This document shows, in pieces, positions 1 through 64,000 of a stretch of DNA of 64,000 bases. The position numbers and the translations under genes are program-made. This DNA is from Paramacrobiotus metropolitanus (lineage: Eukaryota > Tardigrada > Eutardigrada > Parachela > Macrobiotidae). Position 1 is the stretch's first letter; the number at the start of each line of letters is the position of its first letter. The stretch lies in contig NW_026570228.1 of assembly GCF_019649055.1 (NCBI RefSeq), forward strand, positions 1 to 64,000, given 5' to 3'. The notes under the pieces were generated by a model. The model made no database searches and was not told where the DNA came from. It worked only from the letters and a program-made list of their open reading frames with translations.

Positions 1-310
1 GACGGTCAACAAAGCGTGGAGGTTAATGATGATGCCTTTCATTGCACAGGGCGTATACATTCCAATTATATACGGGATAGTATTCAGGCAGATGTTTGTC
101 CACCAGTAACAATAATGACATAATGACAACAGCTGACGACATGCTCAAGACACTTCAAGGCGCTAGCCGAATTAAGGGCCAAAAGGCGGTGTACGGAACC
201 TCCGGCGCAGGGCAAACACAACAACCAGCATCCAATACAAAAACTCATAGACGTGTTAAGTTGCACGGCATCCATTTTTCTTACAGTAGCTGCGTCATTT
301 GTGACCTGCG
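1..310 (-). pseudogene. Fossil fragment of a rhodopsin-like GPCR (lineage 2), cut by window edge
   Basis: Read on the minus strand in shifting frames, this stretch keeps the end of TM1 (LVVVFAL...RTP), a YCYW...NICL segment and the pre-TM3 block ending in NLHALLT. These match, in order, the receptors at 22.35-23.27 kb and 23.90-24.86 kb (their NLHALLTANR and NTHALLTINR). Stops and frame changes break it, so it cannot encode a receptor. The match runs to base 1, so the rest of the copy (TM3 onward) probably lies to the left of the window. Recognition rests on within-window similarity seen by eye. Confidence 0.6.
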
Positions 311-1339
311 TGACGACTACAACCCCGGGTGTTAATATGCAGCTATCACTCACTTTCATAGCAAACTAATTTCAAACCTTCTTAATTCTTATCTAATCGG
401 TATGAGACACCGTATTTACTAAAATTTTTAAGAACTCAAACAGTGCAAACGCGATGGGATACGATGGTTGGTTTCCGAGGGGCATTATTTCGATAGGTGA
501 CAATATTTTTTCAAACTACAGATATAACGTTTTGGGATGGCCATCACGTTTCCAAATAACTGCACATTTTGCTCATTTGAAACTGGAGAAAAAGATACTT
601 GCAATATTAAAATTGGTGCATCGTACCAATATATGTTTTCCATTGTTTGCAACAACAAGTATCACGTTCTTCACTTCGATTATTGAGTTCTGTTACTGTT
701 ACAGGTGCAAAAAAGCTTTGTTCGAAGGAAGAAAACTTATTAGGCAGGGGCCTTACTGCGAGGGGAAATGCAAATTTGGTAATTACAAATTAACAATCAT
801 GCAGTCGTTAATTAACAGGCTTTGGTATACTGGCACTTAGTACATGAATGTACGTACAGTACTACCTTGTATGAGATGATGCTGTACTGCTTACACAATG
901 GCTGTAGCTTAGCATTCTGTGTTATTTCCCCGGTTACCTTGATAGTTGATGTATAGAAGTAGTACTTATGCCAAATGGTTATCAGTTAGTTCAGTCGTCG
1001 TCCTTTTCCAGTAAAGACGGTACTACAATACACGACAACAAATGTTTTGCAAGAGAAAACTCTATTCCACTTTGCACGGAATAGAGGCATACTTGAAGCA
1101 TCACTTGACACATGTTTACTGTTTATAACACGCGCAACATGAAAGGGCGCCAATGAAGCAAGGATTAATAAAATGTCACCCACTCTGCCCGAGGTGGGAT
1201 GGGTTGTTACGATATCCGGCAGGCAGGCGGCCGGGCGCGACAACATTGAAACTTGATCGGGCGTTTACATGAAATGCAAAATTCTCAAGGAAAGCCGCCG
1301 ATGCATGTATCAGTTCGAAAAATAAATTGCAGTTCAGGA
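311..1339. other. Intergenic, no gene recognised
   Basis: One moderately long open frame on the plus strand (454-840, 128 codons) has no recognisable motif and an amino-acid mix typical of chance frames. Nothing else was seen. Confidence 0.3.
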
Positions 1340-1675
1340 AAACTTTCAGTGCGATTTGCGGGTCTTGATTCCTTATGAATTGTCGATTACCACCGGGCCT
1401 ACAGTGAAAAGCCTGCACATGCCTTTATAGTTTAACTTTCTTACAATGAGTTCGGTGAACCCCGTATGTTTTTAAAAGGTTAGTTACGTCACGACTCACA
1501 ACGAACAAAGGTCCACTAGCGAACGGCGATTATCATTATTCTCTACAGTGCGCAATATTATTGCAACTGTACTGTGGCATTACCGTGACAGTACTATGAG
1601 TCTATGACTGTTGTCTAAATTTTGGTATATTCTGTCGAATCATATCCTGCTTGTAATTACATCCTGTTAAACCGT
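1340..1675 (+). repeat. Duplicated upstream module, copy 1 (homeobox-associated)
   Basis: This segment runs from a 'GATTCCTTATGAATTG' motif through 'GTTCGGTGAAC' to 'CATCCTGCTTGTAA'. The same ordered motifs recur at about 4,320-4,640 and 13,130-13,375. Copies 1 and 3 lie a few hundred bases upstream of homeobox-like copies. It is probably the ancestral 5' flank carried along by segmental duplication. Function is unknown. Confidence 0.6.
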
Positions 1676-1950
1676 TTCAGAAAAACACAAAAAAGTTTTG
1701 CAGGCTCCGTGTGATTTACATTCGCCGATTGCAATGTCTCATACGCCCTTAGCCAGGTCAGTAATTTTTTCCAATCCTTATTCGTATTTGACGATAGTAA
1801 TCGTATTCCGGCCAGTGTTTGCCGATTTCCTTAGTATTGCACTTGGAGACGCTAACAAGTAAATAGCCGGGATTTGTTTCGATTCAATGAGTATTAAAAG
1901 AGGATTGCTCTGCGTAATTTCCGCCTGCTTCGGTCTCAGCCTACGCACAT

Positions 1951-3123
1951 ATGTCACGCGAAAGTGATTATTGGATCTTTAATAATTACTGAACGTGGAT
2001 GCAGCACAATATCTCCACAGCTTTGAAAGGATAATATCCATCGTATCATATATCGCTGATATGCCGAATATTGTGAAATCTACCGCACTTGAACAACATG
2101 TTTGTCCCACCGTCAATCCTGCAACCGGCCGTAAAAAAATTTACCGTAGGCCGCAGTTTCGCCAGTACCAAGTTGAGCATTTAGAGAGTTTTTTTAAGAA
2201 TTGCCCATACCCGGACTATATTCAGCGTCTGGAGTTGGTTGAGGCTGTTGGCGTAGGCCAGGATGAGCAGCGAGTATATAAGTGGTTCTACAATCGACGC
2301 TGTAAACAGCACAAAATCGCAGGGACTACATCAGATGCCCCTGCCAACCTGCCAGTGCTACCTGAACTGAATGTGCGTCTCCCCGTCAATTCTGCAAGAA
2401 AAGGCACAGTAAGCCATATTTACGCAACGACCAGGTTGAGCAGTTAGAGAGACTGTATAAGAACTGCCCCTATCCCAAATACTCTCAGTGCGTAGAATTG
2501 GCCGAGAGGATTGGCGAGAATGAAAAGCGAGTGTGTAGATGGTTCAAGAACAGACGTTACAAACCGCACCGAATCGGGAGCACAGCGCCCGATGTCCCTG
2601 CCAACCGTCCACGTCGGTCAGCGCAGTCTTTGTCGTCCGATTCAGTAGAATCAGCATCCGCAACACCGTTAATCCCGCAGCATTTGCCGACTAAAGCGCC
2701 ATCCGGAGTGCATAGAGGTTTTCGGTTGCATTACAGCGGTCATGCCAACGACATCCTGAGGTTGATCGTACCTCCCGGCAGCGCCGATTTATATTTGATC
2801 AAACCTGATGGAAATTCTTGTAAGTCTTAACCGAATGTACTGTAAAAATCATGTTCTGTCCTTGATTTGATGTTTAATGAATCCCTTGCTGTGTGTGTTA
2901 AGTATCTAATTTCGCGTTACAAAAATTTTAATTGAACACAGTCAACAAGAAATTCGTTTCTGATTTTTAGATGTTTTACTATAATTTTACCGTTGTAGAT
3001 GCGATATGGGATTCGATAAAGGAAGAGGTCGCCGCTATTAATGCCGAATTATGCGCTGATATGCAACAGCCAGAGCATTCGTCTGTATTCGGTTGCCCGT
3101 TTTCGCCACCTCCAGTCCCGTGA
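1951..3123 (+). pseudogene. Homeobox-like gene copy 1, with two tandem homeodomains, frame-disrupted
   Basis: An ATG at 1951 starts MSRESDYW but meets a stop soon after. The frame then opens from about 1995. The first homeodomain is at about 2135-2325 with the recognition-helix signature WFYNRR. A one-base frame change then leads into a second homeodomain at about 2396-2575 with WFKNRR, preceded by a second copy of the linker, so a unit of about 270 bp was duplicated internally. The tail (GFRLHYSGHANDILRLIV) reaches a GTAAGT donor with exon end at 2819. An acceptor at 2997-2998 leads to exon 2 (2999-3123), which starts IWDSIKEEVAAIN and ends in TGA; the phase-1 join keeps frame. WF.NRR is the hallmark of the third homeodomain helix, so DNA binding was the ancestral role. 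The broken start and the inter-domain frameshift argue for a pseudogene; an assembly error is the alternative. Confidence 0.68.
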
Positions 3124-4314
3124 CCGGTGAAGGGGGGCAACACAGGATATTCTTGCCGGAGGACATCACGTCGACGATTCTCTATTTTGGGCTAAACAAT
3201 CTCCCGTTGCTGAAATAATCTCAGTGATCGAATTAGACGATGGTAAAAGCGATTGCTGGCGCACGTATCCTTGCACAGCTGCTGTTGTTTCGAAATGCCT
3301 GGATTTCTGTCGGTAATACTCGGGATAGATGAAAGCGAGTATGTGACAGTTAAAAAAACTGTGTCGGTTGCACTGCTAAAATGAAATGGCCGTTTTATGT
3401 TTGATTTTGAGGGATGCCATGTTTTTGTATGTGATTCAGAAGATTCCACGCATTCCATAGCTTTATTGCGAAGCTTATAAGCATCAAGAATTAATCAAGC
3501 CACGTTACAGCAGCAACGCGTTTTGAATGCTTTCGATAGTAAGAATGGGAAGACCCGTCATTACCTGCACGCGGGTGTACCTGAGCAGAAATTCTGCACA
3601 TACAGTGTGGGCAGCGATGGGTATGTCGGTAAATCCTTGAATATATGCCGCCCTCGGCATCAATTCGGTTCCATCCAGTAATAACTTTAACACGGTAAAA
3701 AAAACTCAATAAAACTGCAAGATAAGATCCTGGAAATCCGAAATCTTTTGCGTTGCTGGTTGCTTTATGCTTATTACATTTACATTGCTTTACATATTAA
3801 ATTCCCTATTACATTACATTACATTTGCGTTACTTATTACGTTAAATTTACATTATGACAGTATTACGTTACTTATTACATTTACATTTTAGAATGCTTA
3901 TTTAAAGCGATTCAGCTCTCAAATCTTTCTGAAAATCTTCGGTGAACCTTGCCAAGCAATAATATGCATTTTTCAGTTAAAGTATGACTTGCCATTTCTT
4001 TCAAGGTAAGCTCGAAAGTACTTTGTAATCGACTAATATTTGAACTGTGACTTTCCACCAAAATGCAAGTCGGGATTATTTAAGGTTATATAAACGAAAC
4101 CACAAGTAAAATCACAAAGAACTACAGTAGTTACCAGTGGCCAAAAGAAAATAACAATCTAAATCTGTGAGTATCTGGCATCAACAAAAGAACCATTTAC
4201 CTGTTAGCGCCTCATGCTTTTAATCGTATTTAGATCGTGTTACAATCATATTATTAATTTTATTTAATTTTAATCAATTTATAATATATTGTACTCATAT
4301 CGACGATCGTGAAT
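3124..4314. other. Intergenic; 3' flank shared with homeobox copy 3
   Basis: About 3,150-3,440 is recognisably similar to about 14,580-14,860 (for example the shared CGTTTTATG-centred block), so the duplication that made copies 1 and 3 extends past the last exon. The remainder is AT-rich with no supported gene. Confidence 0.45.
3765..3895. repeat. TTACATT-type low-complexity repeat
   Basis: Degenerate tandem runs of TTACAT, TTACATT and ATTACGTT over about 130 bases. Simple-sequence DNA. Confidence 0.7.
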
Positions 4315-4640
4315 ATGAGCAAAATTTGCCGGTCACGATTCCTTATGAACTGCAGACTATCCGGCTAGCAATGCGAAGCACTTGCAAATGTCTTTTTACT
4401 TCAGCCGGTGAACGGTGAACGTTGTACGTTTTTGAACGCTGAACGCATTGAGTTCGGTGAACGCTGTATGTTTTTCAAATGTCTGTTACTGTTACACCAT
4501 GATTCACGACTAACAATAAACAAGAAGCGTCTGTCGAACAGCGATTCTCTTTATGCTCTCCAGTCCACAGTATTTATTGTTACTTGCTAATACCACCGGC
4601 TAAATGTGATAGATCTTTTGAATCACATCCTGCTTGTAAG
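4315..4640 (+). repeat. Duplicated upstream module, orphan copy 2
   Basis: It shares with 1,340-1,675 and 13,130-13,375 the ordered motifs GATTCCTTATGAA, GTTCGGTGAACGC, TTTTTCAAATGT and CACATCCTGCTTGTAA. No homeobox remnant follows here; a retroelement gag-like relic starts at 4,800. 'GGTGAACG' is also repeated locally three times. It is an orphan duplicate of the homeobox 5' flank. Confidence 0.55.
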
Positions 4641-4799
4641 TTGTAACTACCAACAACATTTGAAGTTAACGTTTTAATCGTTAACTTGGTTTAACGACGT
4701 AAGAGAAACGCCGGCACTGCTGATCTCTCATTCTGCGTCGCGCAAAAATAGCCCGTTGGACTTCACGCGGATCTACTGCCTTCCCTCCATTGCCTTGGA

Positions 4800-5840
4800 A
4801 TGTGGAACCTTGACGCCCGAATCGCGGCCGCACGACAGCATCTACAATCCCTGGTTGCTAGCAAGGATCCCAAGGTAATTCACGTTCCTTCCGCATCCAG
4901 TGCTGCACCTGTACAGCCGCCGGCACAGTCCACGGAAATGTCCATGATCCTCCAGCTGATGATGAACCAACGAAATCAGATTAACCAGTTAACTCAGAAA
5001 ATCGACGACTCCCAGGTGGTCAAACCTAGAAGCGCAGCAGAAACCAGCACCGGTAAGAAACCCCGCCACTGCCGACTGGGTTCCCTTATGTCAGTGAAAA
5101 GTGTTTGGAATAGTTATATGACCTCACGGTCAACATCGATTTGGATAAGCTGCTGCGCACGAACAGCATCATGTCTCCAATTCAGGGCGAAGCGAAATTC
5201 GAGATCCGGGATGGTAATTTTGTTTTGTCTGACTCGAAGCCCAAGAAGGTCACGATCACATCGTTTACTCTGTGGAATGAAGCCTTTATTGTTTTCCGCC
5301 GCGTACGCAGCTTCTATCACCCGGCACTGCAGCATCCGCTCGATTTCTACCAAACCCTTATCACAAAATTGGCGGGAATCTACGCGCCGGCTGTTTGGTT
5401 GGAGTACGACAAGACTTTTCGTGCCAGCCGTATTCGCGACTCCAACCATGATGAATGGAACCGATTGGACAGGAACTTGTTAGACCGTTGTGTGGCACGC
5501 CGTCCCGCTTCGCGCGCATCTGCCACTATGCCGGGAATGTACAATGGCTGACCATACTGACTAAGATTGTCCGAAAAAATTCCAGTTTGCCTCACAAAGT
5601 CGGGCCGATGTCTTGTCGGATCGAGCATATAAGCATATACCAGCTCATCTGTGCCACAACTGGAATAACGGGCGGTGTCCAAACGAATCCAGCTGCTGCT
5701 TTACGCACGCGTGCGGAAGATGCCGTTCATGTGACCATACGATTCGGGAGCACGAGTCAGCGCAGCATAGCGATGCAGGGAGTGGACACGTTATTTCTCG
5801 CAAATAGAGCAACATGGTGGCTGTCTTTGGTAAATATAAT
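4800..5840 (+). pseudogene. Retroelement gag-like gene with C3H1 zinc finger, multiply frameshifted
   Basis: Three coding-like pieces lie in different frames. 4,800-5,080 holds a helical Gln-rich segment (LMMNQRNQINQLTQKIDD). 5,141-5,545 holds a globular part with TSFTLWNEAFIVF and DEWNRLDRNLLDR. 5,613-5,807 holds a perfect C-x7-C-x5-C-x3-H finger (CHNWNNGRC...CCFTH) followed by C-x2-C-x2-DH. Proteins with this 'LW..AF..F' core plus a C-terminal CCCH knuckle are known from memory as gag-like partners of tyrosine-recombinase retroelements of the DIRS type; that assignment is tentative. An in-frame TAG near 5,111 and at least three frame changes make it a relic. A possible small intron follows (GT near 5,830, AG at about 5,874), leading to a Pro/Gly-rich tail. 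No recombinase or reverse transcriptase is seen downstream. Confidence 0.55.
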
Positions 5841-6517
5841 GTAGCGCGATATTTTCTTTTTCATAGAATTGCAGGTTTATTACAACCTATCCGCATAACA
5901 CGCGGGCTCCGCAATCGTACGGCTCAGCATTTGGCGGCGCACAGCCTTAACCAAATGGCGAGATCAGCGAGCGTCACCACACTGGACATCAGGAGGATAC
6001 CGCAAAAAGATAAGTTCACGCAAAAACTACAGTATACTTGATAATGTACAGTTTGCACATAAAAATATAATGTATGTATGTATGCATATGCACATAAATT
6101 ATGTAAATGTATGTGTGTCTATATATATTAAGCACGGGAACGCGGTAACACCTGTCTGGATTGCGTGATTCAATATACTCCGTTTAATTATTAATGTCTG
6201 AATTTGTACCAAAAACTAGTATCGCTGACGTTTTATCTGGGTTGCAGAAACTGCGATACAGCGGGACAAACCCTACTACCACACCAGCTAATTTCCTTAC
6301 CAGAAATCAACTGACCGTCATCACTCATTACCCACAAATAGTTTGGGGCCTTCCCGATGGCTCGCCATCTCCTGCTTCGCACCACAAGCTGGCCTCGCCA
6401 TCATCACACTCCTATCCGCTTGCAACGCCTGCGCGTACCACATTGTTTGGGGCACCTCCTCACTCGCGCAGCTCTCTCGCTATGGTACGCGCAGAACCGC
6501 ACCGGAAGGCAGTCTCA
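5841..6517. other. Intergenic; short TATG/TGTA microsatellite near 6,070
   Basis: A TGTATG-rich stretch lies at about 6,070-6,130. From about 6,350 the base composition becomes richer in C and G towards the hairpin cluster. The overlapping open frames at 6,194-6,876 occur in all three plus-strand frames and show no domain, so none is called a gene. Confidence 0.35.
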
Positions 6518-6673
6518 TCCCCTGGCCACGAATCAGGGGAAGCACCTGGCCACGCATCAGGTGGTGGTCCCAACTCCCTGCGTCCTTGGGTGCGAGTCAC
6601 CTGGCCACGTATCAGGTGTCGCCAACCTCCCTGACCACGAATCAGGGAGGACACCTGGCCACGCATCAGGTGT
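6518..6673. repeat. Cluster of five short hairpins with conserved loop and covarying stems
   Basis: Five perfect inverted repeats share a 9-base loop of consensus RCCACGHAT. The stems are TCCCCTG/CAGGGGA (6518-6540), CACCTG/CAGGTG (6543-6563), CACCTG/CAGGTG (6598-6618), CCTCCCTG/CAGGGAGG (6626-6650) and ACACCTG/CAGGTGT (6651-6673). Where the left arm differs between copies, the right arm carries the complementary change. The first two are 2 bases apart and the last two are adjacent. The set lies in a GC-rich island of otherwise AT-rich intergenic DNA. Function is unknown. Confidence 0.85.
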
Positions 6674-7146
6674 CTGCGATGGCATACACGCGCACACGCA
6701 TACGCATTACGCATACACTCCTTCCCGGTGGCCGTGCATGTTCTGACGATACCACGAGAATCCGCGGCCGAGCTGAGGCTGGCCATTTGCCCAAAACCAT
6801 TTGTCGGCGTTTCTCGAACATAGCCGTTAAGTACGGTAGATCCAGTTTAGACCGATTCAGTTTTCGAAACAGCTAGCCGAATAAAGTAATCGCAAAGTAT
6901 GGCTGTGTTTTTCGCTTTGCATTTGCAGGTTTCAGTTTCCTATACAGTAACAATACTACACTACAGACTGTAGCCTGGTCAATAATTTTTTTGCATTCGT
7001 GTTTTACGACAGTAATCAATCCTATTCCGTCCGGCGTCCAGTATTTGTGGTGACTGACTCAGTTTTGCACTTTAAAATGCTAAACAGCAGAGGATTTGTT
7101 TCCTTCAATTTGGATGAGAAGAAAACTGTTCTGTCAATTCGTGAAT
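6674..7146. other. Intergenic; 5' flank of homeobox copy 2
   Basis: A short (CACACG)-like stretch at about 6,687-6,715 is followed by sequence in which about 7,020-7,146 resembles the flanks just upstream of copy 1 (1,800-1,950) and copy 3 (13,735-13,870), including a shared CTAAACAG..G motif. No gene. Confidence 0.4.
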
Positions 7147-7795
7147 ATGTTTCGTGAGAGCCACGATTCCAGTCAAAGCTCTGGACCTTCATCAACTGCT
7201 GCGAGAGGATCCAGCGCAGTATCTTCGGAGCTTTGAGCTCCGAGAGGACAATTTCAATAATGTCGTTCATATGCCGAACGTTGTGGAATCTGCCACACCT
7301 GAACATGTGCGTCCCATCGTTACTCCTACCGTCAATCCTGCAGGCGGCTGTAAAAAAATCCACCGTTGCCCAAATTTTCGCAAAGACCAAGTTAAGCAAT
7401 TAGAGAGCTTTTATAAGAACTGTCCCTATCCGAACTTTGCTCAGCGCACTGAATTGGCCGAAATTATTGGAGAGAGCACAGGTGAGCAGCCAGTGTGGAG
7501 GTGGTTCAGGAGAAGACGTTACAAGCAGCGCAGAACTGGGGGCACTGTTCCGGCTGCCAGCCCTCCACATCGACTTGCAGTCCTGCAGCTACGAAATCCC
7601 TCACATCCGGTCCAGTTGAGTCTGCTCCCGCAACCCCGTTTTTCCCGCAGACTTTGCGGATTTCACCGGCATCAGGCGTGCAAAGCGGATTTCAGTTGAA
7701 ATACAGCGGTCAGGCCAACGACATATCCTTCGGATGGTCATGCCTGCTGGCGGTGATCATCCGTACTTGATTATGCCAGGTGGAAATTCGTGTAA
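7147..7795 (+). pseudogene. Homeobox-like gene copy 2, frameshifted, with helix-3 Asn replaced
   Basis: An ATG at 7147 (MFRESHDSSQS) lines up with the starts of copies 1 and 3 but hits a TGA. The homeodomain frame covers about 7,154-7,560 with LESFYKNCPYP and a recognition helix reading WRWFRRRR, so the nearly invariant Asn of WF.NRR is Arg. A frame change near 7,560-7,610 moves the tail (SGVQSGFQLKYSGQANDI) to another frame. A two-base insertion at about 7,722 breaks it again relative to copy 3. A GTAAGT donor is kept at about 7,793, but no exon 2 was found downstream. It is a decayed paralogue of copies 1 and 3. Confidence 0.65.
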
Positions 7796-7989
7796 GTCTT
7801 GAACAAATGTAATAACAGTTACTCAGCCGGTGTGGGCTCGATTTAATATTTAATGGATCTCTTACTCGTGTATAAAAAATCCAGTTTCGCGCTTCAAAAT
7901 TGTTGCAGGCTCAGAAGGACGTCCACCGTAACTGTGACCTTAAATGTTTCTTTGCGAGTAGGTTTTACAGAATAATTTTCAATATGGCT

Positions 7990-8071
7990 GGCAAAAATTT
8001 TAGATAAGAAATTTTTGCTATGTTTCCATCTAAAATTTCCTGGCAAAATTTTCCCATCTAAAATTTTTGCC
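7990..8071. repeat. Imperfect hairpin built of GGCAAAAATTTTAGAT units
   Basis: Sixteen bases at 7990-8005 recur as their exact reverse complement at 8056-8071, with two further degenerate copies between them. It is probably a miniature foldback repeat. Confidence 0.75.
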
Positions 8072-8890
8072 ATGTTCCGAGAACAGCGGAATCTTTATCT
8101 GTCTGGGAGACCTCACCGGTTGCATAATTTTACTCTTTACACTTCATAATCGTAACATTCATTCTACAAATTTTTGCTCCTATTTAAAAATGTATTTACT
8201 TCTACGCTTCGGTCATGCAGTGCCCGCCAGAAGCGAGTGCACTTACCTAGTTAGGTTAGTATTGCTTTAAAGTGCACTTTAAAGACCGTGGTAAAACGCC
8301 ATTGTGCATGGCGTAGTTGATCGTGTTGTAAATCTATTCTGTTGCAGAAAAGCCGGATTCAGATGCTTCTGGATTGATCAACAATATTACTGGTCACTTT
8401 CACTCCTCATTATGGACGTTTAGTCGTCCCCACATTTTTGCCACTGCTTTACGACTTACGAGAGGGGCTGATGACTGCTGCGGTGCAGGTGACCAATTGT
8501 TTTCAATGTAATTTATAAGTGACCGATTGTTAATCAATCTCGAAGTAGGGTTAAAAGTTGTATGTAGCCAATCGCCCAAAATTTTAGAAAAATAATGTAC
8601 ATCTGTGAGGAATTAGCTCAAAAATACACAGATTAAATCAAGTCAGTCACAGCGTCCACAATGTTCGCTTTCGGATTAATCAAACCCAGTGAAATACTTC
8701 ATGATAACATTTTTGCAAAGTGCATTCGCGTTTGCTGAATACACTTTATACAGACACATGTTGGTAAAAATCGTACTGGATGTGCTTTTTAGCTTACATT
8801 AACATACAATGTCATATTAACAAACACAGAAAATCAATGTTGTTCACATTATTGCTCAAGTGGCTGCATAACGAGGCAGTCAGATACGAC
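8072..8890. other. Intergenic
   Basis: No supported gene. AT-rich, lying between the homeobox relic and the 3' end of the receptor at 8,891-9,955. Confidence 0.35.
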
Positions 8891-9955
8891 TCAGCGATTT
8901 CCCGTCGAAAAAATATTCCTTATTATGGTCCGAACATCTTTAATACCGATGACAATGATCGCGGCATCAAAAAAAGCTTGCGTTTCTTGCATCCAAGTGC
9001 CATACTAAAAATACTGGACAGGTGACCTATAACCACCAAACAATTCCGCTAGATACACGCAGGATGCCGGTGCCCAGCATAGGAGCACACTGATGGTCAT
9101 GAGCGTTAAAACCGTGAAGGCATTCCGGATTTCTCTTTGCCGAGCAGGTGACATTTCGGATCGTGCAGTCGTATCAATAAAGCGACGAGCACTAACGATG
9201 GCTGTCGCTGCATGTGCGAGTTCGATGGTATTTCCAGCATTTGCATTACGGTTATTCGAATTGTCTTTGGTGCTGTCCGCAAGTGATGTTCTAGCTCGCA
9301 CACGCCTTTTTCGCACGGTCTTCCACAGCAGAAACGGATACGTGATAATGACAAACAATACAGGAATATCGCTCATTATTATTTCCATAATTTTTAAATA
9401 CGTCTCTGATATTTCTCGGCTGAACCGGCATCCAAATATCTCGCCTGGGCCACGGTAAAACCAGGCATTCATGATAAAAGCCGGTAAGTGTACCACATGC
9501 ACACAGATCCCCATAATGACGCACGATACAATGGCGACGCGTCTCGAATGATACTGATAATAGGAATGAGGGAACGTCACGGCCCAGAGACGATTGCCAG
9601 CAATTAAAAATCGCCCCCAAAGCGCAGTGGCGGGTGGTATTAGGAAACCGTAAAAGTACAGATCGCATAACACCGAACCCGGCCACCAGTTCTGCTTCAT
9701 CCATTTAATAACTTGGTAGAATGGTGTCAGTACAAGGAGCGTAATGTTGCAGATCAGGAGATTGATCAGGTAGACGTTGAAGTCCTTGTGCAGTTCGTGC
9801 TTAACTAGCAGAACCCATAAGACTATGGCGTTGAGGCAGAAGGTCGTTACGTTGGTAAATACTTTGAAACCGGCGAGAAAGTTCCAATGCACGTTGGTAA
9901 TATTGCCGTCAAAGCTGGGAACAGTGTAATTCGTCCTTGTGTTCAAGTAATCCAT
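8891..9955 (-). pseudogene. Rhodopsin-like GPCR (lineage 1) with in-frame amber stop before TM7
   Basis: The minus-strand frame starts MDYLNTRTNY at 9955. It has an N-glycosylation-rich N-terminus, the lineage motif QNWWPG near residue 90, the conserved extracellular Cys at about 97, NRLWA at 121-125 ending TM3, a basic third loop and TM6 with VLLCWAP. A TAG at 9005-9007 stops the frame after 316 codons. Beyond it the same frame continues for 38 codons to TGA at 8891-8893 with WMQETQAFFDAAII and GIKDVR, a clear TM7 matching the intact paralogue at 16.95-18.01 kb (VLETQAFCDAAII). One base change therefore removes TM7. It could be a young pseudogene, a polymorphic null allele or, less likely, a readthrough site. 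Plasma-membrane receptor; ligand unknown. Confidence 0.85.
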
Positions 9956-10024
9956 GATAGAACTTGCGACAATGCAAAATGTTTCTGATAGTGTTCATTG
10001 GAAGTTCACAAGGGTTTTATTGTA

Positions 10025-10180
10025 TAACATTCCACAACCCGACATTTCATGACGTAACGTTTCATGGCGTAACAATTCACAACCTGGACGTTTCACAACC
10101 GTAACATTTCGCAACCCAGACTTTTCGCAACCGTACCATTTCAAAACCGGAACATTTCACAACCGTGACATTTGGATCCG
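10025..10180. repeat. Degenerate tandem array of TTTCACAACCGTAACA-like units, left block
   Basis: About ten degenerate copies of a 15-17 base unit built around 'CATTTC.CAACC' and 'CGTAAC.TTTCA'. Its reverse complement recurs at 12,355-12,500, so the two blocks form long inverted, internally repetitive flanks of a segment of about 2.2 kb. Confidence 0.75.
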
Positions 10181-12354
10181 CTTTCCAAATCACGGATGTA
10201 AAGCCGAATATTTTTATGAAAAGTGCATCGACCTGAACAATGTAATTAGTTGGCATGGATTGCGGTTGATGCCGCATATAATTTTTATTTTCAATGGGCG
10301 TCAGTGGGTTAACCCACTGACGCCCATTGGTGTTGGGGCGCAACAGGGTCTTCAAATTGTTTTTCTTAATGAACAACAGCAATTAATCAATATCTGATAG
10401 CGTAATTAGCGTTACGAGGCCTTACAGCAGCAATAAAAAACAAACTAAACTGGAATCTGAAGTCCCTCAAGAACCACGAGGTCGCGAAAGTCGCCAATTT
10501 CGAACTTTCTGATCTCCCGAAGGTCCTGCTAATTAACTAATTAGTCACTGAGTCAATTAATCTGAGATAATTCAGTAATGTACTATCAGTAATGCTTTAT
10601 AAGAAAATAACAAGCGTCGGATCTAAAAGTTAAACAGTGGATGGCCACAGTCCATCGAAAACTTGTGTTGCGTGCAGACATCATTGGGCATGTATGGTCC
10701 TGAAGTACGGGCGGGCGCAGTTTCGACACTTTTGTAATTATGTAAAATCGGATAAGGTCTTGTTGGTTCGGACTTCTAATATGCTCCACGTGGTTCTGGT
10801 TGCCGGAACTCTTCCAAAAACAATTTAGTTGGGCGGCACCCTGGGTGGTCGGCTATGGCCTTCAAACGAACGAATCGGTGGTCGTTTCTGGACAACCTAA
10901 CCTTCTATATAACCGAGCGCGGTAACCTTCCTTGGCAATCTGCAATAGTGCATTACTACTGTAATCGGCATGACAACCTTGCAGCCTGCCTTGCGCCTCG
11001 TACGATCTACTGCATTTACACGAACCAGACCTTACAGCGGTGTAGGCAAGCAGAAAAAAAATACATCGGTCTCCTGGAGCCGTGGATGATAACAACTCCA
11101 GCAATTACATGTCCGGTAGTGAGTAGTGACCTTTGCGCCAGGTGTGTTAATAACATTCGGCCGATGCTGACTTCATGATGGCGGCTGCTGCCTCCAGACT
11201 GCTAATGCGAACTTCAGCGCATCACTACCGCACGTACTACTGGACCGTCATCGCTGATTTCCGATCCAAACGCTGCGGCTACACCCATAAAAGTGCAATC
11301 ATGCACCATGCGTGCAGTGTAAGACCAGCTCGGCGTGCCATCAAGACTGTTATGCGATTTCTTGTACGAAAAGTAATGCTGTTTGAGAACTGAGTTGTTG
11401 ATAATCGCTGCATTTGTGGTGTCCAGTTATCCACCAATTACTACATCATGCAGAAACATTTTCCAGTTTTGCTGACCAATGGTCAGTCTACTGACCACTG
11501 CAATACCCTTGTTTTGAAGCCCTCTTTATGGTCTATATGATAAACGTTTTGTTTCGGTCAGGTGTTGTTCGCCGAATTATTATAGAGTTAAACGTTTTCG
11601 TGACTAGGACCGTCTGCGCCCAATGGTGTTGCTAAACACCCATGTCACCGCCGGTGACCTATGGTCAGTACAAGCACACAAAAAATTCCCTTTCTTAATT
11701 GAATTTTTTCATCGGGAAATCCCGGTTTTCACGAAGAAACTCCCACCCGTTCGGGTAGTGAGCGTTGGAGGGTTAAGTACCTATATTGTTTCTCGTGGTA
11801 CCTTCGATTATCTAGTTTTTTCGTAATGCACGATTCAACCATAACCGATTCAGTGACGAACAGAAATGCTCCTCTCAAAATTTGGCAGTATTATATGTAT
11901 AACCCCTAGCCGATAAAGCGGGAGTACTGCAGCTCACTTGGCAAAAATGGATATGAAGAAACGCGCGGGCGAAACCTTATCTGGCTTATCAAAGCCACAA
12001 CAGTCGGCGCTAATCGTCAACAAGGATTTGCCGTTACAAGCAGTCTGCAAGATGCCATCAGATACAGCTCTGCAACGTATGTGCCAAAGGGATAATTTAA
12101 GAATTAAAAAATTAAGGATTTTGTTTTTACTCTAATTGAAGGAATATAGATCATGACTCACACTACCAGTTAAAACAAAATATTTGTAATTGCAAGATTG
12201 TTTGAGTAATTTGGCAAATTTGTGGCATAACCGCACCGCCAAGGCGTAGCTAGAAATTAACGGTGGATGATGGCAAAATTTTTGTCACCGTTGACTACTA
12301 CGTTAAAATGAGAATACAGTAAAACGGCTAAAATTATTGATGGAATGCAGTGGT
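10181..12354. other. Segment between inverted repeat blocks; no gene recognised
   Basis: Contains several 60-107 codon frames. The longest is 10,855-11,178 on the plus strand, with several Cys but no motif I recognise. No transposase or integrase signature was seen. It may be the body of a non-autonomous element whose ends are the inverted arrays, or ordinary intergenic DNA trapped between them. Confidence 0.35.
10292..10329. repeat. Perfect 38-bp palindrome centred on GTTAAC
   Basis: Bases 10292-10310 are exactly reverse-complementary to 10311-10329 with no spacer; the centre is GTTAAC. The arms end CAATGGGCG / CGCCCATTG. It lies just inside the left inverted-repeat block. Confidence 0.95.
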
Positions 12355-12500
12355 CATGAAATGTTACGGTTGTGAAAAGTTGCGGTCATGAAATGTTGCA
12401 GTTGTGAAACGTTGCGGTCATGAAACGTTACGGTCATGAAATGTACGTTGTGAAACGTTACGTTATGAAATGTCGAGTTATGAAATGTCGTGTAACGTTT
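12355..12500. repeat. Degenerate tandem array, right block (inverted partner of 10,025-10,180)
   Basis: Repeats of 'GTCATGAAATGTTACGGTTG'-like units, the reverse complement of the left block. It ends in CGTGTAACGTTTATTACG, which resembles the inverted outer end of the left block. Confidence 0.75.
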
Positions 12501-13129
12501 ATTACGTTAAAACGCGTAATGGTTGCGATTTCAGAAGAATGTCGTTCGTTACTTGGGCTGAGAAATCCGCAGCTAACATAAGCTCTATTTGCAAGCGGTG
12601 AGCTTGATCGGAACCCAAACTGCGTTACAGCAGTGTCAGTGGATCGGTTAAAAACAATTATAAAGCTGACTGTATTCGTTTTCAGCATACTTGAGTTTCC
12701 GGTTTCATACAATCACACAATCTCAGATTACAGTTTTTGGAAAACCCCCATTCGTGATCGTTACACCGTGGCATTTTAAGCCAGAGCGCCTCATGCTTTG
12801 CAGCTGTGTTATTTCCGCCCTTAATAATTTCCGCTTTAGTGAAAATCCAAATCTTACTTTTCCGCTTTGTTTTCCAACAAGATTACTACATACGCGCTTA
12901 GGTTAAACGTTCTTTGCATTGATTTTACAAACATGCTTGCGGAGACAAATGAGTAGATAACGGTTTACGGGCACAGGGCAACACTACGGTTGTCAAATGT
13001 TGTTTACACAAGTTGCACTTGTGGCAACTGAAGCGCGGCATTCATAATTGCGCATTTTTATTTTAGCTCATAATTGTATAATGCTTTGCACCAGAAGCGC
13101 ATTCAGGCGCCCTTAATAACCTTGTCTAT
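12501..13129. other. Intergenic, with similarity to 15.9-16.3 kb
   Basis: About 12,720-13,060 and about 15,940-16,280 share ordered short blocks (for example ACGCGCTT.GGTTAA followed by TTGATT). This suggests an old duplicate. No gene. Confidence 0.3.
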
Positions 13130-13375
13130 CATGCTACTCATGCTTCTTATGAATTGCACATTACCGAATCAACAGTGCGTAGCCTGCGCATGCCTTTTTA
13201 ATTCTTCTAATGTTGAAGTCGGTGAACGCCCTACGATTTTCAAATGTTAGTTAAGCCATGATGAAATAACACTAAAAAATCGGTCACTGGTGAACATCGA
13301 ATCTCAACTTCTCTAGCCTTTCGGTACATCCTGTAGAATTTTTCACATCCTTCTTGTCACTGTTGCATATCCTAG
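13130..13375 (+). repeat. Duplicated upstream module, copy 3
   Basis: Shares CTTATGAATTGC, GTCGGTGAACGCC, TTTTCAAATGTTAGTTA and a CACATCCTTCTTGT end with the copies at 1,340 and 4,315. It precedes homeobox copy 3 by about 500 bases, as copy 1 does its gene. Confidence 0.6.
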
Positions 13376-13870
13376 TGGACCTTTTCAGCTAACCACAGAA
13401 CCATACGGTTTTGCACTCTCTTTAGTTACAACCCTTAGTTAACTAGGAAAGTGCACCGCTGTTGGCTAGCACTGAAAGACCGAAGTGAGGCTGGAAACAA
13501 AATTAAATAAGCACTTAAGGAGGTTTATCTTTTTTGAAATTTACCATTTTCATTTGTTATTTTTTGTGTTCATTAAATACAGTTTTCAACATTATTCCCT
13601 CTTATGAATTTTATTATTTTAAATTATGAAGGCGTGACCGACGTGACCGACAAAAGTACCGTTTTCTTGAACATAGAGAACCTTCGCTTCCCTTCGGTCG
13701 ATAACGTTAACGCTTTTGCATTCTGTAAAGAAAATATTCGTACTTCGTCCAGCGCCTGTCGTTTGGGCTCAGCTCTGTACTTGAAAACGCTAAACAGAAG
13801 GAGATTGTTTTCCTTCGACGTTGATTAGAAGAAAACTGCTCCGCCTACATCCGTCTCAGTTTATGCGAAT

Positions 13871-14564
13871 ATGTTTCGTGAAAATGATTATTCTAGTCAA
13901 AGCTATAGGCCATCGTTAATTACTGTGAGTGAATCCATCTCAATATCTCCAAGAAGCGACGCACCAAGCAGAAAAGAACTGCAGGTACTACGCCAGATGC
14001 ATCTACCAACCGTACACGTCGATCAGTGAACACCATGGATCATCCCATTCAGATTTAGTAGTGTCATCACCCGTAGGGCCTTTAATTCGGCAGCATTTGC
14101 GCACATCAGCGGCTGCAGGAGTCCATCACGGATTTCTGTTGCAGTATCCCGGTCAGTCTAACGACATACTTCGGTTAATCGTGCCTGCGGTCGGCGCTCA
14201 TCCATATGTGATCCTGCCTGTTGGAAATTTGTGTAATTACCTTATACAGCAAATATAATGACGACATTTATTTATAATTTAAAAATGAATGTGTTTGATT
14301 TAATAGTTAGTGGAGGGTTGATCACTTTTTTCATGCAACCTCACGACTTGAATATTCGTACTGAACTCAAGCAGTTTCATTTGCGTTTTAGGATGTCTTG
14401 CTACAGCTTTTCGTTTTTGTAGATGCGATATGGGATTCGATAAAGAAGATGTCGCCGCTATTAAATCCGAATTACGTTGTATTATGCAAACGGCTGAGGT
14501 ACCGCGGTCTGTCAGCTCTGTTCCGTTGCTCGTTTCTGCAGCTTCCGCGTACCCTGGCTGATAA
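13871..14564 (+). pseudogene. Homeobox-like gene copy 3, homeodomain deleted
   Basis: An ATG at 13871 starts MFRENDYSSQS, matching the start of copy 2. After about 30 codons the sequence jumps straight to the bases that in copy 1 encode the very end of the homeodomain (RRTKQKRTAGTTPDA), so nearly the whole homeodomain is deleted. The conserved tail (VHHGFLLQYPGQSNDILRLIV) is present at about 14,110-14,200. The exon-end donor is degraded to GTAATT near 14,232. Exon 2 is recognisable after an AG at about 14,421 (IWDSIK), but one missing base shifts its frame compared with copy 1. Non-functional relic. Confidence 0.68.
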
Positions 14565-16953
14565 TTAACGTGGCAATTTTAGCCTGGGATAGCATGTTGA
14601 CGATTTTTTTAAACTGAACTGAACAATCCCATGTGGCTGTGATAACCCACCGATCGAATTTAGGCAGTGAATAGTCTAGTACTCGTACGACTGTTTGCGC
14701 AGTTAACCGAGACGCGCTGCTGGCGTTTTTTGAAATGTCACTCTCTGTCAGGACAATATATGAATGTGGCAGTGCAGTAAAAAATGTCGTTGTTTGTTTT
14801 GCTGGAATGGCAAGTAAAATTCATAAAGATGACCGTTTTATGTCTGTTTTTCGAGAAACTTTGTGTTGTTGTCTGCAATTCCGAAAATAATACGGACACT
14901 GGACTAACGTTCTTATCACTTAACTGATGAAAGTTATGACCTGCAAGAACTGAATAAGCTGAGAATGAATTCACGATATCTACCTATGGTCCGTTTCGTA
15001 CCACTCCAAAAACTCGACCCATCGTTTTTTGCTATGTATTCCTAGTATTCCCGTGTATTCTACCGGTATTCGTTCGTGTTCTGCCTGTATTCCGCATTAT
15101 CCGCTCCGTATCCGTTAAGTGTCTCTCTGGAGCGGGCCCTGAATTCCGGCGACCTTAGCGAAAACAGTGTGCAGCAATAGCAATGGTCGGTGCTCATGCC
15201 GCTTTTTGAAATTTTCAAGTCGGTATCACAAACGACATTTCTAATGTCTTCTAAACTACTTCGGTTTCACCCGCAAACTATTGCTCTATAGTCTATATCA
15301 GCCATTCGAAACCTCGTTTTCTGCTGCGACTGCCATGGAGTAAACGAAAACTGGTGAAATCTGGATATCGTATGTAAAGTCGCAAGTTGCCACGGACCAC
15401 GGTAGCAGGCTCCTACGTAGTAGCACATACAGTTTGGACCAAGGAAAAACTTTTGACCGTAAAGTAGTGTGCCGGCGTTTGCACCTAGTGCTGTTTGCAG
15501 TGTGAAAGTTACAGAAATGAGATCCTGCTAACAAGGATGAACGAATTGTGCGATAAAGGTCTAATGACGATTTTGCATACCGGTATCTGACTTTTTTTTT
15601 TACTTAATTTCGCAACCATGAATACCCATGGCTTAATTAAATGCTATATAGCCCATGTTAGCGAACGCCAAAAAAGTTAGTTTGAAAAATTGCAGCCCCC
15701 TCCGAAATACAAGCCCATGCCCGTAATTGGAGCCCACCCCATGAGGCGTTCGATATATTTGTAACCCTGGGGCTCTAATTCGATAATTACGGTAATTAGA
15801 CACTTGCCAGCCTGTAAACCTAATCGGTACCCACGTTAATTTCTACCTGTGCCATTGAACCGTTATAAAGAAGTCCTAACGCTGACAATGTCGCTTCTCG
15901 GACGTTTTGAGTTCAGTCCATGACTCCGCTTAAATACAAAATCTCAGATGTAATTGTTTCGGAAACTGGCATGATTTTAAATCATTAAGGCATCATTTAG
16001 AAAGCATCTTTTGAAACGGTAATACAGTACTTACAGCTGTAATTGGTTTTGCTCCATTAAATTTCTTTAAATTTTTGCATGTCATCGTGGTCATTACGCG
16101 CTTGGGTTAAGATTGATTGTATGATTGTTTTGACAAACATCACATGGCGAACAATTGTGGACATTCACCGCGTATTTCCACAAAAACAGCTTTTGCTTGC
16201 AAGTATTACTGCCACGACTAAACGGGAAGTGCAATCAGGCATAATCGCGTTTGTCAAAAAATGTCAATTATGGCGTTATCCCCTTTGTCAGATTTTCTCA
16301 ATACGATCAAAATTATGCGAGCCAGAAAATCCTTGACTTGATGACTATTTGTTTCCTCACAGCATTAATGGTCCTCGACTCCAGATCAGATGTGCCGCAA
16401 TGCACCCCCCACTTTTTATGTTAAGAATCCATATCACCAAGAAACTGCTATGATGAAGCTGTACAATTGCGCCTCTTAATTCATTACCACGTTTTATTGA
16501 TTTTACGTAGTGGCTATTACAATATTCCAACACGAAATTTAAAAAAAAATTAGGCAGGTTATCGGTACGGCTGCTACATCATAGTGTGCTACATAAAACA
16601 CTCCATCGCAACAAAATGGGGACAACTTTTTCATAAATAGGTTGGAATACTTTTTGACTATTTCCGTGGTAAAAAACCAGTGAGAGAACACGCAAGCCAT
16701 GTAACTTTCAAGTGCTCCGAAAAGAGTACGTACAGTACGTCTTGTTAATAAACTTAGGCGTGCATTGCCAGACTACAGGAACTACGGATAGCTCAGCATC
16801 CACAATGAAACCACGATGACGGTCGTCTTGGTGGATTGTAGCGACAGCCACATTCAGCATACCGGACGCTGGAGAACCGACCAGTTTACCAAGTACATTT
16901 GTGGTTACCTTTTCACTGTTGCTGCAAAAATTTCCATTGCGCAATATGGTTTA
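14565..16953. other. Intergenic, 2.4 kb without a supported gene
   Basis: 14,580-14,860 is the 3' flank shared with 3,150-3,440. A GTATTCC-rich degenerate repeat lies at about 15,035-15,115. 15,940-16,280 resembles 12,720-13,060. Open frames at 15,298-15,534 and 16,079-16,336 show no motif. Confidence 0.35.
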
Positions 16954-18009
16954 TTATCTGGAAAGAAAAATATTCTTTATCGCGATTCGAACATCTTTGA
17001 CACCAATAATGATAATTGCTGCATCGCAAAACGCTTGAGTTTCTAGAACCCAAGCGGCGAACTTAAAAAATCCATCAGGTGCTGTCTCATATCCACCGAA
17101 CAGCTCCATTAACATTTCACATGTTCCCGGTCCCCAGCACAAGAGCACACTGATGGTCAGCAGCGTTAAGACGGTAAAGGCATTTCGGTTTTCTCGTCGG
17201 CGGGTCGGCGACATTTCAAATCGTGCAATGGTATCAACAACTCGAAGAGGTCTAACGATGGCTGCCGGTGCAAGTGCCAGTTCACCAGCGTTTTCACCAC
17301 GATTAGTCGAACGCGTTAGATTCGCGTTACCCGTCCCGGCCGCCGTCGCCAGGACACCCTTTCTCCTCACCGTTTTCCACAACAAAAACGGATACGTGAT
17401 AATAATAAATATTACGGGAAAATCAATCGTCGCTATCTCCGCGATTTCAAAATATTCGGCTTGTGCTAATCTATTGAACCAGCATCCGTGAATTTCGCCT
17501 GGTCGACGGTACCACAAGGCGTCGAAGATCATACCCGGCAGGCAGATTGCATGTACACAAATCCACATCGCGACGCACGTCATAATAGCGAAGCGTTTGG
17601 AGTGGTATTGAAGATAAGAATGGGGAGAGGTCACGGCCCAGACACGGTTGCAGGTAATCAGAAATTCTGCACAGATCCCAGCGGTGGGTATGTCGTTGAA
17701 GCCATAAAGGTACAGATAACACAGCACCCAACCGGGCCACCAGTTCGACTTCATCCAGGTGACAACGAGATAAAATGAGCTCAACAGAACGAGCATTATA
17801 TTGCATATCAGAAGATTTATCAGGTACACGTTAAAGCTTGTGTGAAATTCCCGTATGCCAAGTAAAACGCTTAAAACTATGGCATTCAAGAGAAAGGTCG
17901 TTACGCTGGTGAACACTTTGAAACCAGCGAGAAAGGTCCAGTGCACGTTGGTGAAATTGCCGTCAAACTCAGGAGCTGTATAGTTTGTTGTGCTATTAAT
18001 GTGTTCCAT
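16954..18009 (-). CDS. Rhodopsin-like GPCR, lineage 1, intact
   Basis: A single-exon receptor of 351 residues from the ATG at 18009. The frame is open 15 codons further upstream, but the chosen start aligns with its paralogues. TM1 is at about 29-50, TM2 60-82, TM3 106-128 ending in NRVWA (121-125, in place of DRY), TM4 141-161, TM5 191-211, TM6 279-299 (VLLCWGP) and TM7 318-338. Cys97 before TM3 and Cys176 in loop 2 are the likely conserved disulfide. The N-terminus carries NST, NYT and NFT sequons. The lineage signature SNWWPG is at 88-92. TM7 lacks NPxxY and reads DAAIIIIGVKDVR. It is the best intact reference for the broken copies at 8.9 and 35.3 kb and the intact one at 57.1 kb. Acts at the plasma membrane, presumably through G proteins; ligand unknown. 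Confidence 0.88.
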   Translation of the reverse strand: MEHINSTTNYTAPEFDGNFTNVHWTFLAGFKVFTSVTTFLLNAIVLSVLLGIREFHTSFNVYLINLLICNIMLVLLSSFYLVVTWMKSNWWPGWVLCYLYLYGFNDIPTAGICAEFLITCNRVWAVTSPHSYLQYHSKRFAIMTCVAMWICVHAICLPGMIFDALWYRRPGEIHGCWFNRLAQAEYFEIAEIATIDFPVIFIIITYPFLLWKTVRRKGVLATAAGTGNANLTRSTNRGENAGELALAPAAIVRPLRVVDTIARFEMSPTRRRENRNAFTVLTLLTISVLLCWGPGTCEMLMELFGGYETAPDGFFKFAAWVLETQAFCDAAIIIIGVKDVRIAIKNIFLSR

Positions 18010-18243
18010 TGCAGCACAGCTGATATGTACAGTCAGAGAATTTCTAAATAACAACCGTTAAACAGGTAACAAACTGCTGTTGCTCGATGAGAGGACTGCG
18101 TTTTCCCATTAGCGTATGCCTGCGAATGTAAGTAAACTAGGAAAACACAGGTTTAGATTCTGCCGACTAGCGGTACCTATGGAGCACCTTTCGAAAATCG
18201 ATTACGGTGGCGATAGATAACAGAGGCTAAAATATCCAGATTC

Positions 18244-18785
18244 TATCACTACACACTCCCCCTGGGCGCCCCTGGGGGGTGCCCCTGGGGGGAGTGACTG
18301 CAATAAATTTTACCAAAACCAGTAAAAATCTTTTTATTCTTTTTTAAGAGAAGGCAAAACCAGCGCACGCATGATACGAGTTCAGTGTTAAAAATTAAGG
18401 TGAATGTCCACTTCCGCGCGAAGCGCGAAACCGGAGACAATTTTTACTGCGGAAATTGCGGAAGTTTTGAGTAAAAATAGCAAGTTAGTGCGTTTATCAC
18501 CAAATTATTTGAGCTAACGAAAGTTTAAGGTCGAAATACGATGCTAAGATCGAAGTAGAATTAAGAGATGAGGCTGGTTTCGCGCGCAGCGCGAAGCCGA
18601 CGCACGTTTTTCTTGTGAGAATTGCTAGAAATTCTACAAAAAATAAAATTATGATTATTTTATTTTCAAGAGACCCCCCTCTAATTTTTTTAACGGTTTC
18701 GAACTTTTTTAATCTTACACACTTGGACAACTAAAACTACACACTACACGTTTATCACTACACGAAATGTGTATCACTACACACT
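18244..18785. repeat. Repeat-rich block bounded by TATCACTACACACT direct repeats
   Basis: A 14-base motif at 18244-18257 recurs at 18772-18785. Inside are a very GC-rich hairpin (18254-18296: CACTCCCCC paired with GGGGGAGTG, with internal C- and G-runs) and two related CGCGCGAAGCGCGAA-type palindromes near 18,415 and 18,580. Direct-repeat boundaries with internal foldbacks suggest an inserted non-autonomous element or a solo remnant. No coding potential is recognised. Confidence 0.5.
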
Positions 18786-19707
18786 ATTTTAGCCTATGAT
18801 AGATAATCACCGAACTGACGTGTGGGAGTAGGATCACACGCCGGGATGTACGTACGGATGCTGACTGTCCGCCTTCCACCTGCAACATAACGGATAATCT
18901 AGTCAATCTCTACTGTGATTTGCTGTTCTCTTTTATTAGCGGTGCATATGATGTCATAACACGAAGTCTATATAAGTTCTGGTTGTCATTAATATCGGTA
19001 GCAGTCGCTTGGCAGTCGCTAACTTGACTTCTGAGACAGTTTTTCTAATTACGATTTCCTTGCGTTGTGAACTGTGGTGTGTATTGGATTAAAGAGGCAG
19101 CAATACTTGTTCCTACGGAAGTGCATAGTCGTTCCCGGATTATCGCTTAGTATACAGGTTTGCTCGCGACACAATCGTCCTAGCTCTTGCCGATCCTCAC
19201 AGGACTTACGACCGGAAGTTGTGGTTAGTGTGTTCCTGCTTAGGGATTCCTGAGTTCCGTGTTCCTGGTTCGTTCAACCTATTTCCACCATAAGGATCTG
19301 TTACAGATTGAGATGAGAGTTGCCTACCGATTGAGCATTACAGGCGTGGAAGAGTAAAGATTGTTCATGGAACCTTCATCGGTGTGAACGCTTATACACG
19401 ACAGAACCCAGGATAATCGCTTAATGTATCGCACCGCAAAAGGCTGTCGGATACCGCGGGGTCAGCCGATGCTTCCGAGTACAGGTCCAGCAAATGGTGA
19501 AAGACTCGGTATAATCGTCCGCAATTAAACCGTGAACCGCAGAGCGTGATGTATGAAATACATAATTCACATTGCTCGGGGTTTGGTACAGCATGGCAGC
19601 GCCACGTTTGGAAAGACAGCGGTCGAACCAGGCACCGATCTGACTTCTACAGTACTGTGACTAATTTTTAATCATTTGATAAAGCTACAATTTTTATCTG
19701 CATGCGC
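18786..19707. other. Intergenic
   Basis: No gene recognised in this stretch of about 0.9 kb. Confidence 0.35.
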
Positions 19708-20394
19708 ATTAAGGGATTTGGCCCGATACATAGCACCAAATTTGTATACATCCACGGCAACTTTCGCTGTCGCGCACTCCCAAACACTTTTTTGCATTGC
19801 TTTATGATATCTTGTAGCCAAAGGATTCGTATACATAGGCAAAAAAACCGTTTGTGCGCGCCACATCCGGTTCGGGAGATATTAGTGAAATAAAATTCCA
19901 AAAGTTTAAACGCGCGGAGGTGTACCAAAAGTCTCATTATGAACCGATGCTCTTCAAATTTTGCACGAAAACACACATTACTGTGAAGATCGTTTTGGTA
20001 CCGAACCAGCTTTCTACCATTTTTTTCAAATTTTAAAATGAATTTCAAAAATTTTAAAAAATAATTTAAAATTTGAAAATAATGGTAGAAAGCTGGTTCG
20101 GTACCAAAACGATCTTCATAGTAATGTGGGTTTTCGTGCAAAATTCGAAGAGCATCGGTTAATAATGAGACTTTTGGTACACCTCCGCGCGTTTAAACTT
20201 TTGGAATTTTATTTCACTAATATCTCCCGAACCGGATGTGGCGCGCACAAACTGTTTTTTTCGCCTATGTATACAAATCCTTTGGCTACAAAATATCATA
20301 AAGCAATGCAAAAAAGTGTTTGGGAGTGCGCGACAGCGAAAGTTGCCGTGGATGTATACAAATTTGGTGCTATGTAACGGGCCAAATCCCTTAA
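19708..20394. mobile_element. 687-bp near-palindromic foldback element ending in TTAA
   Basis: The left arm (about 19,708-20,037) and right arm (about 20,056-20,394) are near-identical reverse complements around a short AT-rich loop. The outer ends read TTAAGGGATTTGG and CCAAATCCCTTAA, and similarity stops exactly at TTAA on each side. TTAA ends are typical of piggyBac-type target sites, so a non-autonomous foldback MITE is the simplest reading; without a transposase this is inference. Mirror-image open frames in the two arms are a consequence of the palindrome, not genes. Confidence 0.75.
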
Positions 20395-20826
20395 TTATAA
20401 AGAAGTTGTTTCTGTATCGTTATGATGGAACGTTCTATGTGGTTCACCGAGATCTGGCAGCGGTGCGGATAATCTTTTTCATATTTTATGGAAATTTTGT
20501 TTTCGAACAATTGCACGAGCATCAACAATCGCTAAAAATGGGGAGTTATGACTCCTAACTCAGATAGCGTTATATACTGTAGTTTGGCTACACAGACAAA
20601 ATATAGACGTCGGTGAAGTGTTTTCGTTATGCATTTTGCTTTAGTACGCAGTGTGTACTGGAAGTTGTATCACTTGTAGGTGATACTTATTAAAGTGAAA
20701 AGCCATTGGATAGTGTCTGCCATTGGATCCGACATAAGGAGAACCTATAATTACCGATGCCGTTTACAACGTTTGGTATTCTTACCAAAGCTGCATATAG
20801 AGGTTTTATCATGATTCAAGTTGAAT
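20395..20826. other. Spacer between two inverted-repeat elements
   Basis: No gene recognised. Lies between the 687-bp palindrome and the 200-bp TIR element. Confidence 0.35.
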
Positions 20827-21026
20827 TATAGGAGGATATTAACTGCTGAGGCCATCACTCCCTGTACTTGATGCCGTCACCCGCCTGAGTGTGACGTTAC
20901 GGCAATACATACGGTTAAATCAGGCGCGGTACATAAGCACCATGTTTAGCCACAACGTAAAACTCCAGCCGGGTGACGGCAGCAAGTACAGGGAGTGCTT
21001 GCTTCAGCACTTGAATTCCCCCTATA
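20827..21026. mobile_element. Short terminal-inverted-repeat element (MITE), copy A
   Basis: The terminal inverted repeat is about 55 bp and imperfect outermost; its strongest part reads CACTCCCTGTACTTG...GCCGTCACCCG on the left and its reverse complement on the right. The centre (about 20,890-20,965) is nearly identical to that of the element at 59,812-60,018. Outer ends read TATA followed by G-rich sequence, consistent with a TA or TATA target. Two dispersed copies with conserved core and ends support a mobile origin. Confidence 0.75.
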
Positions 21027-22353
21027 TTTCGATCAGTATCCGCCAACGCTGGTTAGTGGTTATTATGTACCACAATGAAAATTTTCCATTAAAACCAAAT
21101 TCAATAATTTATCTTTACCTCGACATTACGATTATAACTAAGCAGTTATTTTTATAGGACGGACGGCCTGCTTCAATTCCGACGCGTTGTTATTCCGATT
21201 TACGTATATAGTGATCCATTAAGAAAACAGTTCGGGAATTTTGCTTTCCTTGCTTGCCTGAACAACCCCTTTCGTAATAATGAATGACAATAGAATTTTG
21301 CTAGTTTAAGTACATGTGTGCGAAGGGTTAACGGAGACAACAAACTACATTTCGGCTTCCTGCCGGCTAGCGGCTTCCTGCCGGCTACCGGCTTCCTGCC
21401 GGCTACCGGCTTCCTGCGGATCTTGGTTCCTTTTAGAGTATAACTGCAATATACTCCATATTTCGTGCTATCAGATAAACCAGACTGCCGGTTAACGACT
21501 ACAACGTCTGGATTTTGTGCGGCTGATTTCCTTCGAAACCCGAACCACATTAACATCCATAGCCTTCGGACTTTTATTAGTGATTGTGCTACTATAGAGA
21601 GCTTCGCAGACTAAAGACTCGTTTGCTCCAGGCCACGGAAACCAGGTATCCTAAAAGTTTTAGTGTATGTACCCCATTTTTGACACCATGTACCGGGCCA
21701 TTTCCCTGTAGTTCAGATACATTCGTCTCGCCATCCTAACAAACCACGTCACCATGTGTAGCTTGAGATGATACCAAAACAAGTAATAATGGAGTTTAAT
21801 GTCCTTGCAACGAGGCGTTAGCCCCCTCTAGGCTTCAGACAGTAATCAAACAAAGACGAGATCTTTGTAAACGAGGTAGTATAGTGTTCATGTCGAGGTA
21901 GTATTTGACCATAACGTAGTGGATATGCTGACGGAAACGATATAGTCATAATTTTCATTAATTCAGATTCAGATTGTATATTAAATTGATCAATATTAAT
22001 TACGCATGAAGTGCCTACGGATACCATGCAAACACAACTTTCATGCAGTAATGGGTATATTCAGCAAATCATGTATCGATATTTGTACGTAAGGTATTAG
22101 TGGTCTTTGAGAATCTGAGAACATAGAAAAAAGTTGAGATACAAGATAATAGTAATTCTTCCCTTAATGTGCAACTGTACTGTCAATAAAGGCCAATAAA
22201 AGCCGATAAGCCTTGTTTTATACCTTCTTACCAGCAGAATCAAACAGTGACGCTTTAACACAATACCTATTTAATTATGCAGTACAACGAATGACTGAAC
22301 AAGCAACGCATCTCAACAAAAAAATTTATTTCCATCAGAAATGTATTAGCGGT
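21027..22353. other. Intergenic, 1.3 kb
   Basis: No supported gene. A minisatellite at about 21,352-21,420 is described separately. Confidence 0.35.
21352..21420. repeat. 21-bp minisatellite, about 3.3 units
   Basis: Tandem copies of CGGCTTCCTGCCGGCTACCGG-type units. Each unit contains the palindrome CCGGCTAGCGG or CCGGCTACCGG. On the minus strand it reads as RKPVAG repeats, but there is no support for expression. Confidence 0.85.
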
Positions 22354-23271
22354 TTAATACACTTGACTATGCGACGCACCAGATTTTCTTTCGTTATAAA
22401 CGGCCGGTTTAACCTTCCCACTATTAATGCAACATTGTGCCGTGATCTTTCGAAAATCAAACATGGTAGCGGTAATAATCACCGGGTCTAGCACAACCTG
22501 CAAAATATAGAGCACCGCAAAGAGCTTCCGGATATCGCGGATGCCAACCGATATTGCCGAGTCCAAATCCGTAAACATGGACACTGTATCCAGCAAATTG
22601 TGCGGAGCCCAACACACCAGCAATGACACGACTAATGTACTTAAAACGGCAATACCTTTAATATGCCTGCCATGCTTGCGGAGCAACAGATATTTTCCTA
22701 CAATAAACGGCAGTGCTACCGCCATTAGGATCATCGGCAGATCGAAGATTACGAGCATAATCGTCTTCGCCCACGTAGACACGCCCACTTCAGCATCGCA
22801 GTCTAGCGGAGATTGGTACGCGTTCATCACAATCCCGGGGACGCAGAATACATTAACATACGCGACAATGATCAGAAATAGCGCGATGGATGCTCTACTG
22901 GAGTACCTTTGCCGGTATATTACAGGGAAATACACCGCAGTGATTCTATTGGCCGTCAGTAAAGCATGAAGGTTAATCGCGATTCCTTCAATGGTCCAAA
23001 ACGTATACATTTGCACTGGACATGGGAGACGATGTGACATCCAATCCGAGCAGACAATCGCAAATGCCATTAGACAGTATATCGCGTTAACAGCAGCTAA
23101 AGCCATGAGCACGATGGAAAACGGTGTCCTGCGGTCTTTTTGCAGCGAAAACAACACGAGTAATAGCAAATTAAATGCTAGACCAATGACACAGTTAGAT
23201 GCGTAGAAATCATCCATCCATGTATCGGCGGAAGGCTGGATTACCAACGTCCCAGAAGTGTTATTGGTCAT
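22354..23271 (-). CDS. Rhodopsin-like GPCR, lineage 2, intact
   Basis: A single-exon frame of 305 residues starting MTNNTSGTLV. It has a short N-terminus with an NTS sequon, and TM1 at about 27-45 (GLAFNLLLLVLFSL). TM2 is followed by CSDWMSHRLPC. TM3 ends in NLHALLTANRITAVYFP, with NR in the DRY position. TM4 ends in CVPGIV, loop 2 contains LDCDAE, and TM5 has FDLPMILMAVALPF. TM6 has LLVCWAPHN and TM7 has VVLDPVIITATMFDFRK, an NP-like DPVI. The cytoplasmic tail is short and basic. Its nearest relative is the frameshifted copy immediately downstream on the same strand (23.90-24.86 kb), a tandem duplicate. Plasma-membrane receptor of unknown ligand. Confidence 0.88.
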   Translation of the reverse strand: MTNNTSGTLVIQPSADTWMDDFYASNCVIGLAFNLLLLVLFSLQKDRRTPFSIVLMALAAVNAIYCLMAFAIVCSDWMSHRLPCPVQMYTFWTIEGIAINLHALLTANRITAVYFPVIYRQRYSSRASIALFLIIVAYVNVFCVPGIVMNAYQSPLDCDAEVGVSTWAKTIMLVIFDLPMILMAVALPFIVGKYLLLRKHGRHIKGIAVLSTLVVSLLVCWAPHNLLDTVSMFTDLDSAISVGIRDIRKLFAVLYILQVVLDPVIITATMFDFRKITAQCCINSGKVKPAVYNERKSGASHSQVY

Positions 23272-23901
23272 CGCGGCAAATTAAGTCGTTTTTTATTCTT
23301 TTCGTTAACCCAGATCGGATTAAGTTTTTTTCTAAATCGAATAGCCGAAAACAGTTTTACAAAGTTACAAACTAAAGCCACACTCAGCTGCCGTGTAGTA
23401 ATTCTAAGGTAAGTTTGTAGAACGCTTTATCGGCTCAGTATCAGTATGATAGCACTCGAACGTGAACAGCTCTTCCGCAGTTTGCGCAGCTTCCCTTGAA
23501 TTGTATTACTGCAATATCGTACTACATGTATGTCACGAAGTGCAAATACTCGTAGCCGTAGTGTGTGTTTCCGGACTAGTATCGCGTAACGCGGAAGAGT
23601 AAGCTGGCAAAACGTTAACGCTCTTACCAAGAAAATAGGTTGTTCACAGTTCATTCGATCTTATCATTGTTCTTGAATGTCACGAAATCGGGGTGGAAAA
23701 AATAGTGTGAATGCAAATTGCCTCTGTGATATCGATTTATTTTTGTATTTTTCGGTGACGTATTTGTTTGTTTTGCAGTTGGATTGTCGCAACAAGTTTT
23801 TTTGCAATTCAAATGTTTATCGAGAAGTGGCAATCCCGTCGACAGCGAAGAACAAGACAAACATACGAGTGTCAAAATAAAGTTACATAAAAGAGGCGGC
23901 A
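23272..23901. other. Spacer between tandem lineage-2 receptors
   Basis: 630 bases without a supported gene. Would contain the promoter of the 22.35-23.27 kb receptor, but no motif is clear. Confidence 0.35.
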
Positions 23902-24839
23902 TCATTTTACAGAAATTGTCACACTATTAAGTGGGCGGACCTTTGCACGATTGTTTGCAGAACACTTAAAAAGTATTCCTTTAATGTCCGACATTGTCGC
24001 CACAATAATAACCGGATCTAATATGGTAATTTGTATGAGATACAGCATGGCAAACACTTCTTGAACGCGTCCGAGTTCTCCATCGGGATTAAATTTCACG
24101 GCACTAAGCATTTGTAAAGTGTCGAGGAAGTTGTAGGGCGCCCAACAGATCACCACCGATGCAATCAATAGGGACAGTACTACAATGCCTTTCTTGTGCC
24201 GGTTATGAATCGGTTGTCGCACGTACTTAATCAGTATTGGAGGTAGCGTGACTGCCATGAAAATCACCGGCAAATCGAACAACACAATCAAGGCGGTACG
24301 GAGCCATACCGATAAAACAGCAGCGTCGATGTAGCAACTGTCGTGATGGAGACTGAAATTTACAATAATACCCGGCAGACAAATAATGTGCACATAAATC
24401 ACGATGGCGCATAAAAGAATTATCGAGGTTTTCACCGAATAACTCTGGCGATACGATATCGGATGGACATTGCCCAGATGCGATTAATCGTTAGCAGAGC
24501 GTGTGTATTAAAAGAGATTCCTTCCAGAGTCCAGATCGCGTATAGCTGGATGGCACACGGAAGTTTATGTAAACAGAGATTGCTGTTCCAGTAACAGTAG
24601 CTAGATGCAAAACTGATTAGGCTGTATAAGGTGTTAAACGCTGTCAAAGCGAAAAGCACCAGAGCGAACGATGTGAAATCTTTTGAGAACGTCAATGCAA
24701 TTAGTGCTACGGTATTGAGGGCAAATCCCAAACTGCTTGTGCCGGCAGTGTACGCTTCAAACCATCCGTAAATCCCAGCAGAATCCGTCCCGTTGGTTGC
24801 ATTGGAAAGCTCTATTACAGACACACTATTGTTTGCCAT
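23902..24839 (-). pseudogene. Rhodopsin-like GPCR, lineage 2, split by one frameshift
   Basis: The frame starts MANNSVSVIELSNA at 24839 (an in-frame ATG at 24860 is also possible) and runs through TM1-TM3 to NTHALLTINRIWAMS. At about 24,463-24,468 the frame shifts by one base; the ORF then ends, while the next frame continues HPISYRQ into TM4-TM7. The second part has FDLPVIFMAVTLPP (TM5), VICWAPYN (TM6) and TILDPVIIVATMSD (TM7), all colinear with the neighbour at 22.35-23.27 kb. The only visible lesion is this single indel after TM3, so it is either a young pseudogene or a sequencing or assembly error. Confidence 0.8.
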
Positions 24840-26662
24840 AACATTAGCAGTTCTCTTCAATAAGCGACTTCAACGTTGATCAGGGTGCTTGTTATGAAAC
24901 TGGACACATCCACATCGGCAAAATTTTATGCTGGGAAACACTAAACGAGGGCGTTTTATTGTATTGTTCCGAAAAAAACCCTTTTCCGAAGAAAACAAAA
25001 AAATGTCGGAATTATCGCCACGGTTTGGTCACTGTTACGGTCACGGTTTGAACTGTAAAAAATACTTCATTCCGACGAAATCAAAGTTGTACACCGAAAG
25101 CAGAAACCAGCTTTCTTGAAACAATAATCTCGAGCATAACTGTACTGGTCATGTTTAAGCTAATCAAAAAGCAGGAAAGCGGTGCGATTGTAGTGCTTGT
25201 AGGGTACTTAAACGTCCTTCCGGGATTCATTCAGGGAATCCATTCATACCAGAACAGCAAGATTAGCGCTACTAAAATTGTGCTACTGAACATAACAGCG
25301 GCATGAAGCTGCATCGGTCAGCAAAACACCTGGGTGGAAGTCGAAACTGTTTGAGTACTTGTTCTGACAGCTGCATACACACAACACAGCCGGTTCGACA
25401 TTTGTGCCTTGAGCAGATCTGCGGATTGCCCATCTCCGTTTGCATTTGTCGCCATTTGGACAGCGTGATGAGACAACTACGTGCTAAAACAGCAACTACA
25501 CATAAGAAGTTCCTGGTTGAAAGAATGGTTCCCGGCATCAGCGGTTGTTTTTATCAGTTTTAAACAGACAAAAATTATCTTTCCCAGCCTTTTGCCAACG
25601 TTGTAAATCGTCCAACAACAAAAAATAATATTGTTATTTTTACCAAGCTTCTTTTGATTATCAAAAGCGAGTACTTTAATACTGCTTTTATTGCTCTTCG
25701 TTCGGTTTTTGAGATATAATATACTACTACACGGTATGTGTAATTCGCTTTCTGGAAGAACGTCCATCACCCGACTTTCATATGTTAAAAAAATTTGAAT
25801 TCCAGTATTGTACTCTAAATGTTCGTGTCTTTAATACAAAATGACTCCAGTGGTTTACTCGTGCACATAATAAATTTCAAGTCAGGTCCGAATATTCTAA
25901 CGTTAGCTTCGAGTTTTGAATTTTTAAGCGTACAATCTTTTAGAACATTCTCAAAAAGAAAGAGGGATGCCCTGATCCTCTTCTCCATACCTTTGTTAGA
26001 CTGTGAACCGACAGACAACTGTCTTAAATTTGCAAAGTTTTCTTGGTGAGCTCGCCCTATGTTGCGTTCTTCTGCTCCTGTCCAATCTACATCGGCTGTC
26101 AATAGTAATTCGAGTATGTTTCATCGTTGTTTACAGGACAAGGCAACCTTTTCTTAGTTCGGTAAATCATTTATTCATACCGCATATTCATGAATCCCTG
26201 CTGTTGATAATTAAAACCAAACCCATGACTTTTCTCGCCGGTGGGCAGGCATGAATAACACCGGTAATTAGTGATCACGTCTTCAGTCGGATTTATGTCC
26301 CCAGTCCACCGTCAGCGAAGTCTGTTTCGGTATTACATATTTGCAATAACGGAAATTAGTCCTTTTTGTTGACTTCCGGCAGCGGAATGCTTAATATCTG
26401 CATTTAATTAACTCTCGATGCAACCGTCAAAACATTGCATCCATGTTAAAATTCTCTGGCATGACCACAGGCTTTCCTAGTGATTATTGCCAATAATGCT
26501 ACAAGCTTTTAAAATGTTCGATTTGCCAAATATCGACATTCAATATTATTGTTATTATTATTACGGCACAAAAGCAGACAACCCGGAAGGGACTTCAGTC
26601 TGGTCGAATCTGCTGTACTGCAGCCATCTACAGCCCATACTTACAAGGTAAACCGCGTAATA
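24840..26662. other. Intergenic, 1.8 kb
   Basis: Divergent promoter region between a minus-strand receptor and the plus-strand receptor at 26.66 kb. No gene or clear regulatory motif is recognised. Confidence 0.35.
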
Positions 26663-27676
26663 ATGTCAGATTTAAACACTACTCTGCTGAATTTGACCGC
26701 CGGCGTCCCTCCCTGGAATACCACCCACGGGCCGATGACACGGCGCACTGTTGGCTGGACTGCCATGTTAGTTGTCAAACTGCTCATCTGCATATCGTCT
26801 TTACTCCTCAACGCCATCGTCCTGGCTGTGCATTATTTCATTCCCACGTATATTAATCCCTTCAGCATCTACCTCTTAGCGCTCTTCATCACCAACATTG
26901 TCTACCTGCTGATAATGCGTCCCATCGGGATCCTGGATGAACTATACGGTCTGTGGCCAGCTAGCGGCTTCTCCCTATGCGTTTTGTACAACTACGACAA
27001 GGTCATGAGTATGGTGCCAGTTATGTTTCACGTCCTCATCTCGTTCAATCGTCTATGGGCCGTGACCTTTCCTGTCTCTTACCGTGAACGTCATACGAAG
27101 CAACTGGCCGTGCGCATCTGTCTTGGCGCTCTGCTGGCTGTCCATATTGTCAATTTGCCGGCATATCTTGTTGACATGTTGCACATTTATCCGCCATTTT
27201 ACTACAAAATTAAGGACTGCCACCAGATATTATCACCGGCTATTGCATACTGGAATCGCGTGGGATACGTCGTAAACCGGTTTTCGCCATTGGCGTTTAT
27301 TCTGGTGGCGTACCTGCACATCATTGTGAAGCGATGGCGTCAACGACGAACAGGATTGGCTGACGGGAACGTTAAGACGGCATCCACACCGGCTACTGAT
27401 CCAGGTAAACCCGGAGGCGAAAGAGAACCGGTCATTGTGCAGCGCCCCCGAAAAGAAACTGTAAGCACCCAGCGGTCCAAAATCAAGCCATTTGTCGTGT
27501 TAACACTAACGTCCATTAGCGTTATTATCTGCTGGCTGCCAGCGGATGCTTATTTCTTCATTTTAACCTATCTGAATGTCGGATTTTCGAGAGATTTTTT
27601 CATCGTCATATCCACATTGTATTCGGTTCAAATGATTTTTGATCCACTGATGTGGATCTGTAGCTTACGCAAATAG
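26663..27676 (+). CDS. Rhodopsin-like GPCR, separate lineage, intact
   Basis: 337 residues from the ATG at 26663 (MSDLNTTLLNLT). The frame is open 38 codons further 5' but lacks coding character there. The N-terminus has four N-glycosylation sequons (NTT, NLT, NTT region). TM1 is VVKLLICISSLLLNAIVLAV, with Asn in the usual TM1 position. TM3 ends HVLISFNRLWAVTFPVSY. TM4 is ICLGALLAVHIVNLPAYL. Loop 2 contains KDCHQ. A long basic third loop has TPATDPGKPGG. TM6 is VVLTLTSISVIICWLPADAYF, and TM7 ends SVQMIFDPLMWICSLRK with a DP variant of NPxxY. The cytoplasmic tail is almost absent. It shares FNRLWAVTFP with lineage 1 but not NWWPG. Ligand unknown. Confidence 0.87.
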   Translation: MSDLNTTLLNLTAGVPPWNTTHGPMTRRTVGWTAMLVVKLLICISSLLLNAIVLAVHYFIPTYINPFSIYLLALFITNIVYLLIMRPIGILDELYGLWPASGFSLCVLYNYDKVMSMVPVMFHVLISFNRLWAVTFPVSYRERHTKQLAVRICLGALLAVHIVNLPAYLVDMLHIYPPFYYKIKDCHQILSPAIAYWNRVGYVVNRFSPLAFILVAYLHIIVKRWRQRRTGLADGNVKTASTPATDPGKPGGEREPVIVQRPRKETVSTQRSKIKPFVVLTLTSISVIICWLPADAYFFILTYLNVGFSRDFFIVISTLYSVQMIFDPLMWICSLRK

Positions 27677-28209
27677 TTTGAATTTTCATTACGCAAATTC
27701 TTGTTCCTGAAATATTTACTGACTCGCACAATCCAGCGCAGTTCGCTTGGGCTTCAAACTCATCTGACAGAAAATAACCAAATCTGGTATAGTATCACAT
27801 ACGTAGGTATTTGGCATAAAACTTACGGACATTTATTGTCCATTTCGCTGCGCATGGAAAACTTATAATGTGAGTATGTGTTATCAAGTTTCGCGCAAGA
27901 TTGGCAAACGGAAGTCCCGCACGTGCGAGGAATGCAAAACAAAATAATGAATAACATATTTATTTTACCTGAGATTGACTGCTGGATATTATAACATCAT
28001 GACGCAACATGCCTGAGTTACCTACTGATAAATTAATCAAGAAAGTCAGCGAAAATGACGTCCCAAGGGACTTAAATTTTTTTAGCCGTCTCCTTGGCTG
28101 GCCGGTCACACATAATTCTGGCCAGTTAAATACTCAAAGCTGTTCGTTCATTCGTACTTGTCTGTTTCTCCACAAACCTGGCGCGTTTTTCAGCAGTCGA
28201 CTAGTACCA
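27677..28209. other. Intergenic
   Basis: Spacer between convergent receptor genes. A plus-strand frame beginning at 28,009 is antisense to the receptor exon at 28,210-28,290 and is not called. Confidence 0.35.
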
Positions 28210-29447
28210 TCAGCCAGAGGCGCCGAAAATCTTATGGAAACACCAGTGGACAGTTATTCTTGCATCCTGATTAGTCACAGCAACGATAATCTGAAAAAAA
28301 TAAGCAGTCAAGTTTTAGCGAAATTTGAAAGCACGAGATGCAATTATAAGTTCGATCTGTGAACAGTTTTCAATGTTGACCATAGCTAGCGAACGACGCC
28401 CACATCACGGTATGATTTTAAACATAGGCAACAAAAAGGATTATTTAGAGCTTGCCAACTATAAAGCAGGAACATCCCAGATCCTGTTGCATTAATCCCG
28501 CGCTGTGATTGGTATCGAAAAGCTTACCGGTGTTGACATGTACGCTACGTAGAACAGCAGCGTTACCCACTGTCTACCCTAGCCAACGGATATCGAGCCG
28601 GCGCATTCGGAACCACTGCGAGAAAGATGGGACTCGCCGCAAAACCCAGCAGATGGATGACCGATACCAAAAACAATCCCTTAGCCTGTGTTATACGTCG
28701 CTCATTTCGTTTTCGGCTTTCTACGCCCTGCATTGTTTAACCGGACCGCTCATTCTGCGAACCCTGCGACACGACCTGCACCTTTCGTGAACGACTTATG
28801 GATCAAGACACACATAAACAGTATGGTGTACATCAAACAAGTTGCTGACAGGGGCAGGTACATTCCAAATATCGAACTAATCAGAAAATCATATCCTGGT
28901 TGAATCGTGCAGACTTTACTCGTGGCTGAAAAAAGAAACCTCCTTCGACAGTGTGCAAGCGCAGTGTGGTCGCCAGCCCGATGGTCCACGGAATAAGCAG
29001 CTGAGTAAAAATCACCGGTGATGTTATCCAGTGTTTGTAGCTAAACGGTCGCGTAACTCCGATGAAGCGGTTCACCGCGATAATGGCAAATCCACACCAG
29101 GTGCCGGTTAATAAAGCAGAATATCCGAATTAAAAATAGCGACAAAATTCATTGGTAGCCATTATGTATGTTGGATGGGTTAAGGGAAGAAAGATGTAGT
29201 TAATCGGCCAGAAAATTAAGGTTATCAAAGATTCCATTATGACTTGATGAAAGATCAAGATGCGTGAACCGGTAAGATGCTGCATGAAAATGCTTAACCA
29301 TTGCGCCGATGAGAAATACATTGGAAAAAAATGTAGCAGGTATGAAACTGATGCAGCTATGAAAAAAGGAACATTTGGTGAGGAAACTGTGCGGCTAGAA
29401 AAGTTGCCAGATTGTATCACAGAAGAAGAATTATAAGAAGAGTTCAT
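28210..29447 (-). pseudogene. Rhodopsin-like GPCR, lineage 3, two-exon pseudogene
   Basis: A colinear but broken copy of the gene at 30.57-31.67 kb. It starts MNSSYNSSSV at 29447 and runs through TM1-TM2 to FCRYF, where a TAA replaces a Tyr codon (about 29,130). The same frame then continues with WCGFAII and NRFIGVTRPFSYKHW. A frameshift follows GGFFF, the next frame carrying SKVCTIQPGYDFLISSIFG. Several stops lie between 28,550 and 28,760. The TM7 end reads VAYMSTP at a kept GTAAGC donor (exon end 28528), and exon 2 (28290-28210) reads VAVTNQDARITVHWC to TGA after an acceptor. Retained splice sites and exon structure show it arose by DNA duplication, not retroposition. Confidence 0.82.
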
Positions 29448-29574
29448 TTCTACCAACTCTAACTCAAGCGGCATACTACAATACTACTACTCAACACACT
29501 TTACGAGATATGCACATATATGTAAATTATAATTTCCTACAGTCTGTACTGCTAACCTATTCTCGGACGTAGAA

Positions 29575-29935
29575 CTTATGCAGAAACAAAATGGCGCTGT
29601 ATAGAGACCATCGGTGGTTTTTAGCGGAATAAATTTCAGCATCCGATAGAAGAATGTCCGCTTTGATTAACTGCTAGCAGAGCGTGTAAATTAAAAGGAG
29701 AGTACTTTTAGAACGTAACTGTAACTGACGCAACTTGTACTACAAATATTATCGATCTCAAGGCGGAACACCGTCGCAGACGGAACAAGGGTTAACGGTG
29801 TGTGAAATCTATCTAAAACGCTGGCGTGATTACTGCTACGGTATTGACAAGAACAATAGCGCACCCGTTGTCTTAGTTGACGACGCAAAGCACCTGCGGT
29901 GATAGAAAATCAGCAACGTTGATCAATTAAGGATG
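29575..29935 (-). pseudogene. Fossil fragment of lineage-2 GPCR
   Basis: On the minus strand an NTVAVI block (TM1) and an FNLHALLAVNQ block (TM3) occur in order and match the 24 kb receptor (NTVALIALTF and NTHALLTINR). The similarity continues into its 5' flank (TTGATCAACGTTG / CTGATCAACGTTG). Stops and frame changes are frequent and TM4-TM7 are gone. Confidence 0.6.
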
Positions 29936-30336
29936 GCACGCCCTATCATTAAACGTTCACAGAGTTTGAAACTGTTACCGAGCACCGGTACTGGCGGTAC
30001 ACGAATCGCATTCACTGCATATATACTTGCGCGGTGTTTGGTGCCTGATCATGATCATACCGTCATACGTGATAATATTTTTAAAGAAAACTAATAAATC
30101 TTAACATTGCCAGGTCTTAATGCGTAGCGACTTGTTGGCCGTTCATGCACGCTTGTATTTTTTTCCACGTCGATTGTACTCGGCGTGGTCAATTTAATGC
30201 TGCTTTCTATGTTTATCTCAGTATTCATGCTCTCTGGTAACTGTTACGACAACTCTGCTCCGTAAGTGCTCTTTATAAATCAAATCAAAGTAACAGCAAA
30301 AAAATGTAGCAGGTATAGATTTACGAACATATATAG

Positions 30337-30392
30337 ATTTGCGATAGATTGAACAAGTGATACGGTTAAGGCTTGTTCAATCTATCGCAAAT
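30337..30392. repeat. 21-bp perfect inverted repeat with tandem AAGTGATACGGTTAAGG
   Basis: Bases 30337-30357 are exactly reverse-complementary to 30372-30392 around a 14-base loop. The loop motif GATACGGTTAAGGCTT is repeated again just downstream (about 30,420-30,440). Confidence 0.85.
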
Positions 30393-30570
30393 CGGTTAAG
30401 GCTTTTAAGGAACAAAAACAAGTGATACGGTTAAGGCTTTGTTCGCTTTGGCAAAAAAGTTAAAGCGATCGATAGTTTTGTAAAAGTGTCCTAATTTACG
30501 GCATTATTGCCAAGCCAGATTCACGTGTTTCACAATCAGCATCATTTCATCGGCAATGCTTTGAGTATTA

Positions 30571-31674
30571 TTAGCAGCAGAAGATGCAACCGATGCCTTG
30601 AAAGCACTTGTGCATTATAACTCTGACATCCTGGTTGGTCACAGCAACGACAACCTGTACAAACAGATATATTAAATTGTTTAAATTTCAGAGAAATCAA
30701 AAACTACTGTAATATTATAATATGACATGCAATGAGCGATATTACTGTAGAAGCCTTACCGGTGTTGATAAATAGGCTACATAGAACAGCAGCGTTATCC
30801 ACTGTCTGACCAACGGATAGCGGATGGGTGCGTCGGGAACTGTTGCAAGAAAAATCGGGCTAACGGCGAAGCCGAATAAATGGATAACCGATACAAGGAA
30901 TAACCCTTTCGCTTGTCTAATGCGTCGCTCATTCCGTTTGCGGCTTTCCGCACCCTGTGGAATCTGACCGGACCGTTCACTTTGCGACACCTGCGTTAAC
31001 GCCTGCACCAACACCTTTCGCGCATGACTCTGCATCAAAATCCCCAGAAACAGTCTAACATACACCAGACATGTCAATGCTAAAGGCAAGTACACTCCAA
31101 AGATTGAACTGATCAGGAAATCATATCCCGGTTGGATCGTGCAGACTTTGCTCGTTGGTAAGAAAAAGAAACCGCCTTCAATGATATGCAATCGCGCTGT
31201 TGTCGCCAGTCCGATAATCCACGGAATGAGCAACTGGGCAGCGATCACCGGTGCTGTTATCCAGTGCTTGTACTTAAACGGTCGTATAACGGCGATGAAT
31301 CGGTTCATGGCAATAATGGCAAACCCGCACCAGGTAGCGGTTAATGTGATGGAATACCCGAAATAAAAATATCGACAAAATTCATCGATAATCGTTATAA
31401 ATGATGGATGGGTTAGAGGAAGCAGAATATAGTTAACCGGCCAGAAGAGTAAAGTTATCAGCGATTCCATTATAACTTGATGGAAGATTAAGATACGCGA
31501 GCCGGTAAGATGGTGAAAATGCTTAATCATTGCGCCGATGAGGAACAGGTTTGAAACCAAATGTATAAGATACAAAACAGATGCAGTTATAAAGAAAGGA
31601 ATATTAGGTGAAGAAATTGTGCGGCTGGAGAAGTTGCCAGGTTGTAGTCCAGAAGAATAACCAGAAGTGTTCAT
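30571..31674 (-). CDS. Rhodopsin-like GPCR, lineage 3, two exons
   Basis: Exon 1 is 31674-30760 (305 codons from MNTSGYSSGL); exon 2 is 30654-30571 (27 codons plus TAA). The intron of 104 bases runs from a GTAAGG donor to a TTTGTACAG acceptor, phase 0. Without splicing the frame would end five codons into the intron, inside TM7. Features are TM1 with YLIHLVSNLFLIGA, TM3 with CGFAIIAMNRFIAVIRPF, TM4 LLIPWIIGLA, Cys in SKVCTIQPG of loop 2, TM5 GVYLPLALTCLVYVRLF, a basic third loop, TM6 GLFLVSVIHLFGFAVSP and TM7 LLFYVAYLSTP joined to VVVAVTNQDVR. The exon boundary falls exactly after the Pro of the NP-type motif, as in the pseudogene at 28.2 kb and the receptor at 54 kb. The tail ends CIFCC, a possible palmitoylation site. 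Product 332 residues. Confidence 0.85.
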
Positions 31675-31689
31675 TTTAAAAGTACTGTA

Positions 31690-32040
31690 GTGCAACCCAG
31701 TTTATGCACAGGAAATATACAGGGTTTAGTGGAGCTGCCTTTAATATTATAATAATGCCCGGCAGATGAAGAATCTGTATATAAAACCAAATGACGCTAA
31801 AAACGCTAAACAAAATGGTAGAACGAACTAGCGTTCAGCTTTATGGAATCAGGTAAAAGGATGCCCCGATGCGACTGACTGCCAGCATGTCTAAAAGAAT
31901 TAGACGAAAAAGAACGTCTTTTTTAGAATGAAGATTTATAGAAAGCTCCCAGCAGATTAAAAAACGGCGATACCTTTCCGTTAAGAGTAAATCGATACAG
32001 TACAGATACTCATCACAATTACGGTGCAAGCCATTGTTCA
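31690..32040 (-). pseudogene. Fossil fragment of lineage-2 GPCR (TM3-TM4)
   Basis: In two minus-strand frames, LLDMLAVSRIGASF and then TILFSVFSVIW...LHLPGIIIIL correspond to the ALLTINRIWAMS and IILLCAIVIY...CLPGIIV segments of the 24 kb receptor. It is broken by stops at about 31,845. Divergence is high, so confidence is moderate. Confidence 0.45.
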
Positions 32041-33140
32041 AAATCAGAACAGAACGAATACTTGTTAACGGGCGTGTGAAGCGTTCTGATTAACAACAGC
32101 ACTACTGCTATACCATCAAGCTCAACTGAAAATTTGTCCTTTGCCCAGTTGTTCACTCTAGCTACCCGCACAGGTTAGAAAACGGAGCGACGTCGCTTCC
32201 ATTATTAAATGAGTTCATAATTCAAGATTCAAAATAGTGCTGTGCCAGTGACGTGTTTCGTAACTCTGTCAGCATCCCTTTACTGTATAAATACTGCATG
32301 TGCGCCATCCCATGTGTTAAGGCTGTTTTGTATCATTCCTTAATTTACTGTTTTTCCGTTAGCGTCTCAAGATTATACGCCCATTACATAATTATGACGG
32401 CGTAGGCGGCGTCACAATATTTTCCAAAGCGTAAAGGAGCTTTACAATGTAACGCTGGTAGAAAGGTTGGCAGGAAAACTGTGGAGGAGCTGCTGATCAC
32501 ATGAGAATTTTCATTATGCTTAGTGATAGCTGTATCTCTTGTTAAAAAAAGGAACTGAAGGAATGGCTAAAGGCTAGTAATATCAAACAAGCAGGCCTGT
32601 AATAGATTGTATGCTTTGAGGAGCTGGCATTATCAGTTACTGTAATAAGGATAATTCTGTGCATCACGTGATAATATTGCAGTGAATCAATAGTCAATAT
32701 CATGGCAATGTAAAGCTGTTCAATAATTTTTGCATGAAATCGTTTATGCCTAATACGATAACGACACCTCCCGCCTGGTACAATACACTTAACGCTAATA
32801 GAATACCCGCAATAACATCCACAGTAAATACGAGTGATATGAGTAACGTTTCCAGTAAAGCATCCGCCCCGGTCTAGTAACGAGTAAACGCCGTTTGCTG
32901 CTATCATTCCGTGGAAACAGATCACTATCATCGGAGCAAAGATTAACCGTAACCGCAAAAACCACAAGAACTTCCATCGTGCATGTCATGTTAAAGCAAA
33001 CCACAAAGGCTTACCGCATTGCACATTCACAAAACTTGTTGTTATTCGACATCAGCTTACGTGTTTCTTAAAAGTTTAGGCTGTATTGCTGTAAAGACTG
33101 AAAACCATTGAATAATAATATTATCTGAGAAGATCAAGAA
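32041..33140. other. Intergenic, 1.1 kb; one unrecognised hydrophobic frame
   Basis: A minus-strand frame at 32,542-32,967 (141 codons) is hydrophobic and Cys-containing, with a short stretch that could be receptor-derived (TM4-TM5-like), but no diagnostic motif was found. Otherwise nothing. Confidence 0.3.
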
Positions 33141-34000
33141 ATGAAGCAAAGTTTGCAATTATTTGTGTCGTTGGCGCTGTTTCTGTTGTCAAAATTATTC
33201 ATTGAAGGTACGATCGACATTTAAATTTCTCAAAAGCATACCGTGCTGATACAGTTATTTTTAATTTTGCAGCTCAGTGTAAAAGTGTTTTCAGGCGTGA
33301 CACGTACGCTTTAAAGGAGAACTGTCTCTTTTATTTTTCCACCAACGACGACCATCGCTTAGAGAAGGATTTCGACTGCTACGCCAATACAACGCATGAA
33401 GAGGCCACACCTATCATCACTAAAGCCGAGACCAAGTTGGACACCCACTCGGACCTCCGGGTCCGTCTACATTTAGCCGATGGGGACAGCTACCGTCCCG
33501 AAGTCTTCCAGCCAATCGCCGAGAAGATTATTATATTCGGCCTATTCGGTTGCCAATCGTCTACCGTCACCACGAAACTCCCATCGCTAGAATTCACGAA
33601 CATGGAACGATTCAGTCTCCAGGATTGTCCAGCTCTGCAGATAAAAAAGACAGATTTCAGTCCGTTTAAGGAGCTGAAAGTGATTTATTTTGCCAAGTCA
33701 ACCATTGCATCCTTGGAGGCGGGGACGTTTTTTGATTTGCCAAATTTATTAGTACTGGGCTTAGAGTTTGGGTGGGGCTTTGAGAAGAGCTTTACCACAG
33801 AACAAAATGCACAGCTGAAGAAACTGCATTGTGACTGCGACAGCAAATGGTTTTGGGGTGGACTGAAAGGTAAAGCGTTTGGGAATATTACAGATGGACA
33901 AGAGCAGTGGCTGGTACCGGTAGATTGCTCCAAGAACCAATGGAATCCAAGTGACATTACATGGAACCAGACGGAAATCACCATTAACAAGCTTTGTTGA
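33141..34000 (+). CDS. Secreted leucine-rich-repeat protein, two exons
   Basis: Exon 1 is 33141-33207 and encodes a signal peptide (MKQSLQLFVSLALFLLSKLF). The intron has a GTACGA donor and a TTTTGCAG acceptor. Exon 2 is 33273-34000. The phase-1 join gives ...IEAQCKSVF, with cleavage probably near Ala-Gln-Cys. The product is 264 residues. Cysteines spaced C..C....C flank the N-terminal part. The middle has degenerate leucine-rich repeats (LEFTNMERFSLQDCPAL, FKELKVIYFAKSTIASLEAG, LPNLLVLGLEF). The C-terminus has a LRRCT-like cap, LHCDCDSKWFWGGLKG followed by VDCSK. No transmembrane anchor is seen, so secretion is expected. LRR proteins of this size usually act in protein binding; the partner is unknown. 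It sits between receptor genes without obvious linkage to them. Confidence 0.82.
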
Positions 34001-35260
34001 AGTACAGCACGTTCCTTAATTCTAATTTTTAGCCCTATTATACCGAATACATTCTTTGCCGTTTTGGCTTTTATGATACTTATACCTCTCCATAGCGGCT
34101 TTTTAAACCGCAGTTTTCCTTCCTTTACTGATGTGCAGACTGCATGCAGATGTATAGAAAAATCAAAGGTGTATCAATAAACGTCTTGGTTTTACTGTCT
34201 CATAAATCGAGTACAAACCGTTTAGAATCTGCACATTGTTTACGTGTAGAATGTACAGGAAGTCACCATCTAACTACTTGCACTCATAAGCTTGGAAATT
34301 TGATTTCAAATTCGTCCAAATTATGCAAGCGCATAATTGGAAAGATCGGTCGACATTGTAGAATTTTTCAGCTTTTAAGTGGCGCAGCGTGCGATAGTCT
34401 CGTAAATTAAGACAAAAGGAAATGCTTCCACTGCTTTGGTGAAATGAGATACGCCAAAATTCACCATTCATAAAATATTCCGATATTCCGATTTTTTCGG
34501 ACAGTATTCCATTATCAGTGAAACTGCTGGCATTTCAAATCCAGCGGAAGACATTCAAGCCTTTTAAGATTTTGGTTGAGTGAAATGCTTGCCTGTTGGC
34601 CCGTAGCATCCAAAGCCACAAGCGGTAAATTATTCGGAGAGATGAAATGCGACAGCGGTTCACAAGACCCGATTATTTATCACCCTAAATTAGTATTTTG
34701 TTACTGATAAAATATTTCAGGTTATTAACAACTGGGGCTTATTAAGCGTTATCGAAGCAAATATTTGTCAAATTTCACAAGAATGGACCGAAGCGGAAGC
34801 GATTTCACCAGGATCTCAGTCAGACAACTTCAAGAGACTGTCCCAGTTACCGGGTTAGCATGCTTTAAGGAACAAACACCTGGCTTTATTAGTAGCGGCA
34901 GTCGAACGCATTCGATTAAATCTTAACAGAAGGCTGCTTCAAAAATTACGGAGAATACTGCGGAAGAAAATCTGGAATGATGCAAAATCAAGAGCGGAAC
35001 CGTACGCCAATCCGATAATTCTGGTAAATTTCCCGTCACTTCCTGCGGCAGCAAATTCGATGCCATTAGTGACAACATTTATAGGTCGATTGTTGTCTCT
35101 TTTAAGCGACACAAAAATGCACTGCCTCAACAATTATGAGCTATGACTACACAGTACACTGTATGTCTGCAGCGTCTCGATCAACATAAACTGTGACTGT
35201 CTTCGAAGGAAGCAGCCTTTTTTCGCCTACTTCGATATTCTTACTAAAATCCTGGTAAAA
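34001..35260. other. Intergenic, 1.3 kb
   Basis: No supported gene; short motif-free frames only. Includes the presumed promoter of the receptor at 35.26 kb. Confidence 0.35.
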
Positions 35261-36290
35261 ATGACTGACATTGACAACGCTACGAACGTTACGGCACTTG
35301 GATTCGACGGCAATTTTACCAACATACGGTGGAACTTTTTTGCTGGTTTCAAGGTCTTCACCAGTACAACCACCACTATTCTCAATGCGGGAATTTTGTC
35401 GTTGCTTCTTGCCAGACGGAATCTGCACACGCAGTTCAACATTTATCTAATGAATCTCCTTATTGCCAACCTGGGTTATCTGCTGTTATCGGCATTCTAC
35501 GACACGATTCTGTGGATGAAGCCAAATTGGTGGCCGGGAAATATGTTATGTGATGTGTGCCTCTATGCTATCAACAATCCGTCAACGTGCGTTATTTGGT
35601 CGGAATTCTTGATCACCAGCAACCGCATCTGGGCGGTGACCTTTCCTCACTCGTACTACCAACATCACTGCAGGCGCGTAGCCATTGTTACGTGCGTTGT
35701 CATGTGGATCGCGGTGCATGTTGTGTGCCTTCCTGCTTTAATAGTCGATTCCTGGTGGTATCGTCTACCCGGCGAAGTGTGCGGGTGTCAGTCTAACGAC
35801 GCGGCACAGCTACTGTACTGGCAAATTCTAGAACCGGTGACTATCGACTTGCCGGTTGTTTTCGTTATCATTTCTTATCCTTTTTTGCTTTGAAAAACGG
35901 TGAAACGGAGACGGAATAAAGTTAACCGGCTTGAATTTGGATGATCGGCAGCGAATGCGCTCGACCAATCCGGCTAGTAGCGGTAGCAATCGGGCAACGG
36001 ATGAGGCGGCCATCGTATCCGATGTACAACGCTCTCGCCAAAGGGAAAACCGGACTGCCTTCACCGTTTTGACGTTGCTGACCATCGGTGTCGCATTGTG
36101 CTGGATGCCTGGGACTTTGCCCCTGTTAGCCGCCAGGTTTGGCGATTACAAATTCCCCGAAGAATTAGTTCAGTTCGGCAACTGGGTTCAGGAAACACAG
36201 GCTTTCTTCGATGCATTGACCATCGTGGTCGATGTGAAAGACGTGGGGAAGGCGATTAGGAGTCTGTTTTGCGCATTTTCGGTGGTCTAA
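35261..36290 (+). pseudogene. Rhodopsin-like GPCR, lineage 1, nonsense plus frameshift
   Basis: The frame starts MTDIDNATNVTALGFDGNFT, colinear with the 17 kb receptor (NWWPG at 89-92, NRIWAVTFPHSY at 121-132, TM5 ...VVFVIISYPFLL). Immediately after TM5 the Trp codon of the conserved LLWKTV reads TGA (35,891-35,893), followed in frame by KTVKRRR. A one-base frame change at about 35,925-35,935 then places the rest (RENRTAFTVLTLLTIGVALCWMPG, VQETQAFFDALTIVVDVKDV) in another frame ending at 36290. Two independent lesions in the third cytoplasmic loop make this a pseudogene with all seven helices otherwise preserved, so inactivation looks recent. Confidence 0.85.
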
Positions 36291-38152
36291 CGCGAACGAC
36301 GCGCTGCATAGGGAGTTACACGAAAGGACGACAGAATCTGTGGACTACATCGACCACTGCTCTAAAATGACTGCTGAGAACGTAACGTCGCCGCTACATG
36401 ACTCGCAACCCATGCGTTAATTATGAATTAGATGGGCGTAACAGAAGCGCAAGTGTTGCTGTTATTTTTCGGTAAAATATTTTGAACAACTACAATGCTC
36501 CGTTTTAACGTATTTTTCGCAAATAAGTGTTTCAGCGGCCAAACACAGTGCCGGCGTTTTGTGCGCATTTGAGGTGTCTTTATCACATACTGTGTACGTG
36601 ATGCTTTTAGAACTAAATTTTTTAACGCGGATCAACTGGCTGACCTTTTTTGGGTCTTATATTGTACCCTGTAACTTCGCGGTACAATATTAAAGCGAAT
36701 GAATGTTGTCTAAGCGGTTCACCATGTGCGACTACCTGTTCTGACCAGCTCACCATGCGCGCAGCATGACTAGATACATTTATCGGAAGCTGCCCGTTCT
36801 GTTTCTAAACCTGATTTTAATTTGGGTTCTTCTTCCGTCCTTACAGGACGACGTCTAATAAATTAGGCCTGCGATCTGGCCGCACAGTGAACTGGTGTTT
36901 CTCGAGTCTGGTAACAGCTGTTTCGTGACCTCGCATCCTTTTGCAACCTGAACAGTCGATTGCTCCTTGGAAGCGCTGTATAAGCAGTTCCAGTTGGGAT
37001 GCTTTAAGAGCATCGTTTTAATAAGCATCGCTTTAAGAGCATCGGGCAACCGTTCCGTTGCAAGGACAACAAACAACTTCCATTATTATTAATATGTATG
37101 CACGGAGAAGGTTCCATCAAAATACTGCTGCTGCATCGCTTTTGCTACTGAATCATTCAGTCCTTGACAAGACTTCTACGGCTTATTAATTTTCTAATTT
37201 TGGTAGCTAAAGTAATGCAATTAGCCACCGTCCCATCAGTAGATATAGAATCTATATAACAAGCGGAGGTATAAGAGCGTGTGACCTTTACCAAATGGTG
37301 TTCATCACTTCATTTCATAACATACGGAAATCATACAATTCCTGCAGTAATAAAAAACGTGCGTCTCGGATACTATGACTATAATTAAAAGCGTAAATAG
37401 ATCCATTATTAGCAGATTCTACGATATGTATGGCTTGTGGAACAATGCGATACAAGATGCGCGCAATAACGACTAAGATCGAAATTCGGGGAAAATCTGT
37501 AATTTAAACTGTGCATGTTTATCTTCAAACAATTTTATCATGTGCCTGCCTACAGCCACGCTCAGTGACGGTACAGATCTACCAACCTGAAATATCGACA
37601 TTATTGACGATACTTGCTCTATGTGGAGTACGCAAAAGCATGCAAACAATATACGAGTACATAAGTTCACCTTCAGCAATACCAATATGGCAATATCTAA
37701 TTTAAAGGTTTTTCTTTATTGTTACTCAAAATTACTCACAAGTCGCAACTGGGTTTGTTTACTTTGTTGTATACATAGTAGTTTTTTTATTCGTGATTTC
37801 GCAGACAGCATCATTAACAAAAAAATCGAAAAGAAAAGCGACTGCAATCGACGAGGGTATAAAAACTTACCCAAACGAACAAATAAGCCGATCGCCCAAC
37901 AAATCAATAGGGATTAAAGATCCGATTCAATTTCAAGTCCGAGCCGCTATACGTGTACAATGTACAACACACGGACCTAAAAGTGTCTGGTTACACATAC
38001 AATATACGTACCGTGTATCGCACTATGCTATCAATATTCCCAGATCCCAAGGCATGCCTCTACTAGCATTCCACTCGGGAAGTACCTACAGCCATTTTTT
38101 TATTCTTTAATAGACTGACGAGTACACTTCCACACACTTGTGGTTTTCCCTG
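36291..38152. other. Intergenic, 1.9 kb
   Basis: No supported gene. 'AAGAGCATCG' and 'AATAAGCATCG' repeats lie at about 37,005-37,040. Frames of 60-105 codons at 37.5-38.1 kb show no motif. Confidence 0.35.
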
Positions 38153-38967
38153 ATGCCATTAAATATGCGGCAAAATATCATGGGTTGTGTAGTGATGGGC
38201 ACCGTTCGCTATGCGTTCGCCATAATAATCTCGTTAGACTCATCGTTAATGACGGTTTCTGCTGTTGTTCAACCACGCGTTCTAAATCATATTTTCGGCT
38301 ATAAAGGTAACCTAATCAAAGCCGTCCAGCCTGTATTTTTCGGATAAACTTATTTTTGTTTTTCTCCTCAGCAGCGCGCTGTCAACCTGACGAAATGCTG
38401 TGCAACAACCAACAGTGCGTGTTGGAGAAATGGCGCTGCGACGGGATCAGCGACTGCCAGGACGGGACAGATGAGTTGTTCTGCACATTGTGCCCGGCAG
38501 GCGAACACTCCTGCTCTACCATTCCCAATCGCTGCCTGCCCGGTAGTTGGCGGTGTGACGGGATTGTGGACTGCGAAGACGGCAGTGATGAGATGGAGTG
38601 TCCACCTTCGTTGTGTCCGGAGAGTCATTACAGTTGTCACTCTGGACAGAAATGTTTACCGCGCTACGCAGTGTGTAACGGCGTGGTGGACTGTGTGGGC
38701 GGGGATGATGAAGATGCCGAGCTGTGTCCCCACGGCGGGCGGTGTGAGAAAGGTCACATTGCTTGTGAGGACCGGAAGCAGTGTGTACCGTGGTTTCAGT
38801 GGTGCAACGGTCGGCAGGACTGTGAAGACAACTCAGATGAGAATAATCAGCGGTGTCCGGGTGCAAGGATGATCAGCGAGCAAATACGGATCGACGCAAA
38901 TGATGTTCGTAATTTTCCTGTTTATATTTTACGGGTTTTGGTTTCCAGTCGGGCTGGCAAGCGGTAG
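38153..38967 (+). CDS. Secreted protein with four LDL-receptor class A modules
   Basis: Exon 1 is 38153-38306. It starts MPLNMRQNIMG; a later in-frame ATG (MGCVVMGTV) gives a better signal peptide with a hydrophobic core AFAIIISL. The donor is AAAG|GTAACC, phase 1. The acceptor is a tandem CAGCAG (exon starting at 38372 or 38375), both in frame and differing by one Ala. Exon 2 encodes four consecutive LDLa modules, each with six Cys and the calcium-binding acidic end: about CQPDEMLC...DGTDELFC, CPAGEHSC...DGSDEMEC, CPESHYSC...AELC and CEKGHIAC...NSDENNQRC. LDLa modules bind calcium and ligands such as lipoproteins. The last 35 residues before TAG at 38967 look non-globular. GTGCAAGG near 38,861 and a pyrimidine-rich TTTCCAG near 38,951 could be one more intron, so the 3' end is uncertain. 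Confidence 0.8.
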
Positions 38968-41900
38968 TAACCTTGTAGAGATGTTGTGGTGTATATATTT
39001 TGTATAGTTTTACACAACCCTTGATCTGTGGCACCAGAAGGAGTACTGTAATACGAGTAATTTGTTGCCGCACTGGCTGTATTTCAGCACGCTTTTGCGG
39101 CAACTTTGCTAACTGCAAGGTTGTGTACTAATATCTGTACTTAATATTTAAAACAAAAAGGACACCGCTATTTCTTGGTAACTTTTCCTCTGGCTCTAAA
39201 AAATAAATTTTTCCTATGCTTTTGAATCAAAAATAGTTGAAATAAGACATTGTCCAGCGTCGAGAGTAAATTTTCTTATATACGAACACCACAACGTATA
39301 ATTAGAAAAAAGGACGTTTATTATTTTTACTGAGCCTACTCTATAGATGCATATAAATGTATAAAGGGTCACTGTTGTCTACTATTCAAGTCTTTAGTAT
39401 ATATTTTGAATTTTAATGAACTAGAAATCAATGGCAGTCAAAAATGCCGTACTAAACGTACGTCGGTACATCCCAAGACGTTGTGATCCATTCGTCCAAG
39501 CTATGGTGCATTGTTGATTGATGAAAAAGTTAATAGAGACTATTAGAATAGGTATACTGGATATAAAATACGAGGTATAAATTGTACGATAAAATATTCA
39601 ATCTGACATCACTTATCCGCAAAAGCTAAGGTTGTCCTATTAGAAAAAGCACGTCGTATCGAAAGTGGAATGTACTTTCAAAAAATAGTATCAGATGGTG
39701 TAACTGTACGTATTGTACACCGGTACACTAAATAGGTATACCGCAATAAATTTTACCAAACAAATAAATAGCCTGAAGACTATCTTAGAAATACACGGTT
39801 ATTGGGGCCGAACGTACGCTGATCAGGCAATGTGCACGTGAATTCAGAAATAAACTAAATTGCCACCGCCGCCGCTCTATGTGCAATGAAATCTTTTGCC
39901 GTCAAATCGGAACAATTCCCGACATTTCCGTTACCGGTACGTTTGCAAAATGCAATGCTTTTTTGGTTTGATTTTATTTTATTCACGCAAAAATAAATCG
40001 TCACACATCTTATTATCCGCAGTGTCCTTTCCGGGTTGGTTATTTCTTGCTCTAATTTGTATGCACATTTGCTGATTTGTAGGCAATTTATCTCCGTTGG
40101 AAGATCTGATGTTAAAGTTTATTCCCCTGCCCAGGCGTTTTGGGCGTCAACAATCAGACAGATAGGTAAAAACGTTCTTTTTCTAAATAATTTTTTTATA
40201 AAATTAAATAAACTGCATGATAAAAAATAAATTCTGAGCACAGTTAAAATTATACATTAAATAATCGCCGCGCCAGTAATTTAAGTTAATCGTACTAGAT
40301 GAAGTTATCACAATAATTCACTCAGTATGATTACTTTACTGTGAGTATACTGTACTTAGTGTGCTATACCATCAACAGATTTGAACATACATAAAACCGT
40401 CTTGGGTAGAGTTAGTTTTCATACTATACTATACTGGAATACTGCGTACTGGTGCATCTGCGGAATAATAGCTTCAGTTGGCAATGCTTCCGAGTCAGTG
40501 TAATTCAAATTTTTCCTTAGAAAAGATTACAGGTAACACATAAACAGAATTACCGATGCAATTTTTATTTTGCATGGTTAAGTAAAACAGCATGCGACTT
40601 ATAATGTTACGCCTTTTACAGAGCTCTGTAGTTCTTGATACATTACGTAACAGATCAAATACGTTGTACGTAGTTGAACTGAGAATTGAAAGTTATTCAG
40701 TTGAAAGTAAATGACGTTGCGATTATTTTAACAGAAATGAGCAAACCTTTACTGTACAGACTGTAAAAGTAGACAGTATCGTGCCACATAATAAAACATG
40801 ACTATGCATAAATACTGTACATGTATATGGCACAAATTGTGGAAAAACGAGCGCTTGCCATCAAAGAAAACGCGCGGTTTTTCTGCCAGTGTAATGATGA
40901 GCTGTGTGTCCGGCAGCGGTGGCAAATGTTTGATTTAATGTTCAGACGTCACTTCGATCAGTGTAAGCGTCTGCCGGAAAAAAGAATTGAAACTTTACTG
41001 AGTCAAATACAGAGAAAAACCGGTAATAATTTTCAGGATTAGTCAAAGTTTTATTGAGCAATGACTGCGTGCTGTGGTCGCTTCTTACACGTACCTGCCT
41101 ACTTATCTGTAAAATTAATAACCGCTAACAAAATTAACCGTACTGGATGGTGTCACCGCAATAAGTTCATGGTCAGTAATGACTCAGTATTATTACTTTA
41201 CAGTGCATGTACAACGTACAAACACCTACTAATAACATAACTATGTTTTTGTCTTAATAGCGCGAGTGGTTTAGCTGGTATCAATACAAATGCGCGGCAC
41301 AAAAAAATCTAATCCTCACAATCAGTATACATGCCGTGCTTATCAGTTTGATTACCTATTAGCGTTGTACATCTATAATTTAAAATATTATGTTATACTA
41401 GTACAGTATTATGTATATTATATTTATATAGATATTATTTTGAATGATCCTTTCAGTGCAGTTGGTCATTAATTTCACTGTAGCACTAACAGTAGCAGTC
41501 GAGTGAGAATGTAAAAATTAAAATACAAATTTTAAAAAATTTAATATTTTAGCATTGTGAAATCAATTGAAATCAATTACTCTACTGCAGAGTGTAGACA
41601 GTGTGTACTGTACGTACTGTTGCATTGAAAATCAATATTAAAAATTACTGTATTAAAAACAGCGGACCGTCCACAGTACGTACTGCAGTATTATTAAAGT
41701 ACGTACGTAGTACGTACATATACGTGCGTCATGGCCGGTTCTGTACATTGAGGGCCCGTCCACCAGTTCAATATGAATACTCGTCGTATTCACAGCGCGG
41801 CAGTGTTTCGCGATTTTCGCCTCATTCTACAGGTTGTACCATATTTTGCACTGTGCTGCTCTTAGAATAATTTTCCTATGTTTTTCCAAGTAGCGTTCTT

Positions 41901-42067
41901 AAATTTCCCACATTCTAAAATACTGTACCATCCCGTTCCCCTTGCAGATTTACTGCTGCTGGCTGCTCCAACCTTTCGCAAGCTGAAGCACAGTGTTCTC
42001 CTCTTGCAAATCGTCCCTGCAGTCCAGTCCATCAGTGTCTGTCTTGCAGTGCTGACAAATCACCACC
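38968..42067. other. Intergenic, AT-rich, 3.1 kb
   Basis: Mostly AT-rich sequence. Short palindromic GTACGTAC clusters lie at about 41,600-41,740. A short 73-codon frame at 40,821 is listed separately. The last few hundred bases would hold the ATPase promoter and 5' UTR; a CCCTTGCAG at about 41,938-41,946 could be a 5' UTR acceptor. Confidence 0.35.
40821..41042 (+). CDS. Unrecognised small Cys-containing reading frame or exon
   Basis: 73 codons, with a charged, helical, coding-like composition (KENARFFCQCNDELCVRQRW, then FDLMFRRHFDQCKRLPEKR). I do not recognise the family. No signal peptide or domain is visible. A GTAATA after KTG could be a donor, so it may be one exon of a longer gene or a chance frame. 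Confidence 0.3.
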   Translation: MYMAQIVEKRALAIKENARFFCQCNDELCVRQRWQMFDLMFRRHFDQCKRLPEKRIETLLSQIQRKTGNNFQD

Positions 42068-45000
42068 ATGTCCAGCCTGAATCAGCCACCCTTCGCCACT
42101 GACGATATCTCCGGTGTCCAGGACGGGCAGTCTCCCATCCGGCCTCAGTCAGATCCCATTCCAAGTCCGCAGAATCCCCATCCAATCTCGGCATCAGTCG
42201 GTTGCCAGGTGGAAGATGACGCTTTCCCCATTCCAACCACATCCACCCTGGACCGTGATCCTCTTCCCTCTTCTTCGCTCCCACATGCCCATTTTCACGT
42301 GGATGTCGAGGAGAAGCAGCCGACCGTCCAGCTGCACGGGATCCTGCGCAAAACGCCCAGCAGTAAATTCGGCAGTCAGTATTCCGTGCGGGATGGTGAG
42401 ATGGGCGCCAGTCAGCAGAGTCTGCACGCGTCGCAGCAGCTGTTTGCGGACAAATCACGGGCGGCATCGGTCTTGTCGGAGACGGCCAAGAAGCGCGCGG
42501 GCAGCCGCTTGGCACTCTTCCATCTCGGCGGCAAAGACCACGAGGAGCATGCGTACGCGCCGTCCGACGCGGGATCGTCGTCCATTCATGACGTGGTATG
42601 TCCATTATCCATTGTCCAATCGGTATTTTTCAAGTGAAAAATCATTAATTTATCTTGTAAAAAATTACCAATAATAATAAATATTTTTTTTGTTATGCTT
42701 ACATACTATAATTAGAGGCTAAGTTTTAACGCTTGCATTAAATTTATTTTATGAATATTAGTGGCTGCGTAATAAATTTTACAATACAAATAATCTGCGC
42801 ATTATTCAGACATTTTTTCTGTTTTCAAATAACGAATTAATTATCCAATTATACATCATAGTTATAATGTGCATTTTACGGGTTAGTTATGATGATAGTT
42901 ATAATGTTATTATGATAGTTATAATGTGCATTTTACGGGTCTGTCCTGTTTTCAGTTCTTTGCTATTTCGGTATTGAATCGCTTTTATAGATGACATTAT
43001 AATTCATTTCATAGTTACTGTAATACAAGATGCTGTAAGATTTATAATGCTATTGATATTGTAATATTAAAAAAATTGATATTGATGTTTTAATATTCAG
43101 TTATTATTGATATTTTAATAATGCTATTGATATTTTATTATTTTTTATTTATTCTGTACTCTCTTGCAAAGTGTTCAGAGTCGTTCCTACAACATTGCAG
43201 AAGCACACTTCCTTTGGTCCACTAATCCTCGATCATAGTGACACGGAAGATTCTTGGTGGCGTCGATGTCTCTCCAAGAAGAAATCCGTGACGCGCTCGT
43301 TCACCGTGGAAGAACTGAAAAAGGATTTAACTATGGTGCGGTGGAGTAACAATATTTATCAGTGAATCAATTTCTCTAATATCCCGAGTTACATATATTA
43401 TTTAAATCTTGAAAAATTAATAATCACACATCATTCTATAATTTTGTTAATAATAATTTCATTATTCATACATCATGTTACAAAATCGGTGCATCAAGGT
43501 ACTTCCGGTGCTTTTGCGTCTAATAGAATGTTTTCTCTGACAGACGGAGCACCTGACCCCGCTGGATAATCTGTACGCCCAGTTGGATGTTAACCCGCAG
43601 ACGGTAAATTAAATTCAACAAAATTAAATTTTATTTTATTAAATTACTGAATTAGTGCCAATAATTACCGCCGCTGATTGCGCTGCTTTTCTTAATTTAA
43701 AATAAATTCATTGCGTTATTCTCGGACGCAGGGTGTCTCGGAGGAAGAGGCCAGTGCACGGCTGCTGCGCGATGGGAAAAACATCCTAACTCCACCGAAG
43801 AAAGTGCCGGAAATCGTTAAGCTGTTGGGTGGTACGTTTCTGTGCACGGCGCCAGTTGTCACGTGTCCCGATCTAGTATTAAAAATTTAACTTTTCTGCT
43901 TCTTTAATTTAGAATTTGTTGGTGGCTTCTCTCCGTTACTGGAAATCGGGGCGCTTCTCTGTTTCATCGCTTTCGGAATCCAGGTTTGATTTTGCAATAA
44001 ATTCATTGTTTCCTCGTAATACGTTAAATTTAAAAAAATGGTTTTCAGGCGGGCACATCACCGGACGATTTCCCTTACGATAACGTACGTATGCAGTAAT
44101 AATTTTAAGTTCAAGTGTAAATGGCTTTTAGCTTGTACAATTTGTCAATAAAGCACCATAAATAATAATTTAATTCAGTAATTAGTTAGTTAGTAAAATT
44201 ATAGCAATTATGCAGTTCCGCTAAAAAAATACATAATACTAAGTACTCAGTAGTAAACGGTAAATAATAAAATATAGTAACAGTCAAAGTGTGTAAAACG
44301 ATGACCGCAATAATGTGAAGGCAGTTTGACGGTACGTGAATGTTGCTGAAATCGAAAAAAGTATGGAATTTATTTCTCAATATGTACAAAGTGAGCTTCG
44401 CTCAGCAGTTATAATCAAATGAAGAATTTGTCCCAATTAACGTGAGAAGGGACTGTGCACAACACACTCATAGCATTACCGCGCATAATCTCCAAACTTA
44501 AACGTTGAAACAAGAAACAAGTCGAGCGACTCTCGCCCGTTCTCAAAAAAGTTATTTATTTATCCGGGCTGACAGTTGTTTGATGTTATTCGTATTTCGT
44601 ACAGCTGTACCTGGCCATTGTTCTCATCGTTGTCGTCCTCATCACCGGCGGATTCCTGTATGCTCAAAAAGCTAAAAGCGAGCGCATTATGGAGGGCTTC
44701 AAGAAGATGCTACCACAGAGTGCGACGGTGTTGCGAAATGGAAAATTGATCGAAATTGCCGCGGAAAATGTGGTGTTGGGCGATATTGTGGAAGTGCGCG
44801 CTGGTGATCGCATTCCGGCGGATATTCGCATTCTCGAGTGTAAAACGCTGAAGGTGCGTACTGCATAAAGTGAGCCTTGTATTTAGCGCGTTTTCCAACC
44901 ACACAAGGGTATAGTTCTCAATATTTAAAGAATTAAAATTTCCCGGTTTTGTAGCCTACTTATTTCTTCAATAATACGTTTCTAATTCATCAAATTAAAT

Positions 45001-48000
45001 ATTTTTTAAAAAAACACGTTGGAAGATAAATATTATGTAGATTTGTACTTGTACGGCGGCATTCTGAAATATTCTGAGTGGGAATAGGAATATTCCTTCT
45101 GGCAATAATAATTTATTTCCTGTGAAAAGTTTTGCTTTATTTAATTTTTGATTTATTTAACATTGCCTAAAATATTATAGTCATTCAATTTTTGGAATTT
45201 AGTGTTTATTTTATAAAACTCCTGCTTAGATTTTCACAAGGCATTTAAATGAATTAGTAATCGAAATTTAAGCAAAGATAGAAATGGATATTTCATGGTG
45301 ACGGTTATATCGTAGGTCGATAATTCCTCTCTGACCGGCGAATCGGAGCCGCAGTCGCGCAGTCCCGAGAGCTCAGAAGATCCACTGGCCTCCAAGAATC
45401 TCGTCTTCTACACGTGCAACGCCGTGGAGGGATGGGGGCGGGGCATCGTCGTCAAGCGCGGCGACAACACCGTGATGGGCCGCATCGCCAAACTGACCAC
45501 CCGCCTGGACACCTCCGAGACGACTATTGCTCGGGAGATGCGCTACTTCGTCATTCTCATCTGCGTGCTGGCGCTGACCATGGGTGTGCTGTGTATTGCG
45601 GTGGCACTGGCGCTCGGCTACGGCGGTTTCTACGCGGTTATTCTGGCTATCGGACTGGTCGTCGCTAACGTGAGAAAAAGTTATTATTAAAAATGCACAA
45701 ATACCCCTCAAAATATTAAAAATTAATAACAGATGATTATTAATCAAAATTGAGTGCAGTAAAATATATTATCCTAAATCTGATTAAGCTTAGAAAATTT
45801 TCAAACTTGAAAATACGAAAAAAAGATTAATTATAAATCGGTCTTTATTATAAAAAATTAATAAGTGTATTAATTATAAACATTGGCTGGGATAGAAGTA
45901 GGCGAAACATCGACACAGACTCTGATTATTTCGTATTTGCACTGGTCTTTCTCAAGGAATATTAATGATAGCTTTTTAACGAAGGTGCCGGAAGGTATCA
46001 TAATCACCGTAACCGTAATGCTGACGTTGACCGCCAAAAGAATGGCCAAGAAAAACTGCCTAATCAAAAATCTGGAGGCCGTGGAAACACTGGGTGCCTG
46101 CTCGGTAATCTGCTCCGATAAAACCGGAACACTGACGCAGAATCGCATGACGGTGGCTCACGCCTGGGTGGATGATCTGGTTGCCACCATCGACACTGCC
46201 AGCGAGGATCTGACCGGTATATTTAAGTGTAATAATATAGATATTGTAAAATTGATGGAACGACGCCGAGAAACACATTGCTTCTACCTTAAAAAATAGG
46301 CCAGACTTGTTAATGCCGTACAGCAAGATTACTATTTAGTAACTGGTTCATATCCACCGTTTAACGAAACCCCGGCCTCGAAATAACCTTCAGTATTTCT
46401 TAGTGCAAAATGTTACATATTTGTTTACAAAAAATGTTATATGAGAAGTTAATTATTCGCTAAAGAGATTTGTATATAAATCATTGCGGCGAAGGTACCA
46501 CTTAAATTGTGGCGCCTTCGGAGCCGAAGAAGCTGTTGTTCTACGATTTAGTTGTTACTGTAGTGACGGTCACAAGTTAGACCACAGAGTAAGTTTACCG
46601 GAAAAATGCGCAGCGGATACACCTACGCTGCAAGGGCAAAATTCTCGGCTTGAATCCCATTTTACTTTTCGCATTTCATACAGCAAATGTCCATGCAATT
46701 TTAACTACTTGTTCTCCCATATCTTCCTTATCATCAGAACTCTGAAAATCATCACCACTTTCTGCGCCCATCTTGTAAGCATAGCCACCGTCAATCCCAA
46801 CGCTGAACAAAAACCGCCGCCCCCCCCCCGCAGGGGCACCCCAAAAACCACAACAAACCAACATGGTATATCAGAATCAGGGCTCTGTAGGCATTACTTT
46901 CCCGCCTTCTGTTAGTTAACAGTTAATTTTTGGTATTTAAAATTAAAATTATTAATTGATTAAATAATGTGGTAAAACATGAATGTTGCTCAAGGAACTC
47001 CGATTTTAGTTTGCTGGTAAAATATCGTGAATTTCGCCCGTGCAGCGTGGGTATATACATGGTCCATTTTTCCGGTAAACGTACTCTGTGGTCTAACTTG
47101 TGACCGTCACTACAGTTACTTATCCAGCGGCTTTTAATGCGCCTGAAACTGCGGCTCCGTTTTCCTTCGTTATCGCTTAGACGCGGTATATTCACTATAT
47201 TGCATTGCATCACGAAAGCAATAGACCGGCCCGAAGCAGTTTCCTTACATTGTATTTTCTGTAGCTAACAAGAAACTGATAAAATTAAGCGATGGAGCCT
47301 GACTTAATAAAACCACTTTCACCGTCACCGGAAAGTGATACCAGTTAAATGCTGCTTAAATTTTTATTAATTTTTTTATTTTATGTTAATTTTAATGTAT
47401 GTCAGATGGTATAGGAAATTTGCTTTATTTTTTTATGAATATTTCAAACATTTGCTGATTTGATTTTTCAGTTATTAGTTCCGATCTAAAGGGTTATTAG
47501 ATGTATCTGTATTATAAATTTTTACTGAAATTATGTTCGTTGCCTTTTAGGTTGTATTATTAGATTAGATACGGTATGGCTAGTTATGCAGCTTATGCTA
47601 GGTAGTGAATTTCGGATATTTGCGTTTTAGGTAAAGAGCTGCCGGACACTACAACATGTAAAGCCTTGTTAAACGTGGCTATTCTCTGCAATCGCGCCAC
47701 CTTCAAAGATGACCAGCGCCACAAACCGGTGTACTCGCGCGACTGCAAAGGCGACGCCTCGGAGACTGCCATCCTGAAATTCACCGAGATCCTCACCGGC
47801 GACACCATGGCGGCGCGCCAGCAGCACAAGGCCGTCGCCGAGATCCCCTTCAACTCCACTATGAAATTCCAGGTGTCCGTCCACGAGACGTTGGTCGAGG
47901 GGAAAAAGCGCTATCTCCTCGTGATGAAGGGTGCTCCGGAGCGGATCTGGGACCGCTGCGCCACCATCGGGGTCAACGGCGAGACCGAGGCAAAGAATGC

Positions 48001-51000
48001 CTTCTGGACGGAAAAATTCAACGAGGCGTATTTGGATTTGGGGTCACGCGGGGAGCGGGTCCTGGGATTTTGCGATTATCTGCTTCCAGAGGAGGAATTC
48101 CCCGCCGGGACGGTGTTCGACTGCGAGAACCCGAATTTCCCGTTGGAAAACCTGCGGTTCTTGGGGTTATTGTCGCTGGTGGATCCCCCGCGGGCGGCTG
48201 TTCCGGATGCGGTGGCCAAGTGTCGCAGTGCCGGTGTGCAGGTGAGGAAAGGTCAAAAGTCATGTCAAACCGATTGAAACCGTAGTTAGGTAAAACGGGT
48301 TTATTTTCTCGATTTCTTAGTCATTTTTTGTGGGTTAACCAGATTCTTGTAGTCGAATCGGGAAGGTAATCAAAATAAATGATTTTTTCAAATTTAGTGA
48401 TTTTTTAACCGAAGAATAAAACTGAATTTGATTGTGTCCTCTGGTGTTTTTATTTATCCCGCCCGGAATTATGTATAAAAATATGACAAAAATAGCATTT
48501 ACATTTTTTCCTTGTTTTGCTGAAATTATATGAATTTTGTTGATATTTTTAGAATTGTATTATTCGTTTTGTTTTTTTTATAGCGCATTGTGCCTTTTTG
48601 ATTAGTTATTGATTGTGGATTATTTATTTTATCCCGAAAGTCGAAGCGTTTTTTTAGCCAAAGTGAGTCGGTCAAATCGTTGCCATTTTTTCCGTGCAGG
48701 TGATCATGGTCACCGGCGATCATCCGGTGACGGCCAAAGCCATCGCTCGCAGTGTCGGGATCATCAGTGAGGGCACGGAGACCGTGGAGGATGTGGCGCG
48801 CCGTCGGGGCATTCCCGTGGCGGAAGTTGACCCGGCGGAGGTGCGGGCGGTGGTGGTCCATGGGAGTGAGCTGCGGGAGATGCGCGACGAGGAAGTGGAC
48901 GCGGTGCTGATGAACCACGCGGAGATCGTGTTTGCCCGCACGTCGCCGCATCAAAAACTGATTATTGTGGAAGCCTGTCAGCGGGCGGGGGCGGTAGTCG
49001 GCGTGACGGGCGACGGGGTGAACGATTCGCCGGCGCTGAAGAAGGCCAATATCGGTAAGCGCTTACAGTGTTGTGTGCTGTTTAATAGCTGGTGTTTTTG
49101 CGTGTTTTTATTTATAGACGTGAGGTCTTTTTGGTTTGTGTAGTATTTTGCTTGTTTTACTAAGTATTTATTTAATTTACTTCATCTGCACAGTTTTCTG
49201 AAGGTTGTAATATTTTGGGGGTTTACGGGTAGTATTAGTATTGTGTGTACGTACGATGCGGTCGACATTACTTATGTGGTTTCGTAATGTAGTGAATGGG
49301 CTGAATCAGTGAGAATCAATATTATAGTAAATTTTCTCGGTCCAGAATCGAACCATGTGGAATAATGTTGTTTTTTTTTCATGGCCGGATTGATGAATAA
49401 ATTATAAAAATACTGGAAAACAAATCAGATTTTAAAAATAAAAATTTAATATGGTGGAACGACCAAAATTCTTTTTAAATAAATTTATGTATTCGTACCA
49501 AGGTGCATGCATGTGTGGGGATGCTAGCTGAACCGCATATTTTGTTTTGTACATGCAGCTGAGCACTTTGTCCGTTTTGTTTTTTAAGGAATTGCCATGG
49601 GAATCACTGGAAGCGACGTCAGTAAGCAGGCGGCGGATATCGTGCTCCTGGATGACAACTTTGCGTCCATTGTTATTGGCATCGAGGAAGGTAAGCGCAT
49701 CAGTCCGTGATCTGATCAGTCAGTGGCTGCATATACGGTACGAAGCTTATCGTAGTGTAATGGCGGACACACTTTAATTATTGCTGTCCATGTACGGCAA
49801 ACATTACGCTTGTAAACCTTGATTAAATCTATTTTAAAATGACAAATTTGGATGTATATAAATATTTTTTTAGCTATATTGATTTATGTATTGAATATGC
49901 GTAACACTGTTTAATATTTTGCGCTGTGGCCTACTGGATCATTGCCATGTTTTCGAATGTCCGGCGTGTAACCGTAGTACCGTACTTGCTTGTGGTAACA
50001 CTTTTTATTCTTTTGACATTGACTATGCGGAAGTAAGGATCGTATTTTAACGGTGGCGATACGGCTGCAGGTCGGTTGATTTTTGACAATCTGAAGAAGA
50101 CCATCTGCTACACAATGATGTCCAATATACCGGAAATTGCTCCCGTTGTGCTGTACTTTCTGGCCAGTGTGCCGCTCGGCCTGACCACCATTCCCATGCT
50201 GCTGGTTTGTCTTGGCACAGACATGGTATGCTACAGATTATCTAGAAATAATTCAGAAAATTAAATTTTGATGCAGTTTTCTTCGTACCGGTATTTTTTA
50301 TAAATAGTTAAATACTATCAATTAATTTATCAGCAATGTCATGTAAAATTATCTCACAGATGTTCCAGTTAGTAAAGTTTAACGCTCGACCAATTTGCTC
50401 CCGGCAGGTTCCGTCCATTTCGATGGCGCACGAAACCGCGGAAGCCGACATTATGAAGTTGCCGCCGCGATCGGGAGATGAGCGGCTGGTCAGCGCCCAG
50501 CTGATGCACTGCTGCTACCTGCAGGCCGGGATGATCTGCGCCGTGGGTGCGTTCTTCACGTATTTTGTTGTCTTCGGGGAAATGGGCTTCCGGCCGTGGA
50601 TGCTGATCAATCTGCGCGATGATTGGGAGAATGGCGCTAACAATGATCTGGCCGATTCCTACGGGCAGGAATGGGTGGGTATTTTTTTTAAAATATTATA
50701 GTATTAGTTTTGTTCAGTAACATAGTATTTTCACCATTTTGTTAAATAACATAATATTAATTTTGTTCAGAAACATAGCCTTTTTTAATAAAATGACAAC
50801 AGTTCTTTAACAAGTACATACCTGTGTCTTAGCGTGGATGTGAAATAGTGGATTTTTCCCAAATTTTTTATGATCGTTATCGGTTGTCGGGCGGTAATTG
50901 CTGCTGCTGGATGTTTTACAGACCTTCGCCCAGCGTATGCTCCTTCAGAAGAAAGTGGACTCGGCTTTCTTTGCATCCATCGTGGTTTTCCAGTGGATCG

Positions 51001-51706
51001 ATATCATCTGCCGCAAAGTGAGGCTCTTAATTTTGCTTTAATAAAAATGTAGTTGGATATGGATAATTTGGATAAAATATGGATAATTTTTGCTGCAAAT
51101 AATTATTCATGTATTAGCCGGTAAATTTTTTTCTGGATTCTAGGTGCGCCGCAAGTCTGTTTTGCAGAAAGGGATGAGGTATGTTTTAACTAGTTTCTGA
51201 TAGAAATTGCGGTGTATTTAAATGGTGGAACTCCTAACTAGTTTGGCTTATATTGCAAGTTTTACAATTTATCAGTATTTATTGCAGCAATTGGTTCATG
51301 GATTTCGCCATTCTGTTCGAAACCGTCGTGACCGTCTTCTGCATCTACGTCCCCTACCTCAACTATGCGCTCACCCTCGCACCGATCAGGTGAATTAATT
51401 TAAAGTCATTATTTTACTGTAATAAACTACGGAAAAGTAGATTTGTACAAAAAATTCTTAAACAATTCGAGAAAATTCTTTGTGTATGCGCTTTGTTCAA
51501 GTGTAAGTACGAGTAAATAAGTCGCATTACGTTGTATGTCGTAATATTCTTGTGTACATCAACAAATTTTGGCGTCATTGAACAGGTTTGTCTGGTGGCT
51601 GCCGATGCTGCCCTTTGCGCTGTTCTTCTTCGCCTTCGACGAGCTGCGTCGCTACGCTATCCGCCACTTCCCGGACGGCTGGATGGACCGCAACTTTTAC
51701 ATGTGA
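42068..51706 (+). CDS. P-type Na+/K+-ATPase alpha-like subunit, 18 exons, divergent
   Basis: Exons: 42068-42595, 43201-43335, 43544-43603, 43732-43831, 43913-43983, 44049-44084, 44605-44853, 45316-45669, 45985-46216, 47631-48241, 48700-49054, 49589-49690, 50071-50225, 50408-50674, 50922-51017, 51144-51178, 51288-51389, 51586-51706. All introns are GT-AG, phases agree and the product is 1,202 residues. Catalytic motifs: TGES (exon 8), VPEG of TM4 (exons 8/9), DKTGTLT with phospho-Asp at about 556 (exon 9), KGAPER (exon 10) and TGDGVNDSP (exon 11). The TM1-TM2 loop, Q..DN before LYLAIV, is Na/K-ATPase-like. TM5 keeps SNIPE. TM6 reads VCLGTDM where Na+,K+-ATPases have IDLGTDM and H+,K+-ATPases IELGTDI, so the first acidic ligand is Cys991. 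TM5 also has YTMMSN for YTLTSN. The C-terminus is NFYM, not TYY. About 180 extra N-terminal residues are Pro/Ser-rich and disordered, with RAASV as a possible PKA-type site. Expected at the plasma membrane; transport stoichiometry may be altered. Confidence 0.92.
46510..47165. repeat. Inverted repeat pair inside ATPase intron 9
   Basis: About 46,540-46,630 recurs as its reverse complement at about 47,025-47,115. Shared bases include GTAGTGACGGTCACAAGTTA and CCACAGAGTA.GTTTACCGG. Weaker similarity extends outward (CGGAGCCG). A C-homopolymer lies between the arms. The unit is probably an inserted foldback or TIR element; intron 9 (1.4 kb) is the longest intron of the gene. Confidence 0.7.
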
Positions 51707-53979
51707 TCACGTCCCGTTGCGCCTGCAGCCTGTAACCGTATCAGACGGGTATGGGACGTCACTGTTTCTCTTTTTGTTTCGAGTTTGTAAATCGATCACC
51801 GCCGAGTGTTTATCGTTTACTGTAGTCTTTGAGTTTTATTTTTTTCAGTATTTTATAATATATTGTCAGTTCAAGTTGGAAATGTGTCTGTATATGCGTT
51901 TTGATCGTTTTAAAATTATATTCTGAGCTCGCTTGCATAGCGCCAAAAGTTTCACGAAGGATTAAAGAGAAATGAATGTGCACGGAAAATGTTAGTAGCA
52001 GTTACGTTGGGAAAACTTAGTAAGTTGTTAAAATTGCGAGCCGGTCTTCCAAAATTTGATTTTATAGACATCAGTAAAGTTTTTGACGTTACTACTTAGT
52101 ACTGTATAACGTCAGTTATGTTTCTTATGACTCTTAACAAAAAAAATATTGATTTTATACAGCAGGAATATTTTTTTAAGTAGCTTGTTTCGGTAATATG
52201 TAATACAGATACGGAAAATGTGAGATTAAATCGGCAAAGGTGGAAGTAATTGAGCGGATGCCGTAGTTTATTTTAGTTTCCTAATTACTTTGTTTACGCA
52301 AGACGCATACATGCCATCGAAACCTAATACGAGGTAAAAGACCAACCAGTGCATGGATCCCTGTATCCTGCGAGAATGCTCCGAAAATTGCCAGTATTTT
52401 GGCTGTTTCACGTGATACTATACGTCATTTCGTAATTATAATTCCTGAAGCGTTACTGATTAATTCCGCAGATAGAAACGGTACAGTTAGTGTCAGATCT
52501 CAAACCTTTCTTTTCCGAATTTCGATAATATGGCGACTGCGGAGAACTGCGGGCAATTTGTTCCTATCAAACACAAACTCAGCATACATTCGTCAAGTGT
52601 TATACATTATACTGTAGCTTATTAAAGGAAATACGTACAAAATTGTTGCACCAATGCTTTACCACGGTTTAAAAATTTCAAAAACATCTGGAATAATTAA
52701 TTTTTGCAATTTGCTTTATACGCACACGTACTTGTACATATTACACACAATATTTTTGCAAAACACATGTAGTACAATACATACATTGTCACAAAAGTAA
52801 TATGATTATTTTATTGCCGCATACACCATGAACATTGTACTCGTCTTGATCTCTGTTGTCTGTAGCACCGAATATTAAGCAAGAAGTTTTCATCAAATTC
52901 ATTAAGACTAAGCGAAAATGCAGATACTTATACAGATAGTATGCCGGAAAGAGAATCATATGCGAAGTTTAATGTCGTTTGTCGTTGGATGTACGTATTG
53001 TACACCGTGTATATACACGGTAATTTTTAAATACATGTATGTAAGTTTACAAACATCCGTGCTTTTCTAAGTCATGGAACACCATGCCGGACGTCATCTG
53101 AGGAATAATCAGTCCACTGGGTATTTCTTATTAAGCGACATTCATGTCACGCTATGTCTGATTAGTCTATGTAATTTATCATTTACATATTGCAGAAACA
53201 TATGTATTTTACAGCATCGAATGCAAAAGTGTTTGGTACGAATCCCGGATGCTGTGCAACATCTCTTGGGGAATTCCCTGGGAAGAAGGAACACTAAGGC
53301 ACTTGTTTCACTAGCATGTCCGGGTTACTTAATTATTCTGTCGTGTTGGCTGTTAATTATTGCCTCAAGCGGCGTTGTCAGTCAAAACGTAGGACGTGCG
53401 ACGTCTATGCTGACCTTAAAAACATCCGTGTCCCTGCGATTGCAAAACGGCGATCCCTATAAACAGCTTCGGGATATCTTTGCAACCGCATAATTGTACC
53501 CCTACACACGGTCAATATTGCATATATGTATGGCTTTTTACATTACTGTAGCTCGAGTACCGAATATGGTATTTAATATTTTTAAATACATTTTTGGTAA
53601 AAGATTTGAGCTTTTTGAACGTCAATGTATTTTAACATTATAACACCTGATCATACTGCTACATTTACTGAGTTAGATACAATGTGCAGTACGAATAAAC
53701 AATGCAAATGCTTCGTTTGACATATATTTTATATTTCGTTTGACATAAATGATAGCTTCATTGTTTGAATTGGATGTTAACGATTTTTGCGCATTGGATG
53801 TACACATTGGATGTATGCACTGGATGTACTGCAATTGCATACTGGCGCTTGATTTTATTATTGAATTTTTAACCGCGGACATATCTGTGTTTAACGGTCT
53901 CTACTTGTTTTAGTCTTACATTGTACAGTAATATGGTGTGCTGCCAGTAGTTTTACAACTTAAACTGTGGTGCAGAAAA
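51707..53979. other. ATPase 3' UTR and intergenic
   Basis: The 3' UTR begins after TGA at 51,704-51,706; an ATTAAA signal at about 51,961-51,966 is a candidate polyadenylation site. The remainder is AT-rich. One frame (53,206-53,493) is listed separately. Confidence 0.4.
53206..53493 (+). CDS. Unrecognised reading frame with one hydrophobic segment
   Basis: After a TTTTACAG acceptor-like site the frame reads HRMQKCLVRIPDAVQHLLG and later PGYLIILSCWLLIIASSGV, a plausible membrane segment, then SLRLQNGDPYKQLRDIF to TAA. The frame is open further 5' to 53,074, but that part looks random. No family is recognised. It may be an exon or a chance frame. Confidence 0.28.
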   Translation: MLQHRMQKCLVRIPDAVQHLLGNSLGRRNTKALVSLACPGYLIILSCWLLIIASSGVVSQNVGRATSMLTLKTSVSLRLQNGDPYKQLRDIFATA

Positions 53980-55099
53980 ATGTCCAATACTACCAACTCT
54001 TCCTCCGTTCAACTGCGCACTATTACCGGGTCGGAGTTGACCGTGTGGATAGTCGCCCAATTCGTCATTGGAATTGTGGGCGCCGTCTTGACCATTCTCC
54101 TCCTGATTATCATGCACCGACAGCAGAGACTGCGACGCGGATCCGGGCTACTTATCGCTCATGCACTGAGCGTCGATCTGATTTTCTGTCTCGTCATCAG
54201 CCCAGTCACCGTTATCCCCATTTACCTTCACCAGATGGACATTCCCGTTTGGTACAACTGTGTCCTCGCTGACTTTTTTCTACTGGTCGCCATCTACCTC
54301 GGGAACTGGACAGCCGTGGTGCTGGCCATTAACCGGCTGATCGCCATTATTCTACCGCAGATGTACACCAAGATGACATCACTGCGTTTTACTACGTGTT
54401 TGCTGATCTTTGTCTGGACCATCACGATCACTTGTAATATCCCGAACCTCAATATCGTACCGGGATTGGCGCACGGCCGGCAAGCGTCGGGTGCGTGTGG
54501 TCTGATACAGAATGACAGGGGGATTTTTACCATACTGGGAGTTCTCGGCACGTATTTACCCGTGGCGTTATTAGGCGCGTTGTACAGCTGTTTATTCGTT
54601 CTGTCCCGTTTTGTTAACGGCCGCGACAGGCAAAATGATGCACAACGAAGCTTATTGAAAAGAAAGCTGGCGATTGCTAAAGCCTTGTGTTTATCGTTCG
54701 TTTGGTACTGTATCTGCATTTTGCCGCCCGCTGTGCTGAATATGTACTATGCCGCATGGTGGAATAAGGAGATACGGGTGCTGTTGTACACCAGAAGTGC
54801 CCAGCTCCTGGGTTATGCGGCAAACCCGGTAAGTAACAAGCACAAGTTACCCGCAGTCAGTCGGTATGCTATTGGCAATCTCCTGTTTAATAATAATTGT
54901 TATGTGAAGAATAACGTGCGTGACGTTAATTAACATTGCTGGCGTTATGCAGGTGTTCTTCTTTGCTGTCAATGCGGAATACAGAGCGGCACTCCGACGG
55001 CTTGGTACCCATTGTATTTTTCCAAAACGGCGCCGCCTAACTCACGAGACTCATGCCGGGAATTCCATCAGCAAATTCCGCCAATCGTCTTCGAAATAG
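53980..55099 (+). CDS. Rhodopsin-like GPCR, separate lineage, two exons
   Basis: Exon 1 is 53980-54828 (283 codons from MSNTTNSSSVQLR); exon 2 is 54953-55099 (48 codons plus TAG). The intron has a GTAAGT donor and TTATGCAG acceptor, phase 0. Features are N-terminal sequons, TM1 VIGIVGAVLTILLLIIM, TM2 LIAHALSVDLIFCLVISPV with the conserved Asp, Cys in NCVLADFFLL before TM3, TM3 end VVLAINRLIAIILP, Cys in GACGLIQ of loop 2, TM5 GTYLPVALLGALYSCLFV, TM6 ALCLSFVWYCICILPPAVL, and TM7 LLGYAANP joined to VFFFAVNAEYR. Splicing thus creates an NPVFFF version of NPxxY followed by a basic helix 8. The exon junction after NP matches that in lineage 3 at 28-31 kb. This is the most canonical class-A receptor in the window. 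Ligand unknown. Confidence 0.88.
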
Positions 55100-57070
55100 G
55101 ATTTTGACAAACTAATCATACAGATGTTTGACGCATAAATCTTGATGGTTTGGTTCTTACTATCACGTATCGTAATTTAACCGTATTCGATGACTCGATC
55201 TTTAATGATCGAGAATGGAATAATTAACAACAATGAAAAGACGACAACAATATTAACAGAAACCTCGAAAATATCATGGCGGCACGTATGGAAATCCCTT
55301 GGAGCCATACGTCATAGGATGAAATAAATTTCAGCCGCATGTTGCGTGATGTCGTGATGTTCCATTTAAAATTTAGCCCGTTTTAATTGTAGGTGCTCTT
55401 TAGGAAAACACCTTCCGATACATGTACTGATGTTGTATACCTAAAATAATTTTTCAGAATTAAAGGTTACGTAGAATTTATGGGAGCGCTTAACTTATGA
55501 AATTCTACGACAAATATAGGTACTCACGAATATGGGTACTCAATGCGTGCTCACAAAATACAGAACAGTTTTGGACCTATAGCCTCAATCACAAGTGCTT
55601 CTAAATTTCATGAAATATGTGTGCCTAAAAAACATGCTCGGATAAGACTGAATGTGCTCTGTTATTCTGCTAGTACCCAGTAGATATAATTGCTTCAAAG
55701 CGTTGCTTAATACCGAAGCAATAATTTAGTAAATAAACGGCGCTGGTCAGTTTTTGGCAAGAAGCTGGCGCTTTCGCCATATTCAAGTAACCGGTTTCCA
55801 TTAGTAACTTGTACTCTCTGTGTTGAATTGCCGCACTTTGCGATCCTTACGTGCCGTGCCGCTTTCTGTGGTAAACAATATTCTTGTCGACTACATAATA
55901 CCTTCCAAAACTATCTGTCATGAAATTCAAAGAATACCGCCATCACCATTATGTACGTCTTGATTCAGTTGTTGCCCACCTTTCTGACATCAGAGTGACA
56001 TGCATGCTCCCGGTCAAAAGGTGCTGTCGTTGCTGGAGATGCGGCAGTGACCATAGCCGCTATTTCAGTTTATTACGTACAGTTTTCTTGTGTGCTCTCT
56101 GCCTTGGTACGGAAGAATTACCCGCAGTTACCATGAAACTATTAGTCTATTTAGATTGAAAGCATCCGGCGAGAGATTCTTCTCTTTTGCTTAATCACTG
56201 AATACTAAAGACCCGATGATTTTAAATGAAAATATGTCTAAAGCGAGGAAGCCAGGCGAAAAAAACACGGCTAAATCATGATATTGTGTAAAAAGGTCAC
56301 AGCTTAATTGAAGCTACATGTTAAGTCTGTGCTTCTTAGACGTTTCTGGATCGGACATTCAAATAAAGCGAAGCATAAATAATAACAGTGATTAACAATT
56401 ATTACCATCCATTAGTGGAGTCGTATTACCACCATAAATACAACAGTATTTATTGAGGAACAACCGTACCACTTACATTACTCGTAATTGTTGATTTAAC
56501 TTCCGGACGGAACGTTGATTTAACTTCCTCTTCGGATTCAGTGCTAGTTTTGTGTTCTGTGTATTAAGGACCCCCAAGTTCATGCTGCTCATCGCCACGA
56601 GAATCTGAACACACTGAACACCTGTTAGTTTCTCAGTTATTTGAAAAAAAGAAACCAGGGCGTCGCATATTCTGTCGAAGGTCATGTACCGTTTATATTT
56701 AACTAACAGCACTTATAAATGCAGAAACACCGACGCTTTTGCATATAAACCACGTTCTGGCCATTATTTCGTCGGGTATCTCATCCTGCCGCCGTAGTGT
56801 GCAGCTTGAAAGTGTTCAGCCAATTCAGTGAACGATACGGTAGTGGTTTACAGCATACGGCTGACTTGGTGTAGAAAATAGTGGCAGCGGGAGTCAACGA
56901 CACGGTAACTAAGGCAGGAGAGCATGAGCAGAGTATAAAATGCTTGGAACATCGCAATCCTTCCGAGTTTCCTAAAATGTTTGATGTAGAATGCAGGTGC
57001 ATGCTGAATGATAAAGACAACCGTTAAGCATTAGCTCAAAGCTTTATAGCGTAACGAATAGTAAAAACTT
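55100..57070. other. Intergenic, 2 kb
   Basis: No supported gene. A short direct repeat 'GTTGATTTAACTTCC' occurs twice at about 56,488-56,530. Confidence 0.35.
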
Positions 57071-58051
57071 ATGATAATGGTCAACCTCACGGACAATGTG
57101 ACCGTTCCCTCATACGACGGTAATTTAACGAACACCCGATGGAATTTCGTGGCTGGATTCAAGACGTTTACCGGCACTACAACGCTTTTAATGAATACCG
57201 CGGTGTTCTTGACGCTGTTGACCAATCGAAAATTGCGCACGGCGTTTAACATTTACCTGATGAACCTCCTGTTATCTAACATCGTGTACCTGGTTTGCTC
57301 CGAATACTACGATATCATTATCTGGATGAAGCGTAAATGGTGGCCCGGTAACGTCCTCTGCGAAATGCACCTGTACGCACTCAGCAGCCCGTCCACGTGC
57401 ATGACCTGGGCGCAAGTGCTTATCTCCTGCAATCGCATCTGGGCCATCACATTCCCCGCGCATTATCACCATCACCATACTCAGGTCGTGGCTATCGTGC
57501 AGTGCGTGGTAATGTGGTTGTTTGTGCACACGGTGACCTTACCCTTTGAGATTATGGACGCGCTATGGTATCGCGCACCCGGCACCACCAAAGGCTGTCA
57601 ATTTAATTTTGATGCACAAATATTATATGCGCAGATCTACGAGATAGTCATGGTAGATATGACGGTCATCTTCATCATTGTCGCGTATCCGTATTTATTA
57701 TGGAAAGTAGTAGCGCGGCGCCGTGCACGGACCGGCGAACATGCCGCACCGGGAAAGGCTGGACATACGCTGCCGGAGAGTAACGACGATACTGCCACAC
57801 GCGCCCGCTACAACGAGAGTCGAACGGCTTTTATTGTTCTGACGTCTCTGACGGTTAACGCCATCGTCTGCTGGACACCGTCGTCGCTAGTGTATCTGGC
57901 GGCGGATTTCGGCAACTATGATTTACCGGACCAATTCTATCAGTTCGGACACTGGATGCTGGAAACCGGGGCCCTAATGGATTCGGTCATCATCTTCATA
58001 AGTGTTAGAGATTTTCGAATGACGGTCTACAGTTGTCTGGGGTGTCGATGA
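57071..58051 (+). CDS. Rhodopsin-like GPCR, lineage 1, intact
   Basis: A single-exon 326-residue receptor starting MIMVNLTDNVTVPSYDGNLT; the first Met gives the same residue numbering as the paralogues. RKWWPG is at 88-92, NRIWA at 121-125, and loop 2 Cys is in TKGCQF. TM4 is VVMWLFVHTVTLPFEIM, TM5 VDMTVIFIIVAYPYLLWKVV, TM6 FIVLTSLTVNAIVCWTPSSL and TM7 WMLETGALMDSVIIFISVRDFR. It has a distinctive HYHHHHT run at the start of the second cytoplasmic loop, where paralogues have SYYQ/LQ(Y/H)H. The third loop is shorter than in the 17 kb receptor. It lies about 21 kb from the other lineage-1 plus-strand copy. Plasma-membrane receptor, ligand unknown. Confidence 0.88.
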   Translation: MIMVNLTDNVTVPSYDGNLTNTRWNFVAGFKTFTGTTTLLMNTAVFLTLLTNRKLRTAFNIYLMNLLLSNIVYLVCSEYYDIIIWMKRKWWPGNVLCEMHLYALSSPSTCMTWAQVLISCNRIWAITFPAHYHHHHTQVVAIVQCVVMWLFVHTVTLPFEIMDALWYRAPGTTKGCQFNFDAQILYAQIYEIVMVDMTVIFIIVAYPYLLWKVVARRRARTGEHAAPGKAGHTLPESNDDTATRARYNESRTAFIVLTSLTVNAIVCWTPSSLVYLAADFGNYDLPDQFYQFGHWMLETGALMDSVIIFISVRDFRMTVYSCLGCR

Positions 58052-59326
58052 AATTCTGTCGATACGACCCAGCGATTTCGCTGGAAGCTGAGCAGCACCA
58101 CGGTATTAAAAATAACGACAGCGCCAGCGATATGACAAGGAATGGACGAAGATCAGCCTACTCCCGGTACCGCTTGCTGATAGGAAATGACCTGTCATTT
58201 TTTTGCATTGTCATGGCTTACAGCGTCGTGTTTTGTGGCTAGATTGACCGTTAATCTACTAAGTTTTGGCTCATCACTCCCTACTATTAACTATCCAATC
58301 GGTAGTAGCTACGTAGAGTGTTAGTGTTCGTACAAGTCTGTTGACAAATTGAGCAGCGAACATACAGAAAATTATGATTTTTTGGGTTATGACTTATGCC
58401 AACTTCCGTACTTCGGCACCCCCCGCCACACTATTTACGTCGGTGCAGTGATGGACGATCTAACCGCAGAGCGCAAGTTTTATCGCGATACAGGATACAG
58501 TTTTACAGTTCCGTCCATGTTTTCTCTTCTGAATTTTATGCATAAAACACTGGCTTCGGCATTCGTATGACAAAAACCAGATGCACCTGTATTGAACAGA
58601 CGTTATTATTACTTTAGCTTGTTGCGTAAATCATCGCTAATTACCACAACATTAATTTTGTCAAAATATCAGATATTGGCTCCGGGCAAACACAGAATTA
58701 CAGCTTAAACACCTACTGCATATAAGTTCTAAAGAGTGGAAAAAGGACCCCTAAAACAGGTATTTGTATACGGGCGAAAGGCTGTACTTTAATAGCGCAC
58801 AACAGTGCAGGGAATCAGATAACGTTTCTTAATTCTTGGAACAAAAGTTTTAATCCACCACTATCCGTATAACATAAGGTGCAAGCGCAGGCATATTACT
58901 GTACACTGTAATGTACAGGGTAAAGCATTCTTCGTACTGCAGTGATTAATTGTAGTGAGAGCAGTGGTCCAAGCCCACGTGTTCGAGTTGTACTCTCTTT
59001 TTAGAACCGGCTTGTACAGATAGATGTTGATACTAGCAACTTACCACGCAGATTTTAGGTACAGATATGGTTGATAACCTGACACACAGGTTAAATACAC
59101 CATTTACAAGTCCGATCAGCATTCGAACACCCATAAGCTGAGGCATTACCTGTATATAAAGCGATAAGCCAAATTTCTGATTTACGCCAAATTCAGTAGA
59201 AATTTTTTGTTGTGCTAGCGTTACAACAAGGGGGTGGGGGTGAAAAATCGTTAAAAAAACCGTTGCGTAATAACTAAATCGCCTCTTACCGGAGAGATGG
59301 CACGAGTTAGGGCATCACAATTGAAC
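58052..59326. other. Intergenic, 1.3 kb
   Basis: A 73-codon frame at 58,349-58,570 (with YDLCQLPYFGTPRHTIYVG) has a coding-like look but no recognised family. Nothing else. Confidence 0.3.
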
Positions 59327-59813
59327 CGTACCGACACTGTATCCTATGCGTATCCACTGTACCGACACTGTATCCTATGTGTAGCCAATGTACCGACACT
59401 GTATCCTATTCGTATACACTGTACCGACACTGTATCCTGTGCGTACCCAATGTACCGACACTGTATCCACTGTACCGACACTGTATCCTATTCGTATACA
59501 CTGTACCGACACTGTATCCTATTCGTATACACTGTACCGACACTGTATCCTATTCGTATACACTGTACCGACACTGTATCCTGTGCGTACCCAATGTACC
59601 GACACTGTATCCACTGTACCGACACTGTATCCTATTCGTATACACTGTACCGACACTGTATCCTGTGCGTACCCAATGTACCGACACTGTATCGACACTG
59701 TATCCTATGCGTATCCACTGTACCGACGCTGTATCCTGTGCGTACCCAATGTACCGACACTGTATCCACTGTACCGACACTGCATCCTATGCGTATCCAC
59801 TGTACCGACACTA
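59327..59813. repeat. Minisatellite array 1 (31/20-bp units)
   Basis: About 18 copies of TGTACCGACACTGTATCC followed either by a 13-base spacer (TATKCGTATMCAC or TGTGCGTACCCAA) or just AC, giving mixed 31- and 20-base units. No forward frame contains a stop inside the array, so all three frames give long VPTLYP/YRHCILCV-type frames. These are repeat artefacts, not genes. The array abuts the TIR element at 59,812. Confidence 0.92.
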
Positions 59814-60018
59814 TATATAAGGGGCGAAAGTAAACACGTTCCACCGTTCCCCTGTACTGCTGCCGTCACCCGCCTGGAGTGTGACGTTACGGCAATACAT
59901 GTGGTTAAATCTGTCGCGGTACATAAGCGCCATGTTCAGCCACAACGTCAAATTCCAGCCGGGTGACGGCAGCAGTACAGGGGAACGGTGGAACGAGTTT
60001 ACTTTTGCCCCCTATATA
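59812..60018. mobile_element. Terminal-inverted-repeat element (MITE), copy B
   Basis: The terminal inverted repeat is about 75 bp with few mismatches; it begins TATAAGGGGCGAAAGTAAAC on the left and mirrors on the right, with the inner part CCCCTGTACTGCTGCCGTCA. The core is nearly identical to 20,827-21,026. TATA at both boundaries suggests a TA-type target. No coding capacity. Confidence 0.8.
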
Positions 60019-60254
60019 ATAATTTAAAACGTGCCCGTTAAACAGCCATCATGTTTAAAAGTATATATTTCGAATGGATCAGCAATTCATTTTATCAGAT
60101 TGAAATAGTCGCATTCAGACAAAATCCTTTGCTTAATTCTGACTTGGAATAACCGTTATGTCGTGAATGCAATCTCGCCATTTTATGAATTTAATCAACG
60201 TTTTTGCAAATGTTTGTTTCTCATTAAATCAGCAGTGCAAAGGCGCGATACATA

Positions 60255-60490
60255 GCAGGTACAGTGGATACAGACTGGGTACAGTGTCGGTGTCGGTACA
60301 GCGGGTACAAAGCAGATACAGTGGATACAGACTGGGTACAGTCAACAGTGTCGGTACAGCGGGTACAAAGCAGATACAGTGGATACAGACTGGGTACAGT
60401 GTCGGTACAGCGGGTACAAGGCAGGTACAGTGGATACAGACTGGGTACAGTGTCGATACAGCGGGTACAGCAGATACAGTGGATACATAT
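60255..60490. repeat. Minisatellite array 2 (51-bp units), inverted relative to array 1
   Basis: About four copies of a 51-base unit built from GTGTCGGTACAGCGGGTACA, AAGCAGATACAGTGG and ATACAGACTGGGTACA. The shared word ACAGTGTCGGTACAG is the reverse complement of the array-1 word CTGTACCGACACTGT, so the two arrays face each other across the TIR element. Confidence 0.88.
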
Positions 60491-61037
60491 AGCTTACAGC
60501 AATTCATGGATATCACTTCAGTATCCAAGGATGCCCTAATCGTTTTAATGCATTGGATACAATGCTAGTGTATCCAATGGGAATTTGGCAAGCCCTAATA
60601 GAGGTACTCTATGTCTTACCGCTAGAACGCGGTGCGGCTTGAATGTCAGTTTGGCAATAATCGATAGCTTGGAAAGAGGAAAATCAGAGTTGTTTGACGA
60701 GTTTCTTTCCGTAAAAACAAGACAAACAGACTTGATTTTTTAGAAGGCAGAAGTTTCTTTGATTACTATTTTCTGAAAATCTGCCGGTCAATGGCCTATG
60801 ATTATCCTCGTCGGCTTGCTTCCGATCTCGGCTGCTGTTAAATATCTGCCGCGGGTGCTCTATCCGTTTTATCCAATGCATTAATAACAAATATATATGT
60901 ATAACAACGCGAGCGTTAGTTTTCTTCGCCATTATTTCTTGAAGAAGAAACAATGTTTTACCTTAGACGTTCTACTGGGACGTCGGCTTAGGTTACTTCT
61001 GTTAGCAACTAGCCAGTCTACGCTCTAACCTGCTGCA
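60491..61037. other. Intergenic
   Basis: No supported gene. Confidence 0.35.
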
Positions 61038-61571
61038 GTGTATCACGTTTTACTCTCCATCCTTGTTCATCATGTCTCAAGCCGTCTATTCGTGTTTTCC
61101 GCCATCGTTTGCGCGCTGTTTCTTTCGGTCATGCTTCTGCTGGCACGGTCTGTTAAAGTTAAAGAGGCATCATCAGCCACATTTGGCCATGCCACTTGGG
61201 AAGTTCATTTGTCTACAACAAAACTTTCCCGGAATTTCCACTTCTGCGCCGATAGCAGCTGCTCCCAGTCAAATAGAAATTCCAGCTTTATCGAGAAAGC
61301 TTGCTGACAGCGGCAGCCCATCCGATGTCGCATTCGTCACATCGTGTGCCGGTGCTGTATCCAACGCCGCACTTACAGTAATAGTCCGTCTTCTGGCGTG
61401 GGTCGCCGATGCGCCGATCCCTTATCCATCTGTAGTATTAGTAAAACATGCATCTGCGACAGGTCCTTAGGTTTACTTTTACTGTCAAACACTGCTTTTC
61501 ACTGCACGGCTGGGTACCCTTTCGGAACTGGACTTCTCCATCAGTCACGATATTTCGCTACGTATTTGTAG
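61038..61571 (+). other. Possible exons of a cysteine-rich extracellular protein
   Basis: In one frame a hydrophobic leader (FSAIVCALFLSVMLLLARS) is followed by FCADSSCSQ and then a TGA at 61,305. After a TGCTGACAG acceptor-like site the same frame continues with a Cys-rich segment: GVGRRCADPLSICSISKTC and CICDRSLGLLLLSN, then TAFHC. Its C-x6-C-x5-C-x-C spacing resembles EGF or EB modules. With the CUB-like exon downstream this may be one secreted gene, but donor sites are not clear and it could be decayed. Confidence 0.35.
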
Positions 61572-61726
61572 AGAACTATTTCGTGTGAACTAAAATAGAG
61601 AAATTAGTATATATAAAGGGTGTTCCTTCTACAAAGTCCTTAATTAGGCAAAACCGTTTCGAATGCGATAGACATGGATGTACGTACGTTTCCAGTAACG
61701 TAGGTCTTCTTCTTTATATTTTGTAG

Positions 61727-62840
61727 CTTGTGGCACGTGCTATTATTTGAGTGCTTCGAACCCATCAACATCCTTCGATGTAGCATCGAATGTGAATTAT
61801 GATTCTCATTGCATTTGGACCGTTCAGGCACCAGCAAACACTAAGATAACGGTAAGTCGATATATACATGTAAATCGGCTCTTGGGGTAGAAGTGTACTT
61901 GTAGTAAATAAGTTTTACATACTTGTCCATGTTGCAGATATCTTCAAAACTTTCTAATTCAGGTAATAAATACAGATAATTTTCAGTTCTATGCTAGTGC
62001 ACGCGGGGCACGATGCCGCACATGCAGATCACATTTTAGAGATAAAGCTTCGTATTTGTAGTACGTAACATGTTCTCTATTAGGACCCTTATTTAAATGG
62101 ACGATTTCATGTTGTTGTTATGTTTTTGCTTTCCCGACAAAAAAAATATGTACGTACAATACACTCAGTAATGCGTACTTCTACTGCGTTCCAAAACGTT
62201 CCCCAGAAAATTTTCGATAACCGATATGAGTATGTATTGTAGCTGTATTCACGGTAGCGTACAGAATCTACTTTATTACAGGAAACTGATATTTTCACCA
62301 GTCTATCAGAACCATTGGTTATTGTGATCACAGTTTAACACCTCCTTTTGTCTGTTTCCACCTCATATATTATACGTGCACATTTTATAATATATACTTT
62401 AATATTTTACCAGTGTACCACATTACTGGTTAATCTGCTACGGAAATTTTTCCTACTTTTAGAAAAGAGATAATAATGTTAGGACATTAAGCGTTCATGA
62501 CCTTTGAAACTCGTTACTTCTATTCTGTACTGGTAAACACTAGCTGATATGTATAACAATCCCTCCTAACGGATCACTTTCCGATTACGAGGAAGGTCAA
62601 GTGCAAACCAGCAGCTATGACTTGGTTATTTATGTACCAGAAGCCGCCGAACTGCCGGAACATTTTCATTTCCTGATAAAAATTAGACGAAATCATCAAA
62701 GAGTACCAACAGAAGATAGGCCGCTATTGGCGAAGCTACTGCAATCTGGAAACCTGATTTGTATACGTATGTCAAAAGAAGTGTGCAAAGGCGGTGGCAG
62801 TAGTCAAAAGGTGGTGTTGGAATTGATTTTAGAATGTTAG
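61727..62840 (+). CDS. Partial CUB-like domain gene
   Basis: Exon 61727-61851 after a TTTTGTAG acceptor encodes CGTCYYLSASNPSTSFDVAS, then NYDSHCIWTVQAPANTKIT, the C..Y....C.W.I.AP....I pattern of a CUB domain start, with a GTAAGT donor in phase 0. A candidate next exon starts after ACACTAG at 62,548 (LICITIPPNGSLSDYEEG, then SYDLVIYVPEAAELPEHF) and runs to TAG at 62,840. That exon fits phase 0 but is less certain. CUB domains are extracellular protein-binding modules. The 5' end may be the Cys-rich exons at 61,038-61,571. Confidence 0.42.
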
Positions 62841-62879
62841 TGGGAATAGGCGAATGTGGCGAAAGATGGTGAAAACAAC

Positions 62880-63180
62880 CAAAAGGTGGTGCAAGATGGT
62901 GGCAGTAGCCACATCCTTTATGATAACGGACAAATACAACAATGGAGTTACTCTGGTTCTCGTCCGTGATGGGAAACAGCTGGCTTGGGATGCAACTTGC
63001 GCAGACACTTTGGCACAGTCATACCTCAAAGGGACAGCCAAAGTGGCTGGTGCAGCAGCTAAGCAAGCAGAAAATCGGAAGCGACAAAAGTACCGCTCCC
63101 TCGGAGAACAGTGTCTGTTCCACCCTTTCGCGGTGGAAACGCTGGGAGTGCTCGGAGTTTGTTTGTTTCAAACCAAAATA
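62880..63180 (+). pseudogene. Retrotransposon C-terminal relic
   Basis: The plus frame has GKQLAWDATCADTLAQSYL, AGAAAKQAENRKRQKY and FHPFAVETLGVLG. The W-D-x-T-x-x-D-T motif, the A-G-A-A-A...RK..KY motif and the F.P.A.ETLG motif are, from memory, the hallmark of the region C-terminal to the reverse transcriptase in proteins of invertebrate non-LTR-like retroelements. The similarity ends just after ETLGVLG, where a frame change seems to occur, and no reverse transcriptase precedes it, so this is a 5'-truncated decayed insertion. GGTGGTG-rich short repeats lie just upstream (62,790-62,900). Confidence 0.6.
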
Positions 63181-64000
63181 ATCTTATGCCACTCTGACGC
63201 CGACTTACTACGGTTTCGATTACATGGAGCGAATAAGAAAGACCCTTAGCGACTTTTCTTAGCACAATCTGGTGAGAGGGTCACATTACGAGTAAAGATA
63301 CTTAAATCAGTAGCTAAAGCCGGCTACAGAAATAATCAATCCTTTATCCATCGGTCCATGTGCTGGCGAGTTTTCACCTTTCTGCTACTAAACGTTCTTA
63401 CGGTTCCTCGAATTTGACGGTTAGGAACACAGGAAAGAGTAGAACGGTCACAGCTCGCCAAATTTAAAATTAGTGATTTCGATAGTAACTGTAACTTGAC
63501 CTTGATTTTATTTTAGGCAGTTTTCTTCTACGCTCAAACGGGCTCAGCGTCCACCGCTACATTAAAATTAGCTTACGCTTAACAACTGTAAGTGGATACT
63601 TAGTTGAATTATATGATACTGGTGTCTAATAAACCCGCGCATATTGCGCGGAAGAAATTAAATGATTAACAAATAAATTACTTTATTTACGTGATCTTTT
63701 CTAGATTATTTGTGAGTATTCTGTTTCATTTTTACAATAAATGTGACGTTTAGTTCGGATTTAATGGTGTACTGTTCAAACTGCATGTTAACATTTAAAA
63801 TGTACAGTATTGATGATAGTTGTGAAAACAGCATGAACTGAAATAATATTTAGCCAGTACATGGTGCAGATGCACGTCATTGTAGTTCGCTACGTGGATC
63901 TTTGCTCCACGGCGCGACAACGTTTGCAATTCTTTTCCGCTTTTCATTTGCTTCCTTACTACGGGCGTTAAAAAAACCGTTTCCAGCTATACAAACCGTT
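63181..64000. other. Intergenic to window end
   Basis: No gene recognised. Confidence 0.35.

Follow-up and report, generated by a model that had tools for sequence, protein, structure and literature searches.

How can the two arms of a hairpin change from copy to copy and remain complementary, and to what kind of sequence does such a hairpin belong? The question is raised by a cluster of hairpins in a 64-kb window, the whole stretch of DNA that was analysed, which forms the start of contig C8 in a genome of 169.8 Mb and 533 contigs. A preliminary description had reported five perfect stems around a nine-base loop, RCCACGHAT, with compensatory changes between the arms. The preferred answer, given a probability of about 0.5, is that the hairpins form a cis-acting element within the B half of the split direct repeats of Ngaro-type retrotransposons, one decayed and internally deleted copy of which is found in the window.

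The hairpin array of the window

The five reported hairpins are all found (5/5), the fifth stem extending to base 6674. They are accompanied by a sixth, degenerate unit:

6518..6540, + strand: hairpin 1, TCCCCTG / loop GCCACGAAT / CAGGGGA, 7 bp
6543..6563, + strand: hairpin 2, CACCTG / loop GCCACGCAT / CAGGTG, 6 bp
6570..6596, + strand: degenerate hairpin unit, left arm CTCCCTG retained, loop and 3′ arm gone
6598..6618, + strand: hairpin 3, CACCTG / loop GCCACGTAT / CAGGTG, 6 bp
6626..6650, + strand: hairpin 4, CCTCCCTG / loop ACCACGAAT / CAGGGAGG, 8 bp
6650..6674, + strand: hairpin 5, GACACCTG / loop GCCACGCAT / CAGGTGTC, 8 bp

These five hairpins are genuine and above chance. The loop RCCACGHAT occurs five times on the forward strand of the 64-kb window and never on the reverse strand, each time (5/5) inside a stem no shorter than 6 bp. 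In 50 single-base shuffles of the window, one strand holds a mean of 1.14 such loops, none of them with a stem of this length. The nine-base pattern is thus present as reported, but the loop is better read as seven nucleotides, CCACGNA, because the first and last bases of the longer loop can pair in RNA. The core consensus is CCTG-R-CCACGNA-Y-CAGG. Its four innermost pairs (CCTG/CAGG) are near-invariant, and paired changes are confined to pair -5 and outward.

The array is a decayed tandem repeat with a 54-bp unit of two hairpins. TRF reads 6520-6674 as 2.8 copies of this unit with 67% matches, and by eye each unit holds one CCC-type and one CAC-type hairpin. The degenerate unit is placed by the 54-bp period over 6520-6674 and by repeat family D1, a copy of which covers 6575-6618 at 64%. 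The core, with its 5-bp stem and 7-nt loop having ACG in the middle, resembles the anticodon arm of tRNA-Arg(ACG). A 15-mer of that arm is absent from this genome, and two looser anticodon-arm patterns gave no confirmed tRNA (ARAGORN was applied to L089, one of five loci excised); the likeness may be due to chance.

The host element

From its repeat layout and domain content, the element that carries the hairpins is assigned to the Ngaro type of tyrosine-recombinase retrotransposons. Piecewise BLAST resolves the layout A1-[ORFs]-B1-A2-B2 in three copies (C34, C19 and C36), with A repeats of 373-416 bp that are 99.5-100% identical and B repeats of 283-329 bp that are 99.4-100% identical. In the C34 and C19 copies, Pfam detects a CCCH zinc finger in the first ORF, RVT_1 (5.8e-12 and 5.2e-11), and Phage_integrase at 3.7e-5 and 0.005, both below the curated cut-off. 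The recombinase ORF carries an HSFRIGGA...GRWKSSSFKRYI motif, in which the H-x-x-R ... Y motif of tyrosine recombinases is seen. RNase H reaches E 0.025 in one copy only, below cut-off, and no methyltransferase family is found in six ORFs from two copies (Pfam, E up to 0.1). In C34, the ORF of the RT overlaps that of the recombinase.

In five loci (L004, L013, L018, L019, and L021), the sequence directly upstream of the hairpins codes for the end of the tyrosine recombinase, and the first hairpin cluster is succeeded, 653-831 bp further on, by another. The array lies in B, just past the catalytic end of the recombinase, and is therefore carried twice where both B1 and B2 are present.

The junctions of the repeats have features of their own. 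In C34, C19 and C36, B ends in CGTTAAT, A1 starts directly after TAAT, and the flank before A1 is also TAAT; such a shared TAAT is what strand exchange by the recombinase at a short common core would be expected to give. A terminal palindrome, GAAGTTAGCG...CGCTAACTT, is observed at the start of A (L019, minus strand 964-1047; L018; L013; L021; window 4662-4700), and a longer inverted repeat (GGCGTTTCTCG / GAGAAACGCC) spans the B/A junction. A circular form would probably use the inverted repeats at this junction as its recombinase site, whose TAAT core is also present in the target in the three copies.

The window copy

As judged from its matches to intact copies, the window cluster is part of a decayed, internally deleted Ngaro-type element, at about 4662-6831, in which four parts are recognised:

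4662..4720, + strand: A1 repeat remnant (element left end), terminal palindrome GAAGTTAACG...CGTTAACTT and GAGAAACGCCGGC
4932..5769, + strand: decayed gag-like ORF1 region, 842-bp alignment at 71% with the C34 gag region
6330..6379, + strand: possible recombinase coding scrap (weak), 52-bp alignment at 77% with the recombinase ORF of C34, E 9e-4
6414..6831, + strand: B repeat, with recombinase ORF end, hairpin array and terminal GGCGTTTCTCG...GTTAA

BLAST aligns the A1 remnant to the A repeats of intact copies over 4660-4716 at 88%, its ends being read by eye, and aligns the B repeat to their B1 and B2 over 6414-6818, its end at 6831 likewise being set by eye. The hairpin array is located inside this B repeat. 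RT, RNase H and the remaining recombinase have no match in the window copy. Rfam gives no match at gathering score in the 64 kb and three weak ones (E up to 1) at 4000-9000, none over the hairpins, so that a known RNA family was rejected. The preliminary description, which knew no named element with this loop, missed that the cluster is part of a mobile element whose kind is known; the loop itself lacks an Rfam match.

The surroundings of this copy show several other features. A TATG-rich simple sequence at 6070-6131 gives a sub-threshold mir-297 match (36.7 bits against a cut-off of 90), likely reflecting low complexity. Homeodomain-like ORFs are found at 1995-2447 and 7154-7699 (Pfam Homeodomain, 2.4e-10 and 9.8e-9), with further small ones, by sequence likeness, at 2498-2830 and 13929-14258; their occurrence in a row suggests that divergent homeobox genes, or pseudogenes of this kind, are clustered here. 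A rhodopsin-like receptor ORF at 9005-9955 (7tm_1, 2.6e-24) is joined by others, by likeness, at 16954-18054, 35261-35893 and 57071-58051, apparently a local expansion. Together, the homeodomain and receptor genes indicate an animal genome. At 59328-59816 and 60247-60487 there are tandem repeats of 31/62/144 bp built on GTACCGACACTGTATC and, close to them, a second array containing words that resemble the reverse complement.

Distribution and families in the genome

The pattern CCTGRCCACGHATCAGG has 171 exact matches in the genome, and its reversed control none. Three other core patterns, mutually non-overlapping, give 89 + 84 + 16 = 189 exact matches, again with none for the controls; these genome-wide counts refer to exact core patterns only. 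The 189 sites form 71 clusters scattered through the genome, with one to five exact sites each, and all of these places were fetched. With the hairpins masked, B-repeat flanks are recognised on both sides of 66 clusters and on one side of the other five, leaving none without, and every exact core site (189/189) lies in a B repeat. A host promoter or homeobox-linked element was rejected, all 71 clusters being flanked by a B repeat on at least one side.

Each cluster was assigned to its best-matching reference, seven in all, and the seven groups were then combined into five families: A (15 clusters), B (16), C (16, including the window), D (5), and E (19). Recognised hairpins number three to five per cluster in families A and B, one to five in C, three in D, and one in E. 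At L042 (C1:2298252-2301884), three family E hairpins occur within 2.3 kb (C1 2299627, 2301200 and 2301849), which suggests extra B or A-B units in tandem.

The hairpin is not universal among the recombinase loci. A search for the recombinase scored 150 matches of 324 candidates, of which the best 25 loci were cut. The nearest 19 of these carry the hairpin; a general hairpin scan found none in the six more distant ones (L049-L054, 42-44% identical). In a midpoint-rooted tree of 13 of the 19 hairpin-bearing loci and the six hairpin-free ones, which includes one long row (L054), the two groups split with support of 100/99 on both sides.

Stem pairing across copies

In the main pairing test a matching loop was the sole criterion. 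All 121 hits were kept, two of them chance sites that lie outside arrays, and they comprise 54 distinct 29-mers. Pairs -1 to -4 are nearly fixed. Position -5/+5 is paired in 47 of the 54 against 20.4 expected from column composition, and -6/+6 in 47 against 22.7, with three pair types at each; -7 (20 against 14.3) and -8 (17 against 13.8) are near expectation. For -5 to -8 combined, 131 of 216 are paired against a shuffled mean of 71.2 (sd 6.9, z 8.7), and with 30 representatives differing at more than two places, 75 of 120 against 42.9 (z 6.6); as related copies are not independent, these statistics and those of the second test below are not to be read as probabilities.

A second test used 131 hits, after removal by hand of five sites outside B arrays, and required a perfect loop or at least three paired bases, a filter that leans towards pairing. 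Among its 57 distinct 25-mers, 82.7% of cells are paired against 73.3% in shuffles and 62 cells are double-changed against 28.3, neither value being reached in 500 shuffles; slid partners give far lower pairing scores. In the same 25-mers, double-changed pairs (4) and further pair types (16) show no excess over shuffles. These two pairing tests and the reading-frame and RNA-fold analyses cover the loci other than L055-L087. Loci L004-L023 and L055-L087 were fetched for an exact core, so that changes in the core are under-counted, while the outer pairs are unselected.

The same picture emerges between families. Majorities for each family and position are paired at -5 in 19 of 19 cases and at -6 in 17 of 19, and pair -7 is Watson-Crick in just 6 of 19. 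These figures, like those for private changes below, are based on 193 of 269 copy-by-position rows (68 distinct), gapped rows being dropped, and the majorities for family B hairpin 1 and family C hairpins 1 and 2 come from two or three copies. Five outer arms (-6,-5) occur: AT, CA, CC, TC, and AC. The first three are paired in every case; TC and AC arms are paired in some families (B4, C4 and D2; E1) and mispaired at -6 in A2 and B2. Identity between the five family references, whose alignments may pair non-orthologous hairpins, is 93% in the inner stem, 82% in the loop (with one free position), 81% in the outer stem, 77-78% in the flanks, and 70% in the spacers. The compensatory stem changes first noted in the window are thus borne out by an excess of pairing at variable positions across the genome copies (131/216 against 71 shuffled). 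An E-box reading of CACCTG/CAGGTG was dropped because the arms ATCCTG, CCCCTG and CTCCCTG pair equally well but are no E-boxes.

Origin of the paired changes

A coding origin can be judged from the recombinase frame, which was read in 15 loci, leaving out three hairpin-bearing loci without the motif and L033 (motif in another ORF). The first hairpin loop starts 217-233 nt after HSFR in 11 of these 15; the other four (L034, L039, L040, and L043) have an altered first hairpin, so that recognised hairpins begin further on. That the repeats are kept as coding sequence, giving the recombinase a C-terminal tail of repeated motifs (PGHESG / LATNQ / WPRIR), draws on the six family A loci read, where the frame stays open through the recognised hairpins and the stop follows the last of them. 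The hairpins, however, occupy phases 0, 1 and 2 of that frame, the stop precedes all of them in five family E loci, and in four family B loci it falls before all hairpins or within the first. Positions in all three phases or past the stop mean that coding does not explain the hairpins, nor would coding produce arm covariation; a coding repeat was accordingly rejected as very improbable. Coding conservation had been named in the preliminary description as a finding that would speak against a selected fold: family A overlaps the frame in different phases, and in families B and E the hairpins lie mostly or entirely beyond the stop.

The same description held that paired change implies either selection for the fold or a process that templates one arm from the other, and with the pairing excess seen genome-wide this dichotomy stands. 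The two options, left level at the time, no longer are. Quasipalindrome correction, in which the template is switched during replication or reverse transcription, would pair the arms without any selection on the fold. It is a described process (PMC8794818) that predicts compensated double changes; in genomic DNA it should leave compensated private changes and some inverted loops. Relative to the family majority, the copies carry 29 private changes among 402 pairs at -1 to -6, of which 27 are one-sided, two are two-sided to wobble and none is a compensated double. Insertions thus decay one arm at a time, whereas most of the states that became fixed between families or positions are compensated. 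Loop and core stem are moreover kept in sequence, and no inverted loop exists in the 71 arrays, although loop inversions were found to be rare in rRNA as well (PMC8794818). With private changes nearly all one-sided and none compensated, selection on the fold is favoured over self-templated genomic copying. Template switching appears improbable; in a variant limited to reverse transcription it stands, with a folded or dyad DNA site and a host RNA factor, among the main rivals of the RNA role proposed below. Selection on the fold is well supported, and the paired stem changes suggest that the folded shape, beyond the letters alone, is what selection keeps.

RNA or DNA, and a proposed role

At 224 of the 226 sites in the 71 arrays, the bases at the two ends of the nine-base loop can form a G.U, A-U or G-C pair. 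This closing pair fits a sense-strand RNA with the 7-nt loop CCACGNA, although weakly, because any single transition at G.U yields a standard pair. One-sided stem changes give no clear choice of strand (nine G.U against six A.C). Predicted RNA folds of whole arrays are mildly better than those of shuffles (z -1.8, -2.3, -2.4; z -0.24 for a single-hairpin family), and in some of them arms of different hairpins cross-pair, between CACCTG hairpins.

In the mechanism proposed here, the sense RNA would form a hairpin with a 7-nt loop on a conserved 5-bp stem plus one to three variable pairs, and a protein of the element, the CCCH-finger Gag or the RT, would bind it through loop and inner stem. The CCCH-finger Gag would be the first candidate. 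The bound hairpin might label genomic RNA as cargo for packaging, or might act at the start of reverse transcription, for instance by bringing the RT close to the 3′ end. Each repeat carries one to five hairpins, most with their own paired stem, and extra copies could raise avidity. Binding partner and step are guesses. A structure-selected RNA element in the terminal repeats of Ngaro-type elements, read by the CCCH-finger Gag as a packaging or replication signal, is proposed tentatively, as a reading that falls somewhat short of even odds.

Recombinase sites consist of short inverted arms around a spacer and are similar in form to these hairpins. The array, which lies within the terminal repeat of a recombinase element, could accordingly act as DNA when the circle integrates, the tyrosine recombinase or an accessory protein recognising its dyads as sites or binding extruded cruciforms. 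The insertion point, however, is the B/A junction, roughly 100-250 bp from the hairpins and different in sequence, with its own inverted repeats and, in three copies, a TAAT core shared with the target. Arms that change in sequence and stay paired, moreover, misfit a dimer that reads sequence but suit a folded single strand. Such a DNA role is rather unlikely. Use of the hairpins by a host RNA-binding factor, to form the 3′ end of the element RNA, export it or stabilise it, is similarly unlikely: it accords with the place of the array near the 3′ end of the element, where the family E hairpins, and most of those in B, come after the recombinase stop, but all 189 exact core sites are in B repeats, so that the exact core has no precedent in a host transcript.

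The RNA copying and circularisation of tyrosine-recombinase retrotransposons are poorly understood, and these elements are not known to have another cis-acting RNA signal; this one, if true, would be the first. A repeated hairpin present in B1 and B2, with five families of covarying examples, offers a concrete candidate for a cis signal, and the array a clean, testable reporter for it. The arrays also constitute a small natural experiment, in which hairpins are duplicated while most units retain their own pairing. The element kind is already known; the hairpin array in its B repeat is not described, judging by titles and opening abstract lines, in the Ngaro/DIRS split-repeat papers listed, the founding Ngaro papers being outside that search. 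The word "hairpin" is absent from the main texts of PMC9210276, PMC8547959, PMC11071193, PMC3783388 and PMC6681497.

Comparison with known systems

RNA packaging hairpins of the retroviral and phage type are repeated, with fixed loops and variable paired stems. The hairpins of the present elements are alike in all three respects; here, however, the array lies at the 3′ end and is duplicated in B1 and B2, and its packaging role is putative. Hairpins shaped by template switching, as presented in PMC8794818, share the compensated stem changes, whereas loop inversions are absent here and private changes affect one side at a time.

PAT elements have split direct repeats as well, and Pat1 forms also have a zinc finger in Gag (PMC4157794). 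They differ in encoding a methyltransferase, of which none was found in six ORFs from two copies here, and the overlap of RT and recombinase ORFs in the C34 copy is counted as a further difference. Loss of the methyltransferase in a PAT lineage is reported for C. briggsae by the same source. Ngaro, of the DIRS order, is closest in layout as described in PMC8547959 and PMC4157794: it is alike in Gag, RT/RNase H and tyrosine recombinase, in the arrangement A1-[ORFs]-B1A2B2, and in that no methyltransferase was found here. To this architecture, the elements of the present genome add a sequence-conserved array of hairpins in B.
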